Part shown: positions 1 to 64,000 of the stretch, one piece after another
How the letters are laid out: each line of letters begins with the position of its first letter
Position numbering within the stretch: position 1 is the first letter of the stretch
Source: an uncultured Flavobacteriales bacterium
Lineage (GTDB): Bacteria > Bacteroidota > Bacteroidia > Flavobacteriales_G > Salibacteraceae
Direction of reading: 5' to 3'
Assembly: GCA_905479105.1 (NCBI GenBank)
Contig: CAJQLE010000001.1
Coordinates: forward strand, 609,628-673,627
DNA length: 64,000 bases
Program-made: the position numbers and the translations under genes
Notes under the pieces: generated by a model
The model's input: the letters and a program-made list of their open reading frames with translations, nothing else
Databases searched by the model: none
What the model was told of the DNA's origin: nothing

Positions 1-1265
1 CTACCCGATTGATAATGATCCCCCATCTCATAAAACCACTCCCCTTCTTCTAAACCATCAACATATTCTCCTTTGGTTACCACTTTACCTGAATCAGAAT
101 ATTCTATTAACCACCCATTTTCTTTACCATTTTTAAATGTTTCTTCCCGCATAAGTTGACCTGATTGATAAAACCATTTCCATTTATCATCAGGTTTTCC
201 TTTGCTAGAATACTTACCTCGTTGTTCAATCGCCCCATCAATAAAATAGTATATCCACTCACCGCTCCTATATCCTACTTCGTACGATCCCATTCCTTTT
301 AACTGCCCGTCAGGATAATAGTACTCGCGCCATTTACCCACTCTTAAACCTTTTTGATTCAACTTTCCTGATGCAACCAAATACGAATTTTTAAAAATTT
401 TTGCGCTATCAATTGTTCCATCTTCTGCAAACCATATGTGAGTTCCATGAGGTTTTTCCTTTCTATAAGTTCCTCTAAACCTTATTTGTCCATCACTATC
501 AGGATAAAACTTTTCCTCAACATCCAAATCATCTAACTCTTCTGCATCGGTTACTAATTGCCCTTTATCGTATTTCAACGTTTCGACCAAGACACCTTTT
601 GAAGTATATTCTTTCCAATACCCATTCTTTAAATTATCCTCGTATTTCCCCTCATTTTTAACAATCCTATTTTCATAAAACGCCTTCCATAAACCCTGTT
701 TATTACCCCTCTTATCCTTACGATTTATCTTTTGCTGCCTAACAAAAATTCCATTTTTATATTCAGTAATGGTTATTATATCGCCCTTCAGATTAAACTC
801 ATATTCATACCCATTTTCTGCACCATGTGAATAAGGTGTTTCTGTGTGAATTGTTCCATTTGTATAATATGAAAAAGCTAAACCTTCTTTTTTATCTGAT
901 ACATAAGGAGCTGAATAGATTAAAAAACCCTCATTGCTATATTTCTTAGTGATTCCTTTCCTTTTTCCGTCTTCATAAGAAATCTCTTCCGTAAGAATTC
1001 CATCAGAATTGTAAAATTTCCAAATACTATCGAGCTGGTGGCCTAATCTATTTCCTTCCGACTTTAAAATTCCGGTTTCAAAGTAATTTTTCCAATACCC
1101 TTCTGGTAATCCATTTTGTAAATTGCCTTCACTCGATAATTGTCCATTGTCGAAATAAAACTTATTGAATCCATCTGGGTTTGTTTTTTGAGCTGTGATT
1201 GATGAACACGAAAGTAGAGGGAAGATTATCCCTAGGAGAAGTCTGTATCTTATTTCTTTATGCAC
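1..1265 (-). CDS. MORN-repeat (YwqK-like) lipoprotein, partial at window edge
   Basis: At least 421 codons are open and the frame runs off the left edge of the window, so the C-terminus is missing. I translated this frame by hand from the GTG at 1263-1265. The N-terminus is basic, then hydrophobic, ending in LLSC, which fits a lipoprotein signal peptide. The rest is a long series of short repeats with recurring G-x-W and E-x-Y-x-x-G patterns, typical of MORN-2 or YwqK-type repeat proteins. In other bacteria such proteins are annotated as antitoxin-like, but the function of this family is poorly known and I infer only a surface-anchored repeat scaffold. No toxin gene is visible beside it. The GTG start is chosen because it gives the signal peptide; no good promoter box was found just upstream. 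Confidence 0.7.
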   Translation of the reverse strand, partial: MHKEIRYRLLLGIIFPLLSCSSITAQKTNPDGFNKFYFDNGQLSSEGNLQNGLPEGYWKNYFETGILKSEGNRLGHQLDSIWKFYNSDGILTEEISYEDGKRKGITKKYSNEGFLIYSAPYVSDKKEGLAFSYYTNGTIHTETPYSHGAENGYEYEFNLKGDIITITEYKNGIFVRQQKINRKDKRGNKQGLWKAFYENRIVKNEGKYEDNLKNGYWKEYTSKGVLVETLKYDKGQLVTDAEELDDLDVEEKFYPDSDGQIRFRGTYRKEKPHGTHIWFAEDGTIDSAKIFKNSYLVASGKLNQKGLRVGKWREYYYPDGQLKGMGSYEVGYRSGEWIYYFIDGAIEQRGKYSSKGKPDDKWKWFYQSGQLMREETFKNGKENGWLIEYSDSGKVVTKGEYVDGLEEGEWFYEMGDHYQSG

Positions 1266-1672
1266 TGAATAAAAAACAATAAAGTTTAAATAAATATAGT
1301 ATTACTATAAAGGCTGTTAGTTGTGTGGATAGAATTATTGAAAGTTATTAGGTTGATTGATTTATCATTTGAAGTTAACAGACTATAAACATCGAATGTA
1401 TTAAGTGTCAGTGGTTTTATAACCTTATTAACTTTAACCATTAATGACTATTAACTGTTAAATTGGTAACAAGTATTTTATTCATTTTATATTCTTTGAG
1501 TTAAGAAAGTTAGTTGATAGATTGAACAACTAATACTTGATTTAGTCAACGTCATTTTCTCTTAAAATTATAAACGAATTCTTAATTTTTTTTTCTCCTT
1601 AGTAATGAACAGAAATAAACAGGTTATCAAAAACCAAGAGCACCTTTAACTTTGCTTCAAATTGAAAACACG
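1266..1672. other. AT-rich intergenic region between divergent genes
   Basis: About 400 bases without a convincing gene. It is strongly AT-rich and contains an 8-base direct repeat, TATTAACT, at 1426-1433 and 1449-1456, within a patch of several TTAAC words (about 1376-1460). One DnaA-box-like word, TGTGGATAG, lies near 1324. At the right end there is a -7 promoter element for rpiB. I see no RNA gene, terminator hairpin or mobile-element end. It separates the divergent promoters of the MORN lipoprotein gene and rpiB. Confidence 0.5.
1647..1654 (+). promoter_or_regulatory. Bacteroidota -7 promoter element for rpiB
   Basis: TAACTTTG matches the TAnnTTTG -7 consensus of the Bacteroidota primary sigma factor and ends 18 bases before the rpiB ATG. 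No clear TTTG -33 element is seen at the usual 19-21 base spacing. The element overlaps the upstream in-frame TTG at 1652, which argues that this TTG is not the start codon. Confidence 0.55.
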
Positions 1673-2104
1673 ATGAAAGTAGCAATTGCTTGTGACCACG
1701 CGGGATATGAATTGAAAGATTATATAAAGAATAACCTAAAGCAGCAAAATATAGAAGTTGTAGATTATGGAACTAATGGGCCAGATAGTGTTGATTATCC
1801 ATATTTTGGGCATAAAGTTTCTCTTGATGTAGAATCATTAAAGGTTGATTTTGGAATACTTATATGCGGCACAGCTAATGGCATGGCAATGACGGCTAAT
1901 AAGCACAAAGGCGTGCGCTGCGGATTATGTTGGACGCCAGAAATAGCCTCTTTAACAAAGCAGCATAATAACGCCAACGTAATTGCACTTCCTGCTCGTT
2001 TTATATCCAAAGAAGAAGGATGGAAAATTACGGAGGCCTATATGAATGCAGAATTTGAAGGAGGAAGACATCAAAATAGAATTGATAAAATGCATTGTGC
2101 TTAA
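1673..2104 (+). CDS. rpiB: Ribose-5-phosphate isomerase B
   Basis: Interconverts ribose 5-phosphate and ribulose 5-phosphate in the cytosolic non-oxidative pentose phosphate pathway. The 143-residue protein begins MKVAIACDHAGYELK, the nucleotide-binding-like N-terminal motif of the RpiB/LacAB family (usually SDHAG; here CDHAG). The catalytic cysteine segment is seen as ICGTANGM, with C65 as the likely catalytic base, followed by ANKHKGVRCGLCW. The ATG at 1673 is preferred over the in-frame TTG at 1652, because that TTG lies within the -7 promoter element and family members start at MKVA or MKIA. The stop is immediately followed by the GTG of the next gene, so the two are probably co-transcribed and translationally coupled. 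Confidence 0.93.
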   Translation: MKVAIACDHAGYELKDYIKNNLKQQNIEVVDYGTNGPDSVDYPYFGHKVSLDVESLKVDFGILICGTANGMAMTANKHKGVRCGLCWTPEIASLTKQHNNANVIALPARFISKEEGWKITEAYMNAEFEGGRHQNRIDKMHCA

Positions 2105-3040
2105 GTGATATCTAAATTAGATATTCAGCAAGCGTCTTCTCGAGTGAGAGGAATCAGCGTTAAAACACCATTAATAGGAAATACCTTTCTTAATGATCTA
2201 TGGGATTGTGAGGTTCTTTTAAAATGTGAGCAGTTTCAATCTATCGGTGCTTTTAAAATAAGAGGGGCCGCCAATTTTGCGTTGCAATTGAAACCAGAAG
2301 AGTTGAGTAGAGGATTAGTTACTCATAGTTCGGGTAATCACGCTCAGGCGGTTTCATATATGGCTTATATAATGAAGGTTAAAGCCGTCATTGTTATGCC
2401 TAAAAACTCAAACCAACAAAAAATTAAAAACGCTCGAAAGTGGGGTGCTGAAATAGTTTTATGCGAACCGACAATCGAGTCAAGAATTGAGACCGCGAAT
2501 GCTATTGCCAAAGAAAGTGGATGTATAATGATTCCACCTTTTGACCATGAATGGATCGTGGCTGGTCAGTCTACAGCAGCGATGGAAATAATAGCGGAGC
2601 ATAATGACTTAGATTATATAATTACCCCTCTAGGTGGAGGTGGATTGCTTGCGGGAACAAGTTTATCAGCACGATATTTTTCTCCTAACACAAAAGTGAT
2701 TGGCGCTGAACCAGAAGAAGCTGCTGATGGCTATGAAGGTTTTAGTTCAGATGAAAGAGTGACAACCGTGAATGCAAATACAGTTGCTGATGGTTTACGC
2801 ACTACGGTCGGAGAGATACCTTTTGAAATTATAAAGAGTAATATCCATGATATTTGGCTGGCACAGGAAGATCAAATTGTGGAGTGGATGTATAGGTTTT
2901 GGAATGAAACGAAGATGATTGTAGAACCGTCATGCGTTGTTCCTTTGGTTGCAATGCACGCCCAAAAAGAAAAATTAAAAGGCAAAAAAATAGCGGTAAT
3001 TATTACTGGCGGAAACGTTGATTTTAATGCACTTCCTTAG
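2105..3040 (+). CDS. PLP-dependent threonine dehydratase / serine racemase-like enzyme
   Basis: A fold-type II pyridoxal-phosphate enzyme of 311 residues. The PLP-binding lysine is K51 in SIGAFKIRGA; the SSGNHAQAV substrate loop and the tetraglycine phosphate-binding loop GGGGLLAG are present. There is no C-terminal ACT regulatory domain, so it resembles catabolic threonine ammonia-lyase or serine racemase rather than biosynthetic IlvA. I cannot tell dehydratase from racemase activity from sequence alone. The GTG start directly abuts the rpiB stop codon, indicating translational coupling. Its stop codon overlaps that of the convergent DUF4837 gene by 4 bases (TTAG). Confidence 0.85.
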   Translation: MISKLDIQQASSRVRGISVKTPLIGNTFLNDLWDCEVLLKCEQFQSIGAFKIRGAANFALQLKPEELSRGLVTHSSGNHAQAVSYMAYIMKVKAVIVMPKNSNQQKIKNARKWGAEIVLCEPTIESRIETANAIAKESGCIMIPPFDHEWIVAGQSTAAMEIIAEHNDLDYIITPLGGGGLLAGTSLSARYFSPNTKVIGAEPEEAADGYEGFSSDERVTTVNANTVADGLRTTVGEIPFEIIKSNIHDIWLAQEDQIVEWMYRFWNETKMIVEPSCVVPLVAMHAQKEKLKGKKIAVIITGGNVDFNALP

Positions 3041-4047
3041 TCTAAAACCACCACACTTTTGGCGATAGCCTCCACTTCACGTATTAAAGGAGCTTTGTCA
3101 AATTGAGGAGCGTAAGCATATCCCTCGACCATATATTGCATCCCATTGTTAGGATTGTAAAATGCCAGCGCATAGAAAGGACCACCCATAAAATAGCCTT
3201 CCATTCTCCATAAACCTCTTATCTCTTTAGCTGTTTGATCATTAAATATAATGAGCTTTGATTTGGGTAAAATGAAGCGATCGCTAACGCTCATGTAACT
3301 GTTTTGAGGCCCTTCAACATATTTTTTATTGACTTCACTTTTCCAGGCTAATAGACTCGAATCAGAAAAATCAGCAGTGTCTCGATAAGGACGCTTATAG
3401 ATCAAAAACCCTTGACTTATAGTATGTTGATATCCTCCTAAAGGTTTTGATTGATCAAGTCGAAGCCAAAGAAATTCAGTTTCATCAACGGCCACTTGAA
3501 ATTTATCCTGAATGGTTAGGTTAAGTCCGGTTTTTTCAAGAATGGTTTTATTTAGTGACTCGCTTCCAAAGGCTTTATTTCGTTCGATTAACCGATCAAT
3601 TTCTGCTTGATGAAAAAGCTGCATTATATCCTTAATACGTGACTTTAATACTGAGGGCAGTTCTTCTAAAGTCTGAATGCTGATCACGATATAAAGTTGT
3701 TGGCGCGAGTATACATCCCGCCTTACCTTAACCGCTGTTTTTTGGTCAGTGTGAACTTCAACTTTTAATATATTTCTGTGGGTTTTAAAGAAATCATTGA
3801 AACCACTTTCTTTAATCTCTATGCGCTTCAGTAAAAGCTCATCTTGAGGTAGCCCATACATCAATTGATCCATTGAAACGCTTAATGTATCACCGGTGCT
3901 TGTTTTCCAAACGCCATCAGGAGCAACCACAGCAACCTCACCTTTGGAACCCGTATTTCGCGGAAGCAAGTCTTTTCTGCTGGCCTCACCGCAACTAATG
4001 CTGGCAATAGTTAAACATGAGATTAGAACGAGTGATGATTGTCTCAT
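3037..4047 (-). CDS. DUF4837 family lipoprotein
   Basis: A 336-residue predicted lipoprotein. The N-terminus [12 protein letters not shown] leads into a lipobox ending in SISC, then a segment with [17 protein letters not shown] and FKTHRNIL, patterns I recognise from the Bacteroidota family DUF4837. Function is unknown. Its ATG overlaps the stop of the upstream lytic transglycosylase gene by 4 bases, so the two are translationally coupled, which suggests a role in envelope or murein homeostasis. This is inference from context only. Confidence 0.8.
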
Positions 4048-5513
4048 ACTTTACCTACAACGATTTTTTGTCCTGGTTTCATATTATTAAAGTTCAGCTG
4101 ATTGTTCCAACTTTTCAAATCATCCACCGAGATACCTTTTGATTTTGCAATGTCCCATAAAGTATCTCCAGGTCTGATACTGTAATAGACATTGTTTCCG
4201 CTTTGAACTGTTTTCATCGGTTGAGGAGCGGCAGGTTTTGGGCTACTTACTTGATCAGCGTATAAAGTTAGCTTTTGTCCGGGTTTCAAGTTTGTTCCGG
4301 ACAGTCCGTTCCAATATTGAATTTGACGCACCGAACAACCATATCGCGAAGCTATTTTACCCAAGAAGTCTCCAGATCTAACGGTATAATAGATAACATC
4401 TTTAGGTACCTCAGTAACCGTGGTTGATTCTTTTTCTTTGGCTTTAGTCAGAAGAGCAACTAGGGTGTCTTCATTGGAAACCCAAAGAGCCGCTTTCTCT
4501 TTTGGTAAATAAAGTGCTTTATAATCGTCATATCCAGGCACCATATTTAAACGATAGACAGGGTTTAAATCTTGTATAGTTTTTTCATCAATTTCGAGAA
4601 TTGAAGCAAGGTCTTGGAAGGATGTTTTCTGATGAATATGCACACTATCTATCTCGAATGAATAATATGGGGTGGGTGTAGCAGTTATGAAATGATCATC
4701 ATGATAAGCGAACAAATAATTGACGGCAATGAAGGCAGGAACGTAGCCCCGTGTTTCTCTGGGCAAAAAGGGATAAATATCCCAATAGTTGTTTTTTCCT
4801 CCGCTTCTTCTAATTGCTCTAGCCACCCGCCCTTCTCCGCAGTTGTAAGCTGCTAACGCTAAGTTCCAATCGCCAAACATATTGTATAAATAGGATAAAT
4901 ATTTTGCGGCAGCCTCCGTGGATTTGATTGGATCGCTGCGTTCATCAACATAGGAGTTTATGTCTAACCCGAAGTTTTTGCCAGTTCCATACATAAACTG
5001 CCAAAGTCCTGTAGCTCCTGCCCTACTGCGTGCTTTTGGATCTAAGGCTGACTCAACAACGGCCAAATATTTAAGCTCTAAAGGCAGGTTGTATTTATCT
5101 AAAACCTCTTCGAATAGTGGAAAGTATTGTTCGGACCTACCAAGACATTTTGAACTCAACTCTCTTCGTTTTGATACATAGAGGTGAATAAACGCCTCTA
5201 TTGTGGTGTTATAATTAAGATCAAAGGGAGTTTTTGCGTCTAGCTCAGCCAGCCTAGACTGATACATTTCGCCACTAAAAACAGGAAGGCTGTCTGTGAG
5301 CTTTAGATCGTCAAGTGATGTATAATCATTTAAGAGTGGCAACAAAGACTCATGATAGCAATAGATAGCACTATCTATTCTCGCAGCCAAGGGCACATCG
5401 GTTAATACTAAAGAGGAATCCTTAGTGTCTATCACAACACTGTCTGGCGAAATGGGTGCAGCATTATTGGTAAATGCTTGGCCTAAAAAAAGGAGGGTTA
5501 AAATTAACCTCAT
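4044..5513 (-). CDS. LysM-containing lytic transglycosylase (MltD-like)
   Basis: Cleaves the glycan backbone of peptidoglycan in the periplasm. The 489-residue protein has a signal peptide, an SLT goose-lysozyme-like domain at about residues 110-260 (catalytic Glu in [10 protein letters not shown], then [11 protein letters not shown] and [10 protein letters not shown]), a degenerate LysM-like stretch (about 305-350), and two clear C-terminal LysM modules ([14 protein letters not shown] and [14 protein letters not shown]) that bind peptidoglycan. This is the MltD arrangement. It is followed by the coupled DUF4837 lipoprotein gene. A near-match -7 element (CATCTTTG, 5547-5554) lies upstream. 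Confidence 0.92.
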
Positions 5514-5627
5514 GTGTTAAAGTCGGATTATTGAGTGGTTATACAGCAAAGATGAATCGAATCAAAGGATTATGCAGACAACGCAAAGAGCCTTATTAAC
5601 GAAAAATTGTTAAAGTGTTGCTTAGAC

Positions 5628-7046
5628 TTATATTAACGAAGCCGCAGCGAATAAAGTTTTTTCGTCAAAAGATTTTCCAAGGAATTGAAAGCCTAAGGGT
5701 AAACCCTCATCAGTCATCCCCATTGGAACTGAAATAGCTGGGTTGCCAGCTAAATTCGCCTGAACGGTAAAAATATCCTCAAGATATAACGCAATAGGAT
5801 CATTGGCTTTTTCACCAATTTTAAAAGCTGGGTGCGGTGTTGTTGGGCTGATAAGAAAGTCTGCTTTTGATAAAATATCATCAGTAGCGTCTTTGATCAA
5901 GCGCCTTACTTTTTGACCTTTGCTGTAATAAGCATCGTAATATCCAGTGCTCAATACGAATGTTCCCAGCATTATTCTTCGTTTCACTTCAGGCCCGAAG
6001 CCTTCCGTTCTACTGTTGAAGTATGTACTTGGAATATCTTCTGAAGCTTCGCTTCTCGCGCCATAATGAACACCATCATATCTACCCAAGTTAGAGGATG
6101 CTTCAGCGGTTGTGAGCACATAATAGCACGGTACGAGTTGCTCTAAATAAGGAAAGGATGTGCTGATTACTTTATGACCAGCAGCTTTTAGGGCGTCTAT
6201 TTTCTCAAGAAAAAGCGTTTTTGTTTTTGGGTGAAGTCCGGGGCTATTTATAACCTCTTCGTAATATGCAAAGGTGAATTTTGATTGACCAGATCGCTCT
6301 TTGTGAATAGGCTTTATAGAGCTTGTAGAATCCAGTACATCTTTTCCGGCCATTATTTTATAGAGCAATTCAGAATCGTCCACTGATTTTGTGAATGGCC
6401 CAATTTGATCAAAGCTTGATGCAAAAGCAATTAATCCATATCGAGAAATTCTTCCGTAGGTTGGCTTTAACCCGACTAAGCCTGTAAAGGATGCTGGTTG
6501 ACGAATTGACCCACCGGTATCCGAGCCTAAACTTGCCATACATAATCCAGCAGCAACACTTGCAGCGGACCCACCAGAAGACCCACCAGGAACTAATGAT
6601 GGATCAATGGGGTTTTTGACCACACCGTATGCAGAATTTTCATTCGAGCTTCCCATTGCAAACTCATCGCAGTTGAGTCTGCCGATGATAATTGCGTCTT
6701 GGTCAATTAAACGCTGAACTGCAGTGGCGGTGTAAAGAGATTTAAACCCTTCTAAAATCTTAGACGAAGCGCCTACGTGATGATTTTTATAACAGAGGTT
6801 GTCTTTTAGTCCGATAATGGCTCCTACTAGCTCTCCAATGGTTTCTCCTGAAGCAATTTTTTGATCGAGTGAAGCTGCTGTTGCTCGCGCTGACTCGGAA
6901 AACACTTCTAAAAATGCATTGTATTTATCCTCTTCCTCCGCTCTTTTCAAATACAGCTCAACTAAGTCGCTGGCCGAGATCTTTTTAGAAATGAGGTCTT
7001 CTCTTACCGAAGCGAGGTTTACGAAAGAATAATCACTTAGAGCCAA
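5628..7046 (-). CDS. gatA: Asp-tRNA(Asn)/Glu-tRNA(Gln) amidotransferase subunit A
   Basis: The glutaminase subunit of GatCAB, which releases ammonia from glutamine and passes it to GatB to convert misacylated Glu-tRNA(Gln) or Asp-tRNA(Asn). The 472-residue length is normal. The amidase signature is intact: GLKDNLCYK supplies the catalytic lysine, GGSSGGSAASVAAG is the Ser/Gly-rich motif, and GSDTGGSIRQPA carries the nucleophile. It lies 12 bases after tatA, with gatC upstream; gatB is not in the window. GatCAB implies that this organism makes Gln-tRNA and/or Asn-tRNA indirectly, consistent with gltX at 27-28.5 kb. Confidence 0.95.
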   Translation of the reverse strand: MALSDYSFVNLASVREDLISKKISASDLVELYLKRAEEEDKYNAFLEVFSESARATAASLDQKIASGETIGELVGAIIGLKDNLCYKNHHVGASSKILEGFKSLYTATAVQRLIDQDAIIIGRLNCDEFAMGSSNENSAYGVVKNPIDPSLVPGGSSGGSAASVAAGLCMASLGSDTGGSIRQPASFTGLVGLKPTYGRISRYGLIAFASSFDQIGPFTKSVDDSELLYKIMAGKDVLDSTSSIKPIHKERSGQSKFTFAYYEEVINSPGLHPKTKTLFLEKIDALKAAGHKVISTSFPYLEQLVPCYYVLTTAEASSNLGRYDGVHYGARSEASEDIPSTYFNSRTEGFGPEVKRRIMLGTFVLSTGYYDAYYSKGQKVRRLIKDATDDILSKADFLISPTTPHPAFKIGEKANDPIALYLEDIFTVQANLAGNPAISVPMGMTDEGLPLGFQFLGKSFDEKTLFAAASLI

Positions 7047-7058
7047 ATCTGTGAATTG

Positions 7059-7220
7059 TTAGTTCTTAGTGCTGTCGTTGTTGTCGTCTTCCTTAGTGGC
7101 GTCTTTAAACTCCTTCATACCTTTTCCAATTCCTTTCATTAGCTCAGGAATTTTTTTACCACCGAAAAGAAGAACTAGAACGAGTAGAACTATTATTATC
7201 TGCGTTACTGAAGGTGCCAT
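7059..7220 (-). CDS. tatA: Twin-arginine translocase TatA/TatE family protein
   Basis: A 53-residue protein translated directly from the bases. It starts [10 protein letters not shown], has one hydrophobic helix (about residues 6-20), the short hinge [16 protein letters not shown] with the conserved F-G-x-x-K-x-P pattern, an amphipathic helix and an acidic tail (KEDDNND). This is the minimal TatA layout; TatA oligomerises to form the pore for folded Tat substrates. It sits between gatC and gatA. TACCTTCG at 7243-7250 on the minus strand could be a -7 element for it. Confidence 0.88.
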
Positions 7221-7282
7221 TGTTTTATTTTATTTAAGAACACGAAGGTAAAAAAAGGAGAATGGGAGTAAGCGTGATGAGC

Positions 7283-7573
7283 TTACTTATCTAAAACTTT
7301 AGGAACTTTAAAATAATCACTGTCTTTTGACGGTGCATTACTCAATGCTTCGGCTTGTGAAAGCTCGGCACCAACAGCGTCCTTTCTTAATTCAAGGGGC
7401 TCGTTGGTCATATAAATTAATGGTTCAACGCCATCAGTATTTACACTGTTCAGCGTGTCGACAAAAGCGATCATTTTTTCAAGATCACCTTTCATTTTAT
7501 CACGCTGCTCACCATCAAAGTTTAAGCGTGATAAATCTGCCAACTTTTCAATCATTTTATCGGTTATTTCCAT
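7283..7573 (-). CDS. gatC: Asp-tRNA(Asn)/Glu-tRNA(Gln) amidotransferase subunit C
   Basis: The small stabilising subunit that wraps the GatA-GatB interface. The 96 residues are typical in length, with the family pattern I-x-K-L-A-x-L-S-R-L near the N-terminus, the central VEPL motif and a C-terminal region ending FKVPKVLDK, which matches GatC ends. Its start overlaps the 3' end of plsC by 17 bases, so it is coupled to that gene; tatA and gatA follow. Confidence 0.93.
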   Translation of the reverse strand: MEITDKMIEKLADLSRLNFDGEQRDKMKGDLEKMIAFVDTLNSVNTDGVEPLIYMTNEPLELRKDAVGAELSQAEALSNAPSKDSDYFKVPKVLDK

Positions 7574-8312
7574 AGAGCTCTTTCAGTGGTTTTTCGATGA
7601 TGGCAAAAGTATCATTTCGCATTTGATTTACTCCTGATTCAGCATAGTCAGCCGGGTACAGCGCTGGGTGAATGATAACGCGTGAAGGTCCGGGGCCGCC
7701 CATTCTTTTCAATGCGGGCCCAGCCTGAAGGCGCTGGATGTTCGTCATGAAAGTAACAGGCACAATAGGCACATTCTTTTCCAGGGCCAACTTGAAGGCC
7801 CCATTTTTAAAGTTTTTGAGCATTGGAGCGTTTGGAGGAATAGTTCCTTCAGGGAAAATAACGATGTTATGACCTAAGTCTAGCTCGTCTTTAGATCGTT
7901 CGTAAGCGCTATGAGCGCCAGAAATACTTCCTCTATCTACGGAGATATTCATCCCTTTTGAGAAGAAAATGTGAAAAAGAGGCCAATTGTTCAGCTCCAT
8001 TTTCCCCATAAAAATGAAATAACCTTTAAACGTTCGATACATCGTAATGATGTCGAGGTATGATGAGTGGTTAGGACAAATAATAAATGGTGCTTTTGGA
8101 AGAGCTTCTTTTTGCTCAATCTTCATCCAAATGCCTGGAACGGAGATTAGCCACCACGCCCAAGTTTGCATAATCTTAAATGCCTTAGGCCAGCGCTCGG
8201 CTTTGCTTAACGCCCAGTTCAGTAAAGGGTACAACAAGATCAAGGTGGATACGAAAAACAGGAAGAACCATATTTTCCATAAAACTCGAAAAGGTTGTAG
8301 TAGGTAATACAT
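7557..8312 (-). CDS. plsC: 1-acyl-sn-glycerol-3-phosphate acyltransferase
   Basis: Transfers a second acyl chain onto lysophosphatidic acid to make phosphatidic acid at the inner membrane. The 251-residue protein has an N-terminal membrane segment (about residues 10-32) and the acyltransferase motifs: NHSSYLD (the NHx4D catalytic block I), and FPEGTIPPN (block III). A homologous lipid acyltransferase of different specificity is possible. It heads the plsC-gatC-tatA-gatA unit, and a -7 element lies 5 bases upstream of its ATG. Confidence 0.9.
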   Translation of the reverse strand: MYYLLQPFRVLWKIWFFLFFVSTLILLYPLLNWALSKAERWPKAFKIMQTWAWWLISVPGIWMKIEQKEALPKAPFIICPNHSSYLDIITMYRTFKGYFIFMGKMELNNWPLFHIFFSKGMNISVDRGSISGAHSAYERSKDELDLGHNIVIFPEGTIPPNAPMLKNFKNGAFKLALEKNVPIVPVTFMTNIQRLQAGPALKRMGGPGPSRVIIHPALYPADYAESGVNQMRNDTFAIIEKPLKELYGNNR

Positions 8313-8317
8313 CTTGG

Positions 8318-8325
8318 CAAATGTA
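8318..8325 (-). promoter_or_regulatory. -7 promoter element for plsC operon
   Basis: TACATTTG on the minus strand matches TAnnTTTG and ends only 5 bases before the plsC ATG at 8312. If initiation occurs at the usual distance, the transcript would be leaderless or nearly so. No -33 TTTG at the expected spacing is visible. Confidence 0.45.
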
Positions 8326-8404
8326 AGTTGAATTAAAGCTGTGTATGTTAAGAATCGTAGAGTAGAGTTATTGAAGATAAATCGCGCTATCAGTCATTCT
8401 CTTA

Positions 8405-8412
8405 TACTTTTG
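8405..8412 (+). promoter_or_regulatory. -7 promoter element for trpS
   Basis: TACTTTTG matches the TAnnTTTG consensus and lies 15 bases before the trpS ATG at 8428. It supports that ATG over any of the upstream in-frame starts back to 8341. A -33 element at normal spacing is not evident. Confidence 0.5.
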
Positions 8413-8427
8413 ACGAAATTTATTTTC

Positions 8428-9396
8428 ATGTCTAGAATCCTTACAGGTATACAAGCAACGGGCGTTCCTCATCTTGGAAACATTTTAGGTGCAATTGAAC
8501 CAGCTATAAGTACCTCGAAAGACCCAAAGAACGAGGCGTTTCTATTTATTGCTAATATGCATTCACTTACAGCCATTAAGGACGCTGAATTGCTTAAAGA
8601 AAACACATATGGAGTCGCTGCTGCTTGGTTGGCATTCGGTCTGGACACAGAGAAAAACACGTTTTATAGGCAAAGTGATATTCCTGAAGTAACAGAGTTG
8701 ATGTGGTATCTAAATTGTGTCACCCCTTTTCCTATGCTGGCAAATGCGCATAGTTTTAAGGATAAAAGTGAAAATTTGAGTGATGTTAATGCTGGGCTTT
8801 TTACCTATCCAGTGTTGATGGCGGCCGACATTTTGCTATACGATGCGAACTACGTTCCGGTTGGAAAGGACCAGAAGCAACATCTCGAAATGACGCGTGA
8901 TATGGCGGGCGCTTTTCATTCCCAATTTCAGGAAACATTTGTTTTACCAGAAGCCACTTTTGATGAGCGTGTTATGATAGTGCCGGGCACAGATGGAAGA
9001 AAAATGAGCAAGAGCTACAATAATTTCATCAACATATTCTTACCAGAAAAGCAATTGAAGAAGCAAGTAATGAGTGTTTTAACTGACAGCACACCTTTGG
9101 AGGAGCCAAAGAATCCAGATACATGCAACGTGTTTTCGCTGTATAAGCTGTTGGCACCGAATGACTTGGTTGTAAAAATGAGGAAGAATTATTTGGGAGG
9201 AAACTATGGTTATGGCCATGCGAAGACGGCTTTGTTTGAGCAGATCATGGAAAGGTTTTCTAATCAAAGAGAAGATTATACGCGCTTTATGTCTGACCAA
9301 GCAGAGCTTGATAATGAGCTCAGAAAAGGAGCTGACAAAGCAAGGGTTGTTGCCTCAGCTACTCTTGGACGAGTGCGGTCTGCTTTAGGTTATTAA
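8428..9396 (+). CDS. trpS: Tryptophanyl-tRNA synthetase
   Basis: A class I aminoacyl-tRNA synthetase charging tRNA(Trp). The 322-residue protein starts MSRILTGIQATGVPHLGN, where PHLGN is the HIGH-type signature, and carries KMSKS at GRKMSKSYNN. Length fits bacterial TrpRS. The open frame extends upstream to 8341, but the -7 element and family alignment place the start at 8428. The stop TAA overlaps that of the convergent amidohydrolase gene in the 4-base palindrome TTAA. Confidence 0.95.
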   Translation: MSRILTGIQATGVPHLGNILGAIEPAISTSKDPKNEAFLFIANMHSLTAIKDAELLKENTYGVAAAWLAFGLDTEKNTFYRQSDIPEVTELMWYLNCVTPFPMLANAHSFKDKSENLSDVNAGLFTYPVLMAADILLYDANYVPVGKDQKQHLEMTRDMAGAFHSQFQETFVLPEATFDERVMIVPGTDGRKMSKSYNNFINIFLPEKQLKKQVMSVLTDSTPLEEPKNPDTCNVFSLYKLLAPNDLVVKMRKNYLGGNYGYGHAKTALFEQIMERFSNQREDYTRFMSDQAELDNELRKGADKARVVASATLGRVRSALGY

Positions 9397-10685
9397 GGCT
9401 CAACACCCAGTTTTTTAGCAAAACGCTCGTTTAGCTCAGTTTGATGGTTTGTCATATCAATCATTTGACCTTTGATGAATGCGGTTATGATTTGATTACC
9501 GGTCATGTCCAAAGCGTCTCCTTCACAAAGAAAGAGAGTTGCTGATTTTCCTGATTCGAGGGTGCCAAACACATCATCTATTCCCATCAGTTTGGCCGGA
9601 GTTTGAGTAATGGATTGAATTGCAGTTTCGTAATCAAGACCATAATGTACAGCTGTTCCTACTTGAAAAGGAAGATTTCTACTTATCATCGCCTCCATAC
9701 CTCCGCTTGTTGCAAAAGCTATGCTCACGCCATCTTTCACTAAGGTAGCCGCCATTTTAAATGGCTCATCAATAGGCGAGTCTTCATGAACGGGTAGTTT
9801 ATGAACGCGGTCAATGATAACGGCAATATTATTCTCTCTTAGTTCAGTTGTTACCAAGTGCGCCTCAGCCCCACCAACAATCGTTGCTTTTTTAATATTG
9901 TTTGCTCGAATGAATTGTACTACATCAAGAATGTCTTTAGCCCAGTTTACTCGGATGTATAATCGCTTGGAATCATTGTACACACCGCGCATCGCCTCGA
10001 AACGAAGATTTTTCTCGTGTTGGGCGCTATCCTTACTGTAAGCTTGTGCTTCTGAAAAGTAATCCTTGATGGTTTGAGTTTGTTCTCCATAGGTTTGGTT
10101 CACCTTTGACTTACCAGGTTCTGCCCACCAACCAGTGCTATTGTATCGATTTGGCCACGTTAAAAAGACACCTTCATCTGCTTTAACGGAAGCGTCTTGC
10201 CAATTCCACCCATTAAAATGAACAGCGGAAGACTGACCAGAGATCCCAAGTCCTGTAGGTGCAATTTGAGCCATCAATACACCATTTGTTCTAACCGTAG
10301 CGATGATCTTAGACTCGCTGTTGAAAGCAGGTAATGCCCTTACGTTTGGCAAAAAGTCTCCTACTTCTTGATAATCGTGACTTGCGAGAACAGCGTCAAT
10401 CTCAGTGAGACCCAAACGACTATCCATGATTATGAAACCAGGATAGGTATGCTTACCATCTGCTTCGATGATCGTATCATAGTCTGATTCATTAATGCGT
10501 GACGTGTTTGCATCAGCGACTCGTGTTATGCTTTCACCCTGAAGCTCGATATAGGAATTATCAATTTTTTCTCCATTTCCGAGGTGAGCAGTTGCATAGC
10601 GAATCAATGTTTTATGAGCTGTTTGAGACTGCCCATTTGCGAACAATGAGACGAATGCGAATAGTATAAATATTGCTTGTTTCAT
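9393..10685 (-). CDS. Secreted amidohydrolase-like protein, likely catalytically inactive
   Basis: A 430-residue protein with a cleavable-looking signal peptide (MKQAIFILFAFVSLFANG). It has the amidohydrolase composite-domain layout, including the terminal TPAKLMGID-x-x-x-G-T-L-E-x-G-K-S-A motif of imidazolonepropionase-like enzymes. The place where the metal-binding HxH should be reads YPGFIIMDSRLGL, so both histidines are missing, and no clear catalytic Asp replaces the usual one. I infer a non-catalytic paralogue of its upstream partner. The ATG at 10685 overlaps the upstream stop as ATGA; a longer frame to 10718 exists but lacks a sensible signal peptide. Confidence 0.8.
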   Translation of the reverse strand: MKQAIFILFAFVSLFANGQSQTAHKTLIRYATAHLGNGEKIDNSYIELQGESITRVADANTSRINESDYDTIIEADGKHTYPGFIIMDSRLGLTEIDAVLASHDYQEVGDFLPNVRALPAFNSESKIIATVRTNGVLMAQIAPTGLGISGQSSAVHFNGWNWQDASVKADEGVFLTWPNRYNSTGWWAEPGKSKVNQTYGEQTQTIKDYFSEAQAYSKDSAQHEKNLRFEAMRGVYNDSKRLYIRVNWAKDILDVVQFIRANNIKKATIVGGAEAHLVTTELRENNIAVIIDRVHKLPVHEDSPIDEPFKMAATLVKDGVSIAFATSGGMEAMISRNLPFQVGTAVHYGLDYETAIQSITQTPAKLMGIDDVFGTLESGKSATLFLCEGDALDMTGNQIITAFIKGQMIDMTNHQTELNERFAKKLGVEP

Positions 10686-13669
10686 TCTTGTGTGTAATCC
10701 TCTAAAATTGTGTCGCAATGATATTCTTTGGCTGGCGTTGGTTTGATTGAGCGCTTTTTGGAATCTTTATCTGAAAGCATTTTTGCTATTATTCTAGAGC
10801 GTTCTTTTTGAATTGCACGTTGCTTGCTGATTTGAGAACCCTCATCAAAGTATAAAACGCCTTCAATAAAAGTTTTTTCAACATTGGAATAGACCGACAA
10901 TGGATTGTCGCTCCAGAGCACTAAATCGGCATCTTTCCCAATTTCAATGCTTCCCACCCTATGATCAAGGTGAAGCATTTTAGCAGGATTGATAGTAATC
11001 ATATTAAGAGCTTCTTCCTCGCTCATTCCACCATATTTCATGGTTTTGGCGGCTTCTTGGTTTAGACGCCTGCCCATTTCGGCATCATCAGAATTAATAC
11101 CCGTATTGACGCCAGCTTTCGCAAGTAATGCCGCATTATATGGAATGGCATCATTGACTTCAAACTTGTATGCCCACCAATCTGAAAAGGTAGATGCGCT
11201 GGCGCCATGTTCCGCCAATTCATTTGCTACTTTGTATCCTTCTAGAATGTGAGTAAAGGTGTTTACTTTAAAATTAAAGCTATCAGCAACCGCCATTAAC
11301 ATTAGAATTTCAGATTGAACATAAGAATGGCAGCTGATGAAGCGTTTTTTCTCTAGTATTTCAACCAAGGCGTCAAGTTCTAAATCTCTTCTTACTAGGC
11401 TTTGTTTTGGCGGGTTCTTTGCCCTGCTTGGACTTATGGCTTGAAGTGCTTTTTGATATTCTTGGGCCCTTGTAAATGCGTCAACATAGCTTTGCTCTAC
11501 GCCCATTCGGGTTAAAGGAAACCGTCCTTTATTGTTTCGTGAATTACTGCGTTTGACATTTTCGCCTAAAGCGAATTTTATAAATCCAACACCGTCATCA
11601 AACAGCATTTCGGATGCGGTAGCTCCCCATTTAAGCTTTATAAGAGCGCTTTGTCCTCCAATTGGATTGGCAGATCCATGAAGCAATTGAACGGATGTTA
11701 CTCCTCCACCCAGTTGTCGATATAAATTGATGTTCCACGGATCAATAGCATCTGAAATTCTAACTTCTGCTGAAGAGGCTTGAGTTCCTTCGTTTACACC
11801 ACCTCTGATTCCGATATGGGAATGCTCGTCAACGATACCAGGTGTTAAATGTCGTCCTTTAGCGTCTAATCGGACAAGGGTGTTTGGGTATAACATTCCA
11901 GAGCCAACGGATTTAATCTTCCCATTTTCTATCCAAACATCGCAGTTCTCTAATTTACCGGTATCAGCGCATGTCCATACAACCGCATTTGTTATGACGA
12001 ATGATTTTGACGGAGAAAGGTTGTCTTTTCCGTAGGCTTTATTAGGCATCAAAAAGTCAGGTCTTTTGAGCGTGTCTTTTATAGAAGCTGATTTTGCAGT
12101 GTCTTTTGCTGTCTTTTCTCGATCCTTAATGGCCGCCCAACTCAGCCAATTACCGCTTGAGTCCACTCCCCTTCCGTCCCATAGTGTGCCATTTAAGCTA
12201 ATCTTACCTGAAAGCTGATAGAGTAATTGCTTCGTAGAATCATCTTTAATAATTATAGTAAGTAGACTGTTGTCGTGTATTACCTCAGTGGAAAGCTTTC
12301 TATTGTCGGCTTTTAATATTCCACTTGATTTAATTCCTTTATTGGTAACAGCAGATACGATCACCTCATAATCTCTCTCGTTGATGACTAAATTGTATTT
12401 TCCTTTTAAGTCTTTGTTTTCATAGGGCGATTCATACACTTTTTCACCAATATTCCAATGCTCAACTACTCGAAAGGAAGAAGAATTAAAATGTTCGATC
12501 GAGATGAAAAAGTTAGCCGTCATTCCTTTTTCGAGTGTGCCTAATTCCTTGTCAATTCCCAGAAAACGAGCCGGATTTGTTGTGAGTGAGGCTAGAATAT
12601 CAGAATGACTTAATCCAGTTTTACTGATTGTAGATAAAGCGCTTAAGAATTCTTTGGAAGACTTTAAAGTATCTCTTGAAAGGGAAAGTTCATGCCCAGC
12701 TTCCTCTAGAATCAAAGCACAAAAAGGAGCCGCTTCCCAATGTTTTAATTCTTCAAGAGAAATCATACGGGCCTCAAAAGGATCTTTTATGTCATATGCC
12801 TTCGGAAAGTTTAATGGCAGAATAATTTGAGAATTTGCCGGAATTTCACCGAGATTTAAATACTCTTTACCGGTTGCTTTTATAGTAAAACGAACGTTGA
12901 ATTCTTCGGAGATATCGTTAACATTCCGGATTGAAAGCGGGTTGTTAAGTTCAAAAATATTGATGTTGGTCGATAGGGATTGAAGCGCGTCTAAAGAAGC
13001 GTTGGTCTCTTGGAATTTAGCAGTGGCATTCCATTGTGCATCGTATAATGTTTGCCGAATAAGAGCGATAGCACCCATGTGTGATGATGGGTAGTCGTTT
13101 TTACTTGAACCCTTCGAAAAGGAAAAGTGCTGAATGGAATGATCCGCAATAATTGATTTATTAGGTTGGTCTATTCCTAAATAAAGGATTCTTGAAGAAC
13201 CGCGCAAAATTCCATCTCTAAGATGAACGTTAACCACACCAAAACCAGATTTCAACCAATCGTCTTTGATTTTTTTATTGAGTGGAAAATTTGGTTCGTA
13301 GGAATATTCAGGGTGAATGGCTTCATTCCAATTGCCGGCAGAACTAGTTTTTTCCTTTGCTTTTTCAGAGGCGTTGAATCCGGCATAAGCGTCTATGAAT
13401 GAGGGGTAAATCGTTAAACCATTGCAGTCATGAACAACAGAGTTTTTCGGAATATTAATGTTTGAACCAACATCAAACACTTTTCCATTTTTGATAATTA
13501 GGGTCGCAGTATCGAGTTTAACTTCAGGAGATACAAAGATCTCTGCGTTCACAAAAGCGTGAAAAATGTGCCGCTCATCGTGCACACCATTAATTGGAAA
13601 TGTTTCTTGAGCTTGAGCAACGCTCGAAATGGCAAGAAGGAGGTAAAAAAGGGGAGTTTTCATTTTCAT
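10682..13669 (-). CDS. Two-domain secreted amidohydrolase (inactive N-half, active-looking C-half)
   Basis: A 995-residue protein with a signal peptide (MKMKTPLFYLLLAISSVAQA). The N-terminal half (about 25-430) has amidohydrolase framing (LIIKNGKVFDVG, NPARFLGID-x-E-L-G-T-L-E-K-G) but YPSFIDAYAGFN replaces the HxH motif. A linker domain (about 430-550) follows. The C-terminal half (about 555-995) carries GIVDEHSHIG with H616 and H618, later histidines in ISCHSYV and FTHILEG, and INSDDAEMGRR supplying the metal Asp, so it should bind metal. Substrate is unknown; related enzymes cleave cyclic amides or dipeptides. Coupled to the inactive paralogue downstream by ATGA overlap. Confidence 0.87.
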   Translation of the reverse strand: MKMKTPLFYLLLAISSVAQAQETFPINGVHDERHIFHAFVNAEIFVSPEVKLDTATLIIKNGKVFDVGSNINIPKNSVVHDCNGLTIYPSFIDAYAGFNASEKAKEKTSSAGNWNEAIHPEYSYEPNFPLNKKIKDDWLKSGFGVVNVHLRDGILRGSSRILYLGIDQPNKSIIADHSIQHFSFSKGSSKNDYPSSHMGAIALIRQTLYDAQWNATAKFQETNASLDALQSLSTNINIFELNNPLSIRNVNDISEEFNVRFTIKATGKEYLNLGEIPANSQIILPLNFPKAYDIKDPFEARMISLEELKHWEAAPFCALILEEAGHELSLSRDTLKSSKEFLSALSTISKTGLSHSDILASLTTNPARFLGIDKELGTLEKGMTANFFISIEHFNSSSFRVVEHWNIGEKVYESPYENKDLKGKYNLVINERDYEVIVSAVTNKGIKSSGILKADNRKLSTEVIHDNSLLTIIIKDDSTKQLLYQLSGKISLNGTLWDGRGVDSSGNWLSWAAIKDREKTAKDTAKSASIKDTLKRPDFLMPNKAYGKDNLSPSKSFVITNAVVWTCADTGKLENCDVWIENGKIKSVGSGMLYPNTLVRLDAKGRHLTPGIVDEHSHIGIRGGVNEGTQASSAEVRISDAIDPWNINLYRQLGGGVTSVQLLHGSANPIGGQSALIKLKWGATASEMLFDDGVGFIKFALGENVKRSNSRNNKGRFPLTRMGVEQSYVDAFTRAQEYQKALQAISPSRAKNPPKQSLVRRDLELDALVEILEKKRFISCHSYVQSEILMLMAVADSFNFKVNTFTHILEGYKVANELAEHGASASTFSDWWAYKFEVNDAIPYNAALLAKAGVNTGINSDDAEMGRRLNQEAAKTMKYGGMSEEEALNMITINPAKMLHLDHRVGSIEIGKDADLVLWSDNPLSVYSNVEKTFIEGVLYFDEGSQISKQRAIQKERSRIIAKMLSDKDSKKRSIKPTPAKEYHCDTILEDYTQE

Positions 13670-13676
13670 TCAGCGC

Positions 13677-13684
13677 CAAAGTTA
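13677..13684 (-). promoter_or_regulatory. -7 promoter element for the amidohydrolase pair
   Basis: TAACTTTG on the minus strand matches TAnnTTTG and ends 7 bases before the ATG at 13669. The transcript would have almost no leader. A second in-frame ATG at 13663 could be the true start in that case. Confidence 0.45.
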
Positions 13685-13750
13685 AATGAGAGTTTCCATG
13701 AAAAGCGTGTTAAGTAGAATGGTATTAAGAAAAGACTGTTGACATACCAC

Positions 13751-13781
13751 TTGGTAGCTATGTTATTGCCCCGTACTTTTG
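13751..13781 (+). promoter_or_regulatory. -33/-7 promoter for small membrane protein
   Basis: TTG (13751-13753), 20 bases, then TACTTTTG (13774-13781): both the -33 and -7 elements at the Bacteroidota spacing. The -7 ends 18 bases before the ATG at 13800 and covers the alternative TTG start at 13779. Confidence 0.6.
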
Positions 13782-13799
13782 ACGTCTAATTTCAAAGCG

Positions 13800-14252
13800 A
13801 TGATTACAGGTCTTTTACATCTTCATAGTTCATTTCGATATTTAGTCCTTTTACTTATTGTTTTAGCAATTGCTGATGCCTTTATTTCTTTGAGCAATGG
13901 AAAGGCTTACACCAAGACGAGTAAGATGCTTGCTCTAGGCGCCTTGATTTTTACGCATATCCAATTACTTGTGGGTTTACTGCTTTACTTTTTGGGTCCA
14001 AAAGGGTTTAATACCATTATGACTGTTGAAGGGTTTATGAAAGATGCGACCGCTCGTTTTTATGCCGTGGAGCATATTTCCATGATGATTATCGCAGTTG
14101 TACTAATAACGGTAGGTTATAGCTCATCTAAAAAACCAGAGGAAGCAAACAGAAAGTACAAGGCCATAGCGGTACTATATAGCATCGCTCTAATAATTAT
14201 TTTAGTAATGATTCCTTGGCCGTTCTTGAAAGATTTTGGCACGTGGATATAG
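13800..14252 (+). CDS. Small four-helix membrane protein (cytochrome b-like, Bacteroidota)
   Basis: A 150-residue protein with four hydrophobic helices (about residues 10-30, 43-68, 88-110, 120-142). Histidines occur at helix edges: LLHLHSSFRYL at the start, THIQLLVG in helix 2 and EHISMM in helix 3. Relatives in this phylum are often labelled cytochrome B or, wrongly, ribosomal protein L27. The histidine pattern would allow heme binding, but this is inference. The start ATG is chosen because the longer frame begins inside the -7 promoter element. Confidence 0.7.
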   Translation: MITGLLHLHSSFRYLVLLLIVLAIADAFISLSNGKAYTKTSKMLALGALIFTHIQLLVGLLLYFLGPKGFNTIMTVEGFMKDATARFYAVEHISMMIIAVVLITVGYSSSKKPEEANRKYKAIAVLYSIALIIILVMIPWPFLKDFGTWI

Positions 14253-14294
14253 TAATCACCCGAAACATTTTTATTCTAAAACCCACAGAGGTTA

Positions 14295-15518
14295 ATGTCG
14301 GATAATTCAACAAGGCTTAAACCAGAAAGAGCTGTTCTGGTGGGACTCTCTCACCGTGATCAAAACGCGGAGAAGCTGTCTGAGTATATGGATGAGCTAG
14401 AGTTTTTGGCCCACACTTTGGGTCTAGAAACGATTAAGTCATTCACACAAAACTTAGACGCGCCAAATCCAAAGACATTTATTGGAACGGGTAAGCTAAA
14501 TGAGATTGTCCAGTTTTCTAAGGAGAATGATATCGATGTGGTTGTTTTTGATGACGACCTCACCCCTTCTCAACTTAGGAACTTAGAAAAAGAGATTGAG
14601 CTTAAGATCTATGATAGGAGCTTGCTTATCCTTGATATTTTTCAGGCTAGAGCACAAACCTCTCAATCGAAAACACAGGTGGAATTAGCGCGGTATGAAT
14701 ACTTGCTTCCTCGTCTTACAAGGATGTGGACACACCTTGAAAGACAGCGAGGAGGAACAGCAACGAGAGGTGGTTCGGGAGAAAAAGAAATTGAAACGGA
14801 TCGAAGGCTTATTCGAGATCAAATAGCGCTTTTAAAGAAAAAGCTGCAGAAGATTGACAAACAGATGCGCACTCAGCGGGGTAATAGAGGCGCGATGGTG
14901 AGAGTTGCTTTAGTGGGTTATACCAACGTTGGAAAATCAACCATCATGAATATTCTTAGTAAAAGCGATGTTTTTGCTGAGAATAAATTATTTGCCACAC
15001 TTGACACTACGGTCAGAAAGGTGGTCGTAGAGAATCTGCCTTTTCTTTTGGCAGATACGGTTGGTTTTATTCGCAAGCTTCCTCACCAATTGATTGAGTC
15101 TTTTAAATCAACACTGGACGAAGTTCGTGAAGCAGATATTTTAGTGCACGTTGTTGATATTTCACACGGACAATTTGAAGATCATATTAAGACCGTTGAA
15201 AAAACACTATCAGAAATTGAATCCTTAGATAAGCCGACAATATTGGTGTTTAATAAGGTAGATCAATATCCTGAGCCTCCCGAGGAAGAATGGAAATGGG
15301 AAGGAGAGATTAAACCAGCAATCAAGCTGGGTGATCTTGAGAAATCTTGGATGGCACATCAAGACCATCAAACTATATTTATTTCAGCCACACAAAAAAT
15401 AAATATTGTAAAGCTTAAGCAAGTGCTGTACGATAAGGTGAAAGAAATACACGCAAAGCGATTTCCCTACAATAGCTATTTATATGAGCTTCCTTCAGAC
15501 CAAGAGAAAAAAGACTAG
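14295..15518 (+). CDS. hflX: Ribosome-associated GTPase HflX
   Basis: A 407-residue GTPase that binds the 50S subunit and can split stalled ribosomes. The N-terminal HflX domain (about 1-190) holds the FIGTGKLNEI and coiled segments with the Gly-rich SQSKTQVELARYEYLLPRL region. The G domain has G1 GYTNVGKST, G3 DTVGFIRKLP and G4 NKVD. The final helix-rich C-terminus is retained. It overlaps the stop of the convergent ctp gene by 4 bases (CTAG). Confidence 0.95.
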   Translation: MSDNSTRLKPERAVLVGLSHRDQNAEKLSEYMDELEFLAHTLGLETIKSFTQNLDAPNPKTFIGTGKLNEIVQFSKENDIDVVVFDDDLTPSQLRNLEKEIELKIYDRSLLILDIFQARAQTSQSKTQVELARYEYLLPRLTRMWTHLERQRGGTATRGGSGEKEIETDRRLIRDQIALLKKKLQKIDKQMRTQRGNRGAMVRVALVGYTNVGKSTIMNILSKSDVFAENKLFATLDTTVRKVVVENLPFLLADTVGFIRKLPHQLIESFKSTLDEVREADILVHVVDISHGQFEDHIKTVEKTLSEIESLDKPTILVFNKVDQYPEPPEEEWKWEGEIKPAIKLGDLEKSWMAHQDHQTIFISATQKINIVKLKQVLYDKVKEIHAKRFPYNSYLYELPSDQEKKD

Positions 15519-17644
15519 CTCTTCATGTCTTTGATCACTAGAACGGCCTCTTCAAGCGTCACGTCTTTTCTAAGATTTTTAAGCCATTTTTCATTGATTT
15601 CTGTCTTCACCGAGTCAGCTTCAAACGAGTTAATATCAACCTGAAGGTTTTTTACATCGAGTTGAACGGCTTGATCTTTCAGGCTTTTATCATAAGCGTC
15701 ATCTTGGGCATCAAGCATGGCTTGATTGCTACTAAAGCTTTCATAGTTCAATGAAACAATCGTTTCATCAGTTTGAGTCTTTAATGTTTTGGCGTTTTCA
15801 TCGATGTTCTGGAACAGTTTATTTTCACCCATGCGTTTTTGGCTTTTTGAAACCACATCCTTTTCATCGTATTTAGGAATCCACTTAATGTGTTCTACAG
15901 CTTTTATTTCGTCCCAAGGCATCACAAACTCTTGTTCTTTTTCGCCCATATCGAAGTAGGCGTATTTAGTAGGAACAATAATATCTGACTCCACCCCTTT
16001 AAGCTGAGTGGCGTCACCGTTGATTCGGTAAAACTTCTGAGTAGTGATTTTTACAGCCCCCAGTGGTCGGTATTGACTTGAGCTTGCTGTTAAGTAACGG
16101 TCTAGTTCAAAGAATCTTTGAACAGTTCCTTTTCCAAAGCTCGAAGCCGATCCAAGTATTATTCCTCTGTCATAATCTTGTATAGCCGCAGCCAAAATCT
16201 CGGAGGCCGAAGCGCTAAATTGGTTTAACATTACAACCAGTGGACCGTCATATTCGACCGAGCGATCATTGTCTTTCATAATCTCTGCTGGTGTATATCT
16301 TCCTTTCACTTGTACCACAGGACCTTGTTCAATAAAATGACCAGTCATTTCAATAGCATCTCTAAGGGAGCCGCCACCATTTCCTCTAAGATCTAAAACA
16401 ATGCCGTCTACTTTTTCACTTTTCAGTTTGTTGATTTCTGCTTTTACATCATCTGCAGCAGACCTTCCGCCCGACTTGTTAAAATCAGCATAGAATTTCG
16501 GGAGTTTAATGTATCCTATGCGAACACCCCCATTTTCAATAATGGCAGACTTTGCATAAGTCTCTTCGAGCACAACAACATCGCGTACGATAGTAATATC
16601 CTGAATGAGGCCGCTAAATTTTTTAATGGTCAGTATAACCTTTGTTCCTTTCTTACCTCTAATAAGTTTTACAGCCTCATCAATGCGAGTATCCGAGATA
16701 TCAACCGCTGGTTTGCCTTCTTGAGCGACCTTTAAAATAAGGTCACCTTCTTCCAATTCACCCTGAAGGTATGAGGGACTTCCAGGAACAATTGAGCTTA
16801 CCCTGATAAAACCATCACGCTCTTGAAGCTGAGCTCCAATGCCTTCCAGTTGACCGCTCATAGAAATATCGAAATTTTCTTTGTCTTTGGGTGGAAAATA
16901 TCCGGTGTGTGGTCCATAAACACCAACGATAGAATTCAGATAGATTTCTTTGAGATCGTCACGAGTCCACTTTTCCATACGATCAAAAAAGCGGTCGTTG
17001 CTTTTTCGCATATTTTTTCTCGCTTTTGCCTCCATTTCGTCAAAAGACAAAATCGTAAGTGTATCATTTTCTTCTGACGCCTTCTCCTGCTTGCGCTCCA
17101 TATCATGAATACGCGTTAAAGCTTCATACTTTAGGCTTTTATGCCAAAATGACTTTAGATCTTTTTTATTCTTTTGGAAGTCACGCTTTTCTTCATCAAG
17201 CTCGATTGTTTCATTGGATGAAAAATCAAATGGATTATCCAATATATCTTGATAAAATTCTTTAACCTCAGATACGCGCTCTTTGAGAAGCTCATTTGTT
17301 AGATCGAAAAAAACGTAATTCCCAGCTTTGATTTGATCGTCAATCTTGGTTTGATATTCTGATAGCTTTTCAACATCAGAGCTCAATAAGAATCGTTTGT
17401 TGTAGTCAAGTCGTTTTAGATATAGAGAATATACATCCTCAGAGAATTGATCGTTTAGTAGTTTAGGTTGGAAGTGACTGTTTTCAATACTTTTCACTAA
17501 GACATCTAGCAGCACTTTATCTTTTGTACGATCGATCTCGGAGGTAGAAGTCGGCCTCTTTTCTCCAGTTTCATAAAGTATATATGAGCAAAAGATGATT
17601 GCAGCAGCAGTAGAGACTAAAAACTGGAGGCCTTTAAATTTCAT
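15515..17644 (-). CDS. Carboxy-terminal processing protease (Prc/Tsp, S41)
   Basis: A 709-residue periplasmic protease that degrades proteins from exposed C-termini. It has an N-terminal membrane/signal segment (MKFKGLQFLVSTAAAIIFC), an alpha-helical N-domain, a PDZ domain with LEGIGAQL and GDLILKV, and the S41 core with FSASASEILAAAI carrying the nucleophilic Ser and SSFGKGTVQ carrying the catalytic Lys. A C-terminal DUF3340-like region follows, as in E. coli Prc. The ATG at 17644 starts the signal segment; a longer frame to 17689 adds nothing useful. Confidence 0.92.
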   Translation of the reverse strand: MKFKGLQFLVSTAAAIIFCSYILYETGEKRPTSTSEIDRTKDKVLLDVLVKSIENSHFQPKLLNDQFSEDVYSLYLKRLDYNKRFLLSSDVEKLSEYQTKIDDQIKAGNYVFFDLTNELLKERVSEVKEFYQDILDNPFDFSSNETIELDEEKRDFQKNKKDLKSFWHKSLKYEALTRIHDMERKQEKASEENDTLTILSFDEMEAKARKNMRKSNDRFFDRMEKWTRDDLKEIYLNSIVGVYGPHTGYFPPKDKENFDISMSGQLEGIGAQLQERDGFIRVSSIVPGSPSYLQGELEEGDLILKVAQEGKPAVDISDTRIDEAVKLIRGKKGTKVILTIKKFSGLIQDITIVRDVVVLEETYAKSAIIENGGVRIGYIKLPKFYADFNKSGGRSAADDVKAEINKLKSEKVDGIVLDLRGNGGGSLRDAIEMTGHFIEQGPVVQVKGRYTPAEIMKDNDRSVEYDGPLVVMLNQFSASASEILAAAIQDYDRGIILGSASSFGKGTVQRFFELDRYLTASSSQYRPLGAVKITTQKFYRINGDATQLKGVESDIIVPTKYAYFDMGEKEQEFVMPWDEIKAVEHIKWIPKYDEKDVVSKSQKRMGENKLFQNIDENAKTLKTQTDETIVSLNYESFSSNQAMLDAQDDAYDKSLKDQAVQLDVKNLQVDINSFEADSVKTEINEKWLKNLRKDVTLEEAVLVIKDMKS

Positions 17645-17757
17645 AAATATTAACTTAGGATTCACTTGATGAACAAATTTCAAGCACAATAGTTATCAAA
17701 TGTAACATTGACTCCCTTACATTTAGACCTCTGAATTGTGAAAAGAACCTAACTTAT

Positions 17758-20700
17758 ATGAGAAAAATTTACCTCGCCCTTGCCTTAATGACTGTTTTTA
17801 CAGTTGGTGGTTTTACCCAAAGCAAACTGATAATTTCGACAGGAGAATTCGTAATCCCAGCATTAGAAGATGAAAATCTTAGTCAATACCTGATAAGTGA
17901 TTGGCCAAAATTTAATGGTAATAGTTATGGAATTGTAGGTCTTGATAAGTTCCCTTCTAGGGTTGAGCAATCAACACTAGCAGAGAATGGAATTGAGTTT
18001 ATAAGTTACTTGCCTAGCGCTTATTACTTGATTTCAATTTCAGGAAACGCTCAACTTGAGAATTTGGCATTGTTTCAAGTAAAATCAGCAGCACCTTATT
18101 TAAATGAGTTTAGATCTGCCGTGGATTTTAATTCGGCACCGTCTCGAGCTGTTGTTGATCAAGATTATGTTTTGGTAAACGCGCATCCTTTCTCTAACAT
18201 AACCTTATTTAGCGTTCGTGCCGATCTTCCTCAAGGAATTGAAGTAATGGATATTCGGGAAACGTATCATCATATAACACTGAAGGTAAATGTTGATCAA
18301 CTAGAAAGCATCAAATCTCATTCTGCTTTGCAATATATTGATTGGGCATATGATTATGGAGAACCAGAAAACTATACAGGGAGAACAGCCCATCGAGGGA
18401 ACGTAATTAGTTCGGAGAATTCTAATGGACTTAATTTTGATGGAAACGGCATAGCAGTAATGCTTCAAGATGACGGGGCAATAGGGCCACATATAGACCA
18501 TGAAGGACGAATTGCCGCACAGTTTTGGGCGGGTAATTTGGGAGATCATGGCGACCATGTGGGTGGAACTATTGCAGGAGCAGGAAACATTGATCCAAAC
18601 AATGCTGGTCAAGCAAAAGCGGCTGACCTATACGTTTACAAGGCGGCCCCCGAGTATCAAGGTTATGATAGTATTGCGAATCACTACAACACATTTGGGG
18701 TAGTTATATCAAGCACCTCATATAGCAATGGGTGTAATGCAGGGTATACTTCATTGGCTAGAACCATGGATCAACAAGTGTTTAGCTTGCCATCTTTGAT
18801 GCATGTTTTTTCAGCGGGTAATAGCGGTACAAGCAATTGTGGTTATGGTGCAGGAAACGTTTGGGGAAATATTACAGGAGGTCATAAAGTTGGAAAGAAT
18901 GTAATAGCCGTTGCAAATTTAACGTCTTATGATGTCGTTGCAACAAGCAGCAGTAGAGGCCCAGCTCATGACGGAAGAATAAAGCCTGACGTCAGCGCAA
19001 AGGGGACCAACGTTATGTCAACGCTAGAAGATAATGAATATGGGTCGAAGACAGGAACGAGTATGTCGTGTCCGGGAGTTTCAGGAACTTTGGCGCAACT
19101 TTACGATGCATATGAATCTCTGAATGGATCATTGCCAGACGGAGGGTTAATGAAAGCGATTGTTTTGAATACCGCTGATGATTTAGGCAATGTTGGCCCA
19201 GATTTTATTCATGGATGGGGCAGAATTAATGCTCGCAAGGCTTATGAATTGATGGCGGCTAACAATATTGTTAATGGGTCTGCCTCGCAAGGAGGGCAAA
19301 ACACCCACACCGTTTCTGTTCCATCAGGCGTCTCTAAGGCTCGCTTCATGGTTTATTGGACGGATCCGGAAGCCTCAATAAATGCTGCCACGGCATTAAT
19401 TAATGATATAGATGTTGTGGTTGTTACGCCTTCTGGAGATACTATTATGCCTTGGGTTTTAGACCCGACACCAAACCCAGCAACATTGGGTAATCCAGCC
19501 ATTCACGGTGAGGATCATTTAAATAACGTTGAGCAAGTGGAAATGAACAGTGTAGGCGCAGGGTCATATACAGTCGTAGTAAACGGAGAGTCTATCCCTA
19601 TGGGTCCTCAGGGGTATTACTTGGTTTATTGGTTTGAAACAGATGAAATGACCCTTACTTATCCTATTGGCGGTGAGTCGTTTGAACCGCTTACAACAGA
19701 AGTGATTCGTTGGGATGCGAATAATGATAGCACCAATTTTGCGCTTGAATATTCAACGGACGGAGGAAGCACGTGGACGTTAATAAACGCCTCTATTAAT
19801 CCTTCTACAGGATATTATTTATGGACAGTTCCAAATGCCGCATCGGGTAAGTGTAAGGTGAAGATTACACAAGGATCTTCCATAATAGAGTCGGCAGCGT
19901 TCTCAATAGTGCCAACAACGGAAAACCTAATTGTGGATTGGGCTTGTCCTGACTCAATTGGATTATCGTGGACCGCTAGTGCTAGCGCAACATCATTTGA
20001 TGTCTACTCACTTGGAGAAAAGTATATGGATTCTATAGGAACATCAGCGACAACAAATTTTGTAGATTACGGGTCCAATCCAATGAGTAATAATTTGTGG
20101 TACAGCGCATCAGCAAATGGCCCAGATGACGCCAAGAGTAAACGTCAAATTGCGATTCAGAAAGCCCCCGGAGTCTTTAATTGCTTGTTACCATTGGATT
20201 TAGGCCTTGAGCAACTCTTTCCGTTAAGCTCCTCTATCTATCCGTGTTTTGGAGAGCAAAACGCGGGCTTTATTGTAAAGAATTATGGCGATTCGCCAGC
20301 CTTGTTATTCGATGCTTCTTATAGTTTAAATGGAGTACAGCAAGCAAGCCAAAGCTTTAGCGTGAATATAGCACCAAATTCAATGGACACTTTGTATTTT
20401 ACTTCCACCGTTGCCTTTCAATCAGGATTGAATGAGATGAAGGTATTTCTTGATTTCACAGGAGATTTAAATCTATTCAATGATACTTTGGGGTCTTTTT
20501 ACCTGAAAGTAGATGAAGTCTCCCAAGAACCAATTTGGGCGGAAGATTTTGATTCTTATTCCACGTGTTCAGATGATCCAGATTGCGGTGGAACAACATG
20601 TTTGTTGACTAATGGATGGACAAATGAATCCAATGGAATTATTGATGACGTAGACTGGAGGGTTTTCTCAGGAGCAACATTTTCTTCGGGAACTGGACCT

Positions 20701-21549
20701 TCGGGAGACAATACATCGGGAAGTGGTAATTACATTTATATTGAATCAAGTGGTGATTGCTCTTTTAATCAAGCGAACTTGATATCACCATGCTTTGACC
20801 TTTCACTATCATCTGCAGCTAGGCTTACTTTTTATTACCACATGTTTGGTTTAGACATGGGTGAATTGCATGTGGATGTCTATGATGGAAGTATCTGGCA
20901 TCTAGATGTGACCCCGGCTCTTATTGGAAATCAAGGAGGAGTCTGGAGGTATGTAGAGGCTGATTTATCAGCATTCAGCGGAATGAATGTTAATGTGAGG
21001 TTCCGTGGTATTACAGGGACTTCATTTAGAAGTGATATAGCCATAGATGACATATCAATTATTCATTTGCCAATAGCCAACTTTGATTACATAACTCAAA
21101 CGAATGGTCAAACAATCTTGTTTTCAGATATGAGCCAGTACGCAAACACGATGACGTTTGATTTAGGCGATGGGTCAATGGTTCAAGATTCAGTGCCAGA
21201 ACTGCATAATTATAATCAGCAAATTAATTATTCAGTTACTCAAATAGTTTACAATGAGTTTGGCAGTGACACAATGACGAAGGAAATTATGAACTTAGGC
21301 TTAGATGCCGATCCGTCATTGGAGTTTTCAATTTATCCTAACCCAGCGCAGGATCAAATCAATATTGTTCTTAAAAATTCATACGATGGATTTGAAATTC
21401 GATCAGCAGATGGGCGATTGGTTATGTCTGTTAATACTAAGGGACTGGAAAGCACTTCAATTGATTTAAGCAATATGTCTAACGGTGTATATTTTATTTC
21501 GGCCATGGGAGATCAAACAATTCAGGCGCCACTAATAATTGCGCGTTAG
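17758..21549 (+). CDS. T9SS-secreted subtilisin-like serine protease (S8)
   Basis: A 1263-residue exported protease. Signal peptide at 1-21 (ends GGFTQS). The S8 catalytic triad is visible: Asp at 238/239 in MLQDDGAIG, His264 in GDHGDHVGG, Ser435 in GTSMSCPGVSG. After the catalytic domain come a KP-43-like C-terminal beta domain (to about 625), a Ser-Thr-rich Ig/PKD-like module, a MAM/jellyroll-like module with paired cysteines (about 920-1100) and a PKD-like module (about 1105-1180). It ends in a type A T9SS sorting domain: FSIYPNPAQDQINI followed by GVYFISAMG. The sorting signal implies export through the type IX system whose components porZ and porW/sprE are in this window. Confidence 0.93.
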   Translation: MRKIYLALALMTVFTVGGFTQSKLIISTGEFVIPALEDENLSQYLISDWPKFNGNSYGIVGLDKFPSRVEQSTLAENGIEFISYLPSAYYLISISGNAQLENLALFQVKSAAPYLNEFRSAVDFNSAPSRAVVDQDYVLVNAHPFSNITLFSVRADLPQGIEVMDIRETYHHITLKVNVDQLESIKSHSALQYIDWAYDYGEPENYTGRTAHRGNVISSENSNGLNFDGNGIAVMLQDDGAIGPHIDHEGRIAAQFWAGNLGDHGDHVGGTIAGAGNIDPNNAGQAKAADLYVYKAAPEYQGYDSIANHYNTFGVVISSTSYSNGCNAGYTSLARTMDQQVFSLPSLMHVFSAGNSGTSNCGYGAGNVWGNITGGHKVGKNVIAVANLTSYDVVATSSSRGPAHDGRIKPDVSAKGTNVMSTLEDNEYGSKTGTSMSCPGVSGTLAQLYDAYESLNGSLPDGGLMKAIVLNTADDLGNVGPDFIHGWGRINARKAYELMAANNIVNGSASQGGQNTHTVSVPSGVSKARFMVYWTDPEASINAATALINDIDVVVVTPSGDTIMPWVLDPTPNPATLGNPAIHGEDHLNNVEQVEMNSVGAGSYTVVVNGESIPMGPQGYYLVYWFETDEMTLTYPIGGESFEPLTTEVIRWDANNDSTNFALEYSTDGGSTWTLINASINPSTGYYLWTVPNAASGKCKVKITQGSSIIESAAFSIVPTTENLIVDWACPDSIGLSWTASASATSFDVYSLGEKYMDSIGTSATTNFVDYGSNPMSNNLWYSASANGPDDAKSKRQIAIQKAPGVFNCLLPLDLGLEQLFPLSSSIYPCFGEQNAGFIVKNYGDSPALLFDASYSLNGVQQASQSFSVNIAPNSMDTLYFTSTVAFQSGLNEMKVFLDFTGDLNLFNDTLGSFYLKVDEVSQEPIWAEDFDSYSTCSDDPDCGGTTCLLTNGWTNESNGIIDDVDWRVFSGATFSSGTGPSGDNTSGSGNYIYIESSGDCSFNQANLISPCFDLSLSSAARLTFYYHMFGLDMGELHVDVYDGSIWHLDVTPALIGNQGGVWRYVEADLSAFSGMNVNVRFRGITGTSFRSDIAIDDISIIHLPIANFDYITQTNGQTILFSDMSQYANTMTFDLGDGSMVQDSVPELHNYNQQINYSVTQIVYNEFGSDTMTKEIMNLGLDADPSLEFSIYPNPAQDQINIVLKNSYDGFEIRSADGRLVMSVNTKGLESTSIDLSNMSNGVYFISAMGDQTIQAPLIIAR

Positions 21550-21629
21550 AGTTCAATAAGGTTTATTCACAGTCGTTCGGGTCTAGTATTCTTAAGATTC
21601 CGTTAATTTGAAGAACTTAATTAAATTAT

Positions 21630-22232
21630 ATGCGATTATTTCGAACGTTAGCTATTTCGTCTTTTATTATCATTTTTTCGTTAAAGGTTTCGGCCCAAGT
21701 TGAAGGCATTGCCAATGATCGGGACGGAGTTGTGTTTTTCATAGAGGCTATGCCAGCGAGCTCATACAGACACTTGGGTACAGTTGAATGCTCATCTTTT
21801 AGTCCTGATGATATTGATCCTTTACTTGATCATGTGCTAAAGCAAGCAAGAAAGAATTACGAAGAGTTTGATGCGTTGATTTTTAGACCAGGAAAGGGGA
21901 TGTGTAAAGCAGATGCTATTCAGTTTTATCGAGATCCTAAGGCTAAAAGAAGAAGAGGAAGCTCTAGAGGAGAACCTCAAGTTGATGAAGCTTTTAAACT
22001 TTCTAAGGCCGTTGAACGAAACGGCATGATGATCTTTCTACAGAATAATCCATCAAAGGAATATACCTTGTTAGGACGAGTAGAAACACCAGTTACTTTT
22101 AGGTCAAAGGACATTGAAGAGCTCATAACGGAGATCGGAAAAATCTCTAAGAACACATATCCTGACATGGATGCTATTGTTATAATGGAAGGAAGCAGCT
22201 TGAGAAAGGCAAGCGTTATTAAATTTAAATAA
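21630..22232 (+). CDS. Secreted protein with an internal two-fold duplication, unknown function
   Basis: A 200-residue protein with a signal peptide (MRLFRTLAISSFIII...SAQ). Two segments of about 72 residues, 29-100 and 128-199, align with at most a one-residue shift: both have R-x-G near the start, P-x-x-x-Y-x-x-L-G-x-V-E in the middle, Y-x-x-x-D-A later and K-A-x-x-I-x-F at the end. A basic linker with RRRGSSRGE lies between. I do not recognise the family. It precedes an ECF sigma gene by 38 bases; a 7-bp perfect hairpin (22232-22247) lies in the gap. Possibly regulated with or by that sigma factor. Confidence 0.75.
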   Translation: MRLFRTLAISSFIIIFSLKVSAQVEGIANDRDGVVFFIEAMPASSYRHLGTVECSSFSPDDIDPLLDHVLKQARKNYEEFDALIFRPGKGMCKADAIQFYRDPKAKRRRGSSRGEPQVDEAFKLSKAVERNGMMIFLQNNPSKEYTLLGRVETPVTFRSKDIEELITEIGKISKNTYPDMDAIVIMEGSSLRKASVIKFK

Positions 22233-22270
22233 CAACTATTTAGTTGTGATTCTCGTCTTTAAATAGATTC

Positions 22271-22822
22271 ATGATCACAGAAGACGTCATACGTGCATGC
22301 GTAAAGCAAGATAAGAACGCTCAAAGGACAATTTATGAGACGTTTTATCCCCTTATGCTCGCCATACTGAGAAGGTATATTAAGGATGATGAGGAGGCCT
22401 TGGACGTTTTGAACCAAGGTTATATGAAGATCTTTAAAAAGATCGATCAATACCATTTTGAGAATTCATTTGAAGGCTGGTGCAAGCGAATTATTATTAA
22501 TACTGCGCTGGATCATCTTCGATCAAGTAAGCGTTATAGAGATGTTTTTTCTTTTGATGCTATAATGCCTGCCCACAAAGTTTATAATGATGGAATAAAC
22601 AACCTTTCTATTGAGGAGCTCATGGGGGTGATTGGGGAGATATCGCCCGTAAGTAAGGCAGTTTTTAATTTGTTTGTCATTGATGGTTTTAGCCACAAAG
22701 AGATTGCGGATAAACTCAATATTTCAGTGGGCACATCAAAGTGGCACTTGTCTTCAGCTAGAAAGCAAATCCAGTCGAGGTTAAAAGAGGTTTATCCTGA
22801 AATTTCAATGATGTATGGATAG
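22271..22822 (+). CDS. ECF-family RNA polymerase sigma factor
   Basis: A 183-residue sigma-70 family protein. Region 2 is seen in FYPLMLAILRRYIKDDEEALDVLNQGYMKIFKKI and the downstream GWCKRIIINTALDHLR; region 4 in SPVSKAVFNLFVIDGFSHKEIADKLNISVGTSK, a helix-turn-helix that would contact the -35/-33 region. It overlaps the next gene by 8 bases. Gene order and overlap suggest that the downstream membrane protein acts as its anti-sigma or signal partner. Confidence 0.92.
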   Translation: MITEDVIRACVKQDKNAQRTIYETFYPLMLAILRRYIKDDEEALDVLNQGYMKIFKKIDQYHFENSFEGWCKRIIINTALDHLRSSKRYRDVFSFDAIMPAHKVYNDGINNLSIEELMGVIGEISPVSKAVFNLFVIDGFSHKEIADKLNISVGTSKWHLSSARKQIQSRLKEVYPEISMMYG

Positions 22823-24095
22823 CAATAATTCAGAAGAGTTAGATAAAGTTTTTCGCGAGCGATTTGATGGCCTCAAGGATCATTCTTTTGATCCAGCTGC
22901 GCAGTGGGCGAAGTTTGATGTGGGAGCGTCAGTTTCATCAGGGTCAGGTATTTCCTCCTCAGGGTCGTTTGCTTCGACATGGGGGATGGTGGCTTCGGTA
23001 GCTGGAATTATGGGTATAGCGCTGTTTACTTCTCAGGATAACAATGTCGGAACGCCAGCAGAATTTAATGGCTACTCTCAACAGGAGATTATTCAATCAC
23101 CGTTAAGTCAGGATGAGATTATTCAAAATGCGTTTCATTCTAATGATGAATTTGTTTTTGTTGGGGATGAGCAATCTGATTCTTATAAGGAATCAATGGC
23201 GGCCATAGTTACAGAAAGCATTGATAATAGTGAGAAAGAGTATTTGGAGACAGATGTTCTAGAATCAAAAAACACCCTAAGTTTTCAAAGGGATGAAAGG
23301 CGGACCAACGATCTTCGAGTGGGAGTTGAAAAAATGTCCCTATTAGAGTTATCTTATAGTTTATCAGGTGTTGAAGAGCGAGACATACCATTAGATTTGA
23401 CTAATGAGCATATTACTTTTATTAAAGCGAGAAGTGTCTTTATTAGAGCCGGTGCTCGAATCGGCAGTGGGGAGTCAAATACGGAGATAAGTTCAGCAAA
23501 AGCTCGGATCAATGGTGTTTTGTCTTTGGGGTATTCCTTCGCGGTTTCTTCAAAAGCTTTTGTTACGGTTGAGGCAGGATATCTTAATCGTTCTGGAAAT
23601 GGGATTGAAAGGTCAAAAAATATTGACTTGGACCCGCTAGTCTCCTTGCTGTCTTCATCTAATGGTATAGCTAATGATATAGTTGCTATAGCCTCTTCTG
23701 CAAGGGTTCGTGAAAGCCTTGTTGCTACTCAAATGAATTATATACATGTGCCGGCTTTGATACACGTCAAGCTCGGAGCAGCATCAAATGCTTCAGTAGG
23801 TGGTTATGCTGATTACTTGATGAGCGCTCAAAACGATTCGTATATGGTATATGGAGGCCGGGATTACGTAAATGGTACTCTTGAATTAGGACCAACTTCC
23901 TCAACTGAAGGCTTAAGTTCCTTGCGATTTGGACTTATTGCAGGCTACGAATACGCTCTGTCTGATAGGCTTTCTGGAGATTTACGAGCGATGTTACCCG
24001 TGACTAGTGTTTACGATAGAAACAGTGATTTTTACTTGCCAAAAGAACCAAATCAAATGGTCGATTTTCAATTATCCTTATCCTATAGGATTTAA
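22815..24095 (+). CDS. Putative anti-sigma-like protein fused to an outer-membrane beta-barrel-like domain
   Basis: A 426-residue protein overlapping the ECF sigma gene by 8 bases. Residues 1-50 are polar, with acidic DKVFRERFDGLKDHSFDPAAQWAKFD, the sort of segment seen in Bacteroidota sigma partners. A single hydrophobic helix follows (about 53-72). After an acidic linker (about 73-200), residues about 210-426 have alternating hydrophobic/aromatic strands (LSLGYSFAV, FVTVEAGYLNRSG, SVGGYADYLMSA, RFGLIAGYEYAL) and end in FQLSLSYRI, typical of porin-family or OmpA-like barrels. An inner-membrane helix joined to a barrel-like domain is odd; the barrel may fold in the periplasm or be a sensor. 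Its stop TAA is shared with the convergent DUF6089 gene. Confidence 0.65.
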   Translation: MDSNNSEELDKVFRERFDGLKDHSFDPAAQWAKFDVGASVSSGSGISSSGSFASTWGMVASVAGIMGIALFTSQDNNVGTPAEFNGYSQQEIIQSPLSQDEIIQNAFHSNDEFVFVGDEQSDSYKESMAAIVTESIDNSEKEYLETDVLESKNTLSFQRDERRTNDLRVGVEKMSLLELSYSLSGVEERDIPLDLTNEHITFIKARSVFIRAGARIGSGESNTEISSAKARINGVLSLGYSFAVSSKAFVTVEAGYLNRSGNGIERSKNIDLDPLVSLLSSSNGIANDIVAIASSARVRESLVATQMNYIHVPALIHVKLGAASNASVGGYADYLMSAQNDSYMVYGGRDYVNGTLELGPTSSTEGLSSLRFGLIAGYEYALSDRLSGDLRAMLPVTSVYDRNSDFYLPKEPNQMVDFQLSLSYRI

Positions 24096-25213
24096 AAGGA
24101 AATTACTTTATTCTTTTTTCGCTTCTTTCCAAACTTCAAATTGGGCGCTCTGAATTTTCTTTTAGAAGTTTTAATTTTCTTCGACTTATAAGACCGCCCT
24201 TTTAAACCCTTGCTTTGGCGAAACTTTCGATTGGTGACAGCAGTCGTAAATGATTTGCTTAGCGTCACCTGCAGAAACATATAGGTGTCTTTGTTTTTTG
24301 GGTTTCCACGGGGTTGATTTTCTGTATACCAATCTGAGTTTGGCACATCAGACAAAGATGTGCTCGGGTTGGCGAAATAGGCCGCGAGTTTACCGTCACG
24401 CTCGAGGATTTTACTGTTGTCGTAATAGTAGCCGCTGGCGTCATCTATATAGTCTGTAGTTGTCCAGCGGTACGCGAAATCTAATCCTAAAGTGAAATTC
24501 TTATTTAAAAGCATGTAAACGCCCCCACCTAATGGGAATGCTAGGGCAATTCGTCTGTAAGGGTCTGGGCCGTCTAGAAATCCCTGACCGGCCGTATTTA
24601 ATGGTTGAAGAGCGTAATATTGATTGTCTAATTTTCCTTTGGGGTTGAAATAAAAGAATCCGGCTCCCCCACTTATATAAGCTCCAAACCTATTTCCATC
24701 AAAGATCTTTGTAGTATTTGCGCCTGATAAATGGATGTACGAAGGTTTGATGAGGTGCAGCTCATATATTGCTGAGACCTCTATGATAGGTGACTTGAAA
24801 TTGATGTTTCGATAGCGCCTATTTGGATATGTCGTCAGTGCATCGTCACCCCTAACCTCTCCATAGGTTAGATATCCGCGAATTGCTTGATACTCTCTTA
24901 AAAAATAACGCGCTCCAACTGAAGCACTGTAGCGAGTCATAGTGGGTTCTAGGTCAAAAACAAAAGGTTGACCTACACCGTCTTGCCCACCAAGATCCCC
25001 TAAAAACGCAGAAGGACCAGCCCCTAACATGAATTCCAGACGGGTTGCCTTCCAATCAATCGGGCTGTCTTTTAGTTTAGGGTCTGAATAGCTCTTGTTG
25101 GTTGGGCCTTTACTTAGCCTGGGCTTGTTAAGCTTTTGAGCGTGGGTTATTAGTGATAATGGCAGGAGCCAAATCAAGAGAATAAAGAAACGATATGTGA
25201 AAGTTAGATTCAA
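24092..25213 (-). CDS. DUF6089-like outer-membrane beta-barrel protein with basic C-terminal tail
   Basis: A 373-residue protein with a signal peptide ending in ITHAQ. Its body (about 55-325) has barrel-like alternating strands, with the motifs EFMLGAGPSAFLGDLGG, ASVGARYFL and GGGVYMLLNKNFTLGLDFAYRWT that I associate with the Bacteroidota DUF6089 family. After the last strand there is a tail of about 45 residues rich in Lys and Arg (KGLKGRSYKSKKIK, KFGKKRKKNK). Such a tail is unusual for a barrel, which normally ends with an aromatic residue. Function unknown. Confidence 0.75.
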   Translation of the reverse strand: MNLTFTYRFFILLIWLLPLSLITHAQKLNKPRLSKGPTNKSYSDPKLKDSPIDWKATRLEFMLGAGPSAFLGDLGGQDGVGQPFVFDLEPTMTRYSASVGARYFLREYQAIRGYLTYGEVRGDDALTTYPNRRYRNINFKSPIIEVSAIYELHLIKPSYIHLSGANTTKIFDGNRFGAYISGGAGFFYFNPKGKLDNQYYALQPLNTAGQGFLDGPDPYRRIALAFPLGGGVYMLLNKNFTLGLDFAYRWTTTDYIDDASGYYYDNSKILERDGKLAAYFANPSTSLSDVPNSDWYTENQPRGNPKNKDTYMFLQVTLSKSFTTAVTNRKFRQSKGLKGRSYKSKKIKTSKRKFRAPNLKFGKKRKKNKVISF

Positions 25214-25274
25214 TCCTGCAAATCAATAATGCACAAAGGTAAGGGACAATTAACTCCCTTAGAGACGAGATGCT

Positions 25275-26522
25275 TTAGGCCTTGGTCAAGGTGAATACCG
25301 ATATTTCAGGTAAAATTCCAAATCTACCAGGATATCCTATATAACCAAACCCGCGATTGACATAAAGTTGCTGCTCTCCATCCTTGTAAAGGTCGGCCCA
25401 TTCAGGATAAAAATACTTTACAGGACTCCACTTTACGCTTCCCACTTCAATTCCAAACTGCATACCATGGGTATGTCCTGAAAACATAACGTCTATATCT
25501 TGATATTTCTTTACAATTTCCTCTTTCCAATGACTCGGATCGTGAGATAAGAGCAATTTAACAGACTCACCCTCTGTTCCTTCCATAGCCTTGGACATAT
25601 CTCCATATTTAGGGAACCTGCCTTTGGCCCCCCAGTTTTCAATACCAATAACGCATAGACTGTCTGCCCCCCTTATTATACGTCTGCTTTCGTTGATCAA
25701 TAAATCCCATCCTAATTCTGTTCTCTGTCTTTGAACCAGGGTGTTTAGGTTATCTACTTTTTGCTGTTCATTTTCCCAAGGCACATAGTCACCATAATCA
25801 TGATTTCCCAGTACACTAAAGATGCCGTCTTTACTTTGAATTTTTGAGAAAACATCCGTCCAGCCATCCAACTCATTAGCCTTGTTGTTAACTAAGTCAC
25901 CTGTGAAAAACACAGCATCAGCATTTTGTTGGTTGATGAGCTCCACTCCTTTTATTACGGCAGGCTTACTCCAAAAACTACCCATGTGGATGTCTGAAAT
26001 TTGAAGAATCTTATATCCTTCGAATGGAGAGGGAAGGTTTTTGATTTTTAGCTTTCTTTTTCGCACGGTATAGTCATGAGCGCCACTAAGCACGCCCCAT
26101 CCCATGGTTAAGAGTGGGATAGCTGCAGAAACGGCACCAATACTTGCGAGAAACTCATTTCTTGAAACACCTTGTTCGGTTTCTGCAAGTGAAGGGTTTA
26201 GCTTTCTCCAACTGTATTTACCCAAGCGAATAATATCATCTAGGATTAAAATGAGCGCAAAGAGGAACTTACCTAGAATATTGGCTACACCTATCGTAGC
26301 AATAATCATGAGAACTTTTCTTCCTTTCTCACTTGACGAAAGGGGCTCATAAAGGATAAATGATAAAAGAGTTAAGACCGTTAAGCCCCAAAAAGTGACT
26401 TTTAGTATTTTCTGAACCATCCCTGGAAATCCATTAATAGCCACCTTTAGTCCTTGGTAGGCGTATATATCAAAGAGCAAAACTACTCCTGATAATATCA
26501 CAAAAAGTAAAAGTCTATTCAT
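25275..26522 (-). CDS. Membrane-anchored metallophosphoesterase (YaeI/YkuE-like)
   Basis: A 415-residue protein with four N-terminal hydrophobic segments (about residues 1-160) and a calcineurin-like phosphoesterase domain. Metal ligands are seen in order: ISDIHMGSFW, FTGDLVNN, LGNHDYGDY, LLSHDPSHW and FSGHTHGMQFG. Relatives act on lipid or nucleotide phosphoesters at the membrane; the substrate here is unknown. The start at 26522 is chosen because the longer frame to 26642 reads through tRNA-Cys and its terminator. Its ATG lies just downstream of that terminator. Confidence 0.88.
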   Translation of the reverse strand: MNRLLLFVILSGVVLLFDIYAYQGLKVAINGFPGMVQKILKVTFWGLTVLTLLSFILYEPLSSSEKGRKVLMIIATIGVANILGKFLFALILILDDIIRLGKYSWRKLNPSLAETEQGVSRNEFLASIGAVSAAIPLLTMGWGVLSGAHDYTVRKRKLKIKNLPSPFEGYKILQISDIHMGSFWSKPAVIKGVELINQQNADAVFFTGDLVNNKANELDGWTDVFSKIQSKDGIFSVLGNHDYGDYVPWENEQQKVDNLNTLVQRQRTELGWDLLINESRRIIRGADSLCVIGIENWGAKGRFPKYGDMSKAMEGTEGESVKLLLSHDPSHWKEEIVKKYQDIDVMFSGHTHGMQFGIEVGSVKWSPVKYFYPEWADLYKDGEQQLYVNRGFGYIGYPGRFGILPEISVFTLTKA

Positions 26523-26531
26523 AACGAGCTC

Positions 26532-26562
26532 AAACAAAAAAACCTCGAAAGAGTTCGAGGTT
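26532..26562 (-). terminator. Rho-independent terminator after tRNA-Cys
   Basis: On the minus strand, a 9-bp perfect stem AACCTCGAA/TTCGAGGTT with a 4-base loop is followed by a T tract (TTTTTTTGTTTG). It lies about 15 bases past the tRNA-Cys 3' end and about 10 bases before the metallophosphoesterase ATG. Confidence 0.8.
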
Positions 26563-26577
26563 TTAGATTTATAAGTG

Positions 26578-26648
26578 AGGTCTCGAGCGGATTCGAACCG
26601 CTGTACATGGTTTTGCAGACCATTGCCTAGCCACTCGGCCACGAGACC
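26578..26648 (-). tRNA. tRNA-Cys (anticodon GCA)
   Basis: A 71-base cloverleaf. The acceptor GGTCTCG pairs with CGAGACC, followed by discriminator T. The anticodon loop is CTGCAAA (GCA) in stem ATGGT/ACCAT, and the T arm is AGCGG-TTCGAAT-CCGCT. U73 as discriminator is the classic cysteine identity element. CCA is not encoded. It is followed by a strong terminator and preceded by a promoter-like sequence. Confidence 0.96.
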
Positions 26649-26659
26649 TATTAAGGGCG

Positions 26660-26691
26660 CGAATTTAACTAATTATTCTGTTTTCTTTCAA
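26660..26691 (-). promoter_or_regulatory. Promoter for tRNA-Cys
   Basis: On the minus strand, TTG (26691-26689), 21 bases, then TAAATTCG (26667-26660), a common variant of TAnnTTTG. The tRNA 5' end lies 11 bases beyond. The promoter lies partly inside the 3' end of folB. Confidence 0.5.
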
Positions 26692-27037
26692 TAGAAGTTG
26701 ATACGGCAACATATTCTAACTGATGACGCACAGGGGGACCCAACTTTTTTATCTGTATATCAATACGCGAAGCAGTTGAGAATGATTTTAAGAGCTCTTC
26801 TCCCAAAATACTGGCAACACTTTCTATTAGATTTTTAGGTTGAGAAAAAACACGCTCTGCTATTTCCATTACCCTTACGTAATCAACAGCATCTTCAATC
26901 TTATCTGTTTTTGAAGCAGTTGAATTATCAACGTAAATGTCTATATCAGCTTCAAAGTTACCGCCAGTGAGTCGTTCTTCTTTATGACAACCATGTCTAG
27001 CGTGAAAGCTTAAACCCTTTATTGTGACTTTATCCAT
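26669..27037 (-). CDS. folB: Dihydroneopterin aldolase
   Basis: Cleaves dihydroneopterin to 6-hydroxymethyl-dihydropterin in folate biosynthesis. The 122-residue protein starts MDKVTIKGLSFHARHGCHKEER, where the family usually has G-x-x-G-x-x-E; the catalytic E and later conserved DAVDY and QIKKLGPP (catalytic Lys) are seen. The ATG at 27037 overlaps the gltX stop (ATGGATAA), so this start is preferred over the one at 27058 inside gltX. Coupled translation with gltX is likely. Confidence 0.92.
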   Translation of the reverse strand: MDKVTIKGLSFHARHGCHKEERLTGGNFEADIDIYVDNSTASKTDKIEDAVDYVRVMEIAERVFSQPKNLIESVASILGEELLKSFSTASRIDIQIKKLGPPVRHQLEYVAVSTSIERKQNN

Positions 27038-28553
27038 TAGATAATGATTGGACACCATCCTTAAGCCTCGCTATACTTTCTTGCTTTCCCAGGAATGCCA
27101 TGATATCGAATAAACTCGGCCCAGTACCTTTTCCTGAAAGTAGAACTCTTAATAAGGGCAAAACAGCGCCCATTCCCAATTCTTTTTCTTTTAAGAATGC
27201 CGAAAATATTTCGTTCAACTCTTCAGGGTCAAAGCTTGAGGCCTCGAAGCGATTGGTGATTTCTGAGATAGTATCTGCTGATGTGTCTTTCCATTTTTTT
27301 GAAATCACTTGTTCATCAAAACTGATAGGCTTTTCGTATAAATACCTTCCTTCGAGCATATCTTCAACAAAAACGGCTCTCTCTTTCATCAGATCAACAA
27401 ACGCAACGAGTTTTTGAGAAGAGTACTCAATAGAGGCTTTATCAAGATGAGGAATGAGAAGGCTTACCAATTCTTCGTTTGGTTTGCTTCTCAAGTATTG
27501 TTGGTTATACCAGCGTGTTTTATCCGCGTCAAATTTGGCTCCAGACTTACCAACCCGCTCTAGTTTGAAAGAAGCGATTAATTCGTCCATTGAAAACAAC
27601 TCTTGTTCTGTACCAGGATTCCAACCTAAGAAGGCGAGCATATTTATGAAAGCTTCAGGAAAAAAACCCTTTTCACGATAACCAGATGCAATTTCTCCTG
27701 TAGCAGGATCTTTCCATTCTAGAGGAAAGACCGGAAAACCTAAACGATCGCCATCGCGCTTGCTTAGCTTTCCATTTCCGTCCGGACGAAGAATCAAAGG
27801 TAAGTGAGCAAATTCAGGCCGCTGTTTCTCCCATCCGAGAAAACGATATAGCAAGACGTGTAAAGGAGCAGAGGGCAACCATTCTTCACCACGAATTACA
27901 TGAGAAATTTTCATTGTGTAATCATCAACGATATTAGCAAGGTGATATGTTGGCATTCCGTCTGACTTGAAAAGGACTTTATCGTCTAAACTTGAGGTGT
28001 TTACTTGCACCCAGCCCCTGATTATATCTTGAAAACGAACCTCTTCATTGCGGGGTATTTTTACTCGAATTGTGTAAGGATCACCGCCATCCAATTTAGC
28101 TTTTACCTCGTCTGCAGACATGGTTAATGAGTTCTTCATTGTCATGCGAATTGCAGCGTTATATTGTGGGTTTGGAACCTTGGCCCTCTTCAACCGTTCG
28201 CGCATTTCAGTGAGTTCCTCAGCCGTGTCAAAGGCATAATAGGCGTGTCCTGCCTCAATCAATTGATCAGCATATTGACGATACATTGGCTTTCTTTCAG
28301 ACTGACGGTATGGGCCAAAATCACCGCCTTTCCAAGGATCTTCATCGGTGTGCATTCCGACCCATTCAAGAGCTTCTTTAATATATTTTTCTGCTCCTGG
28401 CACAAAACGATTTTGGTCAGTATCTTCTATTCTTAGTATGAATTTGCCATTATTAGCTTTTGCAAACAAGTAATTAAATAGTGCAGTACGCACGCCTCCC
28501 ATATGCAAGGGGCCTGTTGGGCTCGGGGCAAATCTCACTTTTACGTCTCTCAC
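27030..28553 (-). CDS. gltX: Glutamyl-tRNA synthetase
   Basis: Class I synthetase charging tRNA(Glu), 507 residues. Begins VRFAPSPTGPLHMGG (HIGH-like motif) and carries the KLSKRDG variant of KMSKS. LRIEDTD and HVIRGEEWLPS are classic GluRS motifs. With GatCAB encoded in the window, a non-discriminating enzyme that also charges tRNA(Gln) is possible, but cannot be shown here. The start codon is GTG at 28553. A -7 element lies 21 bases upstream. Confidence 0.95.
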   Translation of the reverse strand: MRDVKVRFAPSPTGPLHMGGVRTALFNYLFAKANNGKFILRIEDTDQNRFVPGAEKYIKEALEWVGMHTDEDPWKGGDFGPYRQSERKPMYRQYADQLIEAGHAYYAFDTAEELTEMRERLKRAKVPNPQYNAAIRMTMKNSLTMSADEVKAKLDGGDPYTIRVKIPRNEEVRFQDIIRGWVQVNTSSLDDKVLFKSDGMPTYHLANIVDDYTMKISHVIRGEEWLPSAPLHVLLYRFLGWEKQRPEFAHLPLILRPDGNGKLSKRDGDRLGFPVFPLEWKDPATGEIASGYREKGFFPEAFINMLAFLGWNPGTEQELFSMDELIASFKLERVGKSGAKFDADKTRWYNQQYLRSKPNEELVSLLIPHLDKASIEYSSQKLVAFVDLMKERAVFVEDMLEGRYLYEKPISFDEQVISKKWKDTSADTISEITNRFEASSFDPEELNEIFSAFLKEKELGMGAVLPLLRVLLSGKGTGPSLFDIMAFLGKQESIARLKDGVQSLSNG

Positions 28554-28574
28554 AGCTTTTACTTTTTAGGGCGG

Positions 28575-28582
28575 CAAAGATA
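28575..28582 (-). promoter_or_regulatory. -7 promoter element for gltX-folB
   Basis: TATCTTTG on the minus strand matches TAnnTTTG, 21 bases upstream of the gltX GTG. No -33 match at normal spacing was found. Confidence 0.45.
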
Positions 28583-28658
28583 GATAGTCCTTTTACCCAT
28601 ATGTCTTTTGAAAGATTTTCTTTAACCCGCGTTAACAGCACATGATGTTTTTGGTTAA

Positions 28659-28666
28659 TATCTTTG
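28659..28666 (+). promoter_or_regulatory. -7 promoter element for the DUF4175-mnmG operon
   Basis: TATCTTTG matches TAnnTTTG and ends 9 bases before the ATG at 28676. It covers the alternative TTG start at 28664, so it selects the ATG and predicts a very short leader. Confidence 0.5.
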
Positions 28667-28675
28667 AATGAATCA

Positions 28676-31600
28676 ATGGATGGGTTAGTCAAACTAAAGC
28701 AGAATATTCACGCCTATTTGAAGCGTGTTTACCTAAGTCAGATTATTAGTGGTTTACTAATAACAACAGGCCTTTTAGGTCTTTTGTGGGTGGTGTTTTC
28801 TTTGTTGGAATATGTTTTTCGCTTTGGCTCTGATGTAAGAATGATTCTTTTCTATGGCTTTGCGTTTATAGCTATTGGTTTGGTTGTTATTCAAATTGGA
28901 ATTCCTGCGCTGAGATATTTTGGTGTATTAGCACAGAAAAACTCCAGTGAAGCAGCGGATGATATTGGCCGTAAGATTGCTTCAATTGAAGATCGATTGA
29001 AGAATATTTTGAGTCTTGAGGCTACATTAAAACAGAAGGAGAATGCGCTTGCCAAAGCGGGTCTTTTGCAGAAGGCTGAACAATTGAGTGGGTTTAGATT
29101 TTCTGATGCTGTTGAGCTTAAATCAAGCTTTAGATGGATTGGCCTAACATTAATTCCAATGCTGTTTGCCGTCTTTATTTTTATGTGGGATAGCAGTATA
29201 TTATCAGATAGTACTTCTCGAATTTTTGGTTACAGTCAAAGCTTTATTCCTCCAGCACCTTTTTCCTTTGAGATAAAAAATGGTAGTTTAGAAGTTGCAG
29301 AGGGAGCCTCTTTTGAGTTGGAAGTGCAGACAAAGGGGAATGTAATACCAAACAATGTTTTCTTGGTTGTTGATGGAACTGAATTTCGTATGAAACCCAT
29401 TTCAATGGGTGTATTTGTTTTTGAGTTTAATAATGTGCGAAATGACAAACAGTTTCAGTTGCGAGGTGCTTCGGTTTATTCTCAGGACTTTACATTGTTA
29501 GCAATTCCTAAGCCAAAGCTTTTAAGAAATGAGGCTTATTTAAACTTTCCTGAGTACACCAAAAAATCAAATGAAACCGTTGTAAATAGGACTAAACTAG
29601 TTATACCAGAGGGTACTCAGATAAAGTGGAAATTTGATATAAAGAATTCAAATACTCGAGTAGTTACTGTTGACTCCTTGCGGGTAGAAGGTCTTGGGGA
29701 TGAAAATACACTACTGATAGATCAAAGGTTTATGAATTCAGCACTTTTGAAAATAGGTTTGAAGAACGATAAGGGACTTATTGATACAGGGCAAGTCGTT
29801 ATAAGCGTTATCCGTGACGCAAATCCTTTGATAACGGTTGAGGAGCGTCTAGACACATCCGCAGGCAACTTTTATTTCCAGGGTAGGTTGAGTGATGATT
29901 ATGGAATCACTGAACTAAATTTTATATCTAAGATTGGTGGAGTTGTTGTTTTTAATGAAAGCCTGCCCTACAATGCTGAGATGCTTGATCAAGGATTTTC
30001 ATTTGCATGGAATCCAGACTCTTTGATCAATGAACCGGGGGAAGAGTTGATCTATTATTTTGAGGTATGGGATAATGATGGTGTAAATGGCTCGAAATCC
30101 AGTCGTTCAAGAACATGGTCTTTAAAAGTCCCATCTCTTGAAGAGTTGAATGAAGAAAGCAGTGAAAGAGCCTCTAAAACGAAATCTGCATTATCTGAAT
30201 CATCTTCTGATCTGGATAAGATGAAAAAGGAACTGGAAGATCTTCGGAAGGATTTATTGGATAAGAAGAAACCTGATTGGCAAGATCGTGAGGCGCTCAA
30301 GGAGATGCTTGACAGGCAGAAGAAAATGATGGAGAACTTGGAGCGGAAAGCTCAGGAACAAAGAATACAGGAGCGTCAAAATGAAAAATTTAATCGGTAC
30401 TCGGAAGAGTTGATGCAAAAGCAAGAGATGATTCAGGAGATGTTTGAAAAGCTTTTTGATGATGAGTTTAAGGAGAAATACGAGGAAATGAATCGTTTGT
30501 TGGAAGAGATGAATAAGACTGATATGCTTGAGAAACTTGAGCAGATGGATTTAAATAATGAGCAGCTCGAAAAGGAATTGGACCGAACGTTGGAATTATT
30601 CAAGCAATTGGAATTTGAGAAAAAAGTTGAAGAGAATATTGAGCGGTTGGATGAGCTAATCAAGGATCAGTCTGACTTAAAAGATAAAACCGAAAACAAA
30701 GACCTTTCAAAAGAAGAATTGGCAAAAGATCAGGAGGAGTTAAATGAGCGAGCTGAAAAGCTTCAAGAAGAACTCCAGAACATGGAAGACTTGAATCAAT
30801 CCCTTGAGGAGCCAAATTCACTGCCGGAAACGGAAGAATTAGCAGAAGGTGCCAATGAGGATATGGATGAAGCAAAGGAGGAATTGGATAAGGGTAATGA
30901 AGGGAAGGCATCAACAAAGCAAGGAGAGGCAAGGGATAAAATGGAGCAAATGAAGGAGGCTTTGACTTCTTTTCAGGAAGAACAGGCGCAAGGTCGGGAA
31001 GCCGAGAACTTGGAGGATATGAGACAGTTGCTTGAGAATATTTTGGATTTGTCTATTTCTCAAGAACAAGTCATGCAAGATTTGAAACCAGTGAAAGGTA
31101 GTGACCCGAAGTTTGTTGAGCTTACAAAGAGTCAAAAAAACTTGGTGGACGACACGAAGGTTGTCGAGGACTCTTTGCTGGCCTTAAGTAAACGCGTACC
31201 ACAGATTGGAAAAGTCATCAATGATGAAATGACAGCGGTTAAGTATAGCATGGCGAAGTCGTTAAGCCACATGAGTGATCAGCCGCCCAATAGAGAAGAT
31301 CAATATAAAGCGATGACTCTAGAAAGACAGCAGTATGCTATGACGTCTCTCAATAATTTGGCATTGCTTTTTGATGAGATCATTCAAAACATGCAAAAAC
31401 AAATGGCACCCATGACTAAAGGGAATGGTAAGTGTGATAAACCAGGAAGTGGGAAAGGCGGTAAGCCTTCTGCTTCGGATATGAAAAAGATGCAAGAGAG
31501 TTTGAATAAACAATTAGAGGCATTAAAGAAAGCACTAGAAAAGGGTGAAAACCCTAATGGAAAAAAGCCAGGACAAAAACCGGGTCAGGAAAACGGAGCT

Positions 31601-32056
31601 AGTGGGCAAGGGGGCCTTGGGGGAGGATTGAGTAAAGAAATTGCTCAAATGGCTGCGCAACAAGCAGCGATGAGAAAGCAAATAAGGGAAATGAGTGAGT
31701 CTCTGAATGGAAATGGTGGTGGTTCAGGTAAGGATTTAAAAGAGATCGAAAAGATGATGGAACAAACAGAAGAGGATATTCTGTTTCAGAAAATATCATC
31801 AGAGACAATGAAGCGTCAACAGGATATAATGACGAAGCTTTTGGAGTCAGAAAAGGCTGATCGCGAGAGAGAATACGAGCAAAGGCGTGAGTCAAAAAGT
31901 CCCGTGACTGATTTTGTTATCCCTGAAGAAATTTGGAATAAATTTGAATTGGAGAAAAAGTCAGAGTTGGAATTGTATAAGACAATGCCACCTTCTTTGA
32001 AATCTTTTTATAGAAATGAAGTAAACCGCTACTTTAGTAACTTTCAAACGAACTAG
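28676..32056 (+). CDS. DUF4175 family large membrane coiled-coil protein
   Basis: A 1126-residue protein. Two hydrophobic helices (about 25-50 and 55-80) and a third near 165-185 anchor it; a beta-rich segment (about 195-480) with repeated Ig-like strands follows. Residues about 490-770 form a very long charged coiled coil (runs of E, K, Q, M such as EELNERAEKLQEEL). A Gly/Lys-rich linker (about 920-1000) and another helical part close the protein. This matches the Bacteroidota DUF4175 family; the function is unknown, and a periplasmic scaffold is only inference. The TTG of the next gene directly follows its stop codon. Start by the -7 element and family N-terminus. Confidence 0.82.
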   Translation: MDGLVKLKQNIHAYLKRVYLSQIISGLLITTGLLGLLWVVFSLLEYVFRFGSDVRMILFYGFAFIAIGLVVIQIGIPALRYFGVLAQKNSSEAADDIGRKIASIEDRLKNILSLEATLKQKENALAKAGLLQKAEQLSGFRFSDAVELKSSFRWIGLTLIPMLFAVFIFMWDSSILSDSTSRIFGYSQSFIPPAPFSFEIKNGSLEVAEGASFELEVQTKGNVIPNNVFLVVDGTEFRMKPISMGVFVFEFNNVRNDKQFQLRGASVYSQDFTLLAIPKPKLLRNEAYLNFPEYTKKSNETVVNRTKLVIPEGTQIKWKFDIKNSNTRVVTVDSLRVEGLGDENTLLIDQRFMNSALLKIGLKNDKGLIDTGQVVISVIRDANPLITVEERLDTSAGNFYFQGRLSDDYGITELNFISKIGGVVVFNESLPYNAEMLDQGFSFAWNPDSLINEPGEELIYYFEVWDNDGVNGSKSSRSRTWSLKVPSLEELNEESSERASKTKSALSESSSDLDKMKKELEDLRKDLLDKKKPDWQDREALKEMLDRQKKMMENLERKAQEQRIQERQNEKFNRYSEELMQKQEMIQEMFEKLFDDEFKEKYEEMNRLLEEMNKTDMLEKLEQMDLNNEQLEKELDRTLELFKQLEFEKKVEENIERLDELIKDQSDLKDKTENKDLSKEELAKDQEELNERAEKLQEELQNMEDLNQSLEEPNSLPETEELAEGANEDMDEAKEELDKGNEGKASTKQGEARDKMEQMKEALTSFQEEQAQGREAENLEDMRQLLENILDLSISQEQVMQDLKPVKGSDPKFVELTKSQKNLVDDTKVVEDSLLALSKRVPQIGKVINDEMTAVKYSMAKSLSHMSDQPPNREDQYKAMTLERQQYAMTSLNNLALLFDEIIQNMQKQMAPMTKGNGKCDKPGSGKGGKPSASDMKKMQESLNKQLEALKKALEKGENPNGKKPGQKPGQENGASGQGGLGGGLSKEIAQMAAQQAAMRKQIREMSESLNGNGGGSGKDLKEIEKMMEQTEEDILFQKISSETMKRQQDIMTKLLESEKADREREYEQRRESKSPVTDFVIPEEIWNKFELEKKSELELYKTMPPSLKSFYRNEVNRYFSNFQTN

Positions 32057-32482
32057 TTGAGTACAAAACTTTCAATAGAGATTATGGCGTCCATTGAGGA
32101 ATTGTCTAAAGTAGAAAATGCTATAGATAAGCTATATGAGGATGGAGGTTTGACGGATGTTAATTACGGTAATGTGATTGTGGCGTCAACTGAAGCCGTT
32201 CTGAACGCTATGAATCATGGGGCTACTAAGGATTCTGATCAAAAAGTGTTGTTTGAGATTGAAATTACCGAAAAGGAAATTATCGTTGAGGTGTCAGATT
32301 CTGGAGAAGGGTTTGACTTTTTGAATTTACCCGATCCAACTGATCCAACGAACATTGAGAAAGGTAGTGGAAGAGGAATTTTCATTATGAAGAATTTGTC
32401 TGATAGCCTGGAGTATGAAAATAATGGCTCTAAGGTTGTGATGAAATTCTCATCAGACACTCCAGTTTCCTTAGAGGCGTAA
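32057..32482 (+). CDS. RsbW/SpoIIAB-like HATPase (anti-sigma regulatory factor type)
   Basis: A 141-residue GHKL ATP-binding protein. The N box is ASTEAVLNAMNHG, the G1 box VSDSGEGFDF and the G2 box GSGRGIFIMKNL. This is the RsbW/SpoIIAB serine-kinase class, which binds sigma factors or STAS partners in other phyla. No STAS protein or PP2C phosphatase is adjacent. The TTG start abuts the upstream stop (TAG TTG); an in-frame ATG at 32084 would remove the first strand, so TTG is preferred. Confidence 0.82.
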   Translation: MSTKLSIEIMASIEELSKVENAIDKLYEDGGLTDVNYGNVIVASTEAVLNAMNHGATKDSDQKVLFEIEITEKEIIVEVSDSGEGFDFLNLPDPTDPTNIEKGSGRGIFIMKNLSDSLEYENNGSKVVMKFSSDTPVSLEA

Positions 32483-32494
32483 TTTTGCGTCCTC

Positions 32495-32941
32495 ATGAAG
32501 GATTATCCAATTGAAATATTTAATGAAGGAAGTTTAAAATTTGAGGAAGGAACGATTCTTCAAATTGCTGATTTTGTTCGCTCATCCATCAATACTGATT
32601 TCGAAGTATTTATAGGGTGGTTGAATATAATAATTCTGAAGACAGATGAACATACATTGTTGAATGTTAGGCATTTAGGTCATGATTACCCTACTGACAT
32701 TCTTACTTTTGAATACGATGAAGAAGTTGTAATGAATGGCGAGATCTATATTAATGAGGAGGTGATGGTGGAAAATGCTTTGGAATTTGGCGTAGAGGTT
32801 GATAATGAGTTGGTAAGGTTAATAGTTCATGGTGTTCTTCACTTGGCAGGTCTAGATGATCACACTGTCGAAGAGAAGAATTTTATGACGCGGAATGAGG
32901 AGAAATATTTAAAATTAATTGGGACTAAAGGTTTCATGTGA
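32495..32941 (+). CDS. ybeY: Endoribonuclease YbeY (rRNA maturation factor)
   Basis: A single-strand endoribonuclease involved in 16S rRNA 3' maturation and ribosome quality control. The 148-residue protein has the metal-binding motif HGVLHLAGLDDH, which gives the three zinc histidines, and the preceding HLGHDYPTDILTF. It sits 12 bases after the RsbW-like gene and its stop lies within a parS-like sequence just before mnmG. Confidence 0.94.
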   Translation: MKDYPIEIFNEGSLKFEEGTILQIADFVRSSINTDFEVFIGWLNIIILKTDEHTLLNVRHLGHDYPTDILTFEYDEEVVMNGEIYINEEVMVENALEFGVEVDNELVRLIVHGVLHLAGLDDHTVEEKNFMTRNEEKYLKLIGTKGFM

Positions 32942-32945
32942 AACA
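32931..32945 (-). other. parS-like palindromic site, copy 1 (5' end of mnmG)
   Basis: Read on the minus strand this is TGTTTCACATGAAAC. Against the ParB-binding consensus TGTTNCACGTGAAACA it differs at the central G and at the final base (C at 32930). The same 15 bases occur in the opposite orientation at the 3' end of mnmG. On the plus strand the site contains the ybeY stop and the first base of the mnmG start codon. Confidence 0.45.
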
Positions 32946-34840
32946 TGGAGAAGGAGAATTTTGATGTTATAGTAGTTGGCGCTGGACATGCTGGTTGCGA
33001 AGCGGCAGCAGCGGCCGCGAATATGGGGTCCAAGACATTGTTGATTACGATGGACATGACAAAGTTTGCTCAGATGTCGTGCAATCCTGCTATGGGAGGT
33101 GTGGCAAAGGGTCAAATGGTGAGGGAGATTGATGCTTTAGGCGGTTATTCAGGCCTAGTTAGTGATTATAGCTCGGTTCAGTTTAGGATGCTTAACAGGT
33201 CTAAAGGCCCGGCAATGTGGAGTCCACGCACTCAGAATGATCGTGCTCTATTTACCACGCGATGGCGAGAGATGCTTGAAGATACTCCTAATCTTTTTTT
33301 CTGGCAGGATTCGGTGTCCTCTCTCATTATTGAGGGAGATAGGCTAAGAGGTGTCAGTACGACACTAGGTTTGAGGTTTGTGAGTAAGAGTGTTATACTC
33401 ACGTCTGGAACGTTTATGAATGGCCTTATACATGTTGGTTCAAAGATGTTGGGTGGAGGTCGAATGGGAGAAAAGGCCTCAACGGGTATCACAGAGCAAC
33501 TTGTCTCTTTGGGCTTTGAGAACGGAAGGATGAAGACGGGCACACCACCTAGAATAGATGGAAGATCTCTTGATTATTCGAAGATGGAGGTTCAGCCTGG
33601 AGATAATGATCCTTTTAAGTTTTCTTTTTTGGGAACTAGCAAGCTGAAAAATCAGTTGTCATGTCATGTTACGTATACCAATAGTGCTGTTCATGAGGTA
33701 GTAGGAGACAGTATCAATCTGTCTCCAATGTATAATGGTCAAATTGATTCTGTTGGACCGAGATATTGTCCTTCAATTGAGGATAAAATACATCGTTTTG
33801 CGGATAAGGATCGACATCAGATTTTTGTAGAACCAGAAGGATGGAATACGCATGAAGTTTATGTCAATGGGTTTTCGACTTCTTTACCACTGGATGTCCA
33901 ATACAAAGCCATAAGGTTGATACCAGGATTCGAAAGCGCACTTATGTTCAGGCCAGGATATGCTATTGAGTATGATTATTTTCCTCCGACACAACTCAAG
34001 CTTACCTTAGAGACAAAGATTGTCGATGGCTTGTTTTTTGCCGGTCAGATTAATGGTACAACAGGATATGAAGAGGCAGCGGCTCAAGGTTTATTAGCAG
34101 GTATGAATGCACACTTAAAGGTCAAGGAAAAGGATCCATTTATACTTGGAAGGAAAGACGCCTATATAGGAGTTTTGATAGACGATTTGATAACTAAGGG
34201 TACGGATGAACCATATCGAATGTTTACCTCTAGAGCAGAATATCGGATTTCGCTGAGGCAAGATAGTGCGGCTGAAAGGCTGACACAAAAGTCATACGAA
34301 CTTGGTTTGGCAAGTGAAAAGCGAGTAAGAGATTTGGATAAATTTCTTGATCAAAGAAAGCGTGTTTTTAAAGCCATGAGCAAGGCAAGTTTGACTGCAA
34401 ATGAAGCGAATGGATTTTTAGTGTCAAAGGAATCTGCTCCGCTAGAACAAACCGTGAAGGTTTCTTCTGTGATTACAAGGCCAAATATTCATGCAATTGA
34501 ATTACTTGACTTGAGTAGTCATTACAATGACTTAATTGGTAAGGAGCGAATTGGAAGAGAAGTGATTGAATCTGCGGAGATATTATTGAAGTACAAAGGA
34601 TATATTGAGCGCGAGAATGAGATGGCTTCTAAAATGCTTTCTTTGGATAAAATGAAGATTCCTGTCGAGTTTGGTTATATGATGCAAGAATCAATGTCGA
34701 TTGAGTCAAGGCAGAAACTTGATAGGATTAGGCCTTTGAATCTTGGTCAAGCAAGCCGTGTGCCTGGGGTGAAGCCATCTGATATTTCTGTGTTGATGGT
34801 GGCCTTAAATCGGAATGTTTCACATGAAACAACAGAATAG
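32945..34840 (+). CDS. mnmG: tRNA uridine-5-carboxymethylaminomethyl modification enzyme MnmG
   Basis: With MnmE it installs the cmnm5 group on wobble uridine of several tRNAs. The 631-residue FAD protein has the dinucleotide fold [48 protein letters not shown] and DYFPPTQL, and a C-terminal helical domain ending [16 protein letters not shown]. The terminal residues NVSHETTE are encoded by the second parS-like site. It closes the DUF4175-rsbW-ybeY-mnmG unit. Confidence 0.96.
34816..34831 (+). other. parS-like palindromic site, copy 2 (3' end of mnmG)
   Basis: TGTTTCACATGAAACA matches the 16-base parS consensus TGTTNCACGTGAAACA at every base but one (A for the central G). The antisense reading gives FHVKH, which resembles the MFHVKH start that parS imposes on rsmG/gidB genes in other bacteria. 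It is inverted relative to copy 1. Confidence 0.5.
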
Positions 34841-34985
34841 GCCCCCTAATCCTTTTCGGGTGTGATTTGATGTCGGCACCTAGGGGAGGGGGAGATATTG
34901 CATTAGAATTAAATTTCATAATACATTGAGAAACAGGGAGTTAAAATTGGAGGGCAATATTTGGCCCGTGATTCGTTTTTGTGAG

Positions 34986-37271
34986 ATGAAAAACTTCATT
35001 TTGGTTTTGCTACTTATATGTGGAGGTTCATTGCTAGCTCAAACAAGTGTTGGTTCGTGGAGATCACATTTGCCGAAGAGTAATTTTACGATGATCGAAC
35101 ATCTTGACTCTAAAATCTTTGGAGCCAATAGATATGGTTTGGTTGTTTATGATAGGTCGGACGAATCCATACAAGACCTTTCTAAAATCAATCACCTTTC
35201 CCAAACAGGCATCTCCTCGTTTAGATGCTCTGACTTAAATGGAATGTGCATTGTTGGTTATCAAGATGGAAGTTTGGATATAATAGATGTCAGAAATAAC
35301 GTGACCAATCAGCCAGCTATTGCTAATGCTGCAATTGTTGGTGACAAAGTTATAAATGATATAATTTTTGAAGATCAGACAGCCTTAATATTAACTGGCG
35401 TAGGTGCTGTGCGCATGGAATTGAGCTCCTTGAATATTCTAGAGTATAGTCTTATAAATATTGACGGTCAGAATACAGGAATGGACGAGGGGGTTGTTTT
35501 TAATAATGACCTTTATTTCTCCAACGAGTTAGGTGTGTTTAAAAGCTCAATGAGCGAATTGTTTTTGTCTCCTAGTCCTGAGCTTCTTCAATTTGACCGT
35601 AAGCTTGAAAATATTTCTAATTTCTTTAGCATCGAAGGAGATCTATATCTTCTTTATGCTAATCCAATAGACAATAATGATACAATCTTTCAACTGGTCA
35701 ATAATCAGTTTGTTGCGCAAACAGAATTGGCAAATACAGAGATGCGTTACATTGATGTGAGTGATGATTTTATTCTTGTTACTAGGCGTGATAGATATGA
35801 ATTGTTAGATCACGAGTTTAATCAATTAGGTATTATTGATGAATACTTCTATAACTCTGGAGTAGACGCGGTAAAGGCGTCATTTTATTCTGGTGGAGAT
35901 AGCATTATTATTGCTGATCGCAGTTATGGCGGAGTTTTGAGTAGTTTTTCTGATTCGGAAAATGCGGTTGTTTTTGGTTTGTCCTCACCAAGCAGAGGCG
36001 CGATTAGTGAGTTGCGCGAAATAGACAATGTGATATATGGTTTGACAGGCGGGAACAGCGCAACATTTAACACTCCCTTTTTATTCAGGTATGATAATGA
36101 GCAAGGTTGGTCTTCTAAGCTGCTGTTGTATCCGCAAAACGACAATGCCAATAATCCGGTTGACATAGCTTTAATTGATGATAAAAAATATGTCACATTA
36201 GATAGAAGTGGGTTGATGATTCTAGATTCGAATAATGACCTTTTGGAGTATTACAGTGATTCGACTAATCAAATCGGAGATGCAGTTGATGGCTACTATG
36301 GTATTAGAGGAATTGAAAAGGATGATGAAGATAACCTTTGGATGTTAAACAGTGTGAGTAACAGCACACTGAGTTTGCTGGATATTGAGGGAAATTGGTA
36401 CGGAGTAGCCTTGCCAGAATTTACCCGTCCGATTGTGTTTAATTTGTTGAGGTTGTCCAACGGATACTTAGTATTTTCATTGAAGGAGTCTGGAATTGTG
36501 ATCTATGACCCAGGGGACACCCCAACTGACTTTGCAGACGATCAGTATAAAATTATCAATTCAAATCCTGCTGAAGGAAGCCTGCCAAATAACAATGTAA
36601 ACTGTTTTGCTGAAGACCGGGACGGTGAATTATGGATTGGAACGGACGAAGGGATAGGAATAATCTATAATCCTTCAAGTGTTTTTGAGGGAAATTTTGA
36701 AGGTGTTCAGCGAGTAATAGTTAATCAAGACGGATACAATGGATATTTATTTGAAACGGATGCGGTCATGTCCATAGCCGTTGATGGCGCTAATAGAAAG
36801 TGGGTTGCTCCAAACGGAGCAGGACTGTTTTTAATTTCTGCAGATGGACAAGAGGAAATTGTGAGATTTACTCAATCAGAAAGCCCACTTCTCAGCGATG
36901 TGGTGACAGACTTAGCGATTATACCTAAAACAGGAGAATTATTTATTGCTACTGAAAACGGGTTACTTTCTTATCAACCTGATGCCTCTGAGCCTCAAGA
37001 GGCTTTGGACGAAATTAAGGTTGTTCCAAATCCTGTTAAGCCAGGGTATTCTGGGCCCATTACCTTCACTAACCTTACAGCTGATGCTCCGGTTCGCATA
37101 ACTGATGCTGCCGGAAATTTGATATTTGAGACCGTAAGCCAGGGAGGAACTGCAATTTGGAATGGAAAGAATCGGAACGGAGAAAAAGTAAGCACAGGTG
37201 TCTATTTGGTTTTCGCTGCATCTCGCGATGGATCTGGAGGAGCAATAGCCAAGATTATGATTTTGAACTAA
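34986..37271 (+). CDS. porZ: Type IX secretion system protein PorZ
   Basis: Part of the T9SS attachment complex at the cell surface, involved in handing anionic LPS to the sortase machinery. The 761-residue protein has a signal peptide (MKNFILVLLLICGGSLLAQ) followed by SVGSWRSHLP, the strong PorZ N-terminal signature. Two beta-propeller regions (about 25-650), with two-component-regulator-like blades such as GELWIGTDEGIGI, precede a C-terminal T9SS-type domain (VVPNPVKPGYSGPITF, then GVYLVFAA). The start at 34986 is chosen for the signal peptide. recO follows 5 bases after its stop, as in many Bacteroidota. Confidence 0.92.
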   Translation: MKNFILVLLLICGGSLLAQTSVGSWRSHLPKSNFTMIEHLDSKIFGANRYGLVVYDRSDESIQDLSKINHLSQTGISSFRCSDLNGMCIVGYQDGSLDIIDVRNNVTNQPAIANAAIVGDKVINDIIFEDQTALILTGVGAVRMELSSLNILEYSLINIDGQNTGMDEGVVFNNDLYFSNELGVFKSSMSELFLSPSPELLQFDRKLENISNFFSIEGDLYLLYANPIDNNDTIFQLVNNQFVAQTELANTEMRYIDVSDDFILVTRRDRYELLDHEFNQLGIIDEYFYNSGVDAVKASFYSGGDSIIIADRSYGGVLSSFSDSENAVVFGLSSPSRGAISELREIDNVIYGLTGGNSATFNTPFLFRYDNEQGWSSKLLLYPQNDNANNPVDIALIDDKKYVTLDRSGLMILDSNNDLLEYYSDSTNQIGDAVDGYYGIRGIEKDDEDNLWMLNSVSNSTLSLLDIEGNWYGVALPEFTRPIVFNLLRLSNGYLVFSLKESGIVIYDPGDTPTDFADDQYKIINSNPAEGSLPNNNVNCFAEDRDGELWIGTDEGIGIIYNPSSVFEGNFEGVQRVIVNQDGYNGYLFETDAVMSIAVDGANRKWVAPNGAGLFLISADGQEEIVRFTQSESPLLSDVVTDLAIIPKTGELFIATENGLLSYQPDASEPQEALDEIKVVPNPVKPGYSGPITFTNLTADAPVRITDAAGNLIFETVSQGGTAIWNGKNRNGEKVSTGVYLVFAASRDGSGGAIAKIMILN

Positions 37272-37276
37272 ATCAA

Positions 37277-37903
37277 ATGCTAAAGGACAAGGGTCTTGTA
37301 TTGCGCGTTATTCCTTACTCCGATTCGGCACGTATTTACCAGTGTTTCACATTAGATAATGGTCTGATTTCACTTTTTGGAAGAGTGGCTAAGTCTAAAG
37401 GATTGATGAGGCTTCAAACTGGTAGCTTCATTGTTTTTAGCGCTAAACAAAAGCCAAACACATCCTTGTATACACTCACAGACGTGGGTTGGGACCCCAG
37501 TGTCCCCACAGACAGGCCAAATGGTCAGGAATCTGCGCTTTGGATGTTCACCTTAGAATTAATGCAAAAATCATTAAAAGAGCAGCTCGCGATTCCACAG
37601 CTCTTTCATCGCCTAGCGGCATATTACGCCTATTTAACGCAAGGAGAGCTTAGTCTTAATCCATTAATCCCTCTCGTTATAGTTTCGCATGATTTAGGGG
37701 TCTGTGATTCCCAAATGGTAATTAAAATGGCTGATGATAGTTCCGTTAGCCAGCTCATAAGATTGGGAATAGGAGAAGTAGGCTCCAGTCGAAAGAAAAC
37801 CGATTCATTCCAATCTAAAGATGTTTTCAATGTTGAGTTAGAGCGGTTCCAGCAGCACTTTGGAATTACCCAAGTAGAGTCAATATATTTATTAGACAGC
37901 TAA
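37277..37903 (+). CDS. recO: DNA repair protein RecO
   Basis: Loads RecA with RecR during gap repair. The 208-residue protein starts MLKDKGLVLRVIPYSDSARIYQCFT, the OB-fold N-terminus of RecO, followed by GRVAKSKG. It is shorter than many RecO proteins (about 240) and has only two cysteines, so the C-terminal four-Cys zinc finger of other RecO proteins is absent. The ATG lies 5 bases after porZ. Confidence 0.88.
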   Translation: MLKDKGLVLRVIPYSDSARIYQCFTLDNGLISLFGRVAKSKGLMRLQTGSFIVFSAKQKPNTSLYTLTDVGWDPSVPTDRPNGQESALWMFTLELMQKSLKEQLAIPQLFHRLAAYYAYLTQGELSLNPLIPLVIVSHDLGVCDSQMVIKMADDSSVSQLIRLGIGEVGSSRKKTDSFQSKDVFNVELERFQQHFGITQVESIYLLDS

Positions 37904-37932
37904 AGGAACTACCTTAGCTTGGATTGATTCGC

Positions 37933-38592
37933 GTGAAACAACTCCTCTCCATATTAATTATTCTCACTTTATGTCATTTAGGAATTTCCCAAGAAGATGA
38001 CACAAAGCTTTCTGACTTTTTCGGAAAGAAGCTTAAAACAAAAGAACGAGCACTTTTAAAAAGTGCTTTTGCAAAAAAGGAACGCGGAAACCCAAAAAAA
38101 AAGAACCCTTTACTCCCAGACTTTTATGCCAAGACGCTGGAAAAGATTACAGAGAGAAGTCAGTTACCGTCCTTTTTTAACAAAGCTCTGGAGAAAGAAA
38201 AAGCGCGAACTCAGCAACCAGACTTTTTTTCAAAAGGGATTTTTAAAGCCAAAAGGTCAGAGCCAGGGGATTTTTTTTCAAAATCAAGTACTTCAAAAAA
38301 GAGAGGGTTTCAGTCAGATCATTTTTCATCGGGAGTTTCGGAGAAGGAGCATAGTGAAGATGATATTACATCAGGCAGAGTAACTAAGAAAAGGGTTGGC
38401 AACCGTTTTATTGGCGAACGCTTTAGAATATTTTCAAGAGACCCAAATAAAAAGTCTAAACCGAAAAAGTCTAAAAAGAAGCGAGATCCTTTCGGTAAGA
38501 AAAAAAGAGACTTGGATCGCGCTCAACAACCAAGAAATGAGTCAGATCTTTTTCCGGGAGGCGTATTGCCCAAGATGAAAGATATGAGATAA
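37933..38592 (+). CDS. Secreted Lys-rich repeat protein, unknown
   Basis: A 219-residue protein starting at GTG (an upstream in-frame TTG at 37924 is the alternative). A signal peptide (MKQLLSILIILTLCHLGISQ) leads into short repeats with the core D-F-F-x-K: SDFFGKK (27), PDFYAKT (62), PSFFNKA (79), PDFFSKG (96), GDFFSKS (112), SDHFSSG (128), spaced 16-17 residues over residues 62-135. A strongly basic block (KKSKPKKSKKKRDPFGKKKR, about 173-192) and a final SDLFPGG follow. I recognise no family. The gene holds long homopolymers (nine A at 38094-38102, eight T at 38271-38278). Export is supported by the signal peptide; function is unknown. Confidence 0.65.
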   Translation: MKQLLSILIILTLCHLGISQEDDTKLSDFFGKKLKTKERALLKSAFAKKERGNPKKKNPLLPDFYAKTLEKITERSQLPSFFNKALEKEKARTQQPDFFSKGIFKAKRSEPGDFFSKSSTSKKRGFQSDHFSSGVSEKEHSEDDITSGRVTKKRVGNRFIGERFRIFSRDPNKKSKPKKSKKKRDPFGKKKRDLDRAQQPRNESDLFPGGVLPKMKDMR

Positions 38593-38618
38593 AAAAGCCC
38601 CAGTCTTGTGACTGAGGC
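38591..38618 (-). terminator. Rho-independent terminator after tRNA-Asn
   Basis: On the minus strand GCCTCAGTC-ACAA-GACTGGGGC (9 bp with one G-T pair) is followed by six T. It starts 7 bases past the tRNA-Asn 3' end. Confidence 0.8.
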
Positions 38619-38624
38619 ATAACG

Positions 38625-38698
38625 CTCCTCCTCTTGGGCTCGAACCAAGGACCCTCTGATTAACAGTCAGATGCTCTAACCAACTGAGCTAAGGAGGA
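38625..38698 (-). tRNA. tRNA-Asn (anticodon GTT)
   Basis: A 74-base cloverleaf: acceptor TCCTCCT pairs with AGGAGGA, discriminator G. D arm GCTC-AGTTGGTTA-GAGC, anticodon loop CTGTTAA (GTT), T arm CTTGG-TTCGAGC-CCAAG. CCA is not encoded. A terminator follows it. Confidence 0.96.
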
Positions 38699-38728
38699 AG
38701 ATGATTTTCCTTATTTTTAAAAGGGCTG

Positions 38729-38759
38729 CAATATTACTGCAGAACTATCAATCTCGCAA
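38729..38759 (-). promoter_or_regulatory. Possible promoter for tRNA-Asn
   Basis: On the minus strand, TTG (38759-38757), 20 bases, then TAATATTG (38736-38729), one base off TAnnTTTG. The tRNA starts 30 bases further on. Confidence 0.35.
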
Positions 38760-38815
38760 GTGCAATTTTTAAAGTTCAAATAACCACTTTTGCGGCAAAT
38801 TAAAAATAAGGCGTT

Positions 38816-39736
38816 ATGAGCACGGTAGTAGTTGGTACAATGGCATTTGATTCTTTGGAAACCCCTTTTGGAAAGGCTGAACGGATAGTAGGTGGTGCGG
38901 CTACATACATAGGTTTGTCGGCAAGTTATCTTGCTAAGAACATCCAAATGGTGAGTGTAATTGGAGAAGACTTCCCGCAAGAGTTTATTACCGACTTAAA
39001 ATCAAGAGGATTAAGACTCGATGGAGTCGAGATGAAAAAAGGTGAAAAATCGTTTTACTGGTCTGGAAAGTATCATAATGACATGAATACTCGTGATACT
39101 TTAGATACGCAGCTTAACGTATTGGCTGATTTTGAACCAAACGTGCCCGCAGAAGATAGAAACGCTGACTTTCTCATGCTTGGAAACCTCACTCCCGCGG
39201 TGCAAATGTCGGTAATTGATCAAATGACTTCCCGTCCAAAGCTGGTGGTGCTTGATACCATGAACTTTTGGATGGAGATTGCTTTGGACGATCTGAAGAA
39301 GGTGTTGAAAAAAGTCGATGTGGTTACTATAAATGACGAGGAGGCACGAATTTTATCGGGCGAATATTCTCTAGTTAAGGCAGCGCGAAAAATTTTGAAA
39401 ATGGGCCCAAAGTATCTTATTATCAAGAAAGGGGAGCATGGAGCCTTACTTTTCAATAATGAGGAGGTTTTCTTTGCGCCTGCTTTGCCCCTAGAAGAGG
39501 TTTTCGATCCTACTGGCGCAGGAGATACATTTGCTGGTGGGTTTATTGGCTTTCTTGCAAGATCGGAGGATATTAGCTTTGAGAACATGAAACGAGCTAT
39601 AATTTATGGCTCAGCAATGGCGTCCTTTTGTGTAGAGAAATTCGGAACAGAGCGCCTTCAAAACTTGACACAAAATGAGATCGACAACCGCGTTCAGCAG
39701 TTTATCGACCTCACTCAAGTGGAAATAAAATTCTAA
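38816..39736 (+). CDS. PfkB-family carbohydrate/nucleoside kinase
   Basis: A cytosolic ribokinase-fold kinase of 306 residues. The N-terminal GGAATYIGLSASYL matches PfkB signature 1 and DPTGAGDTFAGG is signature 2 with the catalytic Asp. Substrate (a sugar, nucleoside or other) cannot be read from sequence. It starts 118 bases beyond tRNA-Asn. Its stop is 4 bases from the convergent YceI gene. Confidence 0.9.
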   Translation: MSTVVVGTMAFDSLETPFGKAERIVGGAATYIGLSASYLAKNIQMVSVIGEDFPQEFITDLKSRGLRLDGVEMKKGEKSFYWSGKYHNDMNTRDTLDTQLNVLADFEPNVPAEDRNADFLMLGNLTPAVQMSVIDQMTSRPKLVVLDTMNFWMEIALDDLKKVLKKVDVVTINDEEARILSGEYSLVKAARKILKMGPKYLIIKKGEHGALLFNNEEVFFAPALPLEEVFDPTGAGDTFAGGFIGFLARSEDISFENMKRAIIYGSAMASFCVEKFGTERLQNLTQNEIDNRVQQFIDLTQVEIKF

Positions 39737-39740
39737 AGAC

Positions 39741-40403
39741 TTAGTTGCAATCTTTAGTCAGGGTTGTGTTTACGTAGACCGTAACATCTGGCCAAAGAAT
39801 ACTTTTACCATCTGCGCCTTTATGAAGGTCTTCGCATACTTTATTAATTGCATGTAAAGCTTCAGATGCAGACCAAGTTTCAACGCTTAGTTGAAACTTG
39901 ATTTCTAGATCGGAGTCTTTCAGGCTGTATTCTCCCGAAACAGGTTTGGTCAGACCATTCATCGTAATGTTGGCTTCAACTTGGCCCGAAACATTATCTC
40001 CTGAAACGGAAGTTAGCTCACCGGTTATTTCTTGTCCGTTCTCTAAGCTACCAAAAAAGGTTTCTTTGATTTTAGGGTCACGTGTCGGATCTCCTGAATT
40101 TGAAGACTCGGTATTGATTTCTATCGTTGTGCCCTTGAGCACATCAGAAATAGAACTTCCTGTTCCAGAATTGGCAACATTAACTTCTTCGAATCTTCCT
40201 TTCACGCCAACCCTTTCAGTGTATTTATAAGCAATCCACATTACCTCTGCAGTATCAGGACCTAGAGAATAAGTACACGTCTCAATGGCCTCTTCTTTAG
40301 CAACCGGCTCTTCTGAAACCACTTCTTTTTGTTCAGTATTACCACCGCAACCTGCTGCTAGTATAACTATTGCTAGTGTTCCGAATATATTTCTTGTTTT
40401 CAT
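39741..40403 (-). CDS. YceI-like domain lipoprotein
   Basis: A 220-residue lipoprotein (MKTRNIFGTLAIVILAAGCGG, lipobox AAGC). The mature part is Glu-rich, then has the YceI pattern (VMWIAYKYTERVGVKGRFEEV, SGQVEANITMNGLTKPVSGEY), a lipocalin-like fold that binds isoprenoid or other hydrophobic molecules in relatives. The ATG lies 2 bases after the biotinyl protein stop, so the two are co-transcribed. Confidence 0.85.
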   Translation of the reverse strand: MKTRNIFGTLAIVILAAGCGGNTEQKEVVSEEPVAKEEAIETCTYSLGPDTAEVMWIAYKYTERVGVKGRFEEVNVANSGTGSSISDVLKGTTIEINTESSNSGDPTRDPKIKETFFGSLENGQEITGELTSVSGDNVSGQVEANITMNGLTKPVSGEYSLKDSDLEIKFQLSVETWSASEALHAINKVCEDLHKGADGKSILWPDVTVYVNTTLTKDCN

Positions 40404-40405
40404 AA

Positions 40406-40903
40406 TTATTCAAATGATATTAATAACGTGTTTTTATCGATTGCATCACCCTTGGATACAGCAATAGATTTAATGATTGCATCTGAAGGTGACTTGAGAA
40501 TGTTTTCCATTTTCATTGCTTCTAAAACGATCAAAGGATCGCCTTCTTTAACCTCTTGTCCTGCCGAAACTCTAACATCTAATACAAGCCCCGGCATTGG
40601 AGCCTTCAACTCTTTAACATCTTTCTTGGCCTTGATGTTTAAACCTAGTTTTTCAAGCATGATGTCTGTCTCATCTTTTACAACAGGCCTGTAAAGCTTG
40701 CCGTCCACTTTTATCTGTGGATTTTTATCTTCATTCGAGATGACTTCAACACTAATAGATCGCCCATCAATGATCAAATTGAAACGATTGTTTCCCAGTT
40801 TGGCACTATCTACCTTAACTGTTTTTCCGTTTACAACTACAGCATTTTCTTGTTGAGAGGCCTCTACTCTGTAGATACGATCGTCAATTACTATTTCTTG
40901 CAT
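40406..40903 (-). CDS. Biotin/lipoyl attachment domain protein (carboxylase BCCP subunit type)
   Basis: A 165-residue protein with a short N-terminal beta domain (1-70) and a biotinyl domain (about 95-165) containing PMPGLVLDV and EAMKMEN, where K131 is the predicted biotinylated lysine. Such single-domain carriers serve acyl-CoA carboxylases in Bacteroidota; the carboxylase and transcarboxylase partners are not nearby. It is the first gene of a two-gene unit with the YceI lipoprotein. A -7 element lies 4 bases before its ATG. Confidence 0.88.
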   Translation of the reverse strand: MQEIVIDDRIYRVEASQQENAVVVNGKTVKVDSAKLGNNRFNLIIDGRSISVEVISNEDKNPQIKVDGKLYRPVVKDETDIMLEKLGLNIKAKKDVKELKAPMPGLVLDVRVSAGQEVKEGDPLIVLEAMKMENILKSPSDAIIKSIAVSKGDAIDKNTLLISFE

Positions 40904-40907
40904 AGAG

Positions 40908-40915
40908 CAAAGGTA
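40908..40915 (-). promoter_or_regulatory. -7 promoter element for the biotinyl protein gene
   Basis: TACCTTTG on the minus strand matches TAnnTTTG; only 4 bases separate it from the ATG at 40903, predicting a leaderless transcript. No -33 match seen. Confidence 0.45.
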
Positions 40916-40946
40916 TCAATAGACCTATTATAGCCATCTTTGAACC

Positions 40947-43562
40947 ATGCCATTTTACAGTTATTTAAAGCTCTTATTGGGGCTTTTGATTATTTCGACC
41001 ATTTCTTCTTGTCAATTAATAGGCAAGTCCCAAAAAGGGTTAAGCGCGGAGGATCCAATTGTGCTCGACACCATGGACTTAAAGTTTTCGCTAGAAAAGC
41101 CACTTCCATATCGTCCTGCCGACCAGCGCCTCATTGATGTGATACATCTAGAGCTTGATCTAAGCTTTGGAATGCAGAAAGAAGAAGTTTATGGAAAAGC
41201 AACACTTCAAATAGCCTCATATGCTGAACCTCAGGAAGTATTGACATTGGATGCTAGAGGCTTTGAGCTTGAAAAAATGGAGATTGTTCAAGGGGACTCG
41301 TCTTACAATCCAAAATACACTTACGATCAGCAAAAAATTAGAATTTACTTGGCTTATCCGCTCAAGCTTAAGGATACTTTAGAGGTGTCGATAAGTTATA
41401 TCGCTCGCCCTACTCTTTTGGAAAAGGGAAATGGAGGAGCAATAACCTCAAGCCAAGGGTTGTATTTTATCAATTCCAACGGAAATCAAGAGGGTGTACC
41501 TCAGCAAATTTGGTCTCAAGGCGAAACAGAGTATAACTCAGGTTGGTTTCCGAGTGTCGACAAGCCGAATGAAAAATTTTCTCAAGAAATATTTCTGACG
41601 GTTGATAGCAGCTTCGTGAGTTTGTCAAATGGTAAGTTGATGTATTCATCCGATAATGGCGATGGTACCCGAACGGATTATTGGAAGCAAGACAAAGAGC
41701 ATAGTAATTATTTAGTTATGATTGCTGTCGGTGATTTTGCCATAGTTAAGGATCATTGGAGAGACTTGGACGTTTGGTATTTCGTTGATCATGAATTTGA
41801 GGGTTTAGCAAATGAAATTTTTGGCAACACTCCTGAAATGCTCGAGTTTTATTCTGAACTACTACACTATGATTATCCGTGGGATAAGTATCATCAGATA
41901 GTGGTTAAGGATTTTGTGTCCGGAGCAATGGAAAATACTGGCGCTGTGATTCATGGTGATTTTGTGCAGCAAACACCCCGCGAAATGCTAGATGGGACAC
42001 ACGAAGATGTGATTGCCCATGAGTTGTTTCATCATTGGTTTGGTGACCTTATTACGGCAGAAAGCTGGGCACAGATAACGATGAATGAAGGGTTTGCTAC
42101 TTATGGTGAGTATCTATGGCAGGTGCGTAAATATGGAATTGATGAAGCGAGTTATCATTTAAACTTAGACTTAGAGGCCTATTTATCTGAGGCAAGTGTA
42201 TCCCCAAAATCGCTGATTAGATATCATTATCAAGAAGCAGATGATTTGTTTGATAGACACAGTTATCAGAAAGGTGGTCGTGTTGTGCATATGCTAAGAA
42301 AGGAGGTTGGTGATGACCTTTTCTTTCAGGGCCTTAATCACTATTTAGTTCAGAATGAGTTTAAATCTGTGGAGGATGATCACTTGCGTTTGGCTATGGA
42401 AGAAGTCTCAGGAATGGATTTGAAGTGGTTTTTTGATCAATGGTATTATCGCGAAGGTCATCCAGTTGTGGAGGTGGATTATAGCATTGATTCAGCTTCA
42501 AATAGTCTTGAAGTGAGGGTTTCACAAAAACAAGAAGAAGCATTTAAGTTTCACGTGAATTGTTCAATTGGAATTGACGATTCTATTCTTCAAAGGCGCT
42601 TGTGTGTCGATCAAAAGGACGACACGCTTTTTATTGATCTAGAAGCTTTTCCAAGTTGGTATGCTCTTGACATTGAGGGAGATATGCTTTGGCAGGTAAA
42701 AGAAAACAAACCTTACCTGGCGTGGGAGAATCAGCTTAAGAACAGTAGGCTCTCCTCAGGAAAAGTCATGGCGATGAAAGCCATTAATATAATGCCCGAT
42801 CGAGATAATGAGCATTATCAAAAGGTGTTGCTTTCTCTGCTTGAAAATCGAGAATTTTGGTTAACAAAAGCTATAGCTGGGGCAAGTTTATTGGGTGTGG
42901 ATGGCTTAGACACAAACGCAGCAATGCTTGCACTTGAATCTTTGATACTCACAGATAAAAAATCAGATGTTCGATCTTTAGCTCTAGACGTAATAGACAG
43001 TCTTACAGCCCAGGATGTAAATTATTCTCAACCATTTGTCGATGCGCTTTCCGACTCTTCATATTTGGTTCTTAGATCTGCATTGTCCATCCTCATGAAT
43101 CGCAATGCTTGTGAGGCAATTAAGCACATTGAAAGATTCACTCAAGAAGAAAACAAAGAATTGTTATTGTGGTCCTCAAGAATTCACGCTAAATGCGGGG
43201 ACCAAACTTCTCTTAAATTTTTCGAAGAAAACGCAATGGAATTTGATGGTGTTGATGCTTATATGTTTAATAATGATTTTGCTCAATTCGCCTCTAAATG
43301 TGATAACGAAAAGGTTTATGATTCCTTAGTCAAGCACCTTGGCAAAGCTGCCTTAAACGAATCTTCTTGGTGGTCTAGAATTTCTGCGGTACAAGGTCTA
43401 GAAATGGCCAAAGCATATTATAGTTCTCAAATTGAAATCTTCGAAGCGAAACCAGAGGTAAGTTCCGATGAAACAGAACGATTGGCAGTTCTCAGAAATA
43501 AACGAGCAAGCTTATCTGCTTTGATAGAAGAGTCTAAAGAGTTTAAGGAAGACGAAGATTAA
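40947..43562 (+). CDS. M1 family aminopeptidase lipoprotein
   Basis: A zinc aminopeptidase of 871 residues. N-terminus MPFYSYLKLLLGLLIISTISSC with a lipobox. The catalytic gluzincin motifs are VSGAMENTGAVI (GAMEN exopeptidase motif) and AHELFHHWFGD with the downstream Glu in MNEGFATYGEY (HExxH-x18-E). The C-terminal part (about 550-871) is HEAT-like helical. CATCTTTG at 40935-40942 is one base off a -7 element, just before the ATG. It ends flush with the convergent RNase HI stop. Confidence 0.92.
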   Translation: MPFYSYLKLLLGLLIISTISSCQLIGKSQKGLSAEDPIVLDTMDLKFSLEKPLPYRPADQRLIDVIHLELDLSFGMQKEEVYGKATLQIASYAEPQEVLTLDARGFELEKMEIVQGDSSYNPKYTYDQQKIRIYLAYPLKLKDTLEVSISYIARPTLLEKGNGGAITSSQGLYFINSNGNQEGVPQQIWSQGETEYNSGWFPSVDKPNEKFSQEIFLTVDSSFVSLSNGKLMYSSDNGDGTRTDYWKQDKEHSNYLVMIAVGDFAIVKDHWRDLDVWYFVDHEFEGLANEIFGNTPEMLEFYSELLHYDYPWDKYHQIVVKDFVSGAMENTGAVIHGDFVQQTPREMLDGTHEDVIAHELFHHWFGDLITAESWAQITMNEGFATYGEYLWQVRKYGIDEASYHLNLDLEAYLSEASVSPKSLIRYHYQEADDLFDRHSYQKGGRVVHMLRKEVGDDLFFQGLNHYLVQNEFKSVEDDHLRLAMEEVSGMDLKWFFDQWYYREGHPVVEVDYSIDSASNSLEVRVSQKQEEAFKFHVNCSIGIDDSILQRRLCVDQKDDTLFIDLEAFPSWYALDIEGDMLWQVKENKPYLAWENQLKNSRLSSGKVMAMKAINIMPDRDNEHYQKVLLSLLENREFWLTKAIAGASLLGVDGLDTNAAMLALESLILTDKKSDVRSLALDVIDSLTAQDVNYSQPFVDALSDSSYLVLRSALSILMNRNACEAIKHIERFTQEENKELLLWSSRIHAKCGDQTSLKFFEENAMEFDGVDAYMFNNDFAQFASKCDNEKVYDSLVKHLGKAALNESSWWSRISAVQGLEMAKAYYSSQIEIFEAKPEVSSDETERLAVLRNKRASLSALIEESKEFKEDED

Positions 43563-44033
43563 TTAAGGTCTAAAGCCACTTTCAACTTCAAATGCAGCGT
43601 CTTGTTTTTGGTTTGAACCAGATGCTGCCTCAACTGCCAACTCGTCACAGCGTTCATTCATAGGATGCCCTGCATGCCCTTTAACCCATTGAAACTTCAC
43701 ATCATTTTTTGGGTATATCCGCAAAAAACGCACCCATAGATCCATGTTTTTCTTGCCTTTGAATCCCTTTTTTTGCCAGCCAAAAACCCATTTCTTTTCC
43801 ACGGAGTCTACGACATACTTGCTGTCGGAAACGACAAGAACTTGATGACCGCCCCCTTTTATTTGCTCAAGACCTACAATTACACTCAGTAACTCCATTC
43901 GATTATTGGTAGTGTACCTAAAGCCTTCCGAGAACTCTTTTTTGTGATCACCGGATACCATCACAAGGCCGTATCCTCCGGGACCGGGATTCCCGAGAGA
44001 AGAACCGTCCGTATAAATTGAAATTCTAGCCAT
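43563..44033 (-). CDS. rnhA: Ribonuclease HI
   Basis: Degrades RNA in RNA-DNA hybrids. The 156-residue protein has the four acidic residues in YTDGSSLGNPGPGG (D), NNRMELLSVI (E), VVSDSKYVV (D) and HAGHPMNERCDELA (D), and the HAGHPMNE handle region. It directly follows the M23 gene with no gap. Confidence 0.95.
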   Translation of the reverse strand: MARISIYTDGSSLGNPGPGGYGLVMVSGDHKKEFSEGFRYTTNNRMELLSVIVGLEQIKGGGHQVLVVSDSKYVVDSVEKKWVFGWQKKGFKGKKNMDLWVRFLRIYPKNDVKFQWVKGHAGHPMNERCDELAVEAASGSNQKQDAAFEVESGFRP

Positions 44034-44912
44034 TTATTCGAAGGAAAAAAAGGTTTCTGGATTGATGGGAATTCCCTTCCTCCACATTTCAAAATGCAAA
44101 TGCGGGCCAGAAGAATACTCACCTGTTTCTCCAATTATTGCGATTGCCTCTCCAGCGCGAACCTTATCACCTTCCTTTTTTAATAAGCTCGAATTATGCT
44201 TATAAACGGAGATTAAGTCATTGTCATGCTGTATCTGAAGAATATAACCCGTCTCAGCTGTGTAAGACGCAATGACGATAGTACCATCATCAATTGCCTT
44301 GATGCTTTCGTCTTTTGGCGCGGCAACATCAACCCCAAAATGGCTGCGCTGAACATTAAAACGGTCCATTATTGTCCCCTTTATAGGAGGGAATAATAAG
44401 TAAGCTGTTTTTGAATCGCGATTAAAATTTGGATTTAAGTTGACTAAATCTTCTTGTTCGATTTCCTTTCTCAATAGAGAATCCTCAATGCTTCTAGTAT
44501 ATTCTATTTCTAAGGGGTCAACTTCTACAAAAGCGGAAGCATCATATGCGGATGTGTCTATCCTTCCTTCGACCAAGAGTCTGATGTTGTTGATGTATTC
44601 GTCTCTTTGACTAAGCTCCAATTCCATTGAATCTGCCTTGAGGGCGGTTTCAATTGCCAGTTTTCTTACGCGCACTTCTTCTGCATAATCTGGCAAGTAA
44701 TAACGTAGGGGAGTCCAACCAAGAAGAGCAAAAGCGGAAACAGTAATTAAAAGAAATGAAATGCCTGAAAGCACTATAACGTTGAGCGGAGTAAGCAGAA
44801 AGGAAAATCGTTCTTCAAACGTATCTATGTTGAGAACCACTAGTTTATAGTGATTTCGGAGGCGTTTGTAAAACCTTTCTTTACCGTTTTTATCGTCTTT
44901 ATTCTTGGCCAT
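44034..44912 (-). CDS. Membrane-anchored M23 metallopeptidase
   Basis: A 292-residue protein with one N-terminal membrane helix (about 47-75) and a coiled linker (about 85-160). The lysostaphin-type domain is HFGVDVAAP, followed later by SGPHLHFEMWRKG, giving the H-x-D and HxH zinc ligands. It probably cuts peptidoglycan cross-links in the periplasm. Its stop directly abuts the rnhA ATG, so the two are coupled. Confidence 0.92.
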   Translation of the reverse strand: MAKNKDDKNGKERFYKRLRNHYKLVVLNIDTFEERFSFLLTPLNVIVLSGISFLLITVSAFALLGWTPLRYYLPDYAEEVRVRKLAIETALKADSMELELSQRDEYINNIRLLVEGRIDTSAYDASAFVEVDPLEIEYTRSIEDSLLRKEIEQEDLVNLNPNFNRDSKTAYLLFPPIKGTIMDRFNVQRSHFGVDVAAPKDESIKAIDDGTIVIASYTAETGYILQIQHDNDLISVYKHNSSLLKKEGDKVRAGEAIAIIGETGEYSSGPHLHFEMWRKGIPINPETFFSFE

Positions 44913-45009
44913 CTATTATTTTTCAAATATCTCAATAATACTAAAGGCAAAAGCTTCGTTTACATCTCTTTAGAATTCAGATAAATTTGCCATCCTTTGA
45001 AAGCTCATT

Positions 45010-47640
45010 TTGAGAGAAATCATCTTGAAGATTAACATTTACAAATACACGATTATAATTGCCATCCTGCTAGAGGGATGTTCGCAAGAGAAAAACACGA
45101 TAGTTAACCGGTCTTATCACAATTTGACGGCAAGATACAATGGGTTTTTTAACGGAAGACTTGCTCTTCAAGATGCGCATAAGTCAATGGAAGAGGCCTA
45201 TGCTGAAGACTACACAATGCGATTGCCCATATTTATATCATCCAAAGACGATGCGGTTCAGCCAGTTTATCCTCAATTAGAGAGAGCGATTGAAAAGACA
45301 TCTATGGTCGTTGATCGCCATAGTATGGACATCAGCGGTAAAGAATATTGCAATTGGATAGATGATACATGGCTTGTTATGGGTGAGGCTCAGTTTTTAA
45401 AAGGGGAGGTTATTCAGGCGAAGCAAATCTTTGATTTCACTAAGAGGAAGTATCCAGATCCGGAGACAAAGCAAATATCGTATATGTATTTGGGTAGGAT
45501 TTACATGGAAAATGAACAGTATGAGCGTGCTGGGGATCAATTCCGGAAAGTGAGTTTGGAAGATGGCCTTCCTGAAAATAAATTAGGCGAATTTTACGCA
45601 GTAAAAACAGATTTCTATTTAAGGCAAAACAGGTTGGATGATGCCATTGAACAGTTAGAGCAGTCGATTGCTTACACGAAAAATAGACAAACTAAAACAA
45701 GGAGAATTTTTCTTTTGGCGCAACTATACAAGGAGAATGGTGAGGGGGGTACTTCTAGTGATTTGTATGCCGAAGTCATTAAGCGGAGTCCCGACTATGA
45801 AATGGCGTTTTATGCTAAAATAAACCGTGCTCTTGCCTATGACGTAACCGGGGGCAATAGCCAAGAGATAAAAGACATCCTTTTTAAAATGATAAAGGAT
45901 GAGAAGAATACCGAATACTTGGATCAAATTTATTATGCATTAGCAGAGCTTGAGCTGAAAGAGGGGAATGAAGAAAAAGGAATCGAGTATTTGCATTTGG
46001 CAACGGAAAAGTCAGTAACAAACGGAAATGCAAAAGGCTTGGCTTATTACAGATTAGCTGAGATTTATTTCTCTAAGCCAGCGTATGCTATTGCACAAAC
46101 ATATTATGATAGTACGGTTGCTTTTTTAAGTACGGAACACCCAGATTATGATGTGATTTTAAAGAGAGCGAACAGTCTTACTCAAATGATGCGAGATATA
46201 GCAATTGTTCAAACCGAAGATAGCTTGCAGGAGTTTGCGTTGTTGTCTGAAGAAGAACAAGACAGATTAATCGAAACGCGTATTGACGATTACATTCAGG
46301 ATGAGAAGGACGCTGAGCGGCAGAAGGAACTAGCCGAATTGCAAAATCAAAACGCCAAGTTTAATCAAAACGACCAGTTCAATAAAAACATGAAGAGTGG
46401 AGACTGGTATTTCTATAATCCGGGAGCTATAGGGTTTGGGGCCTCTGAATTCAAGAAAATTTGGGGCGGGAATCGAAAGAATGAAGATGATTGGAGAAGA
46501 ACAGACAAAACTTCAAATGCACCGCTGCTTATTGCGGGTGACGATGGCATATTAGAAGAAGACACGATTGATGGTGCTGATGATCCGAAGAATCCCAATT
46601 TCTATAAAAAGTCAATCCCGAATACAGATGAAAAATTGACACGATCTCACGCATTGATTATCGAGGCGCTTTATGATTTGGGGTTGGTCTACAAAGAGCA
46701 GATGAACGACTATCCGCCTGCTGCTGAAACATTTGAAGAGCTGATATCGAGGTATGACACTTCAAAATACCACATCACCTGCCACTATCAATTGTATTTA
46801 ATGTATGCTGAAACTGGAAACGAAGCAAAGTCCACCTTTCATAAGAATCAAATTTTATCAAAGTATCCAGACTCAGATTATGCAAAAGTGATCCTTAATC
46901 CCAATTTCGCGGTTTCAAGTGAGGCTCAGGATGCTGAACTTGAAAAGGCATATCAAGAGGCGTATGCTTATTTTGAACAAGGCTTTTATCGCAAGTCATA
47001 CGAATTGGTTACAGCAGCTTTAGAAAAGTATCCGAATGGATCTTTTCAGCCTCAACTAAAGCTCTTGGAAGCGCTATGCTTGGGTTACATTGATAGTGAG
47101 GCCAGGATGATTTCTGAGTTAGAAAATGTAAAAAGTACTTATGGTGGGTCTGATGTAGGCAAGGAGGCAGAAGAAATATTGAAGTATTTCAAGAATGGTA
47201 AATCATTTGGAAACGAAGTAGAGGCCGCAAATCAAAAAATCGAAGAAGAAGCGGCTCAATTGGCAATGGAGAAGTTTAAGTATGACATTGGGGCTTCGCA
47301 TAATTTTATTGTGATTGTTCCAGACTCAATGGATATGGACGTTCTTCAGCGAAATGTTTCTGATTTTAACCGTAAGTATTTCAGCACCAGGGGATTCAAA
47401 ACCTCTATGATTCCTCTTAAAGAAGAGGTTTCGATGATTATTGTATCTAATGTTGGATACGCCTCTAAGGCGATGGATTATTTTTCAACGTTTAAAGGCA
47501 CGGCAGATCTAAAAAGCCTGGTTGACAATGCCAGAAGTGTTTTTGTTATCTCATATGATAATTATGCCCAGTTTTATAAAGACCAAAATGTAGAGGCTTA
47601 CGAGTTGTTTTTCGATGAGAACTATCTGAAAGGCAAGTAG
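45010..47640 (+). CDS. porW: T9SS / gliding motility TPR lipoprotein PorW/SprE
   Basis: An 876-residue protein with a hydrophobic N-terminus ending ILLEGC, and then the conserved N-terminal NRSYHNLTARYNGFFNGRLAL pattern that I recognise from PorW/SprE. Long TPR-like helical repeats occupy about 110-430 and 560-720. It links the T9SS outer-membrane translocon to the inner-membrane motor in relatives. It starts at TTG; TTG at 45010 and 45025 are both possible and neither has a clear ribosome-binding site. The C-terminal part (about 770-876) resembles the Bacteroidota family's end. Confidence 0.85.
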   Translation: MREIILKINIYKYTIIIAILLEGCSQEKNTIVNRSYHNLTARYNGFFNGRLALQDAHKSMEEAYAEDYTMRLPIFISSKDDAVQPVYPQLERAIEKTSMVVDRHSMDISGKEYCNWIDDTWLVMGEAQFLKGEVIQAKQIFDFTKRKYPDPETKQISYMYLGRIYMENEQYERAGDQFRKVSLEDGLPENKLGEFYAVKTDFYLRQNRLDDAIEQLEQSIAYTKNRQTKTRRIFLLAQLYKENGEGGTSSDLYAEVIKRSPDYEMAFYAKINRALAYDVTGGNSQEIKDILFKMIKDEKNTEYLDQIYYALAELELKEGNEEKGIEYLHLATEKSVTNGNAKGLAYYRLAEIYFSKPAYAIAQTYYDSTVAFLSTEHPDYDVILKRANSLTQMMRDIAIVQTEDSLQEFALLSEEEQDRLIETRIDDYIQDEKDAERQKELAELQNQNAKFNQNDQFNKNMKSGDWYFYNPGAIGFGASEFKKIWGGNRKNEDDWRRTDKTSNAPLLIAGDDGILEEDTIDGADDPKNPNFYKKSIPNTDEKLTRSHALIIEALYDLGLVYKEQMNDYPPAAETFEELISRYDTSKYHITCHYQLYLMYAETGNEAKSTFHKNQILSKYPDSDYAKVILNPNFAVSSEAQDAELEKAYQEAYAYFEQGFYRKSYELVTAALEKYPNGSFQPQLKLLEALCLGYIDSEARMISELENVKSTYGGSDVGKEAEEILKYFKNGKSFGNEVEAANQKIEEEAAQLAMEKFKYDIGASHNFIVIVPDSMDMDVLQRNVSDFNRKYFSTRGFKTSMIPLKEEVSMIIVSNVGYASKAMDYFSTFKGTADLKSLVDNARSVFVISYDNYAQFYKDQNVEAYELFFDENYLKGK

Positions 47641-47649
47641 AGCGTTAGT

Positions 47650-47682
47650 TTTGAAGGCATATTAATGAATCCCCTACTTTTG
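47650..47682 (+). promoter_or_regulatory. -33/-7 promoter for bactofilin-ATP synthase cluster
   Basis: TTTG (47650-47653), 21 bases, TACTTTTG (47675-47682). This is the best Bacteroidota promoter match in the window. The bactofilin ATG is 17 bases further on. Confidence 0.7.
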
Positions 47683-47699
47683 CAAAAAAGCTTTAGATC

Positions 47700-48119
47700 A
47701 TGATGAACAGAAATGCGAAAGCCAACGGTAAAAATGGAGAAGGAGAATTTGGTGCTCATAACCAAATTGCTAAAGGCACGCGAATTCAAGGTGACATCAA
47801 AACAGAGGGAGTTCTTCGAATTGATGGAACATTGGTTGGATCGATTGATTCAACTGGAAAAGTTGTGGTTGGGCCATCTGGTAAAATAGAAGGCTCCATA
47901 CGTTGTAATTCTGCGAATATCAGTGGAGAAGTGAAAGCTAAAGTATTTGTAAAAGAGCTTTTGACGCTGCAGGCCTCGGCTAAGCTTCAAGGTGAAATTA
48001 CAACAGGCAAATTAGCTATTGAGCCAGGGGCAGTTTTTAGTGGAAGCTGCAGCATGGGTGGCGTTGTGAAAGAAATCTCTCAAAAGGACGAAGAGCAACT
48101 TGCCGAAAAAACAGCTTAA
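47700..48119 (+). CDS. Bactofilin (polymer-forming cytoskeletal protein)
   Basis: A 139-residue protein with a short disordered N-terminus (about 1-25), then a right-handed beta-helix of repeating hydrophobic/Gly strands (RIDGTLVGSIDSTGKVVVGPSGKIEGS, GKLAIEPGAVFSG). This is the DUF583 bactofilin fold, which forms membrane-attached filaments and often recruits murein hydrolases. Two ATGs (47700, 47703) are possible. Its 3' end overlaps the atpZ-like gene by 20 bases. Confidence 0.92.
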   Translation: MMNRNAKANGKNGEGEFGAHNQIAKGTRIQGDIKTEGVLRIDGTLVGSIDSTGKVVVGPSGKIEGSIRCNSANISGEVKAKVFVKELLTLQASAKLQGEITTGKLAIEPGAVFSGSCSMGGVVKEISQKDEEQLAEKTA

Positions 48120-48312
48120 AAAAATTGTTGAAGTTTCCGGAATTGGGCTTCAACTTTCCACTACAGTTTTTCTTGGAGCTTATTTGGGTAATTATTTGGA
48201 TGATACTTATCCAATAAGCCAAAAAAGAATTTATACCTTACTATTTACTCTTCTGGCAACGGGTATTGCTATTTACAACGTGATCCGGCAGTTGAATAGA
48301 AATAACGATTAA
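48100..48312 (+). CDS. AtpZ/AtpI family ATP synthase accessory protein
   Basis: A 70-residue protein with two membrane helices, starting at TTG inside the end of the bactofilin gene. The LGAYLGNYLDDTY motif matches the AtpZ/AtpI (ATPase gene 1) family, proposed to act in F0 assembly or Mg2+ handling. Overlap with bactofilin and position before atpB support the call. Confidence 0.85.
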   Translation: MPKKQLKKIVEVSGIGLQLSTTVFLGAYLGNYLDDTYPISQKRIYTLLFTLLATGIAIYNVIRQLNRNND

Positions 48313-48314
48313 GC

Positions 48315-48698
48315 GTGATTCCAGCTACTAAATACAGTGCGGGTTTACTTGTACTCTTGCTTATAGCTTATGCTGGACACTGGCAAGTTCTTGGAATCTT
48401 TGGACACCCAGTTGAGTTCACACAATTGCTTCCTTTTTATTCCATGAACTACGTTTTAGGCGTCTGCATCGTCAGCACTCTTATTGCATTGTCAAAATCA
48501 AAAAGTGAAATTCTTGGTTTTGTTTTCATGGGTGGAAGCTTGGTAAAGTTTGCTGTTTTTTTCATTTTTTTTTATCCTGAGCTACACGGCAATGATGAGC
48601 TCAAAAAAGCAACGTTTAATTTGTTTTTTGTACCCTATGTAATCACCGTAATTGCAGAGGTTTGGTATTTGATTCGCTTTCTCAATAGGCGGCCCTAA
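48315..48698 (+). CDS. DUF6168-like small membrane protein of the atp operon
   Basis: A 127-residue protein with four hydrophobic helices (about 8-28, 40-60, 68-90, 100-120). Starts at GTG 2 bases after the AtpZ-like stop. Small membrane proteins in this position occur in Bacteroidota atp operons (DUF6168, AtpI-like); the role is unproven. Confidence 0.7.
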   Translation: MIPATKYSAGLLVLLLIAYAGHWQVLGIFGHPVEFTQLLPFYSMNYVLGVCIVSTLIALSKSKSEILGFVFMGGSLVKFAVFFIFFYPELHGNDELKKATFNLFFVPYVITVIAEVWYLIRFLNRRP

Positions 48699-48807
48699 AT
48701 GATGGAGCAGCTGACAACCTCGGAATCTATTGTTTTTTCTCTTTTAGATTCTAACTATAATGCGTACTCTTGCAGCCAATTTTAAAACCCCTTATTAACA
48801 AAGGAGT

Positions 48808-49878
48808 ATGCGATTAAAAATTGTATTTTCATTTGTCCTTTTTGCTCTGATATTCAATCCGTTCACAGTAAGGTCTGAGCATTCTGACGAAGGAGGAGAC
48901 AGCACTGATATAAGGGCTGAGATTAAGGAGGATATTCTTCATCACCTGCAAGATGCTCATGATTTTCATTTGTTTACAGATGAAACCACAGGCACTCATT
49001 ACAGCTTTCCCTTGCCCATTATTCTGCTAGACGGTGGTGTGAAGTTTTTCATGTCTTCAAAGTTTCATCATGGTGAAGAAATTGCGGAAGTTGACGGAAA
49101 CTATTATGCTCTGCACCATAACCACATATACAAGACGGACGCTGAAGGAACCATTAACTATGATGAAAATCATCATGTTACCAACGCTGCACCTTTAGAT
49201 TTTTCGATTACTAAGAGTGTGTTTAGCGTGATGATTGTTTCGATCATCCTCTTCTTGCTTTTCAAAGCTCTAGGTGATGGATATAAGAAGAGCGCTAATC
49301 CAAAAGGTTTGGGTAAGTTTTTAGAGCCTTTAGTTCTGTTTGTGCGTGATGAAATTGCTATTCCAAACATCGGTGAAAAGCATTACCAGAAATACATGAG
49401 CTATTTGCTGACTGTCTTTGTTTTTATATGGTTCATTAATTTAACGGGTCTTACTCCGCTTGGTATCAATGTAACGGGAAATATTGCAGTGACTTTTGCT
49501 TTGGCTTTAATGACCTTCATTATCACGCAGGTTTCTGCCAAGAGTACCTACTGGAAGCATATATTCTGGATGCCAGGAGTGCCTGTGCCGATGAAGATTA
49601 TTTTAGCGCCAATCGAATTGTTAGGGGTTTTCATTAAGCCGTTTGCATTGATGATTCGTTTATATGCGAACATTTCAGCGGGTCACATCGTTTTGATGAG
49701 CCTGGTCGGTTTGTTGTTCATATTCAACAATTGGTTTGCTCGCGGAGCTTTCTTAGGTTTAACTCTCTTTTTGTCAATAATAGAATTGCTTGTTGCGTTT
49801 CTTCAAGCCTACATTTTCACAATGTTAACCGCGCTCTATTTTGGGTTCGCAGTTGAAGAACACGATGATCATCATTAA
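48808..49878 (+). CDS. atpB: F0F1 ATP synthase subunit a
   Basis: The proton-channel subunit facing the c ring, 356 residues. It begins with a signal-like segment and a His/Asp-rich periplasmic extension (about 25-130: DAHDFHLF, KFHHGEE, LHHNHIYK), as in other Bacteroidota atpB, then the membrane core. The essential arginine lies in LMIRLYANISAGH. A one-mismatch -7 element, TACTCTTG (48765-48772), lies upstream, so a promoter of its own is possible. Confidence 0.94.
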   Translation: MRLKIVFSFVLFALIFNPFTVRSEHSDEGGDSTDIRAEIKEDILHHLQDAHDFHLFTDETTGTHYSFPLPIILLDGGVKFFMSSKFHHGEEIAEVDGNYYALHHNHIYKTDAEGTINYDENHHVTNAAPLDFSITKSVFSVMIVSIILFLLFKALGDGYKKSANPKGLGKFLEPLVLFVRDEIAIPNIGEKHYQKYMSYLLTVFVFIWFINLTGLTPLGINVTGNIAVTFALALMTFIITQVSAKSTYWKHIFWMPGVPVPMKIILAPIELLGVFIKPFALMIRLYANISAGHIVLMSLVGLLFIFNNWFARGAFLGLTLFLSIIELLVAFLQAYIFTMLTALYFGFAVEEHDDHH

Positions 49879-49903
49879 TAATAAAAGTCTTTTTAACTCT
49901 TAA

Positions 49904-50107
<204 letters not shown>

Positions 50108-50117
50108 TTAAGAACCT

Positions 50118-50155
50118 CAACAGTGGCAGCGGTTGGCTGTCACTGTTGTTTTATT
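50118..50155 (+). terminator. Hairpin with T tract between atpE and atpF
   Basis: CAACAGTGGCAGC (50118-50130), loop GGTTG, GCTGTCACTGTTG (50136-50148): a 13-bp stem with one G-T pair, followed by TTTTATT. It lies 10 bases after the atpE stop and 22 bases before the atpF GTG, inside an otherwise compact operon. It fits a leaky terminator or a 3' RNA-stability element. Confidence 0.75.
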
Positions 50156-50177
50156 CATCAAAGAAAATTAAAGAGTC

Positions 50178-50678
50178 GTGGAAAAATTAATAAGTGAATT
50201 TTCAGTCGGTTTGTTTTTTTGGCAAACGTTGTTGTTTCTAGCACTTCTTTTCTTACTAAGAAAATACGCTTGGAAACCAACACTTATTGCTGTAAACCGT
50301 AGAGAAAAAGGAATAGAAGAGGCTTTAGAGTCAGCTGAATTAGCGCGCAAGGAATTGAAGAAGTTGCAAAGCAGCAATAGTGCTTTGATTCAAGAAGCTA
50401 GAGACGAAAGAGAGCTGCTTTTGAAAGAAGCAAAGGCAATGAAGAATGAGATTATTGCTGAAGCTAAATCAAAGGCAAAAGAAGAGGCTGATAAAGTTTT
50501 GGCATCAGCTCGTGAAGAGATTAAAATTGAAAAATCGAAGGCTATCGAGGAGTTGAAGACTCAAGTTGCAGATTTCTCATTTCAAATTGCTGAAAAACTT
50601 TTGTTAGAGAAGCTTTCTGAAAAGGATAAGCAGAGCGATACAGTGAAGTCAGCGTTGAACGAAATTAACTTCAACTAA
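50178..50678 (+). CDS. atpF: F0F1 ATP synthase subunit b
   Basis: The 166-residue peripheral stalk subunit, with one N-terminal membrane helix (about 10-30, LFFWQTLLFLALLFLL) and a long charged coiled coil ending in a delta-binding region. It starts at GTG. Its stop overlaps the atpH ATG by one base (TAATG). Confidence 0.93.
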   Translation: MEKLISEFSVGLFFWQTLLFLALLFLLRKYAWKPTLIAVNRREKGIEEALESAELARKELKKLQSSNSALIQEARDERELLLKEAKAMKNEIIAEAKSKAKEEADKVLASAREEIKIEKSKAIEELKTQVADFSFQIAEKLLLEKLSEKDKQSDTVKSALNEINFN

Positions 50679-51211
50679 TGAGAAGAACGAAGGCAGCAGG
50701 CAGGTATGCTCAGTCTTTGATCGGATTAGCCATTGAACGTGGTGAGCTTGATCAAGTGAAAGCAGACATGGAGTTGATCGCAAAGATTTGTGCCGAAAGT
50801 CATGAATTGGACCTCCTCCTTCAATCGCCTATTATTAAGACCGATCAAAAACAAAAAGCGCTTAAGACGATTTTTGAAAAAGCGGTTTCTAATCTTACTC
50901 TTCGCTTTGTCGAATTGCTTACAAGCAAAGGAAGAGAAGGGCAAATTGCAGGCGTTGCTTTTTCATTCAAAGAATTATACAAAGAGCACATGGGAATTGT
51001 AACCGTTGAGGTTACATCTGCTGTGGAACTTTCTTCAAATCAAGCTAAAGAAATAGCCAAATCCTTTGAGAAATTGGGTAAGACTATTGATTTGGTTCAA
51101 AACGTAGATCCTCATGTTTTGGGTGGTTTGAAAGTTAAAGTAGGCGATCAAAGAGTTGACGCTACGATAAGAAGGAAATTGAACGAATTAAAACACGAAA
51201 CACACAAATAA
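50678..51211 (+). CDS. atpH: F0F1 ATP synthase subunit delta
   Basis: A 177-residue stalk-head protein. The N-terminal helical bundle starts RRTKAAGRYAQSLIGLA and the C-terminal part has VDPHVLGGLKVKVGDQRVDATIRRKL, a well-conserved delta (OSCP) block. One-base overlap with atpF. Confidence 0.94.
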   Translation: MRRTKAAGRYAQSLIGLAIERGELDQVKADMELIAKICAESHELDLLLQSPIIKTDQKQKALKTIFEKAVSNLTLRFVELLTSKGREGQIAGVAFSFKELYKEHMGIVTVEVTSAVELSSNQAKEIAKSFEKLGKTIDLVQNVDPHVLGGLKVKVGDQRVDATIRRKLNELKHETHK

Positions 51212-51241
51212 AAGCTTTCAGCAATCTAATCAGATTAAGTT

Positions 51242-52828
51242 ATGCCTGAAATTAAACCAGCAGAAGTATCAGCCATCCTCCGAGAACAACTCTCAGGAGC
51301 AAAAACCGAAGCAGAACTAGAAGAAGTAGGTTCGGTTCTCCAAGTAGGTGACGGTATTGCACGTATTTACGGGTTGTCCAATGTACAAGCAGGAGAATTG
51401 ATTGAGTTCGAAAACGGACTTCAAGCCATTGCTTTGAACCTTGAAGAAGACAACGTAGGAGCCGTTCTTTTGGGTCACTCAAACGACATCAAAGAAGGCG
51501 ACATCGCTAAGCGAACTAAGAAAATAGCTTCTATCTACGTTGGTGAAGGCATTATTGGCCGTGTAGTCAACACATTGGGTCGACCAATTGATGGTAAAGG
51601 ACCAATAGAAGGTGAATTGTTCGAAATGCCTATCGAGCGCAAGGCTCCAGGTGTCATCTTTCGTGAGCCAGTTACGGAGCCTCTCCAAACAGGAATTAAG
51701 GCGATTGACGCTATGATTCCAGTTGGACGTGGACAAAGAGAGTTGATCATTGGTGATCGTCAAACAGGAAAGACTACTGTGGCGATTGATACGATTATCA
51801 ATCAAAAAGAATTTTATGATAGAGGAGAGCCTGTGTACTGTATATATGTTGCTTCCGCTCAAAAGGCATCAACAGTAGCTGGTGTTGTTAAGCGGTTAGA
51901 AGATGCTGGTGCAATGGCTTACACTACGGTTGTTGCTGCGAACGCATCTGATCCTTCTCCAATGCAGTTTTATTCTCCTATGGCAGGTGCTGCTATTGGT
52001 GAGTTCTTTAGAGATACAGGAAGACCAGCTTTGATCGTTTATGACGATTTATCAAAGCAAGCTGTTGCTTACCGTGAGGTTTCACTTCTTTTGAGAAGAC
52101 CTCCAGGACGCGAAGCTTACCCGGGTGACGTATTCTACCTTCACTCACGTTTGTTAGAGCGCGCTGCTAAGATCATCAATGATGACACTATTGCTTCTCA
52201 AATGAACGACCTTCCAGAGGCACTAAAAGGAAAAGTGAAAGGTGGTGGATCGCTAACAGCCCTCCCTATTATTGAAACTCAAGCAGGTGACGTTTCGGCT
52301 TATATCCCAACCAATGTAATTTCTATTACTGATGGTCAGATATTCCTTGAAGCAAACTTGTTTTTAGCCGGTGTACGGCCAGCGATTAACGTGGGTATCT
52401 CGGTATCTCGAGTTGGTGGTAACGCACAGATAAAATCAATGAAGAAAATTGCTGGTACGCTGAAGCTTGATCAAGCGCAATACCGGGAATTAGAGGCGTT
52501 TTCTAAATTTGGTTCTGACCTTGATGCTGCTACTAAGAGCGTTTTGGATAAAGGTTCTAGAAACGTGGAGATTTTAAAGCAAAATGAGAATCAACCAATG
52601 GCGGTTGAGAAGCAAATTGCGATCATCTATTGCGGAACAAAGAACTTGCTTCGCGGTGTTCCTGTGAATAAAGTGAAAGAGTTTGAGGTTGAATACCTTG
52701 ATTTCTTGGATAGAAAGCACAGAGATGTTCTTGACACGTTGAAAGCAGGGAAATTGACGGACGAGGTTACAGACACTCTAGCAAAAGTTTGCGCTGAATT
52801 GAGCGCTAAGTATAATACTAAGAAATAA
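51242..52828 (+). CDS. atpA: F0F1 ATP synthase subunit alpha
   Basis: A 528-residue noncatalytic nucleotide-binding subunit. Walker A is [14 protein letters not shown]; the beta-barrel N-domain is present ([25 protein letters not shown]); [13 protein letters not shown] and the C-terminal helical domain follow. The region 51280-51900 also has open antisense frames, which I take to be shadows. Confidence 0.97.
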
Positions 52829-52837
52829 CAGAGAACC

Positions 52838-53716
52838 ATGCCTAACTTAAAAGAGGTAAGGGTAAGAATCACATCAGTAAACAGCACCAAGCAGATTACA
52901 TCTGCTATGAAAATGGTGTCTGCAGCTAAATTGCGTAAAGCGCAAGATGCTGTTACTCAGATGAGACCTTATGCAGAGAAACTCCAAGAAATTCTTAAGG
53001 GCGTAAGCGCTGGCTTGGATACGTCTGAAAACGTTTATGGTCGAAACGATAAAGACGAGAATGTCTTGATCATTACTATAAGCTCGAACAGGGGTCTTTG
53101 TGGTGCTTTTAACTCTCAGGTCATTAAGCATGTTAAGCATCTTATTGCTGATGATTATAAAGGCAAGAATGTAACTATCCTGACGTTTGGTAAGAAAGCA
53201 GAAGAGGCATTCAGAAAAACTGATCACTTCATCAAAGGCACTCTGCTTCCTCGCCACACAAATGAAATTTTCGATGACCTTACGTATGACAGAACTGCCG
53301 AGGCAGCAAGTAAGATAATGGGAGCCTTCAAGGCGAAGCAGTTTGACCGTGTTATGTTGGTCTACAACTCGTTTAAAAATGCAGCCGTTCAAATTGTAAA
53401 AACAGAGCAATTTCTACCTGTACTTCCTCCTGAAAATGATGGAAGCGGAGTGGATGCTGACTACATTTTTGAGCCTAACAAAAATGAAATTGTTGGAGAT
53501 TTGATCCCGAAGTCATTGAAGACCCAGCTCTTCAAGGCTCTTTTGGACAGCACAGCATCAGAACATGGAGCACGAATGACGGCAATGCACAAGGCAACAG
53601 ATAATGCCACGGACCTTATCAAAGAGTTGAAATTAACTTACAATAAGGCTAGACAAGCAGCTATTACCAAAGAAATCCTTGAGATAGTTGGTGGAGCAGA
53701 AGCCTTGAATGGTTAG
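52838..53716 (+). CDS. atpG: F0F1 ATP synthase subunit gamma
   Basis: The 292-residue rotor shaft. N-terminal helix MPNLKEVRVRITSVNSTKQITSAMKMVSAAKL and C-terminal helix with MHKATDNATDLIKELKLTYNKARQAAITKEILEIVGGA are the two coiled-coil arms; the SSNRGLCGAFN strand is diagnostic. It ends the cluster; atpD and atpC are not here. Confidence 0.96.
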   Translation: MPNLKEVRVRITSVNSTKQITSAMKMVSAAKLRKAQDAVTQMRPYAEKLQEILKGVSAGLDTSENVYGRNDKDENVLIITISSNRGLCGAFNSQVIKHVKHLIADDYKGKNVTILTFGKKAEEAFRKTDHFIKGTLLPRHTNEIFDDLTYDRTAEAASKIMGAFKAKQFDRVMLVYNSFKNAAVQIVKTEQFLPVLPPENDGSGVDADYIFEPNKNEIVGDLIPKSLKTQLFKALLDSTASEHGARMTAMHKATDNATDLIKELKLTYNKARQAAITKEILEIVGGAEALNG

Positions 53717-53738
53717 TATTAAGATAAAAAGTCTAAGG

Positions 53739-53775
53739 AAAGCCTCGCATTTAATGCGGGGCTTTTTCATTTTTA
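53739..53775 (+). terminator. Rho-independent terminator after atpG
   Basis: AAAGCCTCGCAT (53739-53750), loop TTA, ATGCGGGGCTTT (53754-53765): a 12-bp stem with one G-T pair, then TTCATTTTT. It ends the atp transcript. Confidence 0.85.
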
Positions 53776-53803
53776 CGGCATTATTCTTGTCTACATTTAT
53801 CAC

Positions 53804-55246
53804 GTGAAACTAAGAACGAGAATTTCTTTGGCTATGCTTTCATTGGTGATAACCTCACTTTTGATTATCGGCTTAGTTACGATATGGTTTTTTACCGATC
53901 AGAATAAGCAGTATCATGAAGAACGATTGCAGCGAAAAGAAAGAGCAATCAAAACTGAAATGACATATTTTTCAAAGGAGGTAGAGCTTCAAGAGGACAT
54001 GGACGTGGTCATTAAGGAATTTGAAGAAGAGGTTTTTAGATTGGCCTCTGTGCATCAGTTGGAAATAAACGTCTTCAATACATCAGGGGAGATATTAGTA
54101 GCAGCAAGGCCGGATTCAGTTCACTCACAATACATTGAGAAGAGGGTTCCTGAGTCGGCAATTTCGGATCTCGTAATGATGAATCGTATCATCATTCCAG
54201 AGCAAGAAGGCTCGAGAAAATACTTGTCTGACTATACAAACCTCTATAATGAGAATGATGAAAGAATCGCCATTCTAAATATCCCTTACTTACAAGACAC
54301 ATCAGTAAACCAGCAAGACTTAGAAGCGTTTTTAGGCTCGATTGGAGTGGTGTATTTGTTCATTTTCTTGGGAGGCATTGGGTTGACGTTTTTACTTTCA
54401 CGATCGATTACTAGAAACTTAACGGAGTTGGGCGGACGTATGCAGAAGGTCAATCTTAATGAGCGAAATGAACCGTTCGATTGGAAGTCAGATGATGAGA
54501 TTGGCAAGTTGGTAAATGCATTCAATACGATGCTAAATAAGTTAGAAGAGAGCAGACAAGAATTAGCCAAAACAGAAAGAGAATCGGCATGGCGAGAAAT
54601 GGCTAGACAAGTTGCTCATGAGATAAAGAATCCATTAACTCCGATTAAACTCAGTGTGCAGCATCTTCAAGCAACAGCCAACTATGATGATGAGGTTTGG
54701 CGTGAGAAATTTAAACGAACGATGGCGACCATCATTCAGCAAATTGATTCTTTGAGCAATATTGCTACTGAATTCTCGGACTTTGCGAAAATGCCTCAAG
54801 CAAAGGCTGAGGTTATTTCTTTGAATGAAGCTGTTCGTGCTGCGGCTGAATTATATGCTGACCTGGCCTTTGAACTCGTTACTGAAGTACCTGATCAAAC
54901 AATAAACTCATTTGTTGATCCAGAGCAATTAGGCAGGGTAATGAATAACCTTATTAAGAACGCTAAACAAGCGGGCTCAGACACTCAAATACCACGAATG
55001 AGGGTTTGTCTTAAAAAGGTTGGCGAGACCGCTGAAATCATCGTTGAGGATAATGGTTCAGGAATAGCAGATGATTTTAAAGATAAAATTTTTAGACCCA
55101 ACTTCACTACTAAAAGCAGCGGTATGGGACTTGGGCTCTCCATTTGTAAGCAGATAATTGAAAGCGCGGGAGGTTCCATTTCATTTGAAAGTGAATTAGG
55201 AATTGGAACAACCTTTAAAGTAACTCTTCCTGCAGTGAAACCATAA
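53804..55246 (+). CDS. Sensor histidine kinase (HAMP/HisKA/HATPase, NtrY-like)
   Basis: A 480-residue membrane kinase. TM1 about 10-32, a periplasmic domain to about 170, TM2 about 173-197, then HAMP, HisKA with H272 in AHEIKNPLTP, and HATPase with NLIKNAKQAG (N box), VEDNGSGIAD (G1), GMGLGLSICK (G2). No response regulator is adjacent. Starts at GTG, within a sequence sharing 13 of 16 bases with the parS consensus (53796-53811). Confidence 0.9.
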   Translation: MKLRTRISLAMLSLVITSLLIIGLVTIWFFTDQNKQYHEERLQRKERAIKTEMTYFSKEVELQEDMDVVIKEFEEEVFRLASVHQLEINVFNTSGEILVAARPDSVHSQYIEKRVPESAISDLVMMNRIIIPEQEGSRKYLSDYTNLYNENDERIAILNIPYLQDTSVNQQDLEAFLGSIGVVYLFIFLGGIGLTFLLSRSITRNLTELGGRMQKVNLNERNEPFDWKSDDEIGKLVNAFNTMLNKLEESRQELAKTERESAWREMARQVAHEIKNPLTPIKLSVQHLQATANYDDEVWREKFKRTMATIIQQIDSLSNIATEFSDFAKMPQAKAEVISLNEAVRAAAELYADLAFELVTEVPDQTINSFVDPEQLGRVMNNLIKNAKQAGSDTQIPRMRVCLKKVGETAEIIVEDNGSGIADDFKDKIFRPNFTTKSSGMGLGLSICKQIIESAGGSISFESELGIGTTFKVTLPAVKP

Positions 55247-55305
55247 AATCAATGGATTTAGGCTGAAGCTTCGAGCAAACATTAATTTCGCACAAAACCT
55301 CATTT

Positions 55306-56088
55306 ATGAATTTCTCTCATCTTAAGATTTCGAATAACGGGTCAGTTTCAACCGTCACCATAAATAGACCAGACAAGCTGAATGCCTTGAACATGGAAGT
55401 AATTGATCAATTAAGTCAATGTATGACCCAATTGGATAAAGATCCAAGCGTCCGTTGTATTATTCTAACAGGAGAAGGTCAAAAAGCATTTGTTGCTGGC
55501 GCAGACATAAGTGAGTTCGCTAATTTTTCAGTTCCAGAGGGCACAAAATTGAGTGCAGAAGGACATGAAAAGCTCTTCAATTTAGTGTCAAAACTCAACA
55601 CACCGGTTATTGCAGCCGTAAATGGTTTTGCTCTTGGTGGTGGGTTAGAGCTGGCGATGAGTTGCCACATGCGTGTAGCTTCAGATAATGCAAGAATGGG
55701 ATTGCCAGAGGTTTCATTAGGTGTTATTCCTGGTTATGGAGGAACACAAAGGCTGCCGGAGCTTATAGGCAAGGGACGTGCTATGGAAATGATTGCTTCC
55801 GCTCAAATGATTGACGCAGCTACGGCACTTCAATATGGCTTAGTTAATCATGTTGTGAGTCAAGAACAGCTAATCGAGAAGTGCGAGGAAATTGCTTCTA
55901 AAATTGTGAGAAACTCACCAAAAGCTATTGGTTTTGCTATTCAAGCGGTTAATGCGAGTTCAGATTCTTCCGTTGATGGTTTTGCCGAAGAAGTTCGATT
56001 ATTTGGTGAGGCGTTCGGAACAGGTGACTTTAAGGAAGGCACAACGGCTTTTCTTGAAAAGAGAAAACCAAATTTTAAAGGAGAATAA
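55306..56088 (+). CDS. Enoyl-CoA hydratase/isomerase family protein
   Basis: A 260-residue crotonase-fold protein. The oxyanion-hole motifs AFVAGADISEFA and NGFALGGGLELAMSC, and the catalytic Glu region ARMGLPEVSLGVIPGYGGTQRL, are intact, as expected of enoyl-CoA hydratase in fatty-acid beta-oxidation (or a crotonase). TAATTTCG near 55282 may be a variant -7 element. Confidence 0.9.
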   Translation: MNFSHLKISNNGSVSTVTINRPDKLNALNMEVIDQLSQCMTQLDKDPSVRCIILTGEGQKAFVAGADISEFANFSVPEGTKLSAEGHEKLFNLVSKLNTPVIAAVNGFALGGGLELAMSCHMRVASDNARMGLPEVSLGVIPGYGGTQRLPELIGKGRAMEMIASAQMIDAATALQYGLVNHVVSQEQLIEKCEEIASKIVRNSPKAIGFAIQAVNASSDSSVDGFAEEVRLFGEAFGTGDFKEGTTAFLEKRKPNFKGE

Positions 56089-56093
56089 TCTCT

Positions 56094-57971
56094 TTAATTC
56101 AGCTTAATTAGTTTCAGCTTGGGCTGTCTCACGTTAAAGCTAGTCAGCTCTTTATTCCATACATACACAACAAGTTTATCGTCTTTATCGATCAGCACAG
56201 GGATGTTATATTGATAGAACCACCGTTTCCATTGCTCAACTGCTAAATCGGGGCGGTCATTTACTTTGAAGGAATCATAGTATTTGTCTTTTCCAGTGGA
56301 GTCTTTTAGACGAATTACCACAAAGGCCTTTGATGCGGCATTGGGCTCATATTCTTTTCGGTCCAATTCAAGCTCTAGAAATACACGGTCACTTTCAGCC
56401 TCCGTAAATTCATAACGGAACGTAACATTATATTCAATGATCTCATTGTAAACAGCAGAGGGAATTGTCTCAAATGTGTCGATATGGTTTACAGTCCAAT
56501 GATCATTATTTAGCGCAAGCCACTCACCCTCATAAATTATTGTTTCTGAATTATGATAAGGCTTGATATCACTTCGCCCACCGAGTTTTTGGGAATGTTC
56601 GGAACCAAGTTTTCCAAAGGCCCAGAAATAGGCGTCAGCGTTTAAATTCAATGATGGCAAGATCAGCCTATTGGCCTGATAGCTTTGTATGAAGTTGAGC
56701 AAAATACATAACATCAAAAATGATATTACCCCTAGTTTTTGAATGCGATGCTCGATGGAGTTAATAAAAAGCCCAATAGGGATTACTAGAATCGCATAGA
56801 AATCAATCATTGGTCTAGAACCAAATGACCCACCATAATGCCAAGTCCACCATGAGCTGAGAATGTAAACTACGCCAATAAAAAAGAGCAAAAAACTCCA
56901 GAAAGCGAATCTTTTTTGCTTGAAGAGAAGAACCATACTCGGAATGAGCAATAGAAAGAAAGGAGTGAAAATGAGCCATCCTCTTTTAAAACTCAATAGA
57001 AATTTGAAAAATGCTGGATTTGAGAAATAGAAACCTTCATTCGCATAGCTCCAAACAACCCAATGATCAGTTTGAGCCTTATAAAGCAATAGTTGAACGA
57101 ATACGAATAAAAAAATGACGGCTATCGCTGTGAGAACAAAATGCAGTTTGGAAAAAAGGAATTTTATACCACTTAGAAAAGCATTTTTTCCGGTTGATAA
57201 AAAAGGCAGCGAGAAAAAAACTAAACCATCAACGGGCCTAATCAACACTGTGAGACCAAAGAAGGCAGAGGCCCATAAAAGGTTCTTTAGGTTTGGGGTT
57301 TGGAAATACTTAATAGCGTTATACGTAAAGACAGCAATTGCGAAAAACGAATAATTGTGCGCATAGGTGATTTCTTCTGAAACGTAGAATAGAAGGTTTG
57401 TTCCCAACCCGATAACGATGATTATGATCGATTGAATCGTGGGTTTTATCCTATAAACGGAAAGCGTTTTATAGATAAAAATTAGGCCTATTAACATATA
57501 GAAGAGTGCCGCCAGAGCCATTCCAAATTGAAATGGAATTTCGAACCCTTGTGCTGATGAACCAGAGACATGAGCGAACAGCAAGGCGGTCAGAAAAAAT
57601 GGAAGCATCAGTAGAGCGCTTCCGCTGTAATATTTATTGACAGCTCCTCCTTCGGTTTCTACGATTGTTCTTCCATTCGCTATTTGATGGTCAAGGTCAT
57701 CATCAATGAATATTGATGTGAGGTAGTCGTAATAACCCCTTCCATCGCCTTTAATCACCCCTTGTCCAGAATAGGAGTTATCACCGTATTGAGTCCAAGT
57801 AAATGAAACCTGAAAAACACTTGTGACCAAGAGAACTAAGGCCAAAACGAAGACGCGATTTTTAATCCATGTGCTCATCGTGAGCGAAGGTCTTGATTTT
57901 CCAAACATCCGATAGACCTTTGTTTTGATCGTGTCTCTGAGCGAAGAATCAATAGTTGAAATCTTTAACAT
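56094..57971 (-). CDS. Polytopic membrane protein, GT-C glycosyltransferase-like
   Basis: A 625-residue protein with about ten membrane helices (about residues 37-430) and a C-terminal soluble beta-rich domain (about 440-625). The first loop has IKGDGRGYYDYLTS, resembling the acidic catalytic loop of GT-C enzymes. Substrate unknown. The start may be a later Met (positions about 22 or 32). It stands divergent to the flippase, with a 45-base gap. Confidence 0.6.
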   Translation of the reverse strand: MLKISTIDSSLRDTIKTKVYRMFGKSRPSLTMSTWIKNRVFVLALVLLVTSVFQVSFTWTQYGDNSYSGQGVIKGDGRGYYDYLTSIFIDDDLDHQIANGRTIVETEGGAVNKYYSGSALLMLPFFLTALLFAHVSGSSAQGFEIPFQFGMALAALFYMLIGLIFIYKTLSVYRIKPTIQSIIIIVIGLGTNLLFYVSEEITYAHNYSFFAIAVFTYNAIKYFQTPNLKNLLWASAFFGLTVLIRPVDGLVFFSLPFLSTGKNAFLSGIKFLFSKLHFVLTAIAVIFLFVFVQLLLYKAQTDHWVVWSYANEGFYFSNPAFFKFLLSFKRGWLIFTPFFLLLIPSMVLLFKQKRFAFWSFLLFFIGVVYILSSWWTWHYGGSFGSRPMIDFYAILVIPIGLFINSIEHRIQKLGVISFLMLCILLNFIQSYQANRLILPSLNLNADAYFWAFGKLGSEHSQKLGGRSDIKPYHNSETIIYEGEWLALNNDHWTVNHIDTFETIPSAVYNEIIEYNVTFRYEFTEAESDRVFLELELDRKEYEPNAASKAFVVIRLKDSTGKDKYYDSFKVNDRPDLAVEQWKRWFYQYNIPVLIDKDDKLVVYVWNKELTSFNVRQPKLKLIKLN

Positions 57972-58016
57972 ACCTGCAACAATCTCCTGCTCTAAGGGCG
58001 TTTCTTTGTTTATCAG

Positions 58017-59531
58017 ATGGCATCACCTTTAAAAAAACTCTTAGGTCAAACGGCTATTTATGGCTTGAGTAGCATTCTGGGTAGGTTTCTCAATTATCTG
58101 CTTACACCGCTTTATACGAGTAAAATGGTGTTTCAGCCAGAGCAGTATGGCATCATCACTGAAATGTACGCCTATGTGGCCTTTTTAGTAGTGCTGCTTA
58201 CTTACGGAATGGAAACCGCTTTTTTCCGCTATTTTTCTCAGGCCAAAGAGAATCCGGAGAAAGTGTACTCAACTGCTTTATGGTCTTTACTGGTTAGTTC
58301 TTTTGTTTTTATTGTTGCTGTCTCGATGTTCGCTCAGCCTATTGCAGAAGTTCTGGGATATCCAAATGACAAAGAATATATCTCGTGGTTTGGAATTATT
58401 GTTGGGTTAGACGCGCTGATTGCTATTCCACTGGCTAAGCTTCGGGCTGAAAATAAACCAATCAAATTTGCCTTTATCAACTTTGTTTTCATCGCTGTAA
58501 ATATTGGTCTGAATCTTTTCTTTTTGGCATATTGTTTACCAAAATACCAAGCAGGAGAGATCAATTGGTTAGTCTCTACTTTTTACAATCCAGACACAGG
58601 AGTTGGCTATGTTTTTATTGCTAACCTTATTGCTAGTATAGTTAGGTTCTTGATGGTTGCACCGCAATTATTCAAATTGAAGTTTGATTTTGACATTGTT
58701 CTTTGGAAAAAAATGTTCCGTTATGCCCTGCCTCTTTTGATAGCGGGTTTGGCGGGTATTGTAAATGAAACCTTAGACCGAGTCATGTTGAAGTGGATGC
58801 TTTTTGCAGACTTGGGCGAACTTGAAACGATGACCCAATTGGGTATTTATGGAGCTTGCTACAAGCTTTCAATTGTCATCACATTGTGCATTCAAGCCTA
58901 TCGATACGCAGCTGAGCCTTTCTTCTTTGATCACGCCAAACAATCTGATTCACGCGCTACTTATGCCCGAATGTTGCACGTATTTTTTGCGTTTGTCATG
59001 ATGATTTTTCTCGTGGTCACGCTATTCATCGATGTGTTCAAACATTTCATACCGAATGAAGCCTATTGGGTCGGGTTAGATATTGTTCCAGTGCTTTTAT
59101 TGGCGAATGTGTTTTTAGGTGTATACTTTAATTTGAGTGTATGGTATAAACTCACGGATAAGACTCTGTATGGCTCTTACATTGCAATAATTGGAGCGAT
59201 CATAACAGTGGTACTGAACTTTTTGTTGATTCCCATTCTAGGATTCAGAGGGTCTGCTTATGCCACACTTGTGTGCTATTTTAGTATGGCTGCAATCAGT
59301 TATTATTTTGGACAAAAGCATTTCAAAGTGCCCTATAATTTGAGTAAAATGGGGGGATATTTTGTGCTTGCATTAGGACTGTTTTTTGTCAACATGTTTA
59401 TTGTAGCAGAATCTTTGCTATTTATGAGCATTATGCGTTTAGCAATGGTTCTCGTCTTCACCATGACAATTATTTACTTCGAATATTATAAACCTAGAAT
59501 CGATGAGCTTGCAAATAGAGATCGTCAATAA
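58017..59531 (+). CDS. Oligosaccharide flippase (Wzx/MATE-like)
   Basis: A 504-residue polytopic membrane protein with about 12-14 helices. N-terminus [25 protein letters not shown] matches the RfbX/Wzx family, which moves lipid-linked sugars across the inner membrane. The 3' end overlaps dut by 29 bases. Confidence 0.85.
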
Positions 59532-59946
59532 AAGTCATCACGACTTACCGAGCTTTGCCACTATTCACTCTGCAGGAATGGACCTCAGAGCCTTTTTGCC
59601 AGACAAATCGATCAGGCTGAACCCAGGAGATCGAGCCCTTATTCCAACGGGTCTTCACATTGCGTTGCCAGCTGGTTTCGAGGCTCAAGTGCGTCCTCGG
59701 TCTGGATTGGCATACAAGAAAGGCATCACGGTGTTAAACGCCCCGGGCACTATTGATGCTGATTATCGCGGTGATGTTGGCGTTATTCTTATTAATCATT
59801 CTAAGGAGCCTTTTGAAGTTTGCGATGGAGAGCGAATCGCGCAAATGGTAATCGCCAACTACGAAATGATATCTTGGTCAGAAGTGACAGAATTGTCTGC
59901 TACTGATAGAGGACAAGGTGGTTTCGGCAGCACAGGAAAGAAATAG
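59503..59946 (+). CDS. dut: dUTP diphosphatase
   Basis: Hydrolyses dUTP to dUMP, 147 residues. The five trimeric dUTPase motifs are seen: [49 protein letters not shown]. Starts inside the flippase gene; overlap 29 bases. Confidence 0.96.
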
Positions 59947-59976
59947 AAAAGTAATAATTAACCCTTATTCTCAATT

Positions 59977-60010
59977 CAGAGGTCACGGCCTCTGATGGTT
60001 TTTGCATTTT
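59977..60010 (+). terminator. Possible terminator after dut
   Basis: CAGAGG-TCACGG-CCTCTG (6-bp stem) is followed by ATGGTTTTTGCATTTTT. The stem is short, so termination may be partial; the nucleotidyltransferase gene follows. Confidence 0.4.
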
Positions 60011-60033
60011 TGCGGCTCAAAGACTTGATTTAG

Positions 60034-61035
60034 ATGAATTTGATCATTCCAATGGCAGGACAGGGAAAGCGAATGCGGCCCCATACCTTAATGACCCCTA
60101 AACCACTTATCCCAGTTGGCGGAAAACCAATTGTGCAAAGGCTTGTAGAAGACATTGCGGCCATGTGTGATGAATCCATCAATGAGATTGGATTTATTAT
60201 TGGTGATTTTGGTGACGTTGTTGAAAAGGAATTGCTTGATATTGCATCAAGCCTTGGTGCTAAAGGAAAGATATACTACCAAGACATCGCATTAGGCACT
60301 GGGCATGCAATTTATTGTGCCGAACCTTTGCTTACAGGCCCGGTCATTGTGGCTTTTGCTGACACACTTTTTCGTGCAGATTTTAAAATAGATCCTAAAC
60401 AAGAAGGAACGATTTGGGTGAAGCAAATCGAAGACCCGAGTCAATTTGGTGTGGTAAAAGTAAATGAGGTTGGGGCAATTACAGACTTCGTTGAAAAGCC
60501 TAAAGACTTTGTAAGTGACTTGGCGATTATTGGCATCTACTTTTTCAAAGACGGTGATCATTTGAAAAGAGAGTTGAAGTATTTGATGGATAATAACATC
60601 GTAAAAGGTGGGGAATATCAGTTGACTGATGCATTAGAAAACATGAAACAACAAGGCGTGGTGTTTAGGCCAGGTACTGTTGATCATTGGATGGATTGTG
60701 GAAACAAGAACGCAACTGTAGAAACGAATCGCATGATCTTGGAATTTGAGAAAGATCAAAACTTGGTTTCTTCTTCAGCGGTAATCGAAAATTCAACACT
60801 TATTCAACCCGTTCAGATAGCCGATGGCGTGAGAATTGAAAACTCTGTTGTCGGCCCTCATGTGAGTGTAGGTAAAAACGCTGTCATCAAAAATGCTCGA
60901 GTGAGTAATAGCATTGTTCGGTCTGATAGTTCAATAAACAATGCTGTAATTGAGAATTCTTTAATTGGAATGCAAACAGCTATAGACTTAAGCGCTTTAG
61001 ACCTTAGTATGGGAGATTTCTCAACGATGAATTAG
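60034..61035 (+). CDS. Sugar-phosphate nucleotidyltransferase
   Basis: A 333-residue RmlA-like enzyme. IIPMAGQGKRMRPHTLMTPKPLIPVGGKPI is the nucleotide-binding signature, and FADTLF the metal-site segment. The C-terminal part (about 245-333) has left-handed beta-helix hexapeptides (NSVVGPHVSVGKNAVIKNARV). Substrate undefined. It lies in the envelope cluster. Confidence 0.88.
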   Translation: MNLIIPMAGQGKRMRPHTLMTPKPLIPVGGKPIVQRLVEDIAAMCDESINEIGFIIGDFGDVVEKELLDIASSLGAKGKIYYQDIALGTGHAIYCAEPLLTGPVIVAFADTLFRADFKIDPKQEGTIWVKQIEDPSQFGVVKVNEVGAITDFVEKPKDFVSDLAIIGIYFFKDGDHLKRELKYLMDNNIVKGGEYQLTDALENMKQQGVVFRPGTVDHWMDCGNKNATVETNRMILEFEKDQNLVSSSAVIENSTLIQPVQIADGVRIENSVVGPHVSVGKNAVIKNARVSNSIVRSDSSINNAVIENSLIGMQTAIDLSALDLSMGDFSTMN

Positions 61036-61041
61036 AAGAGG

Positions 61042-62763
61042 TTGCATAGAGGTGTCACATATCGGTTCTTATTTTTTACAGTTGTATTGCATCTGCTGGC
61101 AGCTCCTTCTTTTGCCCAAAAGAAGATTGAGCTTACAGAAGCTGAGCATGTAAGATTGACCACCCTTTTCTTGAATGCTGAGAAAGAGCATGTGCTAGGG
61201 AACTTGGAGGAAGCAACCAAGATGTTTCGCGGTTGCCTGATCATAGACCCCAGCAATGACGCTTCATATTTCAACATCGGAAAGATTTATTTGGAGCAAG
61301 AAATGATGGCGGATGCGGAGATTAATTTCGAGAAAGCGGCTAAACTAGACGACTCAAATAAATGGTATTGGTTGAGTTGGGCTCAAGCTTTATTGGCCCA
61401 AGAAAAATATGAGGAGGGGTCGAAGATTTACTCCAAAATGACCAAGCAATACCCCTCAGATCCTCAAATTCAGTTGGATTATGCGAGCACACTTCTGCGA
61501 GCTGGTAAATCTAAGGCTGCCTTGAAAGAGTTTGATAAGTTAGAACTAAGAACAGGCCCAAGTCATGACATTGCTCGAAGAAAATACCAGTATTACATCA
61601 ACACAAGTAAATACGATGAAGCGGCAAATGAAATTGAGAAACTCTTAGATGTCTATCCAGGTGACAATCAACTTTATGGGATGTTGGCGGAGCTATACAA
61701 AGCACAAGGGAAAATTGAAAAAGCGGTGTTGGTTTACGAAAAAGCATATGAGGCAGAGCCTACAAATCCTTATATCCAGCTTTCATTGGCAGAATTTTAT
61801 GATAGAGCGGGTAAGAAAGACACATCGTTTGTGTTTTTGAAGATGGCATATGAAAACCCAAACCTTGATATTGATACGAAGGTGAGCGTGTTGCTTAAGA
61901 TGTTTAAAGAGGCGGAGCACTATGATAAGGTAAGAGAACAGGCCTTAGAACTATCTGCGTCCGTTGTCTATACTCATCCCGAAGAAGCGAAGAGTTACTC
62001 AGTCTATGGAGATTATTTAAACCTAGAAGGTCAGAGAAGGGAAGCACTTGAGCAGTATCGCAAGGCGGTTATTATAGATCCATCTCGATTTGCAATATGG
62101 AATCAAATTTTGTTTTTAGACTCTGAGTTGAATGACAATCAAGGCCTAATAGATGATAGTGAAAAAGCCATGGAGTATTTTCCCTCTCAGCCTACGGTCT
62201 ATTTATTCAATGGGATTGCACATAATCAACAAAAGCAATATTCAGAGGGAGTTAGAAGCTTGAAACGTGGTTCTGAGTTGGTGATAGGTAATAATTTTTT
62301 ATCGGCTCAGATGCTTGCTAGTCTTGGTGATGCATACCATGAATTAGATCTCACTTCCTCATCAGATAGTGCCTATGAGGCTTCCTTAAGTTATGACCCG
62401 AATAATGCATACGTCTTAAACAATTACAGTTATTTTCTTTCCTTGAGAGGAGAGCGACTGGAAATTGCTAAAGAAATGTCAGCCAAAACACTCGATTTGG
62501 AACCAAATAATGCATCTTATTTGGATACTTATGGTTGGATTCTTTACATGCTTGAAGAGTACGCTGACGCGGCAAAGCACTTGAGCAATGCTTTAGAAAA
62601 AGGCGGTCGAAATTCTGCAGAAGTACATGAACATTATGGAGATGTATTGTTTAAATTAGGGGAAGTTGATAGCGCACTAGATCATTGGAAGCAAGCACAG
62701 GCTTTGGGAAGTGAAAATCCTCGTTTGGAACAAAAAATTAACACAAAGACACTCGTTGACTAA
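61042..62763 (+). CDS. Secreted tetratricopeptide-repeat protein
   Basis: A 573-residue protein with a signal peptide (VVLHLLAAPSFAQ) and about 12 TPR units throughout (for example NEIEKLLDVYPGDNQLYGML). It starts at TTG, with AGAAGAGG just upstream as a possible ribosome-binding site. Overlaps the DUF4292 gene by 8 bases. TPR proteins of this kind assist outer-membrane or envelope assembly; the exact role is unknown. Confidence 0.85.
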   Translation: MHRGVTYRFLFFTVVLHLLAAPSFAQKKIELTEAEHVRLTTLFLNAEKEHVLGNLEEATKMFRGCLIIDPSNDASYFNIGKIYLEQEMMADAEINFEKAAKLDDSNKWYWLSWAQALLAQEKYEEGSKIYSKMTKQYPSDPQIQLDYASTLLRAGKSKAALKEFDKLELRTGPSHDIARRKYQYYINTSKYDEAANEIEKLLDVYPGDNQLYGMLAELYKAQGKIEKAVLVYEKAYEAEPTNPYIQLSLAEFYDRAGKKDTSFVFLKMAYENPNLDIDTKVSVLLKMFKEAEHYDKVREQALELSASVVYTHPEEAKSYSVYGDYLNLEGQRREALEQYRKAVIIDPSRFAIWNQILFLDSELNDNQGLIDDSEKAMEYFPSQPTVYLFNGIAHNQQKQYSEGVRSLKRGSELVIGNNFLSAQMLASLGDAYHELDLTSSSDSAYEASLSYDPNNAYVLNNYSYFLSLRGERLEIAKEMSAKTLDLEPNNASYLDTYGWILYMLEEYADAAKHLSNALEKGGRNSAEVHEHYGDVLFKLGEVDSALDHWKQAQALGSENPRLEQKINTKTLVD

Positions 62764-63589
62764 AAACTTAATTTATATCCTTTTTGCTTTGGGCTTGGCC
62801 GCTTTATCCTCGTGCAAAGGAACCAAGGAAACACAGGCGGATCATAATTTTCCAAACAGGAAAACCTCTGAGGTTCTTGCATTGATGCAGGAGAATGAAA
62901 TCAACTGTCAATGGCTGAGTATTAAGTATGATGTTGACATTAAAACACCCAAGGTTGATGATAGCTTCAAAATGTATGTCCGTTTAAGAAAAGATAGTGC
63001 CATTTGGATTTCTGCTACCTATTACGCGGTGGAGGTAGCCCGCTTTTTATTTACCCCGGATACTGTTAAGTTTATGGACAGGAAAAACAATCAGTATTAT
63101 ACGGGAGGCTACGAGTATATTTCTGAGCGATTTCAAGTAAATGCAGATTTTCACGTTATTCAATCGCTGATCTTGGCCAATAGCGTTGATATATTGAAGG
63201 ATGAGTCAGAGAATGACAAGATGAAAAGCTCAAAGAGTGATGGAAGTTATTATTTGAGCGTTCTGAGGAAAGGGCAATTGAGAAGAGCGTTAAAAAGGGA
63301 TGAAGTGAAAAAAGACCTTGACTTGGGTATTAGCGTTTGGGTAAAACCCGACCATTTTAGACTTCACAAGACTACCATTGCTGATTTTGAGTCAGATAGA
63401 AGTATTACGGCCATGTTCTCAGAGTATGAGCCCATGTGTAATTCTTATTTCGCAAAAAAGGTCAATTACATTGCAAAGTCAGCCAATGAACAAGCCCAAG
63501 TGAAAACATCTGCAATGAAGGTCACTCCGGATAAGAAAGTAAGTCTTTCCTTTACCATTCCGGAAAAATATGAATCACTGGTCCCTTAG
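62756..63589 (+). CDS. DUF4292 family lipoprotein (LolA/LolB-like)
   Basis: A 277-residue lipoprotein, MTKNLIYILFALGLAALSSC, from a TTG at 62756 that gives a proper lipobox; the longer frame from 62711 gives a worse signal. The mature part is beta-rich with LSIKYDVDIKTP and VYLRK-type strands and fits DUF4292, distantly related to LolA/LolB lipoprotein carriers. Overlaps the TPR gene by 8 bases and the next gene by 20 bases. Confidence 0.82.
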   Translation: MTKNLIYILFALGLAALSSCKGTKETQADHNFPNRKTSEVLALMQENEINCQWLSIKYDVDIKTPKVDDSFKMYVRLRKDSAIWISATYYAVEVARFLFTPDTVKFMDRKNNQYYTGGYEYISERFQVNADFHVIQSLILANSVDILKDESENDKMKSSKSDGSYYLSVLRKGQLRRALKRDEVKKDLDLGISVWVKPDHFRLHKTTIADFESDRSITAMFSEYEPMCNSYFAKKVNYIAKSANEQAQVKTSAMKVTPDKKVSLSFTIPEKYESLVP

Positions 63590-64000
63590 CATATTTCTAT
63601 TATTGGTCTTTGCCTTTTCAGGCATGGGGCAAACCAGTGGTGAGCTAAAGGAAAAGCAACAGAAGCTCCGCGAAGACATTAAGTACAAGGAGAAGTTATT
63701 AAAGCAAATCGAGCAAGACAGCAAGAGCTCTACTACCAAAATTGTACTCCTTAACAAAAAGATTAATCAACGCGAAGAGTTGATTACCTCCATAAAAGAT
63801 GAAATTTATTTGATCGATGAGAAAATCGAAGAGAATCAAGATTTAGTAACGGCAATGCAAAATGATATTGTACGCCTCAAAGAAGAGTATTCTAAAATGG
63901 TCGTGCAGGCATATAAAACCCGGAATGTCAGCAGCAAACTCATGTACATCTTTGCAAGTGAGGATTTTGGACAAGCTTATAGGAGGCTTAAATATTTGCA
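63570..64000 (+). CDS. EnvC-like murein hydrolase activator / M23 peptidase, partial
   Basis: The first 143 codons are visible and the frame is cut by the window edge. A signal peptide (MNHWSLSIFLLLVFAFSGMGQ) is followed by a long coiled coil (ELKEKQQKLREDIKYKEKLLK) as in EnvC. The catalytic LytM part is outside the window. Overlaps DUF4292 by 20 bases. Confidence 0.82.
   Translation, partial: MNHWSLSIFLLLVFAFSGMGQTSGELKEKQQKLREDIKYKEKLLKQIEQDSKSSTTKIVLLNKKINQREELITSIKDEIYLIDEKIEENQDLVTAMQNDIVRLKEEYSKMVVQAYKTRNVSSKLMYIFASEDFGQAYRRLKYL

Follow-up and report, generated by a model that had tools for sequence, protein, structure and literature searches.

The gap between the ATP synthase genes atpE and atpF in the window (the whole 64,000-nucleotide stretch analyzed here, from an uncultured Flavobacteriales bacterium) carries a hairpin that is well supported as a conserved structured RNA element of the atp mRNA. 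The combination of a conserved loop with a stem that is free to vary suggests a control element for ATP synthase production that has so far gone undescribed.

Pfam assignments in the window (ATP-synt_A, ATP-synt_C, ATP-synt_B, OSCP, ATP-synt_ab, and ATP-synt) give the gene order atpB-E-F-H-A-G and confirm the gene names used in a first-pass annotation of this DNA. The successive gaps are 37 nt (atpB-E), 70 nt (atpE-F), –1 nt (atpF-H, an overlap), 30 nt (atpH-A), and 9 nt (atpA-G). The atpE-F gap had been described as the only long one; it is the longest within atpB–atpG, but a gap of 109 nt lies upstream of atpB. The features in and around the atpE-F gap are as follows:

49916..50107, + strand: atpE, c subunit, 63 aa (Pfam); the stem-loop lies 11–41 nt past its stop
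50112..50154, + strand: match to covariance model R1, 47.5 bits, the window sequence itself being in the model
50118..50130, + strand: 5′ arm of the stem (CAACAGTGGCAGC), from sequence and fold, with covariation in relatives
50131..50135, + strand: pentaloop GGTTG, from sequence and the motif rule in relatives
50136..50148, + strand: 3′ arm of the stem (GCTGTCACTGTTG), from sequence and fold, with covariation in relatives
50149..50155, + strand: short imperfect T tract TTTTATT, from sequence and family T statistics
50178..50678, + strand: atpF, b subunit, the cistron downstream of the hairpin (Pfam)

The stem-loop at 50118–50148 contains 13 base pairs, including one G-U pair, and is followed directly 3′ of its 3′ arm (from 50149) by TTTTATTCAT. 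The region 50108–50177 folds with a minimum free energy of –23.2 kcal/mol (z = –4.38; as good in 0 of 200 shuffles), which bears out the earlier description of a strong 13-bp stem-loop after the c-subunit gene.

Elsewhere in the locus, a DUF6168 protein is encoded at 48315–48698 between a PF09527 (ATPase_gene1) protein and atpB, in a slot usually occupied by an AtpI-like protein. Directly 3′ of atpG, a 14-pair hairpin with a terminal T run (53737–53767) is likely the operon terminator. The AtpE of the window is very short at 63 aa, with 10 residues past the ion-binding Glu vs. 15–16 in the long type. Nine of the 13 sampled genomes of its own genus encode a short AtpE (63–65 aa) together with one AtpF type, and four encode a long AtpE (81–84 aa) together with another AtpF, a pattern that looks like an exchange of atp genes. 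The conserved loop is present in all 13, across both AtpE/AtpF types.

Conservation of the hairpin in related genomes had been named in the first-pass annotation as a check, and the outcome is strongly positive. A search of 80 genomes, the genome of origin among them, identified AtpE in 77; 70 of those loci form the first set, in which the sequence 3′ of the atpE stop was read at each locus and the atpE-atpF gap is mostly 60–110 nt. Under the motif rule, a hairpin with the loop GGTTG or GATTG follows atpE in 53 of the 70 loci (own genome included), with a C-G closing pair in all but two of the 53. The remaining 7 genomes of the 77 were fetched later; one locus ends at a contig edge and was excluded (L271), and three of the six evaluable loci (L272, L273, and L277) have the loop by inspection, for a total of 56/76. 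Among distinct hairpins under the motif rule (n = 129), 114 have GGTTG and 15 have GATTG. One locus, L174, passes the rule by chance, folding with another loop, and is contained in the 130- and 119-row sets used below, though not in the 129. Conversely, the automated rule misses five loci that have the loop on a bulged or imperfect stem (L250, L264, L114, L190, and L272).

The stem is diverse in sequence, with a mean identity of 33% over the twelve 5′-arm positions nearest the closing pair (18 families, one representative each), and is maintained by pairing. Two-sided compensatory change is seen at 15 of 15 stem pairs in an ungapped alignment, with 290 two-sided change cells observed vs. 96 in shuffles. 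The covariation score is 0.864, vs. 0.234 in shuffled and 0.15–0.24 (maximum 0.243) in slid alignments; the counts are inflated by relatedness, which the slid controls retain.

The pairs also reveal the strand. Over the 12 innermost pairs in a set of 130 distinct hairpins (one row being the chance match), there are 101 pairs of the G-U type and 26 of the A-C type; the 53-locus set gives 36 vs. 11 (p = 0.0003), and one hairpin per family gives 7 vs. 1 (p = 0.07). Because G-U pairs outnumber A-C mismatches, selection appears to act on the sense mRNA, and the functional molecule is most likely sense RNA. With respect to the flanking genes (n = 125), the loop starts a median of 26 nt from the atpE stop (SD 4.7, range 16–47) and ends a median of 51 nt from the atpF start (SD 15.6, range 30–153). 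This tighter spacing to the atpE stop fits a 3′ element of atpE. On a log scale the spreads are 0.17 and 0.23, a smaller difference than on the linear scale, so the hairpin is tied to atpE moderately. Where the gap is long (e.g. 196 nt at L106), the hairpin still lies close to atpE.

A covariance-model search of the 2.79-Mb genome of origin returned one strong match, the atpE-atpF site (47.5 bits), with the next best at 15.5 bits; the many copies per genome that mark REP-like dispersed repeats were thus not found. In a search of the window, a second, weak match was observed at 39866–39908 (18.1 bits, E = 0.023), probably an ordinary hairpin. A 464-kb control from the same genome, consisting of a 400-kb stretch plus the window, contains 220 perfect hairpins with stems of 9 bp or longer, counting both strands, and 36 of these have pentaloops. 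GGTTG occurs in 1 of the 36, namely the atpE-atpF hairpin, and since the other 35 are not GGTTG, a generic hairpin loop of this genome is ruled out. The bare loop motif is common, occurring at 145 places in the genome.

Across the phylum, the covariance model matched at least 58 of 247 genomes, with 29 loci outside the genome of origin. This search was loose at first look, misses some sites and scored no more than 25 candidates per genome, so absences were not counted; one genome that has the motif (G059, locus L047) was reported only at another place. At 26 of the 29 loci atpE directly precedes the match, and one of these, L083, also contributed to the model. The remaining three (L096, L097, and L102) resemble plain terminators, having T runs and loops of different sequence. 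Among 20 weaker model matches, 6 lie after atpE and 14 elsewhere, the latter mostly hairpins with a T run. By eye, 5 of the 14 have a GGTTG or GATTG pentaloop (L108, L112, L113, L116, and L122), a figure that is no measure of loop frequency, since the model search favours that loop. Across the phylum, the loop also occurs away from atpE.

The motif is present in 18 of the 32 families of the first set and in 21 of 38 with later loci added. Among named loci, the automated rule is passed by 71 of the 80 closest to the window AtpE, whose titles include Flavobacterium, Flagellimonas, Arenibacter, Maribacter, Vicingaceae, and Crocinitomicaceae; one locus with a doubtful stop (L193) is counted as lacking the motif, and some named loci duplicate the sequences of unnamed ones, L192 and L003 being one such pair. 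The exact loop is missing in 14 of the 32 first-set families, as well as in loci from two more Bacteroidia families (L134 and L142). Several loci in the class, including L005, L024, L026, L030, L048, L060, L062, and L142, have either a hairpin whose loop is very dissimilar or none that is strong; by folding, no strong hairpin follows atpE in L048, L060, and L062. In other classes of the phylum, 26 loci of 21 families yielded no genuine motif, L174 being the chance pass. Four Flavobacteriaceae MAGs (L261, L262, L263, and L266) have a short atpE-atpF gap and no motif, indicating that the motif is dispensable.

Folding shows a different pentaloop with a final G at nine more Bacteroidia loci. Variants closed by C-G comprise AATGG, GTTAG, and GCTAG in family f16, GCCTG in f24, and AAAGG, GAAGG, and ACAGG (twice) in f37; f4 has GAATG with a G-C closing pair, and later loci add GCTTG in f41. 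Family f37 (L188, L189, L278, L066, and L187; L278 by eye) has its own version, consisting of an apical GC[ACAGG/AAAGG/GAAGG]GC, an internal loop, and an outer stem. In a 0.49-Mb genome (L039), a 14-bp AT-rich stem is kept after atpE with the loop AAAAA. Long GC-rich hairpins of another design, at about –50 kcal/mol, occupy the same gap in family f49, outside the class (L143, L144, and L147).

Pairing of the GGTTG loop with the CAACC of Arg-Gln-Pro codons in atpE was considered and rejected. The Gln codon is CAG in 46 of 113 readable GGTTG loci, the GATTG variants occur without a matching codon change, and CAACC is rare in the near flanks too.

The c subunit is needed in more copies than the other ATP synthase subunits, roughly ten per complex. 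The hairpin thus lies 3′ of the cistron that is needed more abundantly, as do stabilisers of the puf type. The stem is maintained by compensatory change, and the C-G-closed pentaloop G[G/A]UUG by its sequence. Because the loop is conserved while the stem is free, we propose that a cellular factor, most probably a protein, reads the loop; such a loop-binding factor is something that we infer purely from these patterns. The hairpin would then most likely mark the point where the atpBE portion of the transcript ends and protect that 3′ end, or it would halt some polymerases there; either way, the c subunit would be made in larger amounts than the subunits whose genes lie downstream. We give even odds to the hairpin being an atpBE 3′ element that is recognised through its loop and adjusts c-subunit output by 3′-end protection or partial termination. 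The broader idea is put forward more tentatively, at somewhat less than even confidence: Bacteroidia may possess a dedicated factor, probably a protein, that reads G[G/A]UUG, and the clade versions with a final G, apparently at a single main site in each genome, and thereby sets the c-ring subunit against the rest of the ATP synthase.

A simpler account, which we consider unlikely, is that of a plain leaky intrinsic terminator, in which the hairpin and a short T tract would shed some polymerases and the loop sequence would be irrelevant. Like an intrinsic (Rho-independent) terminator, the element is a GC-containing hairpin followed by T, and its hairpin has the stability expected of one; the window site also heads a list of 11 terminator-like sites called in its region (8.5 expected). 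In the family, T is the commonest base at each of the 10 positions past the GC core, and 82 of 119 hairpins have at least 5 T in 8. Unlike such a terminator, however, the element has a weaker or missing T tract and a conserved loop, and stands in an operon with needed downstream genes. The T tract of the first-pass annotation is present, but it is merely TTTTATT, and the window sequence after the stem, TTTTATTC, does not have the strong tract of an intrinsic terminator (about 7–8 T in the first 8 positions past the stem). In the family, 15 of 119 hairpins have 7 T among the 8 bases past the core, not one has all 8, and 37 have 4 or fewer, in a count that ends at the outermost GC pair before the second mismatch and thus undercounts the bulged L023, L028, L061, L070, L100, L110, and L221. 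No real T tract is present at L027, L054, L056, L058, and L238. In the genome of origin, 7–8 T are found after 11 of the 20 hairpins located where genes converge and after 8 of the 16 in same-strand gaps, a control of one genome set against a family from many genomes.

The earlier suggestion of a leaky terminator is thereby weakened: the hairpin is stable, but the T tract is weaker than those of terminators in the genome of origin (15/119 vs. 11/20). Partial termination may take place at the hairpin, but cannot account for the conserved loop; the loops of other hairpins in the genome of origin vary. The position fits an atpE 3′ element, but neither the suggested leaky terminator nor the 3′ stabiliser explains why the loop is conserved.

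Loop conservation would be accommodated by an autoregulatory switch, in which an ATP synthase subunit or assembly factor encoded in the operon binds the loop and changes its own mRNA, as in ribosomal-protein leaders. A single strong site within the atp operon is typical of self-regulation, a loop conserved by sequence on a stem conserved by pairing alone is in keeping with it, and the clade-wise loop variants could follow a changing protein. We nevertheless judge this distinctly unlikely: the hairpin follows the second F0F1 gene and precedes the third instead of standing in a leader, and the identical loop beside two AtpE/AtpF types in one genus disfavours AtpE and AtpF as readers. Very unlikely, in our estimate, is a translation-coupled spacer, a hairpin that would block ribosome run-through or scanning from atpE and leave the atpF start region open. 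The stem begins roughly 10–15 nt past the atpE stop and is followed by a linker of roughly 15–140 nt before atpF, a geometry compatible with such a role, but a spacer has no need for a fixed loop, and the distance to atpF is more variable than that to atpE. A chance palindrome, mobile repeat, or DNA-level site has a next to negligible probability: inverted repeats are common, as the 220 perfect hairpins attest, but covariation, the one strong copy, strand asymmetry, and conservation over many families refute it.

The loop-recognised 3′ element proposed here shares features with several known systems. In the parts of the literature covered, differential decay within E. coli operons (e.g. tatABC, in which the ring-forming TatA is stabilised) likewise sets unequal stoichiometry post-transcriptionally by protective RNA structures, which there generally lie within coding regions, whereas the atpE hairpin is intercistronic and loop-specific (PMC5927463). 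The Rhodobacter puf operon, as covered in part, combines an intercistronic hairpin region, unequal product needs, and segmental mRNA stability (PMC11354728); in the atpE hairpin the loop, and not the stem, is conserved over many families, a feature that the part covered does not give for puf. For chloroplasts, the sections covered report that the PPR protein BFA2 protects the atpH/atpF transcript (atpH being the c-subunit gene), a c-subunit transcript protected by a sequence-specific RNA binder (PMC6474325), and that atp 3′ ends lie at protein sites or hairpins (PMC3817242). The BFA2 site is, however, in the atpF-atpA gap. In an archaeon, internal termination tunes complex stoichiometry, while its ATP synthase operon is without such termination in the portion of the source covered (PMC10450193).

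Flavo-1 RNA (RF01705) and the other motifs of Weinberg 2010 are, like the atpE hairpin, computed structured RNAs of Bacteroidetes, but no atp-linked hairpin is named in the parts of that paper covered (PMC2864571). The term ‘ATP synthase’ is missing from the main texts of two Bacteroides transcriptome papers (PMC7366714 and PMC10994844), the RbpB paper (PMC11697453), and the F. psychrophilum paper (PMC9723704). No such atpE element was found among the matches listed for the main texts of open-access papers; a supplementary table may list one. No Rfam family reached its gathering threshold in window 47500–54000 or in the loci of eight relatives; sub-threshold matches over the L065 hairpin scored 35.5 of 208 bits (opposite strand) and 19.3 of 290.8 bits.

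How some ten c subunits per ATP synthase are obtained from one operon is a long-standing question, to which the E. coli answer is mainly translation rates. According to two studies (PMC7366714 and PMC9723704), Bacteroidota mRNAs carry no Shine-Dalgarno sequences, and these bacteria may therefore use another device for c-subunit excess. If the proposal is true, the hairpin would represent a new RNA family and one half of a previously undescribed RNA–protein pair governing a core bioenergetic complex. Its fixed loop on a free stem offers a five-base handle for direct testing, and the hairpin may serve as bait for a sequence-specific RNA-binding protein of Bacteroidia.
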